Assembly (NCBI RefSeq): GCF_001536285.1
Contig: NZ_FAOZ01000052.1
Coordinates: 1-32,820 of the forward strand
Direction of reading: 5' to 3'
Source of the DNA: Parafrankia irregularis
GTDB lineage: Bacteria; Actinomycetota; Actinomycetes; Frankiales; Frankiaceae
DNA length: 32,820 nucleotides
In this document: positions 1 through 32,820 of the stretch, piece after piece
Position numbering within the stretch: position 1 is the first letter of the stretch
How the letters are laid out: the number at the start of each line of letters is the position of its first letter
Notes under the pieces: model-generated
Databases searched by the model: none
Seen by the model: only the letters and a program-made list of their open reading frames with translations
What the model was told of the DNA's origin: nothing
Program-made: the position numbers and the translations under genes

Positions 1-64
1 GCTGCTCGGGCGTGGGTCGGCGGGTTCGCGGTGCGTCGGGCGTGGAGCTGCTCGGGCGTGGGTC
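1..64. repeat. Short direct repeats at the left edge
   Basis: An 18-base unit beginning GCTGCTCGGGCG occurs at 1-18 and again, identical, at 47-64. The core TCGGGCGTGG is found three times (6-15, 36-45, 52-61). No gene is supported between the window edge and the integrase stop at 340; apart from these repeats the stretch holds only the hairpin at 181-235. The repeats may continue to the left of the window. Confidence 0.6.
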
Positions 65-180
65 AGGTTGCCGCTTCGCGTGGCGCCTTGGGTCTGTGGT
101 CTTCCCTTTCTCGGCTGGTCAGCCCGCACCACGCGCGTGGCCGTCGTCCACCGTCGGTCTGGTCGCCCGGTCAGAGATCT

Positions 181-235
181 TTCGTGGCGCGGTTGAGCCG
201 GCTTCGCCGGCGCTCGACTTTTCCCGCGCCGCGAA
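181..235. terminator. Long imperfect hairpin downstream of the integrase
   Basis: A 12-base arm, TTCGTGGCGCGG (181-192), pairs with CCGCGCCGCGAA (224-235), with one T-G pair. Inside it lies a second stem around GCCGGC-TTC-GCCGGC with a small bulge. It sits about 105 bases beyond the integrase stop on the transcript side, so a termination or RNA-end function is plausible. No T-run follows on the minus strand, so a structural DNA role is also possible. Confidence 0.4.
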
Positions 236-339
236 GACCCGGGCGGAGGCCCAGTTCGGGAGGCTGCCGCCCGCCTGATCGCCCCCGGTGCCAGTGTCAG
301 GCCCAGCGTGGCCCTCGGAGTGCGAGTACTGCTCGCGCT

Positions 340-1674
340 CTACAGCCCCAGGCGGGCGGCGGCGTTGTCGTCCCAGACGGTGCCGTCCTCGCGGTAGCGG
401 TCCATGGTGGTGCGGGATTTCCAGCGTCCCTGGCGCATGACGGCGGGTTCGGGGACGCCGTGGGCGTAGGCCTCGGTGGCGAAGCCGCGGCGGGTGGAGT
501 GGCCGGCGAAGCGGCCGGTGAGGCCGGCGGCCGCCGCGCGTCGGGCAAGGATGTCGGCGACGGCGCGGTCGGACAGCCGCTTCGCGGCGAGATGGCCGTG
601 GCGGTCGATGCCGCGGAACGCCGGGCCGTCGGTGAGTCCGGCGGCGGCGGTCCAGGCGCGCCAGGCCCGGACCGGGCAGGTCGGCAGGCGCGAGCCGTAA
701 GGCAGGCCGACGAGGGCGCCGGCGCCGTCCTGGTCGGTTTTCGAGCGGCGGATGTGCAGGCGCAGGCCGTGGTCGTCTTCGGGGAGGTCGTCCACGTCGA
801 GTGCGACGAGTTCACTGCGGCGTAGCGCGCCGGAGTAGGCGATGAGGAGCAGGGCCCGGTCACGCAGGTCGGCCAGCCGCGGCGCGGCCGGGCCGGTGAG
901 ATCCATGGCGTCGATCATGGCGCGGATGTCGCGGGTGCGGGTCGGGGTGACCTGGGCGGGGGCGACGGTGTAGGTGCGGCGGATCCCGTTCCACACCGAG
1001 GTGACCTCCGGCGCCCGGGTGGGCGGCGGGTCGACGCCAGCGGCGAGGTGGGCCACCGACAGCGCGGCCAGGCGGCGGCCGAGGGTGGAGACCGCGAGCG
1101 CGCCGGGAGTGCCGCGGGGGCCGGCGTGGTCGGCGAGGTAGGCGGCGATGGTGGTGGGCGCGGCGGGCAGCGCGGCCAGGCCCTCGCGGTCGCACCAAGC
1201 GCGGAAGTGGCGCCAGTCGGCGTCGTAGGCCCGCCAGGTCGAGGCCGCCTTGCCTGCGCGGACGAGCTCGTCGAGAGTGTCGGCGAGCCGCGCAGGCACC
1301 CCCGCCGCCGGCGGTGGCCCGGCGGCGGCGAGCACCAGCTCCCCGCCGCCGGCTGCCACCGGATCCGAGGCGGCCACCGGATCCACCGCCAGCTCCGTAT
1401 CCGCTGTAGACCCGGGAGTCGGTGGAAACAGCATCACCATGTCAGCACTGTCATCCGATCGTGGTTCGTGATTCGAACCACGATCGGCTAGCAGACTCCA
1501 TCCCTGATCTGGAAGAGGAACGACCTCACCACTAGGGGCGGGAGTCGAGGTGACCATCGAAGCAGTGCTGTCCACGGACCTCGAACCTCCCCGACGGCCG
1601 CCTCGGCTGACTTCCGAGAAGGGAAGGTTATCGGAAGCCAGCGGGCCGGGGAAGGCCTGCGGGACACCAGACAC
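340..1674 (-). CDS. Tyrosine recombinase / phage-type integrase
   Basis: This is a site-specific recombinase that should cut and rejoin DNA at paired core sites through a 3'-phosphotyrosine intermediate. The N-terminal SAM-like core-binding domain begins near STWRAYDADWRHFRAWC (about residue 145). The catalytic domain shows the family residues in order: Arg in SGALRRSEL, Lys in RRSKTDQ, HxxR in GHSTRRGF, the His/Trp position in GRWKS, and the nucleophile Tyr in TTMDRYRED close to the C-terminus. The first about 130 residues are low-complexity and unlike the family. A start at ATG 1440 (366 aa) is therefore quite possible and would put the inverted repeat at 1455-1487 just upstream. No strong ribosome binding site decides between the starts. 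The family call is firm; the start is not. Confidence 0.9.
   Translation of the reverse strand: MSGVPQAFPGPLASDNLPFSEVSRGGRRGGSRSVDSTASMVTSTPAPSGEVVPLPDQGWSLLADRGSNHEPRSDDSADMVMLFPPTPGSTADTELAVDPVAASDPVAAGGGELVLAAAGPPPAAGVPARLADTLDELVRAGKAASTWRAYDADWRHFRAWCDREGLAALPAAPTTIAAYLADHAGPRGTPGALAVSTLGRRLAALSVAHLAAGVDPPPTRAPEVTSVWNGIRRTYTVAPAQVTPTRTRDIRAMIDAMDLTGPAAPRLADLRDRALLLIAYSGALRRSELVALDVDDLPEDDHGLRLHIRRSKTDQDGAGALVGLPYGSRLPTCPVRAWRAWTAAAGLTDGPAFRGIDRHGHLAAKRLSDRAVADILARRAAAAGLTGRFAGHSTRRGFATEAYAHGVPEPAVMRQGRWKSRTTMDRYREDGTVWDDNAAARLGL
1455..1487. promoter_or_regulatory. Perfect 14-bp inverted repeat, candidate recombinase core site or operator
   Basis: The left arm CCGATCGTGGTTCG (1455-1468) and right arm CGAACCACGATCGG (1474-1487) are exact reverse complements around TGATT. 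Read as 13-bp arms with a 7-bp spacer, the geometry matches a tyrosine-recombinase core site. It lies 15 bases upstream of the alternative integrase start at 1440. The minus strand contains GTGGTTCGAATC, which resembles a tRNA T-arm, a common attB source. Operator use is the alternative. Confidence 0.5.
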
Positions 1675-1783
1675 GACCCCCAGACCAGGACCTCAACCAC
1701 GACCTATCACATCTCCGTTACTAAGTACCGGACACATCTTCACTCTGCTGAACCTAGGAACAGCGGACTACAGATCAGAGCAG

Positions 1784-1809
1784 TTGGATCTATCTAGGAT
1801 GTGATCCAA
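1784..1809. promoter_or_regulatory. Inverted repeat upstream of the winged-helix regulator
   Basis: TTGGATC (1784-1790) and GATCCAA (1803-1809) form a perfect 7-bp inverted repeat with a 12-base spacer, ending 43 bases before the ATG at 1853. The spacing between half-site centres is about 19 bases, near two helical turns, which suits a dimeric winged-helix protein. It may be an autoregulatory operator between the divergent regulator and integrase genes. Confidence 0.35.
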
Positions 1810-1852
1810 TGTCAGTCTGAGATCCGCACCAGCCACGGGAGGCAGAACATAC

Positions 1853-2410
1853 ATGGATAGCGATCTCAAGAGTGATGACGAGGCACCCCCGGCATCCGAC
1901 GCGCAGTCCGCGTTCACCCCGCCGGCCGTCGTCGAGCCCCGCGACGACACCGACCCGCAGCCCGCGCACGACCCGGCGCTCCTCGCGCACAGCCCCGGGA
2001 CACCGCTGCCGGCTCAGGAACAGCCGGAGACCACCCCGCCGGCCGCCGACGAACCACCACCCGCGGCGGACCCGCGGCCCCTCCTCGCGATCCTCGCGCG
2101 CACCCGCACCATCGAGATCCTCGTCGCCCTCGGCGACAGCGACACCCCGACCCGCTACCGGACCCTCGCCGCCCGCCTCGGCACCACGATGCTCTCCATC
2201 CGCCTGCGCGAGCTGACCACCGCCGGCCTCGTCGACCGCCACGTCGAGCCCGGCCCGCCCATCGAGACCAGCTACGCCCTCACCCCGACCGCCGCCCCGC
2301 TGCTCCCCCCACTGCGCGACATCCTCACCTGGGCCGCCACCCACACCCTGGCCGGACAGACACCGGCACCACCCGCGCCGGCCGCCGACGAACCCCTGCC
2401 CGCCGACTGA
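1853..2410 (+). CDS. HxlR-like winged-helix transcriptional regulator with disordered N-terminus
   Basis: The protein has 185 residues. Residues 1-75 are Pro/Ala/Asp-rich and look disordered. From about residue 78 a winged-helix domain follows: LLAILARTRTIEILVALG, then TRYRTLAARLGTTMLSIRLRELTTAGLVDRHV as the helix-turn-helix, then a wing ending in YALTPTAAPLLPPL. The order matches HxlR-type regulators (one-domain, DNA-binding as dimers), although the family's usual N-terminal Cys is absent and the long disordered arm is unusual. The ATG is preceded by GGGAGG about 10 bases upstream. It is divergent from the integrase, and the inverted repeat at 1784-1809 lies in its leader, so autoregulation or control of integrase is a reasonable inference. 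The inducer is unknown. Confidence 0.7.
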   Translation: MDSDLKSDDEAPPASDAQSAFTPPAVVEPRDDTDPQPAHDPALLAHSPGTPLPAQEQPETTPPAADEPPPAADPRPLLAILARTRTIEILVALGDSDTPTRYRTLAARLGTTMLSIRLRELTTAGLVDRHVEPGPPIETSYALTPTAAPLLPPLRDILTWAATHTLAGQTPAPPAPAADEPLPAD

Positions 2411-2552
2411 CTCCCGCCCAGGGCAGCTCCCCACCAGCGCGGCAGGAGCGGTTCACCACCGCACCATCGGCCGGGTACCCACGGGCCCGCGCCCCGGCGG
2501 AACACCGGCCGGACCGACGGCCTACGACCGGCCGAAGCCGGAGGGAGAAACT

Positions 2553-2846
2553 GTGTCCATGGACCTCCCACGGCCCCGCCGGCGAGTCCTGTCCCTGCCC
2601 GGTGCCCCCCGGCTGCCTCGCCCCGAGCAGCGTCTGGAGTTCCTCGCCCGCAGCCGCCGCCAGCTCCAGGCCCAGCAGCGGTACCTGGCCGCCGACCCCG
2701 GCAGCGCCGCGCAGGTCGGCGAGCGAATCGACGACATCGCCGTCGAGATTCGCGACGAGACCGAAGCGGCGCTCGCCGGCGGGGTCAGCATCGACGTCAT
2801 CCAGCGCGCGATGACCCGCGGAGAGCAGCGCCTACGCCGCCGCTGA
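2553..2846 (+). CDS. Small hypothetical protein (97 aa)
   Basis: I do not recognise a family. The GTG start at 2553 is supported by GGAGGGAG five bases upstream. After a basic N-terminus (MSMDLPRPRRR) most of the protein should be helical and charged, with QRLEFLARSRRQLQAQQRY and VGERIDDIAVEIRDETEAAL reading as two amphipathic helices, ending in a basic tail (RGEQRLRRR). A small helical DNA- or protein-binding factor is possible but not shown. It lies 142 bases after the HxlR-like gene on the same strand and could share its transcript. Confidence 0.55.
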   Translation: MSMDLPRPRRRVLSLPGAPRLPRPEQRLEFLARSRRQLQAQQRYLAADPGSAAQVGERIDDIAVEIRDETEAALAGGVSIDVIQRAMTRGEQRLRRR

Positions 2847-2921
2847 CACCCCATCACCCGGGTTCATCCGCCCCGGGACCGCCATCGGCCACTGGCGGAA
2901 GCCGGCCGGGCGCGCCCGCAC

Positions 2922-3551
2922 CTACCCCGCACGTCCCCCAGCCACCGCACCGGAAGCGTCCCGCAGCGCGACGACGAGCTCCCGCAGCTCGTGCAGCAGG
3001 GAGATCTCCGGCATGACATCACCGGCGGCGACCGCCCCGGCGACGTCGAGGACGCCGTTCTCCTCCGCCTCACGGATCAGCCGACGCAGCATCGGCGCGA
3101 CGACGTCATAACCGTCGTCGACATACGCCTGAGCGGCCCGCGTGGCCGCCCGCGGTCGGCGAACCAGATCCCGCAACGCCTCAAGGGACGTGCCTTGGGC
3201 ATAGATCGCTGTGAAGTCGCCGTACCCGGTCACCGGCCCACCGCCGGCCTCCCCCAACATCCTGACTTCCAGCCGTGCCAGCGCCACCAGATGTACCAGC
3301 GCCCGCGCCTCCGCCCGACCCGCGACCTGGTCGACCTCCTCGGTGGTGACCGACGCGCCGATCACGTGCCGGTTCGAGGAACGGCCACCCGAACTCACCA
3401 GCCGCCCGGCGTCGCCGATCGCATGCAGCGCGGTCGCGAGACGGACGAGATCGTCGCAGGCCGCCGACAACTCCTCGACCGCCTCCAGCAGGCGCCGCTC
3501 ACGCTGAGCTCTCGGAACGTCCCGAGCCGCCACCTCACTGTCTCCACTCAC
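2922..3551 (-). CDS. Hypothetical helical protein (209 aa)
   Basis: No family is recognised. The GTG start at 3551 has GAGGGA three bases upstream. The sequence is soluble and mostly helical: an N-terminal amphipathic helix (RERRLLEAVEELSAACDDLV), a middle part with many small residues and the segment VTTEEVDQVAGRAEARALVHL, and a helical C-terminal half ending in AVAGGRAG. There is no signal peptide, membrane segment or metal motif. It stands alone on the minus strand, convergent with the 97-aa gene. Codon use is typical of the GC-rich left half, so it is probably a true gene. Confidence 0.6.
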   Translation of the reverse strand: MSGDSEVAARDVPRAQRERRLLEAVEELSAACDDLVRLATALHAIGDAGRLVSSGGRSSNRHVIGASVTTEEVDQVAGRAEARALVHLVALARLEVRMLGEAGGGPVTGYGDFTAIYAQGTSLEALRDLVRRPRAATRAAQAYVDDGYDVVAPMLRRLIREAEENGVLDVAGAVAAGDVMPEISLLHELRELVVALRDASGAVAGGRAG

Positions 3552-3823
3552 CGATCCCTCGACCGACGATCACCGAAGAGACGAGACGTCATGATCGCTA
3601 AAGTACAGGTCGATCGAGGAGCAGGACCTTCTCGACGCACGCCGTGTCGCCAGCGGACTGGTGTGGCCGCCGGAACCCCGCACCGCGCGGACGGTGCGCT
3701 ACCGGGGCAGCCTGTGCCACAGGAAGCCACGTCGGGCGCCGCACTCGTCTGACATGAGGTACCGCATCGCGCCGCGCGATGGCCTGCGGCGAGCAGCGAA
3801 CGTCCCCCTCGTGATTGATCATG

Positions 3824-4624
3824 CTAAGCACGGTAGAGCGCCCATGCACCTGCGGCCGCGGCCGTTCGTGAGGTCCACTCATCCGAGCTGGCCTGCGCGA
3901 TCTCAGCCCACAGACGTGCGTTGGCTTTGGCATAGGCGGCGACGGCATCGGCGGGCGCGACCTGCCACGACGGGATCTGGTCGGCCCACCTCTCGGCCTG
4001 CGCGGCGGTGTGCCCGCCTTCGGCCATGAGCCAGACAAGCCAGCCTGCGGGGTCCAGCCACGCCGCGCCCCTGGTCGCCCACGCCCAATCCACCAGGTAC
4101 GCGCGGTCCTTGATCAGGAGGTTCCCGCTGTTCCAGTCGGTGTGCAACAACGCGTCGCCGGCGAACATCTCTGCTTCGGCTGGCTCGGTGATGTAGGCGC
4201 TCAGTCGCTGCTCGGCCTGTTTGAGAGACAGATCCGGGCATGTGACCTGCTGCAGCCGCCGCAGGCAGTCGACGATCAGGGGAAGGTCGTCGGAGCCCGG
4301 TCGGTAGTCCGCGTGCCGGCCGTCGATGTACTCGAAACCGGACAGGTCCCATCCGTCCACCTGGACATGCCACAGCAGCTGGGGAGACAGATCGGCGACG
4401 TGGAGGTTGATCTCGCGCTCTCGCTGTTGGGTGACGATCTGTCGGTGATCCAGGGGGAGGCCCTTGCAGAACACCGGTCCTGACTGTGTGCGCAGGGTCG
4501 CGGCAACGGCTGAGTTGAAGCCGCCGGATGCCGTCGAGGCCGCCGTGACGGGTCCGGTCCGGGCCTCCACCGCGCGCCGGACGGTCACGGGCAGGTCGTC
4601 CCAGTTCATCCGGGACAGGGACAT
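3824..4624 (-). CDS. APH-fold phosphotransferase
   Basis: This is a small-molecule kinase of the aminoglycoside phosphotransferase/choline kinase fold. The catalytic loop HTDWNSGN (family HxDxxxxN) is intact in DALLHTDWNSGNLLI, and the metal-binding Asp follows in YLVDWAWA. An ATP-lobe Lys candidate is in GPVFCKGLPL. The ATG at 4624 is chosen because GGGAGGA lies five bases upstream (4630-4636 on the plus strand); a longer reading to 4672 lacks this. The 266-aa length suits the family. The substrate cannot be told: most actinobacterial members are not proven resistance enzymes. It is followed after about 120 bases by nothing on its own strand downstream, and preceded upstream by the nucleotidyltransferase gene on the same strand. 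Confidence 0.8.
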   Translation of the reverse strand: MSLSRMNWDDLPVTVRRAVEARTGPVTAASTASGGFNSAVAATLRTQSGPVFCKGLPLDHRQIVTQQREREINLHVADLSPQLLWHVQVDGWDLSGFEYIDGRHADYRPGSDDLPLIVDCLRRLQQVTCPDLSLKQAEQRLSAYITEPAEAEMFAGDALLHTDWNSGNLLIKDRAYLVDWAWATRGAAWLDPAGWLVWLMAEGGHTAAQAERWADQIPSWQVAPADAVAAYAKANARLWAEIAQASSDEWTSRTAAAAGAWALYRA

Positions 4625-4744
4625 GCGAATCCTCCCAACAAACGGAGTACCTGGCCCGACCTCTCCGTACACCGGCTCCGTTCCGGCACGCGCAGTTCCC
4701 GAAGCCGGCGTGGCATCGACCGCCCAGACGGCCCGCTCCGAACT

Positions 4745-5320
4745 TCAGCGATCCTCGTCCGAGCCTGCCGGCGGGCCGTCAACGCGGAGGGCCGCGCCGT
4801 CCAGCTCGTAGCTGTCGCCCTGCTCGGCGAGGTGTGTGGCCGCCTCGTAAAGACTGGGCAAGACGAGGAAATCCTTGCTGCGGCCGGCCGTCTCCTTCGA
4901 ACGGATGATGTGTTCCAGGCTCGCGACGTGAATGGTCAGCCCGTGGTCGGGCAGCTCGTAGCTGCGGGCCTCGCGCATCAGAGCGTCGTAGGGACCCACG
5001 CCGGGCAGTTCGATCAGGACGTCGAGGGCGCCGGCGGACGTGATGTACATGGCCATGTAGTCCTCGTAGAACTCGGCCGGTTCCACGACCGGGTGCGCCA
5101 CGTACTCAGTGGAGTCGACGGCCTTCTTCGTCGTGGCGGGGCCCGAGAGCGCGGCCGCGAGCCGGCTGAGGTTCTCCGGTGTGGGCTCGGGAACGACGTC
5201 GAGATCGTCAGTGATGTTCGGGGCGCCCTGCAACCGGGCCCCCACCCCGCCGACGATCACATAGTTCACGTGGTGGTCGGCTAGTCGCCGCAGCAGGCCG
5301 CGGAGCTCGAATCTCCTCAC
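4745..5320 (-). CDS. Nucleotidyltransferase-fold protein (AbiEii/MNT-like)
   Basis: The segment YVIVGGVGARLQGAPNITDDLDVV carries the nucleotidyltransferase signature: a GG motif, a polar turn, then D-x-D (DLD). A third carboxylate is plausible in ALDVLIEL. Such proteins transfer NMP to proteins or tRNA in AbiEii- or MNT-type toxin-antitoxin pairs, or act in other nucleotide-transfer roles. The GTG at 5320 follows the stop of the upstream gene by seven bases, so translational coupling is likely. The open frame runs further upstream but overlaps the preceding gene and has no family similarity there. The coupled small gene may be the partner of a two-gene module; which would be toxin and which antitoxin is unproven. 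Confidence 0.7.
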   Translation of the reverse strand: MRRFELRGLLRRLADHHVNYVIVGGVGARLQGAPNITDDLDVVPEPTPENLSRLAAALSGPATTKKAVDSTEYVAHPVVEPAEFYEDYMAMYITSAGALDVLIELPGVGPYDALMREARSYELPDHGLTIHVASLEHIIRSKETAGRSKDFLVLPSLYEAATHLAEQGDSYELDGAALRVDGPPAGSDEDR

Positions 5321-5327
5321 TGCCCGG

Positions 5328-5609
5328 TTACCGCTGCCCGATGGGGCGCAGAGCCGACAGCGTCTCGACCTGCTCCTCCAACTGCCGCAGCCTGTCCTCG
5401 GGCGGCATCGCGAGGATCGCCTCGACCTGCACCCGCAGACCCGGATCCGACGTCCACGGCCGCCCCACCAGGGCACGTGCGCGCACCATCGCCTCCGCAG
5501 CCTTCGCCCGGTAGTACGCCGCGCGTTCCCCCGCCGTCCGCGGCGCCTCCACCCCCCCGGCCAACACGGCAGGTGAGTGGGGCGTGAGGTCATCTACCGG
5601 AGTCTCCAC
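5328..5609 (-). CDS. Small protein coupled to the nucleotidyltransferase
   Basis: This hypothetical protein of about 93 residues ends seven bases before the nucleotidyltransferase GTG. The middle is helical and basic (ERAAYYRAKAAEAMVRARAL) and the C-terminus is a heptad-like helix (PPEDRLRQLEEQVETLSAL), consistent with a partner-binding or antitoxin role. The GTG at 5609 is chosen because codons upstream, back to a TTG at 5822, lose the strong third-position GC bias; the start remains uncertain. The tight coupling is the main reason to regard it as a functional partner. Confidence 0.5.
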   Translation of the reverse strand: METPVDDLTPHSPAVLAGGVEAPRTAGERAAYYRAKAAEAMVRARALVGRPWTSDPGLRVQVEAILAMPPEDRLRQLEEQVETLSALRPIGQR

Positions 5610-5884
5610 GTTCCCAGGATGCCAGCGGCCCGCGACAGCCCACGGGTCGGACCAGGCCAAGATGCCGCCTCCATCAGCGGCTACCTTCGTGAACACATCA
5701 GCGGGCGGCCAGCTGGATCTTGGCGCTCGTGGGGGTGGTTGGCCGGTGACCTCGAAACCTGCGACTGCTTGGCCGGTCGGTCCCGGCGGCAACGCAGCAC
5801 CAAGCGCCCCGGCCGTCTTCAAGACCGCCAGGGCGCTTTCACTCCGCAGATCGTAGAGATTAAAGTTCCTTCGTGGTGTCGGGA

Positions 5885-6910
5885 ATGCCGGATGATGGCC
5901 TGTACGCGACTTCCTGGGCGCCGCCGGAGCCCAGTGGGCTCCCGGGTCTGCGCGCGGCGATGGCCCGCTACATGAACAGCCAGCATGCTGTCGCCCACTC
6001 GGCTCAAACCGTGGCCATGGGCAAGGGCGCGCTGTTTCCCGCCGGCCGCACCGCCGTGCAGGCCGCCCAAATCCTCTGCGACAACGAATACCGTCGCCTG
6101 CGCGACGCCACGCTGTACTACGTGGCCGCCGACATGACCGAACTCGCCGTCACGGCCGGTGAATCACTCCCAAACTTCCACCTCGAACCCGAAGACGTCC
6201 CCAGCCCGACAGGCTTCGTCGTCTTCGCCGAGCCCATCGGCTCCTACGTCAGCTCCGATGCCGACCCGCCCGAGCGCATCCCGATCGTCGCCGCCTCTTG
6301 GGGCCCCTTCTCCGCGGCCCACCTCCCGCGTGGTGGTGTCTGGGTGACCCATTACGCGCCGACCGACTTCCCCGCGATTGAACGTATGGCGCTCCAGCGC
6401 ATCGGCCGACCCATGCGCGAGCACGAGCGCACCCGACTCCATGCCGGAACGGGCCCTCTGACCTGGGACAACGAAACCGTTCTCGGCTACGGCGGAGACC
6501 TCCAAGCCTCCTTCAAACCCGGCGACAGCCACAGCGGCCCCGGGGACACCATCGCGCCCTGGATCCAGACACTGCGCGCTACCTGGCTGCTGATGAACCA
6601 GCCATCAATCCTCGAGGTCGACGACCTCCCGCAGGATCGGGCCGCAGCCCGTCGTGCCCGCCGTGACGGCCTCGCCGCCAGCCCGGTCCGCCTTCTCCAC
6701 CTGCGTCGTGCCACCCGCAACCAGGGCGCTCCCGACGGCGAGAGCGCCGCCCGGGCCTACACCTGTCGCTGGATGGTCCGCGGTCACTGGCGCCAGCAGT
6801 GGTACCCGACGAGAGGCGTCCACCGCCCCCTCTGGATCAATCCGCATCTCAAAGGACCGGACGGCAAACCCCTCCGCACCGGGGACACCGTTCACGTCCT
6901 AGACCGATGA
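5885..6910 (+). CDS. Hypothetical protein (about 341 aa)
   Basis: No family is recognised with confidence. The protein is soluble, with no signal peptide or membrane segment. The N-terminal half includes GRTAVQAAQILCDNEYRRL and a beta-rich block (PTGFVVFAEPIGSYV, IPIVAASWGPF). The C-terminal quarter holds a striking aromatic and basic motif, RWMVRGHWRQQWYPTRG followed by HRPLWINPHLKGPDG, which suggests a nucleic-acid-binding domain; this is inference only. Starts at GTG 5873 or ATG 5885 are equally possible since no clear ribosome binding site is present. It is divergent from the nucleotidyltransferase pair. Confidence 0.75.
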   Translation: MPDDGLYATSWAPPEPSGLPGLRAAMARYMNSQHAVAHSAQTVAMGKGALFPAGRTAVQAAQILCDNEYRRLRDATLYYVAADMTELAVTAGESLPNFHLEPEDVPSPTGFVVFAEPIGSYVSSDADPPERIPIVAASWGPFSAAHLPRGGVWVTHYAPTDFPAIERMALQRIGRPMREHERTRLHAGTGPLTWDNETVLGYGGDLQASFKPGDSHSGPGDTIAPWIQTLRATWLLMNQPSILEVDDLPQDRAAARRARRDGLAASPVRLLHLRRATRNQGAPDGESAARAYTCRWMVRGHWRQQWYPTRGVHRPLWINPHLKGPDGKPLRTGDTVHVLDR

Positions 6911-6981
6911 ACAGCGTCCACTGGAACGAACATGGAGTGCTGCACGCCTGCTGTGACCTGGACGAACCATCCCCCCACTGA
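6907..6981 (+). CDS. Possible 24-aa ORF overlapping the preceding stop
   Basis: An ATG at 6907 overlaps the stop of the 341-aa gene as ATGA and opens a 24-codon frame (MNSVHWNEHGVLHACC... ending DEPSPH). The overlap would allow re-initiation, and the peptide has a His/Cys-rich centre. With no homologue known to me and so short a frame, chance is a serious alternative. Confidence 0.2.
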   Translation: MNSVHWNEHGVLHACCDLDEPSPH

Positions 6982-7142
6982 CCCATCCGAACCAGGCCGC
7001 ACCATCCGTCCGGACTCTCACCATTTGTCGCACGGCAACAGTCTGACAACAATCCGCTACCACTGTGGACAGGATAAATCGCCAGGTCGCACGCTCCCCG
7101 ACACGCATCGTGAAGAACCGATTGCGCGACCAGGGGGACGCC

Positions 7143-7331
7143 ATGAACCGTGCATCGCTCAGCCCACTCAACCTCAGCCAGGCCGCGACCCGCGCCCACA
7201 CCACACCACGGATGCTCGTCGCCTGGATCCACGACGGGCTGCTGCCCGCGACCTGGACATCCCACGGCTGGCAAATCGACCCAAGCGCCCTCGACCGCAC
7301 CACCAGCAAGATCTGGAGCTGGGCAGCCTGA
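7143..7331 (+). CDS. Small MerR/excisionase-like HTH protein (62 aa)
   Basis: The protein is a single helix-turn-helix module: LNLSQAATRAHTTPRMLVAWIHDGLLPATW, then a short wing (SHGWQIDPSAL). This is the arrangement of excisionase and MerR-type DNA-binding domains, in which helix two is followed by the DGLLP turn. AGGGGGA lies four bases before ATG 7143, so I prefer this to the longer frame starting at 7065. Given the integrase at 340-1674, a recombination directionality factor is an obvious hypothesis, but the 5.5-kb distance does not force it. A general small regulator is the alternative. Confidence 0.65.
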   Translation: MNRASLSPLNLSQAATRAHTTPRMLVAWIHDGLLPATWTSHGWQIDPSALDRTTSKIWSWAA

Positions 7332-7406
7332 CCGGCGGAACGTCGATGTGCAGGGCAGCTACGTAGCGCCCGGGTAGGACGCGGAAGTCCTTCTCGCCGA
7401 CGTCGG

Positions 7407-7420
7407 ATGAGGATCCTCAT
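7407..7420. promoter_or_regulatory. 14-bp perfect palindrome between convergent genes
   Basis: ATGAGGATCCTCAT is a perfect 14-bp palindrome six bases beyond the stop of the VOC gene. It lies between two convergent genes, where a promoter operator is not expected. It may be a binding site or simply a short hairpin; it has no T-run. Confidence 0.3.
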
Positions 7421-7426
7421 GCGGGA

Positions 7427-7783
7427 TCATGGCCCTTCGAGGCCGATGACGGTGCCGAACGGGTCGATGATCTGGCAGATCCTTCGTCTCTCGGACACGG
7501 TGAGTGGGCCCCGGTGGTGGACGCAGCCCGCGGCGAGAAGGTGTCCACGGACCGCATCCAGGTTGGTGACGGCCCAGTAGACGACGGGGGAGCCGCCGCG
7601 GGGGTTGCGGTCGTCGTCGGCTTGGTGGAAGCCGATCTCGACGCCGGCGACGGTGAGCCAGGCGTACACCGACTCGCCGTCGATGTCGAGGTGGACGTCG
7701 GCGCCGAGTTGTGCGGCCCACCAGCGTGCGGATTTCTCGGGGTCGTCGGTGAACGTCATGACGGTGGTGACGGGACCGAACAT
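7427..7783 (-). CDS. VOC (glyoxalase/bleomycin-resistance fold) protein
   Basis: This 118-residue single-domain VOC protein has the beta-alpha-beta-beta-beta order: VTTVMTFTDDPEKSARWWAAQLG, then VYAWLTVAGVEIGFHQAD, the second half-module VVYWAVTNLDAVRGHLLAAG, and a final DPFGTVIGLEG strand. Metal ligands of the fold are plausible at His in GFHQAD and at the Glu of GLEG. ATG 7783 is preferred: residues encoded upstream to 7870 lie outside the fold, and a GAGAGG sequence sits nine bases before it. The gene follows the APH-fold gene by 70 bases on the same strand and may be the last gene of the peptide/MBL/kinase unit. Possible roles are binding or modification of the unit's product, or resistance to it. 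Confidence 0.75.
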   Translation of the reverse strand: MFGPVTTVMTFTDDPEKSARWWAAQLGADVHLDIDGESVYAWLTVAGVEIGFHQADDDRNPRGGSPVVYWAVTNLDAVRGHLLAAGCVHHRGPLTVSERRRICQIIDPFGTVIGLEGP

Positions 7784-7853
7784 CGGGTGGGGCCTCTCCG
7801 CGGTCGAGCGATGATCTGGAGAGGCTACCCAGCCGCGCGAGCCTGCGATCGGA

Positions 7854-8723
7854 TCAGTCGTCGAGTCCATGGAGCGACGTCAGCCCGGTGGCTGCGGCGA
7901 AGCCGGTGAGCGCCGCGAGTAGGTTTCGATCGGTCCAGGTCGCCCCGGCGCGCGCTGCGTGGTGGAGGTAGCGGGCGCGTACCCACGGCCCCGGGCGAGT
8001 GTGGTGTGCGTGGGCGGCCAGGTAGGCGAGTGTCACGACGTCCGGGACGCCGGTGACGTCCGGGCGTAGCGTCTCGACGTCGACGAGCGCGAGCTGCCCG
8101 TCGGGCTGGCGGCGAACGTGGTCGGTGGCGAGGTCGAGGTTGCCCACCGGGACATGTGTGGGTCCGTGCGCGGCGGCGATGAGGTTGAGCGTCCGCCGCC
8201 ATGCGGGCGGGTCGTCGACCCAGGGCGGATCCTCGGCCAGCAGGGTGTCCACCCGCCACTGCGCCATCGCGGCGTGCATCGCCGGTTCCCATCGTGCGGA
8301 TGCGGTGTGCACGCGGACGACGAGGCTGATCAGGTCGTCGAAGATGTCGAGGTTGGTGAGGTCGGCAGGGGCGGGCAGGTAGTCGACGAGCAGGGTGCGG
8401 GCTTCGTCGCTGCTTCCTCGCAGACGCGGGAGGAGCCGGTCGGTGGCCAGCAGGTCGTAGGCGAGGCGTTCCCCGAGGTAGGCGGCTTCGTCCGCATGCC
8501 ACTTGAGGATCGCCTGTGGCGGATCCCCGACGGTGAAGGTCGCGGACCGTTCCCGGGCGGTGAGACAGCGCACCGGCCCGGCCGTGCCGGAATGGTGCGT
8601 GTCGAGGAGCCGGCGGGCTTGCGCGGTAACGGTGTCACGGTCCGTGGCGAGGGGCCGGGCGAGCCAGTGCCGTGGGCGCGGGTGGGCCGCGCCGGCGAGG
8701 GGCCCGGCGGCGACGGCGGTCAC
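7854..8723 (-). CDS. APH-fold kinase-like protein with altered catalytic loop
   Basis: The 289-residue protein has the APH fold: an N-lobe with ATFTVGDPPQAILKWHADEAAYL (the Lys in ILKW fits the ATP-binding Lys), a hinge LLVDYLPAPADLT, and a C-lobe. The catalytic loop, normally HGDLHxGN, reads VGNLDLATDH. His becomes Val and the catalytic Asp becomes Asn, although a later Asp (ALVDVETL) holds the metal position. It is therefore either a pseudokinase or a kinase of altered chemistry. The GTG at 8723 overlaps the TGA of the MBL gene (GTGA), so the two are translationally coupled; the open frame extends upstream but into that gene. The context suggests joint action with the MBL protein on the peptide encoded at 10313-10441. 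Confidence 0.75.
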   Translation of the reverse strand: MTAVAAGPLAGAAHPRPRHWLARPLATDRDTVTAQARRLLDTHHSGTAGPVRCLTARERSATFTVGDPPQAILKWHADEAAYLGERLAYDLLATDRLLPRLRGSSDEARTLLVDYLPAPADLTNLDIFDDLISLVVRVHTASARWEPAMHAAMAQWRVDTLLAEDPPWVDDPPAWRRTLNLIAAAHGPTHVPVGNLDLATDHVRRQPDGQLALVDVETLRPDVTGVPDVVTLAYLAAHAHHTRPGPWVRARYLHHAARAGATWTDRNLLAALTGFAAATGLTSLHGLDD

Positions 8724-10225
8724 CGGCCGCTCGGGGCCGGCGCGGTGCCGGCGAGTCGGGCGAGGCTTTCGGCGTAGCAGCGTGCGGCGAGGTCGGGGCG
8801 CTGGTGCTCGCCGTAGACGGCGAACAGGGCGTAGACCGGGGAGTCGAGGCGCTCGCCGACGTGCCATCCCTGGTAGGAGCCGCCGACGATGTCCCAGACC
8901 TGCAGACGGCCGGTGAGCAGGGCGACGAGGTCCTGGTAGAAGATCTCGATCCCGAACGGGTAGACGGCCATGGCCTCGTCCCGCTGGGTGGTCGGGACGG
9001 GCGCGAACGCCGGACCGGTGATGTCCCAGGCGTAGGACGCGATCTGGTCGGGCTGGCCGGGTGGGTCGAGGAGACGTAGGAGCAGGCGGTGGCCGTCGAG
9101 GGGGCCGTGCAGGTAGTCGTGCAGCGAGGTGGCGAGCGCGCCGGTGCGGGTGGCGATCAGATGCCGGGCCAGTCTCGGGAGCTCGGAGTCGACGAGCCGC
9201 CGCACGGCGGCGCTGTCCTCGGGTGCGATCGCAGGGCCAACCGGTGTCGGCTCGACCGGCCGCGGGTCGGTGAGGAACGCGCCGAGCGCGTCGAGGCCCG
9301 CCTGCTCGGCTGCGGCGTCGAGGGTGACCCAGTCGGCGGAGCCAGTGGTCAGGGGGCCGTCAGGTGGGACGGTGAGCTGGTCGCCGGGTCGCGGGCCGTG
9401 GACCCGGAACAGGTGCTGAAGGACGTTCGCGGCCTCGGCGAGGGCGTGGTGGTCGGCGTAGAGGAACGGTCCGTGGGGGCTGCGGGGGGCGGTGAACCCG
9501 TTCCCGCATAGCGCCACCTCGCTGACACCGTCGAGCGGTGCCAGATAGTCGATCAGCAGGGTGTGTAGCGCCTGGATGCCGGTGGTGCGATGGCGTGGCC
9601 CGTCGAGGCCGGGAAGCAGGTTGACATCCGCGCCGAGCGCTCCATAGGGAACGGACTGGGTGTTGTTCGACACGACCGCCAGCCACGGCACCGGCATTAT
9701 CCCTGCGCCGATCTTTTCCACATATAGATCGGAGATGTCGGCGTCGACCCCGATGAACACATCCCGAGCCGATCCGGCGCGACGAAAGACGGGCTGCACG
9801 ACGCGGCTTTCCCAGAACAGGGTTCGTGCTCCCGCCGGGTACAGCCATACCTCAAGATCGTCGATAGTTATGGGTTGGTGGTGGCTGTGACGGTAGACGG
9901 TGAACCTCAGCGCGGTCAGCGCCTCGACGACGGCGGCGGGCAGTGTCGGCCCGGTGTGGATCGGAATGGTGCGGTCCAGGAGCGCCAGCGATGCGAAGTG
10001 CAGATGGTCAAGGTGCTCGTGGGTCAGGATGACCGCGTCCGGGGCGGGCATCGCCTTGTGGTCGACGCTGCGGGGTGGCCAGACAGGGAACTCGACGGCG
10101 CCCGCCCCGAACGCAGGGGTGAGGATCGGATCGACCAGCACGACCGTGTCACCGGCGCGGAGGTGCCAGGTCTGGTGGCCGAGGAACGTCAGCTCGACAG
10201 ATCCGGCAGAAACAGCGGATGACAT
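8720..10225 (-). CDS. MBL-fold metallohydrolase, 501 aa, in peptide-gene unit
   Basis: The N-terminal half is a metallo-beta-lactamase fold with the metal motif HEHLDH in DAVILTHEHLDHLHFASL and a strand order like UlaG-type hydrolases (VELTFLGHQTWHLRAGDTVVLVDPIL). The last about 250 residues are unlike common MBL enzymes: they include AVRRLVDSELPRLARHLIATR and a Trp/Tyr-rich end (VYPFGIEIFYQDLVALL, IVGGSYQGWHVGERL), perhaps a substrate or partner domain. ATG 10225 has AAAGGAG ten bases upstream (10236-10242 on the plus strand); a TTG further up is not needed. It follows the 42-aa peptide gene by 87 bases and overlaps the next gene by four. A peptide-maturing or peptide-derivative hydrolase is my inference, not shown. 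Confidence 0.85.
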   Translation of the reverse strand: MSSAVSAGSVELTFLGHQTWHLRAGDTVVLVDPILTPAFGAGAVEFPVWPPRSVDHKAMPAPDAVILTHEHLDHLHFASLALLDRTIPIHTGPTLPAAVVEALTALRFTVYRHSHHQPITIDDLEVWLYPAGARTLFWESRVVQPVFRRAGSARDVFIGVDADISDLYVEKIGAGIMPVPWLAVVSNNTQSVPYGALGADVNLLPGLDGPRHRTTGIQALHTLLIDYLAPLDGVSEVALCGNGFTAPRSPHGPFLYADHHALAEAANVLQHLFRVHGPRPGDQLTVPPDGPLTTGSADWVTLDAAAEQAGLDALGAFLTDPRPVEPTPVGPAIAPEDSAAVRRLVDSELPRLARHLIATRTGALATSLHDYLHGPLDGHRLLLRLLDPPGQPDQIASYAWDITGPAFAPVPTTQRDEAMAVYPFGIEIFYQDLVALLTGRLQVWDIVGGSYQGWHVGERLDSPVYALFAVYGEHQRPDLAARCYAESLARLAGTAPAPSGR

Positions 10226-10312
10226 GAGGGAAGCTCCTTTCGACAACAGCGGCGGGCCGGGGCGGGGAGCTGGCCAGATGGCATCGTCGCCCCACCCCGA
10301 CCAGGGAAGGCC

Positions 10313-10441
10313 CTACCGGTGGTAGGCGACCAGGGCGGTCGACGTGACACCGGTCCCGGCGAACGCGGCGACCCGGCGCTGGAACGCCAGAACCGCCTCC
10401 GCCGTCGGCGCGGCCAGCGGGGTGTTGGAGCTGGTGGTCAT
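10313..10441 (-). CDS. 42-residue peptide gene heading the MBL/kinase-like unit
   Basis: A short frame with ATG at 10441 and TAG at 10313 has a near-ideal ribosome binding site (AAGGAG at 10449-10454 on the plus strand, seven bases from the ATG). The peptide begins MTTSSNTPLAAPTAEAV, continues with an amphipathic helix (LAFQRRVAAFAG), and ends TGVTSTALVAYHR. It has no Cys and no membrane segment. The shape, a Ser/Thr/Ala-rich N-terminus, a helical middle and a short polar C-terminus, is like a modified-peptide precursor or a signalling peptide. The TPR regulator is divergent from it by 180 bases. I know no named family; no lanthipeptide or radical-SAM modifier lies in the window. Confidence 0.65.
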   Translation of the reverse strand: MTTSSNTPLAAPTAEAVLAFQRRVAAFAGTGVTSTALVAYHR

Positions 10442-10500
10442 GCGCACTCTCCTTAGGTGAACCCGGGGCGGCCTGTACCACCCCGGCGCACCTGTTCAGG

Positions 10501-10536
10501 GAAGCGCTTCATGCCCCGTAGGAACAGCTCCTGGGG
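10501..10536. promoter_or_regulatory. Palindrome and hairpin in the divergent intergenic region
   Basis: GAAGCGCTTC (10501-10510) is a perfect 10-bp palindrome. Immediately after it, CCCC-GT-AGGA (10514-10523) pairs with TCCT-GGGG (10529-10536) around ACAGC, followed by TTTCTCTTGATTT. On the plus strand this could be an attenuator in the leader of the TPR regulator gene; as DNA, the palindrome could be its operator on the peptide promoter. The half-sites TGTTC (10493) and GAACA (10522) add a wider inverted repeat. Confidence 0.45.
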
Positions 10537-10620
10537 TTTCTCTTGATTTCTCTCGTATTGCTTCATTTCTCGCCGCCCGGCATGCTTGACGCGCACCCTG
10601 CGGAGAAAGGAGCGGAACGG

Positions 10621-11988
10621 ATGCCTCGACCCCGCACCACACCCATCCAGAACACGCGGTTAGCCTGTCTGATTGAGGAAACGGGACGCACCTACCACGC
10701 TATCGCCGCTATGATCCGCCGCGTCAGCGGCGAAAACGGCGTCGAGACGCGGTGCACCGCCGCGTCGCTGGCACGCTGGCTCAACGGCGCCGCCCCGCAG
10801 CCGGCGATCATTCCCGTCGTGGTGGAAGCGTTCGCCCGCCTCCTCGACAACCCCGCGCTCACCCCAGCTGACCTAGGCTGGTCATCGGGCTCCACAACCC
10901 GCGACGCTCAACCCGAGGACCCCTGGCGCGGTGACCCCGTCGCCTGGGTCACCCGCCTGGGACGGACCGACATGCTCAACAGACGTGCGGCGGTCACGGC
11001 CGGCCTCTACTCGCTCGCCGCCGCTACCCCTCTCCTACCCGCGGCCCGCCCAGCGGTCCGGCGCGGCACGTTGACCCACGTCAGTCCGGCCGACGTGGCC
11101 CGGGTCCGCGCGATGGCCGCACACTTCGGCGAGATCGACGACCTGTTCGGTGGCGGGCACGCCCGCTCGGCCGTCGCGGCCTACCTCGTCAACGACGTTG
11201 CCCCCCTGCTCCAGGTCGCGTCCGGCCCGATCCGCGCGGACCTGTTCACCGCCGCCGCCGAGGTCACCTACCTCGCCGGATGGATGGCCGCCGACGATCT
11301 TCAACCCGGTCTCGCGCAGCGTTACTACATCCAGGCCGTCCGGCTGGCCATCGAAGCCGACGACCCGCTGATGCGGGCCACCGCGCTGCGTTCCCTGGCC
11401 TCCCAAGCAGTGGAACTGGGGCATGCGGCCCACGGCCTCGCGCTCGCGGACGCCGCAGCCGACGCCCTCCACAACACCGCACCCGCCCGTACCCGGGCGT
11501 GGGTGAACGGCATGCGCGCCGAGGCCCTCGCCGCCACCGGCCACGACCCACGCCGGGTGATCAGGCTGCTGGCCAGCACGGAAACAGACCTCGAACACGC
11601 CGACAGCCCACCGGCGTCCGACCTGAGCGGCAACTACCGCCGCGAAGGCTTCGAACACCAGGTCGGACTGACACTCCTGAACATGGGCGACCTCCGTGGG
11701 GCGGAGGAACACCTCGCCGCGTCCACCGCCGCGCGCCGACCCGGCGAACGCCGAACCCGCGCGCTCATCGGAACCCGGCTCGCGACCGTACAGATCCGCC
11801 AACATCGATCCGACGCTGCCGCGGCCACACTCCTCGGACTGGCCGACGACCTCACAGCCGTGAAATCCGCGCGCCTACGCCGCACCTGCGGTCAGATCCG
11901 CGGCGCGTGGCAGACAAGCCGCGTCGACCCGACGGTGGCCCAGGCGGATCGGCTGCTGCTCTCGGCGCAGGCCACGGTCCAGACGTAG
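10621..11988 (+). CDS. TPR-type transcriptional regulator, divergent from the peptide gene
   Basis: The protein has 455 residues. The N-terminus (IQNTRLACLIEETGRTYHAIAAMI ... TAASLARWLNG) is a degenerate helix-turn-helix of the type seen in large actinobacterial regulators of the NsdA-like group. After a linker with NRRAAVTAGLYSLAAA, residues about 150-450 form a helical array with TPR-like pairs (FTAAAEVTYLAGWMAADD, YYIQAVRLAIEADDPLM, LRSLASQAVELGHAAHGL). ATG 10621 follows AAAGGAG by seven bases, so upstream residues in the open frame are excluded. TPR regulators often bind peptides or small molecules; since a 42-aa peptide gene is divergent 180 bases away, the peptide or its mature form as ligand is a good hypothesis. 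Confidence 0.8.
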   Translation: MPRPRTTPIQNTRLACLIEETGRTYHAIAAMIRRVSGENGVETRCTAASLARWLNGAAPQPAIIPVVVEAFARLLDNPALTPADLGWSSGSTTRDAQPEDPWRGDPVAWVTRLGRTDMLNRRAAVTAGLYSLAAATPLLPAARPAVRRGTLTHVSPADVARVRAMAAHFGEIDDLFGGGHARSAVAAYLVNDVAPLLQVASGPIRADLFTAAAEVTYLAGWMAADDLQPGLAQRYYIQAVRLAIEADDPLMRATALRSLASQAVELGHAAHGLALADAAADALHNTAPARTRAWVNGMRAEALAATGHDPRRVIRLLASTETDLEHADSPPASDLSGNYRREGFEHQVGLTLLNMGDLRGAEEHLAASTAARRPGERRTRALIGTRLATVQIRQHRSDAAAATLLGLADDLTAVKSARLRRTCGQIRGAWQTSRVDPTVAQADRLLLSAQATVQT

Positions 11989-12127
11989 GTACGAGATCCG
12001 CCGCATTGGCGAGCGAGGCTGCTCAGAAGCACGTGATGTCGGGGCCGCCGTCATCACCCACCTGCTGAGTCGCATACCCGGCGTGTGGTCATGTCGTCGG
12101 CGGAGCGGTCGGGTCTAGGGTCGCCGC

Positions 12128-12637
12128 GTGGGTGATGACAGAGCGGTGTATCGGTGGTGGCCACGGGCGATGGTCCCGGCACACCTGCTGGTGACGCAGG
12201 TCTATGGATGGCTCATCGATGACGCGGGCCGCGTGCTGGTTCAAGACATCGACGGCTGGCACAACCTGCCCGGCGGAACTCCGGAGAGCTGCGATCGGGG
12301 GCTGGTCGACACTCTCGTGCGCGAGGCGCGGGAAGAGAGCCAGGTCGAGGTGGTGAACCCCGTCTATTTGGGCTTTCAAGAGGTACGCAGGCCGGGGCGG
12401 GCGCCGTATGCACAGGTCCGCATGACCGCGCGGATCTCCAGGTTCGACGCGCGCCGCCCGGACCCGGACGGAGGGCAGATCTACCAGCGGCTTATGACGT
12501 CGCTGGCATGCGCGCCGGGTCTGCTCGGCTGGGGCCAGCCGGCGGTCGAGCAGGCATTGGAGGTGCAGCGGGTGGCCGCAACGTGGTGGAGACTTCCGGT
12601 GACAGCGCCCAGCGCGGCGGCCGTCTACGTGCCCTGA
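12128..12637 (+). CDS. NUDIX hydrolase
   Basis: NUDIX enzymes cleave nucleoside diphosphates linked to another moiety. The box is seen in WHNLPGGTPESCDRG followed by LVDTLVREAREESQVEV: the GG, the REAREE core and the following hydrophobic residue are present, but the spacing to REAREE is one residue longer than the classical GX5EX7REUXEEXGU. The same LPGGTPE...REAREES form is common in actinobacteria next to regulatory or secondary-metabolite genes, so activity is likely. The GTG at 12128 lacks a clear ribosome binding site and a later start (GTG or ATG within 45 bases) is possible. Its 3' end overlaps the convergent glycosyltransferase by 13 bases. A role in hydrolysing a nucleotide-linked intermediate of that operon is inference. 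Confidence 0.8.
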   Translation: MGDDRAVYRWWPRAMVPAHLLVTQVYGWLIDDAGRVLVQDIDGWHNLPGGTPESCDRGLVDTLVREAREESQVEVVNPVYLGFQEVRRPGRAPYAQVRMTARISRFDARRPDPDGGQIYQRLMTSLACAPGLLGWGQPAVEQALEVQRVAATWWRLPVTAPSAAAVYVP

Positions 12638-13881
12638 CCGATCAGGTGCGGGGTGAGCACGGCGAACAGCCTGCGGACAGTGTCGCGGTAATCCCCCCGG
12701 CCGGTGAGCAGCCGATAGCCGGCGGCTCGGAGCCGGACGCGTTCGGCCGTGCCAGCGCGCAGCGCCCGGGCCAGCGCCGCCGCCAGTGCTTCCGGGTCCG
12801 CTGGGGGCGCGGTGTATCCGGTGACGCCGTCCAGGACGGTCTCGGCCAGCCCACCTGCGGTGGTCGCGACCACGGGTGCCGCACCGGCGGCGAAGGACTC
12901 CAGCGGCACCCGTCCGAACGGCTCGACCCGTGACGGGACCACGACCCCGACCAGACGTGGATCGGCGAGTAGCGCGGGCAGGGCAGGGTCGTACCGGACG
13001 ATCAGCGTGACATCGAGTCGCTCGTCGGCGATGCGCGCGGCCAGGTGGCGCTGGTAGTCGGTGATGGTCGCGGTCTCGGTGACCGCCGCGAGGAGGAGAT
13101 GAGGGACTGTCGCTCCGGACGCGGCCGCGAGCGGGAGTGCGTCGAGGAGATCGTCGAATCCCTTGCTGGGGTGTGCACGGCCCGACGCGAGGAGGAATCC
13201 GCTGCGGGCCCGTGCGGGAAGCGGCGGGGGTGGACCGTCGGGGATCCGGTCGGCGTTGCTCAGTCCGTTCGGGACCGCGACGATGGCCTGCGCCGGCACC
13301 TGGTAGGGCCCGGTCAGGCAGTCGGCCATGTGCTGCGAGATCGCGCCGAGCCGGCCGCCGGCCTGCCAGGCGCTCGCGAAGCCGGCGGATTCCCAGCTGA
13401 AGCGCGCCTGTTCGGTCTGACCGTGCTGGACAGCCAGGGACCGGGGCAGGGTCAGCAGCCGGCGGCGGAGGTCGGCGGGCAGCAGCGGAGCCATGCCTGC
13501 GAACGGCGCGTCGACAGCAACGACCAGGTCCGGCGGACCCTCACTGGCGCTCAGCTCGATCAGGATCTCGGTGGCCGCGCGGCTGGTGGCTGCCAGAACG
13601 GGGAGCGGCCCCCATCGGCGGGTGCCGGCGGTTCCGTTGTCGACCGGCCGGACGATCAGGGTGCGTCCGGCCAGCGCCGCGGTGGCACGGCGGTGCCAGT
13701 CCGGCTGGTACTCCGGGCTCGTTGGGGCGAGGTGGACGGGAAGGACAACCAGGCGCACCGACGGGTCGAGGACCTGATGCGCGGCGTGAAAGAAGGCCCG
13801 ATTACTGCGTCCGGCGCCCGTGCCGCACCCGAACCATCCATCGTGCACGGCCACCGCGATCCACGGCCGCGCACTGGTCAT
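12625..13881 (-). CDS. GT4-like glycosyltransferase (GT-B fold)
   Basis: The 418-residue protein has two Rossmann-like halves. The C-terminal half carries the retaining GT-B signature: SGRAHPSKGFDDLLDALPLA (phosphate-binding start), then VVPSRVEPFGRVPLESFAAG with the E-x7-E pattern (EPFGRVPLE) that contacts the nucleotide-sugar, then AAPVVATTAGGLAETVLDG. The N-terminal half has GCGTGAGRSNRAFF, a Gly-rich acceptor-side loop. ATG 13881 overlaps the stop of the kinase gene (ATGA). It is the last gene of the minus-strand operon, and probably transfers a sugar to the small molecule built by the preceding genes. The sugar donor and acceptor cannot be told from sequence. Confidence 0.85.
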   Translation of the reverse strand: MTSARPWIAVAVHDGWFGCGTGAGRSNRAFFHAAHQVLDPSVRLVVLPVHLAPTSPEYQPDWHRRATAALAGRTLIVRPVDNGTAGTRRWGPLPVLAATSRAATEILIELSASEGPPDLVVAVDAPFAGMAPLLPADLRRRLLTLPRSLAVQHGQTEQARFSWESAGFASAWQAGGRLGAISQHMADCLTGPYQVPAQAIVAVPNGLSNADRIPDGPPPPLPARARSGFLLASGRAHPSKGFDDLLDALPLAAASGATVPHLLLAAVTETATITDYQRHLAARIADERLDVTLIVRYDPALPALLADPRLVGVVVPSRVEPFGRVPLESFAAGAAPVVATTAGGLAETVLDGVTGYTAPPADPEALAAALARALRAGTAERVRLRAAGYRLLTGRGDYRDTVRRLFAVLTPHLIGQGT

Positions 13882-14498
13882 GGCACCGTCTCGGCCAGCA
13901 GGGCGGACAGCCAGCGGCCGGTCTCCGCGGTGGGCCTGTCGCCGGGCTGATGGTGCCAGCGGGCCGTGGCCATCGCCGCGCCGAGCGCGGGATGGATCAT
14001 GGCGATCCTGGCTGGCGGGTCGGTGTAGAAGGCACGGAGCCGATCAAGGACATCCGGATCCCACCAGGGATGGAACCGGTCGCGATGCCGGCCGGCGCGG
14101 CGCGTGATGCTCAGTGTGCTGGGGATGTCGAGGACCACGTACACCTCCGCGACGCGCAGGTCGCCGGCGTGCAGGTGCTCCGCGGCCCAGCGGGCACGCT
14201 GCGCCAGCAGCCCGGTGTCGGCGATGGAAGCGGCGTAGGCCAGCGACGTCGTCCAGTCCCGGTCGACCACGACGGGGCCGTGGTCGCGTAGCATCCCGGC
14301 CTGGGTAGCCTTGCGGAGCCAGTTCCCCTGGTGGCCTGCGTCGTCGCCCACCGGCGGATGGCCGGCCAAGGCGAGGGTTTCCCCGCCAGGTGTGGTGTAC
14401 TCGCCGACGGTGGGCCAGCCGGCGGCGGCCAGTTGGCCCACCAGCGTTGTCTTCCCGGCCCCGGGCATACCCTCCACGACCACCAGGGGGCCGGTCAC
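13878..14498 (-). CDS. P-loop nucleoside/nucleotide kinase
   Basis: The 206-residue P-loop kinase begins almost at once with GPLVVVEGMPGAGKTTLVGQL (Walker A GMPGAGKTT). The later DRDWTTSLAYAAS resembles the D-R-x motif that binds substrate in deoxynucleoside and thymidylate kinases, and a basic lid (RRAGRHRDRF) follows. It is shorter than most thymidylate kinases and too divergent to name the substrate. The GTG at 14498 overlaps the TGA of the DUF2797 gene (GTGA), and its own stop overlaps the glycosyltransferase start. With the NDP-kinase-like protein in the same operon, a two-step phosphorylation of a nucleoside- or pterin-like compound can be imagined, but this is inference. Confidence 0.8.
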   Translation of the reverse strand: MTGPLVVVEGMPGAGKTTLVGQLAAAGWPTVGEYTTPGGETLALAGHPPVGDDAGHQGNWLRKATQAGMLRDHGPVVVDRDWTTSLAYAASIADTGLLAQRARWAAEHLHAGDLRVAEVYVVLDIPSTLSITRRAGRHRDRFHPWWDPDVLDRLRAFYTDPPARIAMIHPALGAAMATARWHHQPGDRPTAETGRWLSALLAETVP

Positions 14499-15415
14499 CA
14501 CGCGAACAGGGAGTCTTGGCGGGCAGCCGACGGTCGCACCCGCGGGATGGTCTCGTAGCCACCGGCGACTGGTGTCGCAGGAGGATGCACCGTACGCCAC
14601 CCGGCGAGCAGCCCGCCATCGACCAACACCTCAGTCCCGGCCTCGGTGCTGGCGAGCAGGAGTTTGCGGCCGATCACCGCGGTGACAGTTCCGGTCAGGA
14701 TCGCGGTCGTGGCGAGGGAGACGACCTCGTCGTACCGGCCGGGCAGCGCCCGGTCCAGGCCGTAGATGTCCAGGTTGTCGACGACGGCCAGCGGCGTCAG
14801 TGTGAGCCCGTCGAGACGAGCCAGTTCGGTTGCGGCGGCGGTCGCGGCGGCGCGCACTGCGGCGATCCGGTCGCCGGCGGGGGGCAGCGTCCACCACGCG
14901 ACCTGGGTCAGGCTGCCCGGCAGCCGCTCCCGGCCATGACCGGTGGCGGCCAGGTGGCGCTCGGCACGGCGGATGGTGGCAAGGCGACCGTGCGCGAGCC
15001 AGGTGTAGGCGAGTGCCCCCTGCTCGAGGAGCCGGCGGGTTCCCCGCGCGGTCAGGCCGACCTTCACCAGTCCCGGGCCGAACCAGGCCAGGTACAGGCC
15101 GAACCTGCGGTCGTCGTCGGCTTCCCGGTCGGTGGCAATCCGCCGACCGTGGTCGAGCGCGGCACAGTCCGTGCACTGCGCGGCGCGGCCGGTGTCCGAT
15201 ACCGGCGTAGCGGTGGGGCAACCGTGCCGAGCCTGGGTAGTCACATCCCAGCGTCCGACGCAGGACCGTGGCCCGGTCAGGTGCAACGTCAGCGCGGATC
15301 CGGGCACGAGGGGGCGGCTGTGTTCACGGCCGTCGCGGTGGGTCGCGGTGAGGACCGGGGAGTCCGCAGGCCACCAGATCCCGGTACATGTCCAGGCGGG
15401 CGGGCGCGGTGTCAC
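14495..15415 (-). CDS. DUF2797 family protein
   Basis: The protein has 306 residues. A Cys-rich early part (GPRSCVGRW, HGCPT, AAQCTDCAALDHG) suggests a bound zinc. After it the core FGLYLAWFGPGLVKVG and LTARGTRRLLEQGALAYTW is the mark of DUF2797; its order, an aromatic strand then K-V-G-x-T and a downstream Arg, looks to me like the GIY-YIG nuclease fold, though that is only visual. The GTG at 15415 has GGGAGG seven bases upstream and overlaps the preceding NDP-kinase-like gene by 92 bases; the ATG at 15469 has no such site. The function of DUF2797 is unknown. Its place inside a translationally coupled biosynthetic-looking operon is a useful clue. Confidence 0.75.
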   Translation of the reverse strand: MTPRPPAWTCTGIWWPADSPVLTATHRDGREHSRPLVPGSALTLHLTGPRSCVGRWDVTTQARHGCPTATPVSDTGRAAQCTDCAALDHGRRIATDREADDDRRFGLYLAWFGPGLVKVGLTARGTRRLLEQGALAYTWLAHGRLATIRRAERHLAATGHGRERLPGSLTQVAWWTLPPAGDRIAAVRAAATAAATELARLDGLTLTPLAVVDNLDIYGLDRALPGRYDEVVSLATTAILTGTVTAVIGRKLLLASTEAGTEVLVDGGLLAGWRTVHPPATPVAGGYETIPRVRPSAARQDSLFAW

Positions 15416-16148
15416 GGTCGTACCTCCCGTAGAGCTCGGCGAGAAGCTCGGCGCCAGCGAGATGGCCAATGTCGCACAACGCCTCGCCGGGGTTGTCAGC
15501 CATGTGCACGCCGTTGCGGAGTTGGTCGGTGCCGAACGCGCCGCGCAACATCTTCTTCATCACGACGGCGGAGTCGCTGACGTCGTCGTCGGGGCCGGCG
15601 AGGACGAGCACCTCGACCGGACCGGAGGTCAGGTACTCGTCTCGCCGCTGCAGGTAGTCGGCGCCGTAGGCGTCCGGCCACAACCGGTGGGTGTCCGTCG
15701 GGGTCAATGTCCGGCGGGAACTGTCCAGGACTTGGTATCGGCTCGGCAGCGTTCGCCGCACCGCCGCCGGGTCCACGTGCGGCTTCACCACCAGCAACGT
15801 CAGCCGCTGCGCAGGCCAGCGCGGCGGCGTGCTCGGACGCCGGAAACGTACCGCCCAGGCGTGCGCGCATCCGTGCGTGGGAGCGGTGCTCTGACCGTTC
15901 GCGCGGCTCATGCTGGACGCCTCTGTGTCGCAGCGTTCGCAGTCTCCCGGCCCGGGGCGAATCTCCACCGGCAGCCGCGGCGCCGCCAGGCCCGCGCGTA
16001 CAGTGATCCACCACAGGTCCCACGGGCTGTCCACCGGCAGCGACCCGCCACCGGCGGAGCCGAGCAGGATGCTGTCCATCGCCGCCCCGAGCACCGCGCG
16101 GGTGCGATGGGCCGCACCCACGACCACGCCCGACGTGCCCGTCGTCAC
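15324..16148 (-). CDS. NDP-kinase-like protein with N-terminal extension
   Basis: Residues about 110-235 align by eye with nucleoside diphosphate kinases, which phosphorylate NDPs through a phospho-His. LTLLVVKPH matches the conserved VKP start. TSGPVEVLVLAG matches the TSGPVVA strand. RGAF and then RNGVHMAD match RGDF and RNxxHGSD, so the catalytic His and its Asn partner are kept while the following Ser is Ala. The first about 100 residues (with CERC and a WDLWWITVRAGL strand) are unlike the family and make the protein nearly twice the usual length. ATG 16148 overlaps the PTPS stop (ATGA). The fold call is good; activity on ordinary NDPs is uncertain. Confidence 0.7.
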   Translation of the reverse strand: MTTGTSGVVVGAAHRTRAVLGAAMDSILLGSAGGGSLPVDSPWDLWWITVRAGLAAPRLPVEIRPGPGDCERCDTEASSMSRANGQSTAPTHGCAHAWAVRFRRPSTPPRWPAQRLTLLVVKPHVDPAAVRRTLPSRYQVLDSSRRTLTPTDTHRLWPDAYGADYLQRRDEYLTSGPVEVLVLAGPDDDVSDSAVVMKKMLRGAFGTDQLRNGVHMADNPGEALCDIGHLAGAELLAELYGRYDRDTAPARLDMYRDLVACGLPGPHRDPPRRP

Positions 16149-16615
16149 GGCTCCTGCCTGACCGTGGCCCGCAGCCCGGAGGTCTCGGCGAGCTCCACAC
16201 CCGCGATCAGACCCGGGCGATGCCCGACAAGCCCCACCACCTCGCTGAGGATCCAGCTGGCGAGGGCCTCAGTCGTGGTGTTCACGATCGGAAGGAGAAC
16301 GACCGCGCTCCGCGGGAACCGGTACCGGTCCGGCCCGCAGCACATGTTGACCTCGGCGCCGGACACCGCGACGTCGACACCAGGCGCGTTCTCCGCAAGG
16401 AGCGTACGGCAGTGCAGTCGCGCCACCACTGCACCCAGGGCTTTCTCCACGATGCCGAAGTCCACCACTATCCCGGCCGTGTCCACCTCTCCGGACAGCA
16501 GGACCGTCGGAACATAGGAATGTCCGTGCAATGGTTCGAGGTGACCGTCATGCAGCGCCGCGTGCGCCGCAGAGAAGACGAAACGATCGCCACCCACCTG
16601 AATCTGGGATGCCAC
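16145..16615 (-). CDS. 6-pyruvoyl-tetrahydropterin synthase/QueD homologue, divergent active site
   Basis: The 156-residue T-fold protein has the zinc His triad in VFSAAHA and LHGHSY. QueD and PTPS act on 7,8-dihydroneopterin triphosphate. The later family motifs NTTTEALASWI and ELAETSGLRA are present. The usual catalytic Cys (CxxxHGH) is Leu here, with EPLHGH reminiscent of PTPS-III proteins that use Glu, and the Asp-His dyad (LDHxxL) reads LHCRTL. Substrate handling must differ from QueD. GTG 16615 sits just after AAGGAGG; the open frame upstream is longer but non-homologous. It is the first gene of the tightly overlapping operon and overlaps the NDP-kinase-like gene by four bases. Confidence 0.8.
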   Translation of the reverse strand: MASQIQVGGDRFVFSAAHAALHDGHLEPLHGHSYVPTVLLSGEVDTAGIVVDFGIVEKALGAVVARLHCRTLLAENAPGVDVAVSGAEVNMCCGPDRYRFPRSAVVLLPIVNTTTEALASWILSEVVGLVGHRPGLIAGVELAETSGLRATVRQEP

Positions 16616-16803
16616 TTCCTCCTCCTTCTTTCTTCTTTTCGCGTCGTGACCATCATTGGTCCAAGCCGGCCTGGGTAGCAGCCAAGTCGCCACGCCAACA
16701 TGCTCATACGGTCCGTCGGACCTAACTGTTGACCAGCCTCGTTTCGAGCGAGCCCCATTACACAATCGGCAGATGATTCCCGGAGCCGTCCGAATCAGCC
16801 GGC

Positions 16804-17022
16804 TCAGACGTCGTCGTAATCCCCGGCTTTCACCGCGGCCTTGAAGTCCTCCCAGGCGGCGGGCGTGAATGCGATCGGACGCGACAGCGTCGACCGCAGA
16901 AAGACCTGATCCTGAACCCGAGCGATCAGGACCGCGTCGACCGCCTCCGCCGTCCGGTTCCTCGGCGCACGCCACGAGTTGCCGGCGGGAGCGGCACGTG
17001 GAACTCGCGCGGTCTGGCCCAT
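16804..17022 (-). CDS. DUF397 domain protein
   Basis: The 72-residue protein follows the DUF397 pattern in NSWRAPRNRT, VLIARVQDQVFLRST and FTPAAWEDFKAAVKAGDYDD, where the last part is the family's well-kept tail. The central Cys-Val-Glu segment of typical members is missing. DUF397 proteins are actinobacterial partners of XRE regulators, with which they form pairs (as with WhiJ-like regulators). Here the XRE/TPR protein lies about 0.4 kb upstream on the same strand, and an SH3-like small protein lies between, five bases away. The gap of 188 bases to the PTPS gene could hold a promoter for the biosynthetic operon, whose control by the XRE/DUF397 pair is a plausible inference. Confidence 0.75.
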   Translation of the reverse strand: MGQTARVPRAAPAGNSWRAPRNRTAEAVDAVLIARVQDQVFLRSTLSRPIAFTPAAWEDFKAAVKAGDYDDV

Positions 17023-17027
17023 CCCGA

Positions 17028-17354
17028 TCAGGCCAGCTTGCCCGGCGCGCAGGCTCCTGCCGCGGTCGCGTCACCCGCCGGGATGGCGCCAGCTCTAATG
17101 CCCAAAGGGGGGACCGCGACGTCGGAGACAGACTGCAGCGTTGATGCGTCGGCCGCGGCTGACCATTCCTCGCCGCCACCGGGGGGCTGCAGGTGGTAGG
17201 TGAGCCAGTCGGAGCCCTCCTCACCGGGCACACCGACTATCACGCCTACCTGGCCAGTCTCACCCCGCGCGGTGTCGAGGACTAGGTCCCCGAGCTGCGG
17301 CCACGGCCGTGGCCTTCCGTCCGCGGTCCCCGCCCCGCCGTGCGATGTGGTCAT
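17028..17354 (-). CDS. Small SH3-like actinobacterial protein
   Basis: The 108-residue protein has a compact core, QLGDLVLDTARGETGQVGVI and YHLQPPGGGEEWSAAADA, a pattern I recall from small actinobacterial proteins often found beside DUF397 or XRE genes. The strand-rich core with a PPGGGxEW turn reads as a small beta-barrel. The C-terminal 30 residues are Ala/Gly-rich. It ends five bases before the DUF397 ATG and begins 57 bases after the XRE stop, so the three are probably co-transcribed. No enzymatic motif is seen. Confidence 0.65.
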   Translation of the reverse strand: MTTSHGGAGTADGRPRPWPQLGDLVLDTARGETGQVGVIVGVPGEEGSDWLTYHLQPPGGGEEWSAAADASTLQSVSDVAVPPLGIRAGAIPAGDATAAGACAPGKLA

Positions 17355-17410
17355 GTCGGGGACGGTAGATCGGCTGGCCTACCTGAATATGAGCCCGTGG
17401 AATATCCGGG

Positions 17411-18640
17411 TCATCCGTCCAGGTGAAACCGGTCGGAAATCCGCCGCAGCCGCTCGCGGGTCGCGGTGCGTTCGGCGTTGACGAGGGATCGCAGGGTGGA
17501 CCGCGCCATCGGGTGGTGACGGACCAGCTGTGGGGCGAGGCGCTCCGCGGTCTCCAGCTCGGCCAAGGCCCGGTCTCGTTGTCCGTCCCATAGCCAGGCT
17601 CGTGCCAGATCGAGGTGGTGGTGCCCCTGGCGGGAGTTCGGCAGGGCGGCGATCACCGTCGGGTCGGTGCGGGCGTTGAGACCCAGGGCACGGGCCTGGT
17701 CGCCCATCTCCAACGCCACCGACACCGCATGCACGGCGACGTTACCGGCGGAGAAGGTCAGCGAATGCCGATCGTAGATCGTCGGGCCGGTCTCGGTGTC
17801 GACGCGTTCCGCCGCAGCCCGCGCGAACGCAATCCGCTCCAACGCCTGTCCGCGATCACCGGCTCGCGCGGCCGAGACCGCGGCCCGCAGGTGCAACGAT
17901 CCCCAGGCCCGGACCGCTAGCCGATCGCCACGGTCATGGGCGGGCTCCAGGCCCGCCAGCGCTTTGTCCAGCAACGCCAGGGAGTCAGCCCAGTCCGCGG
18001 TCGCCCACATGTCCCACGCCCGCATCCAGTCCGCCACGGCGGGCAGCACCGGATCAGCCGACGCCCGCGCGGCCCACGCCGCCCGCTCACACGCCATCGC
18101 CACGAGTTCCGGGTGTCCCAGCGAGTGCGCGGCCGTGTGAGCGAACTTGCACATCACCCCGTAGAGGGCGTAGCCCTCCTCACGCTCGCGCCCGGTCGAC
18201 ACCTCCGCCAGAGCACGTGCCTCCCGCAGCAGGTCCGGCAGAGTCCGCAGGATCGCGACGTTCGCCGCGGCGTCCCGCAGACGGTGCAGGCGGATCATGT
18301 CGTCCCACATCACTTGGGAGGGCCGGGGCGTTCCGTCGAACACCGGCGCCAGGTCGTAACGCCGCAGCTCCCGGATGATCGACGACGCGGCAGCCTGCCA
18401 CCGGTTCTCTGCCGGCGAGATCGCGTAGGGGCGCCCGATCAGGTCATTGGGGTGGATATGCAGCTCGGCCGCGAGCGTGTTGAGCAGGCCAACTCGATCC
18501 AGCTCGACCCGGCCAGCCTCCATCTTGGAGACCCAGCCCTGGCTGCGCCTCAACGCGGCCGCGAGATCAGCCTGCGTCATCCCCAACCGCAGCCGGGCCC
18601 GCTTGGCACGACGGCCGATCTCCTCCGCGTCCTCCAACAT
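17411..18640 (-). CDS. XRE-family regulator with TPR-like C-terminal region
   Basis: Residues 1-65 hold an XRE helix-turn-helix (GRRAKRARLRLGMTQADLAAAL and SQGWVSKMEAGRVELD). Helical repeats follow to the end, including EVSTGREREEGYALYGVMCK, ACERAAWAARASADPVLPAV, LDKALAGLEPAHDRGDRLAV and ELETAERLAPQLVRHH. This architecture is typical of actinobacterial regulators paired with DUF397 proteins. ATG 18640 is preferred because GGGAG lies five bases before it; the frame continues upstream without domain content. A large inverted repeat at 18755-18784 lies 115 bases upstream and may be its operator. It probably governs the operon of the PTPS, kinases and glycosyltransferase that follows on the same strand. 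Confidence 0.85.
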   Translation of the reverse strand: MLEDAEEIGRRAKRARLRLGMTQADLAAALRRSQGWVSKMEAGRVELDRVGLLNTLAAELHIHPNDLIGRPYAISPAENRWQAAASSIIRELRRYDLAPVFDGTPRPSQVMWDDMIRLHRLRDAAANVAILRTLPDLLREARALAEVSTGREREEGYALYGVMCKFAHTAAHSLGHPELVAMACERAAWAARASADPVLPAVADWMRAWDMWATADWADSLALLDKALAGLEPAHDRGDRLAVRAWGSLHLRAAVSAARAGDRGQALERIAFARAAAERVDTETGPTIYDRHSLTFSAGNVAVHAVSVALEMGDQARALGLNARTDPTVIAALPNSRQGHHHLDLARAWLWDGQRDRALAELETAERLAPQLVRHHPMARSTLRSLVNAERTATRERLRRISDRFHLDG

Positions 18641-18754
18641 CAACACTCCCGGCATCCACCCGATCAAGCCCGATGCTGACACCGTACCGACACGATCACG
18701 CTCGTCCCAGACCAGCGGCCTCTCCCCAATCATCTCTCACGGAATGTCGTCGAC

Positions 18755-18784
18755 GGTGTCTATTCCTCCAGGAGAATGGACACC
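18755..18784. promoter_or_regulatory. 11-bp-stem inverted repeat upstream of the XRE gene
   Basis: GGTGTCTATTC (18755-18765) pairs with GAATGGACACC (18774-18784) with one T-G pair and an eight-base loop. The rest of 18641-18924 shows no supported gene. The site is about 115 bases before the XRE start, in the region that should hold its promoter, so an operator is the simplest reading. Confidence 0.45.
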
Positions 18785-18924
18785 ACGGGCGCCAGCCCAT
18801 CGTGCTGGCGCTGGACGGCACCGCCCTTCCTTGCGCTCGACCACGATCCGCGGAATCCGATCGCAGCCTGAGCACCGCGATCAGATGCGTGAAAGCTGGC
18901 CCTGCCGGCGGGCTAGGGGAAGTT

Positions 18925-19009
18925 GCCACGGAATCCGGAGCCGGCAAGCCTCGGCCTTCGGCCGACCCCTACGGGGCTAAAGGGCTGGCCAGCTCCGGTC
19001 TTCCGTGGC
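18925..19009 (+). repeat. Structured element, copy 1 (upstream of the ssb-comM-dprA operon)
   Basis: The outer stem GCCACGGAA (18925-18933) pairs with TTCCGTGGC (19001-19009). Next CCGGAGC (18935-18941) pairs with GCTCCGG (18992-18998). Two inner hairpins follow: TCGGCC-TTC-GGCCGA (18951-18965) and CCCC-TAC-GGGG (18966-18976). A second copy is at 27612-27699. The stems differ between copies by paired changes, which argues for selection on structure. It ends 111 bases before the ATG at 19121. Transcribed leader RNA, single-strand promoter and DNA cruciform are all possible; the strand is assigned from the downstream gene. Confidence 0.75.
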
Positions 19010-19120
19010 TTCAGAACATCACGCCCGCCCGGCAGGACCAGCAGATTCCACGGCCATCTGCTCTGCCGCGGCGGGCACCTTAGACCCTCGGAAACAGTCA
19101 ATAGCCACGAAGGGTTCACG

Positions 19121-19534
19121 ATGCGGACCGATCCTCTTCTTGAGAATCCGGCCAGTTCGTCACTCGATCCCCACCTCGAAAACTGCAACTTGATCATTCG
19201 TGCTGATACCGACGGTACTCCGGAAATCGTCTGTCCCCAGTGTATGACGAGTGCCGCACTCGTTCACCAGGAGTGGGTCTACACCGTCCGCGACGTCGTG
19301 CATCCGAAGCTACAGCGAGTGGATGATCAGGCTGGAACCCTGTGGTTCATCACCGTTTCCCTGGATGGGAGCCTCGAAGGCGAGAGCAGTCTCAGCTCCC
19401 GCTCCATGGCGCCGTTCTTGTGCCGATCCTGCGGCAAAGGATACGGCCTTCCCGATGATGTCCACGTCACCGTCCCGTACTCCGTCGTTATCGACTCGAT
19501 TTCACCCGGCCAGATCGTGGAAATCACACACTGA
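19121..19534 (+). CDS. Hypothetical protein with two Cys pairs (zinc-ribbon-like)
   Basis: The 137-residue protein has CPQC near residue 39 and CRSC near residue 104, which could form one zinc ribbon around a beta-rich insert (TLWFITVSLDGSLEGESS). After the second pair comes KGYGLPDDVHVTVPYSVVI. No family is recognised. ATG 19121 follows GAAGG about nine bases upstream; the frame extends upstream but crosses the structured element and is unlikely to be coding there. It is the first gene of the run with ssb (18 bases later), an unknown gene, comM and dprA. Codons here end in A or T more often than those of genes before 18.7 kb. Confidence 0.6.
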   Translation: MRTDPLLENPASSSLDPHLENCNLIIRADTDGTPEIVCPQCMTSAALVHQEWVYTVRDVVHPKLQRVDDQAGTLWFITVSLDGSLEGESSLSSRSMAPFLCRSCGKGYGLPDDVHVTVPYSVVIDSISPGQIVEITH

Positions 19535-19552
19535 TTCGATGAGGAGAAGTTC

Positions 19553-19999
19553 ATGCCTGGGGAGACGCTGATTACCGTGGTCGGAAATTTGACCGCGGAC
19601 CCGGAGCTACGATACACACCGAATGGAACGGCTGTCGCCAACATCACGGTCGCCTCGACTCCTCGGTTTCTGGACCGTACCACCAATGAATGGAGGGACG
19701 GAGACCCGCTCTTCATGCGATGCACCCTCTGGCGTCAAGCGGCGGAGAACGTCGCTGAATCGCTTTCTAAGGGTGCTCGAGTGATCGCTGTGGGCCGGCT
19801 CAAGCAACGCACGTACGAGACCCGCGAGGGGGAAAAGCGTACCACAATTGAACTGGAAGTCGAGGAGCTTGGACCCTCCCTACGATTCGCCGTTGCCCAG
19901 ACCTTCAAGAACACTCGTGGTACAGGAGCAGCGAAGCCGGTGTCGGCCGATCAGGATCCGTGGGCCGCACCGGTGGCCGTTGGAGCCGGCAGCTATTGA
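19553..19999 (+). CDS. ssb: Single-stranded DNA-binding protein
   Basis: The 148-residue OB-fold SSB begins [20 protein letters not shown], followed by [12 protein letters not shown], then the conserved [19 protein letters not shown] and [17 protein letters not shown], and [21 protein letters not shown]. It coats single-stranded DNA as an oligomer. The C-terminal tail is short and ends [16 protein letters not shown], without the acidic DxxxF tip through which chromosomal SSBs recruit partners. This marks it as an accessory, element-borne SSB. GAGGAG lies eight bases before the ATG. It precedes comM and dprA, so the operon as a whole seems directed to incoming or transferred single strands. 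Confidence 0.92.
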
Positions 20000-20071
20000 T
20001 CCGAGAAATCTTTCCGCAATCACCTACCGGCTCGCGGGCGCCATCCAACCCACTCCAGCCATGGAGCCATC

Positions 20072-20515
20072 ATGCGGATACAGCTCGATTTCAGCCAATA
20101 TTACACGTTGAAACATTGCCTGGCGTTCCTCCGGTTTCTACCAATCCGGACCAAGCGTTCCCAGCGCGAGCGGACGCGAGAGCTGTTCCTCGATGCCCGC
20201 GACGCGTGGCGAGGTGCCCTGGAAGACGAAATAGAGACCGAAACTCGGGCGATCTTCCCCGCTGCGGCTTACCTGGACGTCGAAGTTTACAACGACGAAC
20301 TCGGTGGCCCTCGCGGTCGACTCATCGCCGTCAATACCGATGCCGGGGCTGCCGCGGACGATCACCATGCGATCAATGAGATTCTCGCCGACCTCCTCAA
20401 CGACTGGGCGACTACCGCCAATGTCGACAGTACGAAGATCTACTTCTCCATGCTGCCTGACCTGGGGCAACCGGCAAAAATGAAGGGGCTCTCGTGGGTC
20501 ATGCGCGCGCTCTAA
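20072..20515 (+). CDS. Hypothetical protein between ssb and comM (147 aa)
   Basis: No family is recognised. The N-terminus is hydrophobic and basic (MRIQLDFSQYYTLKHCLAFLRFLPIRTKRSQRER split over a helix), and a central acidic helix follows (GALEDEIETETRAIFPAAA), then a beta-rich segment (YLDVEVYNDELGG, RGRLIAVNTDAG) and a helical end (HAINEILADLLNDWATTA). There is no signal peptide cleavage pattern. It overlaps the comM start by 22 bases, so coupling is likely, and its function is probably tied to the ssb/comM/dprA set. Confidence 0.6.
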   Translation: MRIQLDFSQYYTLKHCLAFLRFLPIRTKRSQRERTRELFLDARDAWRGALEDEIETETRAIFPAAAYLDVEVYNDELGGPRGRLIAVNTDAGAAADDHHAINEILADLLNDWATTANVDSTKIYFSMLPDLGQPAKMKGLSWVMRAL

Positions 20516-22032
20516 CTGTCACCCTTCTCGGTATCGATGGAAAGCTCCTCGAAGTAGAAGCGGAAACCGGCACCGGGAAACCATCGATGGGTCTGATCGG
20601 TCTACCGGAGTCGGACGGGAACGAGATGCGAGACCGAACCCGTGCCGCCGTCATAAACTCAGGTTTTCAATGGCCGGATGCGCGTATTACGGTCGGCCTT
20701 TTTCCTGCGACCCTGCCGAAATTCGGATCGGCGTTCGACGTCGCGATCGCCGCAGCAATCCTAGCCTCTGCCGGCCAGGTGCCAACCAGCTCGCTCTCCG
20801 GTCGTGTGTTGCTCGGCGAACTAGCTCTCGATGGGCGGATCCGCCCCGTCAGTGGCGTTCTTCCCGCGGTCCAAGCCGCAGTGGAGGCCGGATTCCTCCG
20901 AGTCGTCGTGCCTTCCGCGAATGCTTCAGAAGCCGCTCTCGTGTCGGGCGTCGTTGTCGAACCCGTTCCCGACCTGCGTCACGTTATAGATCTGCTGCGA
21001 GGTGATCGTCTACCATTGCCAGTCGAACCTATCGATCTAGTACCTGCGACCTCGCTCGAAAGCGGTCACGATCTGGCCAACATAACCTGGCGCACTCCGG
21101 GACGACAGGCGGTCGAAATTGCCGCTGCCGGCGGACACCATCTTTTTCTCCAGGGACCTCATGGTACTGGAAAGGTCATGCTTGCAGAGAGCATCCCAGG
21201 GCTTCTTCCTCCCTTGGAGGAAGCTACAAGCCTTGAAGTGACAGCAATCCACTCAGCCGCTGGCCTGCTGTCAGCCAACAGCCCAGTAGTCACCCGGCCG
21301 CCTTACCGCAGCCCGCATCACAGCGCAACACCCGCCGGCCTCCTCGGCGCTGGCCGCTCCGTGCTTCGCCCAGGTCTCATGAGCCAGGCGCATCGCGGTG
21401 TGTTGTTCCTCAACGACGCTCCCGAATTTGGCCGACCGAGCCTGGATATACTGCGCCACTCACTGGAAACAGGCCTTGTCGGGATTGCCAGAGGCTCCGC
21501 AACGATCAAGTTCCCGGCACGCTTCATACTCGTGCTCGCCGCCAAACCATGTCCCTGCTCCCAGACGCGTGACAATAATAGCGAAAGCGAAATCTGCACC
21601 TGTCCGGCCCAGATAAAACGCCGATACCTTGCACGCCTCGGGACGCTGCTTGACCGCATCGATATCAAGGTCGAACTCCCGCAGCTGACCCCCGCCGACC
21701 TACGGGCAAGCCACGACCCCGTCGAGTCAACAGCCGTGGTCGCCGCTCGGGTTGCCCGTGCACGCGAAGCGATGGCTCTTCGCCTGCGTGGCACGCCCTG
21801 GCGGATTAACTCCGAAATACCCGCGCACGTGCTGGAGCGGCAATGGCCGCTGTCCACCGCAGTCCGGCAGGAAGCGGAACGGCTCTATGAGATCGGCGCA
21901 CTCACCAGGCGAGGAGTAAACCGGGTCTTCCGGCTCGCATGGACTCTCGCCGACCTGGCAGACATCGACAGGCCCGGACCCGACCAGATAAAGCAGGCTA
22001 TCGCGCTTCAGATTCCAGGACGGCCGGCATGA
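20494..22032 (+). CDS. comM: ComM/YifB-like Mg-chelatase-fold ATPase with degenerate Walker motifs
   Basis: This homologue of ComM, the branch-migration helicase that extends joint molecules in natural transformation, has the usual three parts: an N-terminal Lon-S5-like fold (residues 1-170, LLGELALDGRIRPVSGVLPA), an AAA+ core, and a C-terminal helical domain (MALRLRGTPWRINSEIP). Its 512-aa length is normal. The Zn-site-like AAKPCPCSQ ... CTCPAQIKRRY and LLDRIDI are kept. Walker A reads GPHGTGKVM (Thr to Val) and Walker B reads LFLNDAPEF where LFLDEAPEF is expected, so both acidic positions are changed. ATP hydrolysis is doubtful. The GTG at 20494 overlaps the previous gene and has AAGGGG before it. 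Confidence 0.88.
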   Translation: MGHARALTVTLLGIDGKLLEVEAETGTGKPSMGLIGLPESDGNEMRDRTRAAVINSGFQWPDARITVGLFPATLPKFGSAFDVAIAAAILASAGQVPTSSLSGRVLLGELALDGRIRPVSGVLPAVQAAVEAGFLRVVVPSANASEAALVSGVVVEPVPDLRHVIDLLRGDRLPLPVEPIDLVPATSLESGHDLANITWRTPGRQAVEIAAAGGHHLFLQGPHGTGKVMLAESIPGLLPPLEEATSLEVTAIHSAAGLLSANSPVVTRPPYRSPHHSATPAGLLGAGRSVLRPGLMSQAHRGVLFLNDAPEFGRPSLDILRHSLETGLVGIARGSATIKFPARFILVLAAKPCPCSQTRDNNSESEICTCPAQIKRRYLARLGTLLDRIDIKVELPQLTPADLRASHDPVESTAVVAARVARAREAMALRLRGTPWRINSEIPAHVLERQWPLSTAVRQEAERLYEIGALTRRGVNRVFRLAWTLADLADIDRPGPDQIKQAIALQIPGRPA

Positions 22033-22973
22033 TCGCACCCGTGCCGCCCTCCAGTTCCCCGAACACCACCGACGTCACCGACAGGCTGGCCCGCGCGGCT
22101 TTGTCTCGAATCCTCCGCCCGGATGATCCCCATACCATCGCGCTGGTACGCCGGCACGGTGCAGCTGAAATCTGGGAAAGACTCCGCCACGACCATCCTC
22201 GTCTTGACCCCCGCCGCGACTTGGACGAAGCCGAGAGAGTCGGTGGTCGGATTATCTGTCCCGGTGACAACGAATGGCCCGCCTCTCTACTCGCACTCGA
22301 CCAAGTCAACCACACCGGACCACAGCCTGCTCCTGGGCCACCATTGGCCTTGTGGGTGCGAGGAGCCGAAAGCCTTTCCGCCGCCAGGCGTGCTGTCGCA
22401 GTCGTCGGCGCCCGCGCTGCTACCGACTATGGCAAATACCTAGCCGGCGACCTCGGCGTCGCGCTCGCTGAGCGGAAGTGGTGCGTGATATCCGGTGCCG
22501 CCTTCGGAATCGATGCTGCCGCGCACCGAGGATCCCTCGCAGGCGGAGGTCCGACCTTCGCCGTCTTGGCCGGTGGCATCGATGTCCCCTACCCAGCCGC
22601 GCATGCCGAGCTCCTCGACGAGATCGCCCACCGTGGCGCTCTGATCAGCGAGGCACCCCCGGGAAGCCCGCCGTATCGTCGGCGCCTCCTCGCGCGAAAC
22701 CGAATCATCACAGCCCTCGCCCGCGGGACCGTGATCGTCGAGGCCGGCTACCGCAGCGGCGCGCTCAACGCCGCTCGGCATGCCCGTGAACTCTCCAAAC
22801 CCCTGATGGTGTTTCCTGGTCCGGTTACGAGCGCTATGAGCGCTGGATGCCACCGCCTCCTGCGAGACCATCCTGAGAACACCACCCTGGTGACTGGGGT
22901 CGATGATGTTCTCCAGGCACTCGGTCTTCCCAGGCCAAGCAGCCAATCAACGGGGCCGCACGCCAGGGCATGA
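22029..22973 (+). CDS. dprA: DprA-like DNA-processing protein
   Basis: The 314-residue Rossmann-like DprA homologue binds single-stranded DNA and loads RecA in transformation. Visible motifs are VAVVGARAATDYGKYLAGDL, VISGAAFGIDAAAHRGSL, FAVLAGGIDVPYPAAHAEL, LLARNRIITALARGTVIVEA, and MVFPGPVTSAMSAGCHRLL. The first reads GAR in place of GSR. ATG 22029 overlaps the comM stop (ATGA), and the longer open frame is not needed. comM and dprA occur side by side in actinobacterial chromosomes too; here they are attached to an accessory ssb, which suggests a copy carried by the element to process its own single strands or to protect them. Confidence 0.88.
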   Translation: MIAPVPPSSSPNTTDVTDRLARAALSRILRPDDPHTIALVRRHGAAEIWERLRHDHPRLDPRRDLDEAERVGGRIICPGDNEWPASLLALDQVNHTGPQPAPGPPLALWVRGAESLSAARRAVAVVGARAATDYGKYLAGDLGVALAERKWCVISGAAFGIDAAAHRGSLAGGGPTFAVLAGGIDVPYPAAHAELLDEIAHRGALISEAPPGSPPYRRRLLARNRIITALARGTVIVEAGYRSGALNAARHARELSKPLMVFPGPVTSAMSAGCHRLLRDHPENTTLVTGVDDVLQALGLPRPSSQSTGPHARA

Positions 22974-23072
22974 CTGATCTGATTGGTGCCTGTATCTCAT
23001 TCCCCGCCATCCCGGTCCCACGCCCTCTGGAGGACGTTGGTCGGCCCGCGCTACTAATCGAAAGGAGACGCC

Positions 23073-23849
23073 TTGGAGGTTCAGGTCCGCGTTGCGCGGA
23101 ACAGGCTGTCAGTCGACACACAGTGGACAATTACTCGAATCCTCGACAGCCTTCGGCTGGCAGACGCTCCCGCGCTGGCCAGCGTGCTGCGACTGACTGG
23201 CCGGTCCGGAGGTCACAACATTGACGCCAGCCTGTACGTTGCCGACGCACTGACCAAGATTGACAGGGAGGACGTGGCGCCCGAAACCGTGGATGGCCCG
23301 GCCCACCTGGATGACGCCGACGGGTTGCGAGGGCTGGAGAAGCTCGGCTACCTCACAGTGCACGATCTTGCCTACGAGACGTCCAGCGCCAGCTACCTCG
23401 ACGAGGGCCGCAGCCTGACCGCGATCCGGGTTCTCCGGCCGTTCCACACCGTCGGTGTCGTCTACCGGTGGCGGCGCGCACTGATCGGCCCGGCCGACGA
23501 GTGGGACATCGTCACCCAGCCCGGGGTGATCTGGCCCGGTGTGTACGTGCACGGCGCGGTCGGAGACTACCGATCGCGCGACGTCGGGCTGGTGTACGCC
23601 GGCCCGCCCGAGCTGGACACTGACGCGCTGATCTACGCCATCCGCGAGGACTCCGACGTCTTCACCTGCCACGCCGTGTGCGATCGCTGCGGCGCCGACT
23701 GGTACGCCCATGACGGATCGTGGATCTTCCGAGCCATCCGGGCACACGCCGACTTCGACTACAGCGACGCGCGCCGTCATGACGGCACCACGGTGATGTG
23801 TCCGGAGCCGCTGTGCGTGGCCGGCAGGGTCGGCTTCGTCGTCGGCTGA
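23073..23849 (+). CDS. Hypothetical protein with CxxC motif (258 aa)
   Basis: The TTG start at 23073 is supported by AAAGGAG five bases upstream. No family is recognised. The N-terminal part is helical (QWTITRILDSLRLADAPAL). The middle is strand-rich and aromatic (LTAIRVLRPFHTVGVVYRW, GVIWPGVYVHGAVGDYRS). The C-terminal part holds CHAVCDRCGADWYAHDGSWI and, 30 residues on, CPEPLCV, which could make one zinc site. It starts 99 bases after dprA, and third-position GC returns to high values inside the gene. It may be the first of a run of small unknown genes ending at 25293. Confidence 0.65.
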   Translation: MEVQVRVARNRLSVDTQWTITRILDSLRLADAPALASVLRLTGRSGGHNIDASLYVADALTKIDREDVAPETVDGPAHLDDADGLRGLEKLGYLTVHDLAYETSSASYLDEGRSLTAIRVLRPFHTVGVVYRWRRALIGPADEWDIVTQPGVIWPGVYVHGAVGDYRSRDVGLVYAGPPELDTDALIYAIREDSDVFTCHAVCDRCGADWYAHDGSWIFRAIRAHADFDYSDARRHDGTTVMCPEPLCVAGRVGFVVG

Positions 23850-23936
23850 CAGCCCCGGCCGACGCCCCGCTCGTTGCCGGCCGGGTAACCGGCCCGCGCA
23901 TTTCCCCCATCCACTGAAGGAAGGCGGCACCGCCGC

Positions 23937-23972
23937 ATGCCCGAGAACATTGCACAGAGGACGTATCCCTGA
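23937..23972 (+). CDS. Possible 11-codon leader ORF
   Basis: ATG 23937 begins an 11-codon frame (MPENIAQRTYP) with GAAGGAAGG about 11 bases upstream, and its TGA overlaps the ATG of the next gene as TGATG. The next gene itself has only a weak site (AGAGGA, far away), so translation may arrive by termination and re-initiation. Chance cannot be excluded for so short a frame. Confidence 0.3.
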   Translation: MPENIAQRTYP

Positions 23973-24583
23973 TGGCAGACAGCACCGCCGGCGAGACATC
24001 TCCGGTCGCACAGGACGACCCGGCCGCGACCGCATGGAACGCAGAGACGGAGCGGCTCTACGGCCAGCTCACCGAACTCAAGCGGCTGTACGTGGCCGCG
24101 CAGCTGGGCCTGGTCGGGCATCTGATCCGCACCTTCGAGTCGACCGACACGAACGGGCTCGCGATGAGTACGGCCGAAGCGACGAAGGTGGAGATCACGG
24201 TTCGTAGCGGGGACGCCGACTATGATCCGTCGGTCACCCTGAACGCGGTTCTCGCCGCGGACGGGTCGGAGATCGCTTCCTGGGTCGACCGGCCCGGGGT
24301 GGCCGACCTCACCGGGTTGGACGAGCTGGTCTGCGGGCCGTTGGAGGCCTGCATTGCCAACGGGATGCAGGTCCCGAGTGGCGGTGAGGTAGAGCTGCCC
24401 CCGCCGGGGTTGCCGGACCCGGCGATGCCGCCCGGGGACGACCCGGCGATCCCCGCCCTGTGGGAGCGAATCAAGAAAATCGAGGAGCGGGAAGGGTACT
24501 GGAACGGCGGGGACGTCGCCAGCGCGCTGATGGAGTGGTTCGCGGAGCTCGGCTACCGCGTCGACGAGCCGGAAGCGCGGTGA
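23972..24583 (+). CDS. Hypothetical protein (203 aa)
   Basis: No family is recognised. The first 20 residues are polar, then a helix (ERLYGQLTELKRLYVAAQLG) leads to a beta-rich middle with KVEITVRSGDADYDPSVTLN and a Pro-rich, acidic linker (PPPGLPDPAMPPGDDPAIP), and the end is helical (WERIKKIEEREGYWNGGDVA). The composition is acidic. It overlaps the 237-aa gene by four bases (GTGA), so they are coupled. It might be translated after the 11-codon leader described separately. Confidence 0.65.
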   Translation: MADSTAGETSPVAQDDPAATAWNAETERLYGQLTELKRLYVAAQLGLVGHLIRTFESTDTNGLAMSTAEATKVEITVRSGDADYDPSVTLNAVLAADGSEIASWVDRPGVADLTGLDELVCGPLEACIANGMQVPSGGEVELPPPGLPDPAMPPGDDPAIPALWERIKKIEEREGYWNGGDVASALMEWFAELGYRVDEPEAR

Positions 24584-25293
24584 GCGCCGTTCGTGATCAC
24601 GATGTGGTGACGTCCGCTCCCTGGAGCGGGGTGCAGTGGGCCTGCCGGACCTGCGACCGGTGGGGGTACACCGCCACTGTGGCTGAGGCGCATGCCCACC
24701 ACGACGAACTCGTCGCGGTGGCCGCCGGCCGGGGCTGGTGGACCACGGAGCAGCTTGCGCGGGCCGCGGCGAACCGGCACTTCCGGTACGTCTCCCTGTG
24801 GCTCGGCGAGGTGACTACCCCGAACCTGGCCCGGATGCGACATCGCGGGCAGAGCGAGACCGCGATCGTCGACGAGCTGCTCGCGTTGTCGACGGCCGCC
24901 GACGGATGGGACGGCGAGGCCACGTGGGAGGAAGCGTGGGAGATGTGGGCCGAGGTACATCGGCGGGGCCCTGCTCAGGCGGCGCGACCGCTGCCGACCA
25001 GCCGGTCGCTCGCCGCGGTGCTGGTCGCGAAGAGTCGGGGCTGGTCCGTCGCAGAGGTCGCGGCGCATCGTGCCGCGAACGCACGGCACCGCAAGTCAGT
25101 CCGCCGTTGGCACACCGCCGATCAGATCACGATGGATATTCACCGGATCGCATCGCGGGGCGACTCTCCCGCGCAGCAGATCGCAGACTTGTTCCTCCTG
25201 GGCACCAACCTTGACGGTTGGGCCGGGGAGCAGCACCACGAGGACGCCTGGGAGCAGTTCGCTCGCAGGCTGCCAGTACGACGCACCCAGTAG
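24580..25293 (+). CDS. Hypothetical protein with N-terminal Cys-His motif (237 aa)
   Basis: GTG 24580 overlaps the previous stop as GTGA, which decides this start over upstream frames. Near the N-terminus WACRTCDRWGYTATVAEAHA followed by HHDEL is a CxxC ... H pattern like a small zinc finger. The rest is helical with two similar blocks (TTEQLARAAANRHFRYVSLW and TADQITMDIHRIASRGDSPA) and repeated W-x2-A-W elements near DGWDGEATWEEAWEMWAEV and DGWAGEQHHEDAWEQFARR. This internal similarity points to duplication. A DNA-binding role is possible from the finger, but unproven. Confidence 0.65.
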   Translation: MSAVRDHDVVTSAPWSGVQWACRTCDRWGYTATVAEAHAHHDELVAVAAGRGWWTTEQLARAAANRHFRYVSLWLGEVTTPNLARMRHRGQSETAIVDELLALSTAADGWDGEATWEEAWEMWAEVHRRGPAQAARPLPTSRSLAAVLVAKSRGWSVAEVAAHRAANARHRKSVRRWHTADQITMDIHRIASRGDSPAQQIADLFLLGTNLDGWAGEQHHEDAWEQFARRLPVRRTQ

Positions 25294-25299
25294 CCGCGG

Positions 25300-25775
25300 T
25301 CCCCGGTTAGATTCGAAGCCGGCCCGCGCCATCGTTCGTGAGGTTCGCCCAGCGCCATGCGTCGTCGCGGGGCGGATCCAGCATCGTTTCTCCATGTGCT
25401 CGGCGGGGCCGGCGAATTCGCCCTCGATGAGCTTCGCGAATGTCGATGCCTGTCGGATCACGTGGTGACCGGGGGCGCCGGTCGTGATGGCGGCCAATGC
25501 CTTGAACCCCATCCACACGCCCGATGTGGTGTCGCCCAGGAGAACGGTGTAGCCACCGACCGCCGGCGGTTTGCGTCGAGTCCGCCACACCCAGCCAGCG
25601 GGCGCGCCGCTCACGTACTGGGCATGGTGTGCACCCTGACCTTCGTCCTCGCCGAGCGGAGCGGTGATCCCGACTTTGCGAGGAGCTCGCTGCGTGAGTC
25701 CGCGGCGACCTGCTTCGCCTCACCGGGGACCGACCACTTCCAAGCCACCAGCTGACGCTTCCAGTTCCCATGCAC
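25300..25775 (-). pseudogene. Frameshifted remnant of a minus-strand gene
   Basis: The stretch has no intact gene on either strand. On the minus strand, a frame from GTG 25775 encodes HGNWKRQLVAWKWSVPGEAK and AADSRSELLAKSG. Near 25650 the coding pattern moves to another frame with GITAPLGEDEGQGAHHAQYV, VGGYTVLLGDTTSGVWMGFK and ASTFAKLIEGEFAG. Codon use stays GC3-rich in the chosen frames. Past about 25300 the frame runs on into the end of the convergent gene, so the true stop seems lost. A sequencing error at the shift is the alternative to a dead gene. The family is not recognised. Confidence 0.4.
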
Positions 25776-25801
25776 GCGACCACCCGAGCAAGGCAGGCCC
25801 C

Positions 25802-26215
25802 ATGATCATCGACCCGTCCGTGCTCCCGACCGCCGACGAGGCCGACCTCAACTCGGCACTGTCTGCGATCAATGCTGAACTCCGCCGCCGGATCACCAGC
25901 GACGACGGACTCTTCTCCTTGGTCCGCCGGACCTGGCTGAACGCAGTCGCAGTGCTATGCGACGTCGACTGGGACGACTACCCCACCGCATCGGCCGAAG
26001 GCATCCTGCTCGCAGACAACACCACGATCGACGTCGACGCTGCCAGCGCCCCGGACGACTGGGACGTGATCCGTGATGAGGTCGCGAACCTCGCCGCCGT
26101 TGATGGCGTCATCAGCGCCGACCAAGAGCACGGCTACCTGATCCGCTTCCGCACTTCGCCCGCCGCGGTCTCAGCGCCAGTCCTTCCCCCGGACTCCGAT
26201 GCCGCCGGGCGCTGA
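25802..26215 (+). CDS. Hypothetical acidic protein (137 aa)
   Basis: No family is recognised. The first helix-rich half (PTADEADLNSALSAINAELR, then SLVRRTWLNAVAVLCDVDWD) and a central acidic segment (NTTIDVDAASAPDDWDVIRD) suggest a small soluble protein; the end is Ser/Pro-rich. ATG 25802 follows AAGGCAGG by a few bases. It is separated from its neighbours by over 200 bases downstream. In the same frame after its TGA, another 65 codons stay open to 26413 (see findings). Confidence 0.6.
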   Translation: MIIDPSVLPTADEADLNSALSAINAELRRRITSDDGLFSLVRRTWLNAVAVLCDVDWDDYPTASAEGILLADNTTIDVDAASAPDDWDVIRDEVANLAAVDGVISADQEHGYLIRFRTSPAAVSAPVLPPDSDAAGR

Positions 26216-26452
26216 CTGTGGACCGCCCACCTCCGACCGCCAGGTGACTCGTGCGACGGCCGAACCCGCACGAACTGGGGCGACCTGTTGCCTGACCGGG
26301 GCAGCTCATCGACCGACCACATCTCCCTTGGCACCGACCTACTGCTGGCCCCGCTGACCCGCAACCACGCGACTTTCCGTTCACGGGAACAGGCAGAAAC
26401 GCCCAACACATGACCGCACCTCACATTCACGAAAAGCTCCGAAGGAGCCAAA

Positions 26453-26986
26453 TTGGACCGCGCCCGAGGAATCCCTGACTTGATGCGCTCACTTCCCATC
26501 GATCGACGTCGAGGGCTACCTATTCCGGCGTCCACGGCACGTTATCCGGACGGAGAACCGAAGTTCTCCCTCGTCGATGGACGTGAAGCATTGTGCCTCG
26601 CAGTTGAAGGTCGCTGCGGCATTTGTGGAAATCGTTTGGACGCCGTGGTCGCGTTTCTCGGCGCACCGGAGGCAACGGCAACGCATGTTTATCACGACCC
26701 TCCAATGCATGAACAGTGCGCCGAGGCTTCCACAAAATTGTGCCCACATCTCGCGCACCGCGATATGCGCCGTGTAGCCGATCGTCGCTCTGCCGAGACG
26801 CCGTCAGCGAATAACACCAACGAGAAGCCAGACCGGTGGGTGATGTGGATCTGCCGAGGCTTTGCCGCGGACGTCGTCGACGGAATACCAATCTTCCTGC
26901 CGACACCCTACATCCGGCTGCGCACCTTCACCTACACCGACGACGGGCACCTCCACGAATCACCCGACATGTCCCCGCGGGCCTGA
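26453..26986 (+). CDS. Zinc-finger-like protein of actinobacterial mobile elements (177 aa)
   Basis: TTG 26453 has AAGGAG six bases upstream, and no ATG or GTG is better placed. The protein contains GRCGICGNRLDAVVAFLGAP, then YHDPPMHEQCAEASTKLCPH, making a C-x2-C ... H ... C ... C pattern with the DPPMHxxCA block. I recall this combination from hypothetical proteins of actinobacterial phages and plasmids; the function is unknown to me. The last 45 residues (WVMWICRGFAADVVDGIPIF) may be a second small beta unit. It is followed 38 bases later by the 148-aa gene. Confidence 0.7.
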   Translation: MDRARGIPDLMRSLPIDRRRGLPIPASTARYPDGEPKFSLVDGREALCLAVEGRCGICGNRLDAVVAFLGAPEATATHVYHDPPMHEQCAEASTKLCPHLAHRDMRRVADRRSAETPSANNTNEKPDRWVMWICRGFAADVVDGIPIFLPTPYIRLRTFTYTDDGHLHESPDMSPRA

Positions 26987-27024
26987 TCCGGGCCGCGAGA
27001 CGACAAGGAAAAGGAGCGGCGGCG

Positions 27025-27471
27025 ATGAGCCTCATCACCGAACGCGAACCGACGCTGCTGGTCAACGACGCCGACCGGCGGCTGACCTACCGGTGGGTCG
27101 TGCGGCGGGTCGACGAGGACACCGACCCGGCGACGCTGGTCGTCAACCTGAAGATCCGCCACCACGGGACGAGTAAGGAGTACTACGCCGAGCTGCGCAA
27201 CGAGACCGAGACCGACCGGGGCATCGGGATCGAGAAGTTCGGTTGGAACGATCCGGTGTGGCACCGCCGCCAGCCCGTGGCCCGCTACTCCCGCAAGAGC
27301 CTGCGGACCTTCGGCGAGCAGACCCTCGCCGCGCTGCGCCAGGCCGACATCAGCGGCCAACCGCTCCATGTCGATCTGACCGACATATCGCCGGCCGGCG
27401 ACTCAAGCGACGCACCGCGTCAGCCACGATCCGCTGGACCGGCCGCGTCGAGAGACCGCACTCACCGCTGA
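27025..27471 (+). CDS. Hypothetical protein (148 aa)
   Basis: ATG 27025 is preceded by AAGGAG eight bases upstream. No family is recognised. The N-terminal 100 residues are strand-rich and charged, with LTYRWVVRRVDEDTDPATLV, KIRHHGTSKEYYAELRNETE, and EKFGWNDPVWHRRQPVARYS; the C-terminal part is disordered and basic (PRSAGPAASRDRTHR). It may be co-transcribed with the zinc-finger-like gene. The 357 bases beyond its stop hold the second structured element and no other gene that I can support. Confidence 0.6.
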   Translation: MSLITEREPTLLVNDADRRLTYRWVVRRVDEDTDPATLVVNLKIRHHGTSKEYYAELRNETETDRGIGIEKFGWNDPVWHRRQPVARYSRKSLRTFGEQTLAALRQADISGQPLHVDLTDISPAGDSSDAPRQPRSAGPAASRDRTHR

Positions 27472-27611
27472 CGGATTCGCCTCCACCTCAGAATCCTGTG
27501 TTGGCGAGCAACCTTCTATCCGCGGACGCGTCTCTCGGAATATTCCATTCTTCCACGGATCAACGCCAACAGGTCAGCGGTACGGCTTCCCGCCGGGCGA
27601 CTTCCAGGAAA

Positions 27612-27699
27612 CTGCCACAGAACCTTCGGGCCGGCAAGCCTCGGCCTGCGGCCGACCCCTTCGGGGCAAGAGCTTGCCGGCCCGAAGAACCTGTAGCAG
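27612..27699 (+). repeat. Structured element, copy 2 (upstream of the 118-aa gene and DUF932-parB)
   Basis: The outer stem CTGCCACAG (27612-27620) pairs with CTGTAGCAG (27691-27699) with one mismatch. A perfect 14-bp stem follows: TTCGGGCCGGCAAG (27625-27638) with CTTGCCGGCCCGAA (27673-27686). The inner hairpins are TCGGCC-TGC-GGCCGA (27641-27655) and CCCC-TTC-GGGG (27656-27666). Compared with copy 1 (18925-19009), several pairs change on both sides. After both copies a TCAG(G)AA and then CCGCCCGGC follow. It ends 129 bases before the ATG at 27829. Confidence 0.75.
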
Positions 27700-27828
27700 T
27701 CAGGAAAAGACCGCCCGGCGGAGAAGCCAGAGACCGCGGTACTGCAAAGCCAGGCGTTATCCCTCTTCGAGGTCTGAGGACAAATCGGGTCTATCATTTC
27801 GCGTGCTACGGAACCGGGAAAGGTGAAA

Positions 27829-28185
27829 ATGTACACCGTTGAAGTCAAGTCCAGTGACGGTCTGGCAAGAGTCGCTGACTGCTCGTTCGAAGCTGACGCG
27901 CTGAGTTTGTTGAGTGAAGGAATGCTAGCTCTCGCTTACTCCCGTGACCGTTGCGTTCACACGGCTATTACCGGCGGGGTGAGCATGACCGACGTGGATG
28001 GCGACGAACGGGTCCTGTTCGTCGGCGTGCTTCTGGTTAACCCATCGGTTGCGGAACATGACCCCGTCAGTCTGTTGGACCATCATTCACCGCGGCGCGG
28101 CGACCAGACCGAGGATCATAACCACAGCCGGGCACCTTGGCGCAGGTGGCTTCGCCGCCGCAAGACGGTGCCACTGCCATTCTGA
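27829..28185 (+). CDS. Hypothetical protein (118 aa) downstream of structured element
   Basis: No family is recognised. The compact first 90 residues read as a mixed alpha/beta fold (MYTVEVKSSDGLARVADCSF, SLLSEGMLALAYSRDRCVHT, RVLFVGVLLVNPSVAE), while the tail is basic (PWRRWLRRRKTVPLPF). ATG 27829 follows GGGAAAGG by six bases; an in-frame GTG at 27823 is the alternative. Third-position GC is lower than in the left half of the window and like that of the ssb operon. It precedes DUF932 by 56 bases and may share its leader. Confidence 0.65.
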   Translation: MYTVEVKSSDGLARVADCSFEADALSLLSEGMLALAYSRDRCVHTAITGGVSMTDVDGDERVLFVGVLLVNPSVAEHDPVSLLDHHSPRRGDQTEDHNHSRAPWRRWLRRRKTVPLPF

Positions 28186-28241
28186 CGAGTCTGGGTTCAG
28201 ATTTCAGAGGCCAAATTCGCATCAGAGAAGGATGATCACTT

Positions 28242-29390
28242 ATGGCCGAGATTCGCAGCAGCAGCCCCACCCGCAACGCTGATCTCGAGGATCTCATCGC
28301 AGTCCTACGAGGCCATCATGCCCGAAAGGTCGATGTTGTAGCCCCCGTCACAACAATTCGAGCCGAGAATGGCCGGCTTGTCGTAACTGGAACCGAGCCG
28401 GTGCTCACCGACTCCGGTGTGACACTGGCAGACGGCGTTTATCTCCCCACCGCGGTCGCCGACGAGGGTCTCTCGGACAAGCTGGGTATTCCTCTCGCAT
28501 ACCTACGGCGACTGCGAACTGAGAATGTCACCCTGTACGACGAGAACATCAACAGTTGGCTCCGGCACGAAGCGAACTCTGGCCGACGTTTTCTCGTACG
28601 GACACTACGTAACGATGACGGTGGTCCCGGTGTCGCGCGGGCCGTGCTGAGTGACCGTTACAGGACAGTGGACCACCTCGACGTTCTGATGGCCGCACTC
28701 GACGGCGTGCACGCGGCCGGTGCTCCGGTTCAGATTGACGGCTGCGATCTCACCGACCGACGGATGTACGTCCGAGTTAGGAGCGAAGCTATTCGGGCAC
28801 TCGCCCCCACCCTCCTCGAAGGCTATCGATCCCCATTCAGTGGCGATCGCGGCGAAGAGAATCCAGTCGTCTGGGCCGGCTTCCAGATCACAAATTCGGA
28901 AACGGGTTGTGGCGCATTCACGATCAGCCCGCGACTCGTCATCGAAGTTTGCCGCAATGGTATGACCATCGCGAAGGATGCGTTGCGAGCAGTTCACCTC
29001 GGCGGCCGGCTAGAGCAGGATGGGGTGGTGCAGTGGAGCGCTGACACCCAGCGCAAGGCCATCGAGCTGATTACTGCTAAGGCCCGTGACGCGGTCACTA
29101 CCTTCCTTGACATCGACTACGTCAAGGCGCACATCGAACGGATCGAACGGAAGGCAACCAGGCCCATCGAGGACCCCGCCGCAACCGTTCAGCTCGTCAG
29201 CAAGCATCTGCAATACAGCGACGAACAGCAGGCCCTCATTCTACGGCACTTCATTCGAGGCGGCGATCCTACCGCTGGTGGGATCCTGAACGCGGTCACC
29301 AGCGCCGCGCAGACCCTCCCCGATGCGGACGTCGCCCATGATATGGAGGCTCAAGCGCTCCGCGCCATGGAAATCGCTGCGAGGACCTGA
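28242..29390 (+). CDS. DUF932 family protein
   Basis: The 382-residue protein has the DUF932 order: an early segment that positions a hydrophobic pocket (VTLADGVYLPTAVADEGLSD and IPLAYLRRL), a central RAVLSDRYRTVDHLDVL, PVVWAGFQITNSETGCGAFT, and VIEVCRNGMTIAKDALRAVH, followed by a helical C-terminus. DUF932 proteins are frequent on plasmids and phages, some in regions first entering a recipient; their biochemistry is unknown to me. AGAAGGA lies before the ATG at 28242. It is followed, after a hairpin at 29406-29434, by the ParB-like gene. Confidence 0.88.
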   Translation: MAEIRSSSPTRNADLEDLIAVLRGHHARKVDVVAPVTTIRAENGRLVVTGTEPVLTDSGVTLADGVYLPTAVADEGLSDKLGIPLAYLRRLRTENVTLYDENINSWLRHEANSGRRFLVRTLRNDDGGPGVARAVLSDRYRTVDHLDVLMAALDGVHAAGAPVQIDGCDLTDRRMYVRVRSEAIRALAPTLLEGYRSPFSGDRGEENPVVWAGFQITNSETGCGAFTISPRLVIEVCRNGMTIAKDALRAVHLGGRLEQDGVVQWSADTQRKAIELITAKARDAVTTFLDIDYVKAHIERIERKATRPIEDPAATVQLVSKHLQYSDEQQALILRHFIRGGDPTAGGILNAVTSAAQTLPDADVAHDMEAQALRAMEIAART

Positions 29391-29405
29391 ATTCCTGGCA
29401 GAAAT

Positions 29406-29434
29406 CGGGGACTCCGCGCCAGTCGGAGTCCCCG
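29406..29434 (+). terminator. 11-bp hairpin after DUF932
   Basis: CGGGGACTCCG (29406-29416) and CGGAGTCCCCG (29424-29434) form a perfect stem with a 7-base loop. It lies 16 bases beyond the DUF932 stop and 78 before the ParB-like ATG. There is no strong T-run, so partial termination or attenuation is as likely as full termination. Confidence 0.6.
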
Positions 29435-29511
29435 GACTGTTCTCGATGCGAGGCCCTTAAACACGCTCGCGCTTCGAATCGTACTTTCCCGCCAATCATT
29501 AAGGAGAGCAT

Positions 29512-31074
29512 ATGACGACGCCAACGCCGGCGGCACATGTCGATCTTCATGTTCAGCACCTCGATCCGCGAAGTCTCCTCCTGGATCGCAACCTACGGAG
29601 CAACGCCGACCTCGATCCCGACTTCCTCGCCAGCATCAAGGCCTGCGGCGTCCTCATTCCCATCATCGCCGTTGGAGCGCCTGACGGAATCCGAGTCCGC
29701 CACGGACACCGTCGCACCCTTGCGGCCGTCGCGGCTGGCCAATCCTCTGTCCCCGTGATAGTCATCGGGCCGGACAGCGACAGCCAGACCGCCGAGATCG
29801 AGAGAATCGTTAGCCAGTGGCACGAGAACGAGCACCGAACAGGCCTCCACAACCGCGATAAGGTAGCTGCGGTAGAACAGCTCACCTTGCTCGGTCTCTC
29901 CGCTACCAGCATTTCAAAGAAGACGAGGCTGCCGCGGGCCAAGGTGGACGCCGCTCTGACCGTGGCCCGTTCCGAGCTCGCCCGTCTGGCAAGCGAGAAA
30001 TACGACTTTCTCGATCTCACGCAGGCGGCGGTCGTCGCCGAATTCGAGGACGACGAGGAGGCTGTCAAGGCTCTCGTGGTCGCAGCGCGCGCCGGCGGAT
30101 TCGAGCACGTTGAACAACGTTGTCGGGACAACCGCGCCGAGAGGGAGGAGCGTTCCCGGGTTTCTGACCTCCTGAGTTCGCAAGGCACCCGTGTCATCGA
30201 CCGTCCAAGTCACACAGATCAGGCCAAGCGTCTATCCCAACTCGATCACGAGGACACCCCTCTCACCCCGGACAAGCACGCCAACTGCCCGGGCCACGCG
30301 GCCTATCTCATTCAGGTATACGAGCGGCAGCCAGAGACTCAAGCGCGAGACAGTGACGCCTCCCCTCCAGCGCAGCTTGTCTACCGCCCTGAGTACGTAT
30401 GCACCGACCCGGACGGCAACGGCCACGTTGACCGACACCGATTCCCGGCCGGCTCGACGACTGGTACCGGAGAGTCCGGTGGTGGTCTCTCCGAAGAGGA
30501 GAAGACGCAGCGCCGATGGGTGGTCGAGAACAACAAGGCCTGGCGCTCGGCCACCACAGTCCGGCGAACGTGGCTGCGTAACTTCCTCACCAGCCGCAAG
30601 ACTCCCCCGAAGGGGGCCTGTCGGTTCGCTGCGGATTCCGTCGCCTCGGGAAGCCACGAACTGCGCCGCGCCCTCGAACGTCGGCACCCAATCGCCCGTG
30701 AGGTTCTTGGCGGCAAGGACACGCCTCTCAGCGCCGATCAGCTCACCGAGCTGATCGATGCAGCGTCTGAGCCGCGAGCCCAGGTCCTGACTCTGGCCCT
30801 CATTCTCGCGGCCTACGAGGACGCCCTCGACGTGCATGTCTGGCGCCACCCCACCTCCACCGCACGGCGTTACCTGACCGCTCTGCAGTCCTGGGGATAC
30901 GAACTGGCCGAAGTCGAACTCCTCGTCACGGCGCCCCCCGGCAACTCCGATGACGAGCCGGCCGCCGGCGATGAAGCACACACGGACAGCAACCAGTCGC
31001 CCAATGGCGATCCAACCGCGACTCCAGGAGCGCAGGACCCCGCCGATGACGGGGCCCCGCGCTCGGACGCCTGA
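29512..31074 (+). CDS. ParB/Srx-like N-terminal domain protein (520 aa)
   Basis: The N-terminus has the ParB-N fold: LDPRSLLLDRNLR, then SIKACGVLIPIIAVG, and GIRVRHGHRRTLAAVAAGQS with the R-box (GHRR), the NTP-binding signature of ParB proteins. A helix-turn-helix region follows (LTLLGLSATSISKKTRLPRA). The remainder is long and low in similarity, with a block (CRFAADSVASGSHELRRALE) and a Pro/Asp/Ala-rich tail. At 520 aa it is longer than chromosomal ParB (about 300-330). No parA lies in the window, so plasmid partition as such is uncertain; a regulatory or DNA-processing ParB relative is an alternative. AAGGAGAG stands before the ATG at 29512. Confidence 0.85.
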   Translation: MTTPTPAAHVDLHVQHLDPRSLLLDRNLRSNADLDPDFLASIKACGVLIPIIAVGAPDGIRVRHGHRRTLAAVAAGQSSVPVIVIGPDSDSQTAEIERIVSQWHENEHRTGLHNRDKVAAVEQLTLLGLSATSISKKTRLPRAKVDAALTVARSELARLASEKYDFLDLTQAAVVAEFEDDEEAVKALVVAARAGGFEHVEQRCRDNRAEREERSRVSDLLSSQGTRVIDRPSHTDQAKRLSQLDHEDTPLTPDKHANCPGHAAYLIQVYERQPETQARDSDASPPAQLVYRPEYVCTDPDGNGHVDRHRFPAGSTTGTGESGGGLSEEEKTQRRWVVENNKAWRSATTVRRTWLRNFLTSRKTPPKGACRFAADSVASGSHELRRALERRHPIAREVLGGKDTPLSADQLTELIDAASEPRAQVLTLALILAAYEDALDVHVWRHPTSTARRYLTALQSWGYELAEVELLVTAPPGNSDDEPAAGDEAHTDSNQSPNGDPTATPGAQDPADDGAPRSDA

Positions 31075-31089
31075 CCCGAGCCGCTACAC

Positions 31090-31127
31090 CCGCCTCCCCC
31101 AGGTCGCACCCCCGCCGGGGGAGGCGG
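31090..31127 (+). terminator. GC-rich hairpin after the ParB-like gene
   Basis: CCGCCTCCCCC (31090-31100) and GGGGGAGGCGG (31117-31127) form a perfect 11-bp stem with a 16-base loop, 16 bases after the ParB-like stop. No T-run follows. It is consistent with a terminator of actinobacterial type separating parB from the BldD-like gene. Confidence 0.6.
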
Positions 31128-31167
31128 AGCTCTGTCCTCAGCCACGAAATCTCGGAGAGGTTCACTC

Positions 31168-31761
31168 ATGGCCGATACTCAGAAGGACCGTAGATATGCT
31201 ATGGAAGTCGGCATGCGACTCCGCGAAATCCGAAAGCAGCAGGGGTTGTCGCTCCAAGGCGTCGAGATCAGATCAAATGGTAAGACGAAAGTCGCCGCCC
31301 TCGGTTCCTACGAGAGAGGCGACCGAATGGTGACCGTGATCCAGCTCGCCGAGCTTGCCAACTTGTATCGCGTCCCGACCTCTGTCCTTTTGCCGCAACA
31401 CGACCGGTCGGCAGCCGGCAAGCAGCAGTCACGAATAGTCCTCGATCTCCAGAAGCTCGCAGAGGCTCCGGCCGAAGCTTCCACGCTGGCTCGCTGGGTA
31501 GAGCATATCCGGCGACAGCGAGGCGACTATGCGGGCCGTATGTTGTCCATCCGGTACGGCGATCTTGAAGCGCTCGCTGCTATCTATGACACGTCTCCAT
31601 ATGAACTAGTAGCACTTCTACGGTCCTGGCATGTACTGCACCCATCAAGCAGCGAGCTAGGCGCAACGGATGGTGGCGAGGGCCTCATCTCCCAGTCTTC
31701 GGAGGATGTCGAAGTCTGCCCCCGGCCATCAGGTTCGGCTGTCCTTCCTCCCCAGGGGTAA
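31168..31761 (+). CDS. BldD-like transcriptional regulator (paralogue)
   Basis: The protein matches BldD, the c-di-GMP-responsive master regulator of development in Streptomyces and relatives, along most of its length. The HTH domain reads GMRLREIRKQQGLSLQGVEI and LGSYERGDRMVTVIQLAEL, and the C-terminal domain includes HIRRQRGDYAGRMLSIRYGD and LEALAAIYDTSPYELVALL. BldD binds c-di-GMP through RGD-X8-RQDD; here it is RGD-X8-RYGD, so two of the last four residues differ and ligand binding may be altered. A 30-residue tail is extra. GGAGAGG precedes ATG 31168 by seven bases. An element-borne paralogue could compete with the host protein for its operators. Confidence 0.88.
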   Translation: MADTQKDRRYAMEVGMRLREIRKQQGLSLQGVEIRSNGKTKVAALGSYERGDRMVTVIQLAELANLYRVPTSVLLPQHDRSAAGKQQSRIVLDLQKLAEAPAEASTLARWVEHIRRQRGDYAGRMLSIRYGDLEALAAIYDTSPYELVALLRSWHVLHPSSSELGATDGGEGLISQSSEDVEVCPRPSGSAVLPPQG

Positions 31762-31937
31762 AGCCGCCACAGAGATCCCCAAGGTTCGCAGGGCCGAGCT
31801 TCAGACAACCCAACCTGCGGGCCCGACGGCCTTGGGGACACGTGTAAGGCCAGACCCATGGGTCGACCTGACCACCATCGTCCGGAGGCTCTGCCTCGTA
31901 GGCTGACTTCGGTACGAGGAGGAAGGGAACGGATGAC

Positions 31938-32711
31938 ATGAGCCGCCCCCGAGACGGCTTCGGCCCGGTGCAGCTGGCCCGCTGGCTTGGCATCACAGAG
32001 CGGCAGCTGCGGCGAGCGCAGGACCGAGGCCTGATCCCCCCACCCGACAGGGACGATCATCGCTGGTCGGATCATGTGGCGAAGACCTTGCCGGACCAGG
32101 TCGAAATGATCATATCGAAGGTCGAGGCCCAGCCTGAACCTGAGCAGTCGGTCGACACCGAACCAGCACCACGCCGAAGTCGTGACGGCTTCGGTCCCGT
32201 ACAGCTGGCCCGGCAGCTAGACATCAAAGACTGGCAGTTGCGCCGCGCGCAGGACCGAGGGCTCATCCCGGCGCCCGACATCGACGAACGCAGATGGTCT
32301 GCAGCCGCCATCGAGTCGATCCCCGGCCGAGACACAATCCTTGCCGACGTTGGAGACCACCCCGGCATCGGATCGTCCAAGGCCGCCGAGTACCTGTCCG
32401 GACGTACAGGTCTGCAGATCGAGCGAGCAGACGTTCAGGCTCTCGCCGAGCGCGGTGCGCTTCGTCCAATCGGCGACTACAAGGGATGGTCTCTGTACGC
32501 CCTCGATGACCTGGACGCGCTGTCTCTTGACCTGCTCGTGACAGTCCTCGCCGACCGGCAGAGCTGGTTGCAGGCAAGCCTCACCAGCCCCGAGGCAGCC
32601 GACCTGTTGGGATGGTCCGTCGGCAGGTTCGAGGTCACCGCGGAACGTCAAGGCCTCACAGCCGGCAGATTCGGCCGCTATGCGCGCGTTGATGTTGAGC
32701 GGTTGAGGTAG
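31938..32711 (+). CDS. Tandem-HTH (MerR-like) protein with internal duplication
   Basis: The 257-residue protein begins with two copies of one HTH module: DGFGPVQLARWLGITERQLR with AQDRGLIPPP at residues 6-44, and DGFGPVQLARQLDIKDWQLR with AQDRGLIPAP about 75 residues later. Both end in a DxxxxRWS turn. At the DNA level the copies are also similar, so the duplication is recent. Two further HTH-like parts follow (SSKAAEYLSGRTGLQIERAD and SPEAADLLGWSVGRFEVTAE). A GGAGGAAGG sequence lies about ten bases before ATG 31938. Binding of direct repeats in DNA is a natural inference. It stands between the BldD-like gene and the repeat array at the window end. Confidence 0.75.
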   Translation: MSRPRDGFGPVQLARWLGITERQLRRAQDRGLIPPPDRDDHRWSDHVAKTLPDQVEMIISKVEAQPEPEQSVDTEPAPRRSRDGFGPVQLARQLDIKDWQLRRAQDRGLIPAPDIDERRWSAAAIESIPGRDTILADVGDHPGIGSSKAAEYLSGRTGLQIERADVQALAERGALRPIGDYKGWSLYALDDLDALSLDLLVTVLADRQSWLQASLTSPEAADLLGWSVGRFEVTAERQGLTAGRFGRYARVDVERLR

Positions 32712-32820
32712 CGCCGGCTGTCCCCCGCCGGCTGGCGCCGGCTGTCCCCTCGCGGGCTTCGCCCGGAGCGCGGCTGCGCCGCGGAGCGCCGGCTGGCGCC
32801 GGCTGTCCCCTCGCGGGCTT
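32711..32820. repeat. GC-rich direct-repeat array at the right edge (cut by the window)
   Basis: A 33-base unit beginning GCCGGCTGGCGCC occurs at 32727-32759 and again, identical, at 32788-32820, giving a period of 61 bases. GCGCCGGCTGTCCCC occurs three times (32711, 32735, 32796). The units contain small hairpins such as CGGGC-TTC-GCCCG and CGCGGC-TGC-GCCGCG. The array begins at the stop of the tandem-HTH gene and runs past the window end. Iterons, extragenic palindromic repeats or a termination region are all open. Confidence 0.65.

Follow-up and report, generated by a model that had tools for sequence, protein, structure and literature searches.

A new family of covarying hairpins in actinomycete mobile DNA, probably sites of single-strand initiation

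The window, a 32,820-nt stretch of Parafrankia irregularis DNA (contig NZ_FAOZ01000052.1), contained two intergenic imperfect hairpins of about 132 nt each, both followed by a run of genes (Table 1). The labels SSB, ComM-type Mg_chelatase/ChlI and DprA given in the original prediction were upheld by Pfam matches; the name ComM, taken over from that prediction, is presumptive. The ParB-like label was also borne out, with Pfam (E 0.006) and NCBIfam matches below their cut-offs and a PHROG match. The DUF932 label stood in part: Pfam was silent at E 0.01, but many plasmid homologues at approximately 50–57% identity are annotated 'DUF932 domain-containing protein'. Around three DUF932-type homologues outside the hairpin family (G103, G225 and G256), model R3 (see below) detected nothing convincing in the surrounding DNA that was retrieved (best E 0.6); a ParB-like gene was nearby in two of them and SSB in one.

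Table 1. Hairpin elements and genes of the window, with positions counted from its first nucleotide.
Feature	Position	Strand	Remarks
Element copy 1, whole hairpin	18902..19035	minus (inferred folding strand)	genes behind on +; fold z −4.68
Copy 1, small hairpin 1	18951..18965		loop C(UUCG)G on +, C(GAA)G on −
Copy 1, small hairpin 2	18966..18976		loop C(UACG)G on +, C(GTA)G on −
First gene behind copy 1, 137 aa	19121..19534	+	homologue behind G014 copy, 40.6% over 106 aa
SSB, single-strand binding protein	19553..19999	+	PF00436, E 5.8e-30
ComM-type Mg_chelatase/ChlI protein	20494..22032	+	PF01078, E 2.4e-65
DprA (DNA_processg_A)	21939..22973	+	PF02481, E 5.2e-61
Element copy 2, whole hairpin	27590..27721	minus (inferred folding strand)	fold z −7.96
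Copy 2, small hairpin 1	27641..27655
Copy 2, small hairpin 2	27656..27666
First gene behind copy 2, 118 aa	27829..28185	+	like gene behind Frankia AiPs1 copy, 38% over 78 aa
DUF932-type protein	28242..29390	+	phrog_1362, E 4.7e-96
ParB-like protein	29512..31074	+	TIGR00180, E 2.5e-11 (below its cut-off); phrog_6218, E 1.4e-57

Both copies were built alike. An outer GC stem and a second stem were separated by a small internal loop from the inner stem, and the terminal core beyond it carried the two small hairpins. As predicted, the core was shared (18940–18982 and 27630–27672, 91% identical) and the flanking stems differed on both arms. Elements were present at the predicted 18925–19009 and 27612–27699, but their real extent was longer (Table 1). 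Counted from the earlier ends, the ATGs at 19121 and 27829 were about 111 and 129 nt away, as claimed; counted from the revised ends, they were 85 and 107 nt away. In a shuffle test, copies 1 and 2 reached z-scores of −4.7 and −8.0, and none of 200 shuffles of either copy was as good.

A third copy was located in the source genome (G000:C47:43361-43497), and further window-type copies (family 1) in G014, G015 and G020. The G015 copy had the same sequence as Frankia sp. AiPs1 over the stretch compared, and a search for the exact core returned this species as the only locus in genome contigs and none in viral contigs. Covariance models connected the window copies to a second subfamily in Frankiaceae and Streptomyces-like genomes (56 copies, collapsed to 52 distinct ones) and to Streptomyces plasmids. 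Model R3, built solely from minus-strand copies of the second subfamily, scored copy 1 at 37.7 bits on the minus strand (E 8e-4) versus 24.3 bits on the plus strand, and copy 2 at 62.3 bits (E 7.6e-8) versus 35.1 bits. Model R2 scored copy 2 at 48.9 bits (E 3.7e-7); at E 0.01 it listed only two of the six window-type copies, copy 1 not among them, and its whole-genome search did not list the window copies. With the window copies or one Frankiaceae second-subfamily copy as queries, the plasmid search yielded only short hits in unrelated records, or none. A 468-nt Streptomyces-like leader block retrieved 26 plasmid records, 25 of which cover part of the element itself; 18 of the 26 were examined, and R3 confirmed 14 of 16 loci at the BLAST place (E 0.05). 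Rfam models had no match in the window at gathering score, found only a tRNA at six loci with second-subfamily copies, and at relaxed E gave only matches far under the families' own thresholds. The family is widespread and, as judged against Rfam, new in sequence, with Frpo and sso sites compared by description rather than by sequence. No copy (0/62) overlapped a gene called by our custom gene finder, a simple one by which some genes were missed or shortened.

The covariance-model search and covariation check suggested in the original prediction revealed overwhelming, clearly significant covariation in the larger subfamily. In alignment A4 (52 distinct copies, 36 pairs, 94.9% of cells paired), 26 of the 36 pairs showed compensatory double changes, and the covariation score was 0.474 versus 0.188 in shuffles, none of which (0/500) reached it. 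This set, also used for the strand tests, omits three weak or half matches (L136, L137 and the second L118 match).

The minus strand was the one that folded. The RNAalifold consensus of the second subfamily was −65.3 on the minus versus −17.6 on the plus strand, and minus folded better in 51/52 copies with RNA parameters and 49/52 with DNA parameters, compared with 181/304 and 172/304 control windows. In a wobble test on a strand-neutral, Watson–Crick-only structure, the minus strand had 130 GU versus 12 AC cells (29 versus 5 on 16 representatives at 80% identity). Copies on named plasmids behaved likewise (minus better in 27/28 and 26/28; the set covers 28 of 32 places, omitting three with a duplicate score and one 40-nt match), and together with the six window-type copies they gave 94 GU versus 15 AC. 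Since R3 was built from minus-strand copies, its own strand choice leans on the alignment; the strand-neutral wobble counts are independent of this bias, although the named-plasmid copies were located with R3. For the two window copies taken alone the evidence on the folding strand is modest: minus was better in 5/6 window-type copies with RNA parameters and 3/6 with DNA parameters, and 11 of the 12 small loops in this subfamily were UNCG, a known RNA stabiliser, on the plus strand. For the genes preceded by plasmid copies, the strand that folds is the template and not the sense RNA. Comparing wobbles and mismatches by strand could be reused for telling RNA, ssDNA and duplex sites apart.

The polarity of the elements followed that of mobility genes. 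A repSA gene lay within 20 kb of 24 of 54 second-subfamily elements (matches with E up to 1.8e-7, weaker ones left out), and 23 of the 24 were divergent upstream of the nearest repSA, the lone exception being a short fragment. At G033:C174 a second repSA fragment is farther off on the other strand, and the nearer one was counted. In five one-contig genomes the repSA tally was 12/17 versus 0.5 expected. At all 12 tabulated plasmid loci the mob gene was co-directional with the element, which lay upstream of it in 10. The table omits L152 and L157 (no mob gene within the retrieved sequence), the AICEs L162 and L163, NZ_CP108590.1 (no annotated relaxase) and NZ_CP107959.1 (L147); its rows L151 (approximate coordinates) and L154 rest on BLAST only, and the rows are not independent since L149 and L156 are closely alike. 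Two of the three copies in NZ_CP107959.1 were co-directional with mobC and one was reversed, as were one copy in the G280 array and one of nine in NZ_CP108590.1. Three contigs bearing window-type copies encoded conjugation genes, namely a MobF/TrwC relaxase-helicase and a TraG-type protein on C47 and a TraG-type coupling protein in G014 and G015; no mobile genes were recognised within reach of the G020 copy.

The folding strand is the sense strand of repSA, which we take to be the strand displaced by RepSA. Because the elements are divergent from repSA and co-directional with mob, it is presumably the folding strand that is left single-stranded, as the transferred or displaced strand by conventional assignment. 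We therefore regard the elements as probable single-strand initiation sites of mobile DNA, similar in kind to sso, ssi and Frpo but a new family in sequence. Relaxase/T4SS transfer or rolling-circle replication would render one strand single-stranded, and the exposed site would form the long imperfect hairpin and be recognised by host RNA polymerase or primase, from which synthesis would proceed over the adjoining DNA. In relaxase plasmids, sites ahead of early leading-region operons may allow the genes to be transcribed directly from ssDNA or, alternatively, the adjacent promoter and gene to become double-stranded without delay. The hairpin family may also serve as the single-strand origin of RepSA elements. 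The folded molecule would be ssDNA, and the product of the hairpin a primer or a transcript. An RNA made from the minus strand, antisense or stand-alone, would also fold and show G-U wobbles. Yet relative to the genes that follow the plasmid copies this strand is the antisense one, and in AICEs it runs with repSA, so that no single transcription logic would apply; polarity also tracks the mobility genes, and we consider such an RNA unlikely.

Inside the hairpins the best match to a canonical −35/−10 consensus equalled that in shuffles for either strand and either subfamily, so the label 'promoter' is unsupported as far as canonical sigma is concerned. The Frpo-type promoter that had been predicted was strongly helped by the covariation, the folding of the template strand and the early-gene context on plasmids with co-oriented mob genes, but a reconstituted −35/−10 was not found. 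The elements might instead act as duplex DNA, as an operator, cruciform or partition site for a plasmid ParB- or GntR-type protein, with ordinary repressed promoters behind them (zygotic induction). GntR-type genes near copies at 10 of the 47 second-subfamily loci searched would suit such a site, as would a TTGACC-17-TTGAAT sequence behind the element in two MOBP leaders and a GTGATCCAGATCAC-like palindrome in the conserved G280 leader, which may be an ordinary operator. Since the palindrome lies outside the hairpin, a duplex operator may exist alongside single-strand initiation instead of competing with it. A duplex site leaves the strand-asymmetric wobbles without a reason, and promoter-like scores between element and gene on average barely exceeded shuffles (7.59 versus 7.12 of 12, 27 leaders); this explanation seems to us rather improbable.

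The genes behind the copies included those for SSB, ArdC, DNA methyltransferases, HsdM (253 nt behind the copy in G210; HsdM-like at 245 nt in G342), ParB-like, DUF932 and DUF3560 proteins and a C5 methyltransferase. Overall, the downstream called gene was co-directional in 28 cases and convergent in 32. It was co-directional behind 5/6 window-type and 11/13 Streptomyces-like copies, compared with 12 co-directional and 29 convergent among the 41 Frankiaceae second-subfamily copies, the latter being a better fit to a single-strand origin. The predicted link to ssb, DUF932 and ParB operons held for plasmid copies and failed for many Frankiaceae second-subfamily copies, which face convergent genes. 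A sense-strand leader RNA of early operons (riboregulator, attenuator or protein-binding site) would suit the gaps of 77–369 nt to co-directional genes (gene finder, plasmid-type copies), the distances to the two window ATGs and the plus-strand UNCG loops. It would also agree with the pLS20 leaders EGeRS1, structured regions that precede establishment genes and, as argued in PMC8708921, are not ssDNA promoters. However, positions that are G-T wobbles on the minus strand are A-C mismatches on the plus strand, the plus-strand consensus energy is far weaker and most Frankiaceae second-subfamily copies face a convergent gene. The leader RNA was dropped as the main reading on the strand tests and is kept as a rival of low probability; the same tests disfavour the new leader-RNA class that had been predicted.

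Among the closest known systems, Frpo/ssi sites of F-like plasmids are similar in setting: they accompany SSB, anti-restriction and methyltransferase genes in leading regions, as described in the available text of PMC11541004, as template-strand imperfect hairpins in several copies ahead of such operons. The genes here likewise run toward the mob genes in most tabulated plasmids. Our family differs, by description rather than by sequence, in being GC-rich, in occurring in Actinomycetes, in lacking a canonical −35/−10 and in standing also beside repSA of rolling-circle AICEs. The sso of rolling-circle plasmids and ICEBs1 are orientation-specific stem-loops acting as ssDNA (PMC4595007, in part), a likeness of description to our hairpins beside the rolling-circle initiator RepSA in fixed polarity; unlike sso, ours also occur in multiple copies ahead of individual plasmid operons. 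STAXI, as far as the extract of PMC2864571 goes, is a conserved structure with UUCG loops near SSB, integrase and anti-restriction genes for which the choice between RNA and ssDNA is open; it is a repeated pseudoknot, whereas our family had no Rfam match and its folding strand is testable. EGeRS1, compared by description only, is similarly a repeated structured leader ahead of establishment genes including ArdC, but is about 600 bp long, and its authors hold an ssDNA promoter unlikely with the transferred strand being the non-template strand (PMC8708921, in part); in our family the template strand folds.

Conjugative elements have to express SSB and anti-restriction functions no later than the moment at which their single strand turns duplex. 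To our knowledge, little is known of how early expression is achieved in Gram-positive high-GC bacteria. With its covariance support and computed folding strand, the hairpin family offers a direct way into this question. We tentatively raise the possibility, itself doubtful, that in Actinomycetes one hairpin family works in two modes, as sso in rolling-circle AICEs and as a primer start in T4SS plasmids. The latter would carry many copies spread ahead of anti-defence and SSB operons, and primer extension would convert each operon, together with its ordinary promoter, into duplex DNA directly upon entry. The timing of early expression would then be set by local second-strand synthesis rather than by an ssDNA promoter as such. 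Single-strand initiation sites of this family would mark probable leading regions and oriT sides, predict the transferred strand, give AICEs a candidate single-strand origin and flag the genes that follow each plasmid copy, most of them unnamed, as candidates for anti-defence functions.

About ten copies in G280 formed one array with repeated blocks, several of which stopped where the following gene has its start codon. HUH and tyrosine enzymes read hairpins that form in ssDNA, and a recombination or transposition site (attC-, REP/RAYT- or IS200-like) would suit this array and the DDE transposase-like gene seen by eye to follow three or more of the Frankiaceae copies (L066, L103 and L113), but is very improbable given the fixed polarity to mobility genes, block ends that suit duplicated leaders and a transposase-like neighbour noticed only at those three loci.

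Both copies of the element were present in the window, with cores 91% identical over 43 nt. Their flanking stems differed on both arms, in agreement with the original prediction. The actual element was approximately 132 nt long. From the outside inward, it comprised a GC stem, a second stem, a small internal loop (in many copies AAC/AAC-like on the plus strand), an inner stem and a terminal core containing two small hairpins. Each window copy folded better than all 200 of its shuffles (copy 1: z = −4.7, copy 2: z = −8.0). The opposite end of the window encoded an integrase. ComM-type and DprA genes are typically chromosomal and have natural-transformation functions; in the window they formed one run with ssb behind a mobile-element leader, possibly a set for processing incoming single-stranded DNA.

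Element copies and other features, with their positions and gene content
Feature	Position	Genes or description
Element copy 1	window 18902-19035	behind: 137-aa protein, SSB, 147-aa protein, ComM-type ChlI protein, DprA
Element copy 2	window 27590-27721	behind: 118-aa protein, DUF932-type protein, ParB-like protein, BldD-like regulator
Third copy in the window's genome	G000:C47:43361-43497	on contig: MobF/TrwC relaxase-helicase, TraG-type protein
Copies in G014 and G015		TraG-type coupling protein, upstream of element, same strand
ComM-type and DprA genes	window 20494-22973	
Duplication in MerR-like gene	window 31950-32068 and 32181-32299	119 nt, 77% alike
Direct repeat at contig end	window 32726-32759 and 32787-32820	34 nt, perfect
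Conserved gene before hairpin	L041:17477-18838 and L042:8083-9462	~455 aa, 55% identical
Transposase-like gene behind family 2 copy	L066:2702-3229	

Further copies of the window subfamily (family 1) occurred in genomes G014, G015 and G020 of the same taxonomic family as the window. This family was taken to be Frankiaceae because the G015 locus was identical to Frankia sp. AiPs1 in the stretch compared. A covariance model (R1) was built from the six distinct family 1 copies, with double changes in 10 of 42 pairs. In 393 Actinomycetes genomes it matched only these six copies at E 0.001. Conjugation genes were present on three contigs with family 1 copies (C47, G014 and G015). In G014, DUF932 and ParB-like genes and a homologue of the window's 137-aa gene lay behind one element. 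No conjugation, DUF932 or ParB-like genes were recognised near the G020 copy. The conserved ~455-aa gene of two Frankiaceae elements had no Pfam match; it lay behind the coupling-protein module, with no other called gene between it and the hairpin (distances 201 and 997 nt).

A relaxed R1 search returned related hairpins of identical layout, which constitute a second, larger subfamily (family 2). Ten of these (E 3e-5 to 0.6) were aligned (A3) for model R2, which at E 0.01 had matches in 28 of the 393 genomes: 24 of the window's taxonomic family and four of group f18/g24. The latter were regarded as Streptomyces-like because a leader block of genome G280 was 97% identical to a plasmid of Streptomyces phaeochromogenes. 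Families 1 and 2 are linked in both search directions, though unevenly. Against the family 1 loci, R2 matched two of the six copies at E 0.01, window copy 2 (E 3.7e-7) and the copy in G020 (E 0.006); the window copies were not among the matches of the whole-genome R2 search. Model R3, with family 2 as its only source, found all six family 1 copies (E 7.6e-8 to 0.021), and in every case the minus strand scored best. A transposase-like gene, judged by eye, lay behind several Frankiaceae family 2 copies (L066, L103, L113).

The predicted compensatory changes were borne out among homologues: in family 2 alignment A4 (52 distinct copies), double changes occurred in 26 of 36 pairs and 94.9% of cells were paired. 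None of 500 shuffles matched the real alignment on any of five measures, and sliding the partners by 1–3 columns lowered pairing to 37–49%, with the structure predicted from A4 itself and the tests thus somewhat biased toward it. No copy overlapped a called gene (0/62, simple purpose-made gene finder). The element is a real, widespread, covarying family and new by the tests made. In the open-access literature on leading regions, Frpo, AICE/pSAM2, sti/pIJ101, single-strand origins and structured RNAs, it was undescribed in titles and the beginnings of abstracts. The passages covered of a Frankia AICE paper (PMC3218068) did not mention it, and "palindrom" was absent from that paper's text.

Several measures pointed to the minus strand as the one that folds. 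With a strand-neutral structure from Watson-Crick columns alone, the minus strand of A4 held 130 GU vs. 12 AC cells, and 16 representatives at less than 80% identity gave 29 vs. 5; even when the structure was the one best for the plus strand, plus letters gave 6 GU vs. 30 AC. RNAalifold energies of A4 were −65.3 (minus) vs. −17.6 (plus). The minus strand had the lower minimum energy in 51/52 copies with RNA parameters and 49/52 with DNA parameters, the same test giving 181/304 and 172/304 in control windows. It also folded better in 27 (RNA) and 26 (DNA) of 28 distinct named-plasmid copies, which together with the six family 1 copies had 94 GU vs. 15 AC on minus. In family 1 alone, with six copies only, minus was better in energy in five (RNA) and three (DNA). 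Eleven of its 12 small loops were UNCG on plus, equivalent to C(GNA)G triloops on minus; UNCG loops are stable in RNA and C(GNA)G triloops in DNA. Since the family 1 energies were undecided and these 11 loops would be stable on either strand, the probable folding strand of the window copies was assigned mainly by homology.

In family 2, a repSA gene (PF20199, the pSAM2-type rolling-circle initiator) lay within 20 kb of the element in 24 of 54 cases. In five one-contig genomes this applied to 12 of 17 elements, vs. 0.5 expected. The nearest repSA was upstream and divergent in 23 of the 24 cases, the sole exception being a short fragment. Because repSA diverges from the element, the folding strand is the repSA sense strand; in rolling-circle plasmids, the rep sense strand is the displaced one. 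In plasmids, the element ran in the same direction as mobC, mobF or a mobilization gene in all 12 loci of a tabulation, and in ten of them it stood upstream of that gene; on NZ_CP107959.1, outside this tabulation, two of three copies were co-directional with the mob gene. The usual plasmid layout has oriT before the mob genes and the leading region on the other side, by which the folding strand would be the transferred strand.

On contig C7 of G280 (83.5 kb), an array contained nine copies in one direction and one reversed. A called gene followed 179–231 nt behind eight of the nine, and the ninth, cut by the stretch end, lay ahead of an ArdC-type gene. The genes behind these copies included ParB-like, ArdC-type, DUF3560 and methyltransferase-like proteins, and a similar run on the S. 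phaeochromogenes plasmid was annotated as ArdC family, ParB N-terminal, DUF3560 and methyltransferase. HsdM was encoded 253 nt behind the element in G210, and the gene 245 nt behind it in G342 shared its first 25 residues. C5 methyltransferases lay behind elements on NZ_CP108572.1 (element located by BLAST only) and LN997845.1. Such gene kinds occur in leading regions with Frpo sites, as reported by Samuel et al. (PMC11541004). The next downstream gene was co-directional in 5/6 family 1, 11/13 Streptomyces-like and 12/41 Frankiaceae family 2 copies, two copies being without a call. Annotated C5 DNA methyltransferase genes recurred closely behind the element at three Streptomyces plasmid loci (L148, L151, L157), where many unnamed neighbours are candidate anti-defence genes. 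On the MOBP plasmid NZ_CP109386.1 (L154), a type I-E CRISPR-Cas operon was located less than 12 kb from the element.

The element is probably a single-strand initiation site (sso/ssi/Frpo-like). It would act only as single-stranded DNA, with synthesis starting there, a single reading for AICE and plasmid settings. The proposed Frpo-type promoter was partly supported: structure and polarity favoured it, but no canonical −35/−10 was found inside the hairpin. Given this negative result, and since promoter-like or operator-like sequences occur in some of the leaders behind the hairpin, priming that makes the DNA locally double-stranded seems at least as likely as direct transcription of single-stranded DNA. 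The F Frpo is described as both promoter and primer site in the title of Masai and Arai cited in PMC11541004; an in vivo role of Frpo1/2 is covered in PMC9849209, and the ICEBs1 Sso is orientation-specific (PMC4595007).

The G280 array leaders (L098/L099) had approximately 470 nt in common. Within this stretch lay a GTGATC-AGATCAC-like palindrome that may serve as an operator for a GntR-type regulator encoded on the same contig. The direct repeat at the end of the window's contig possibly reflects an assembly break at a repeat. A 614-aa protein on C47, which has an exonuclease domain at its C-terminal end, was related through its N-terminal part to the product of the MerR-like gene with the internal duplication.
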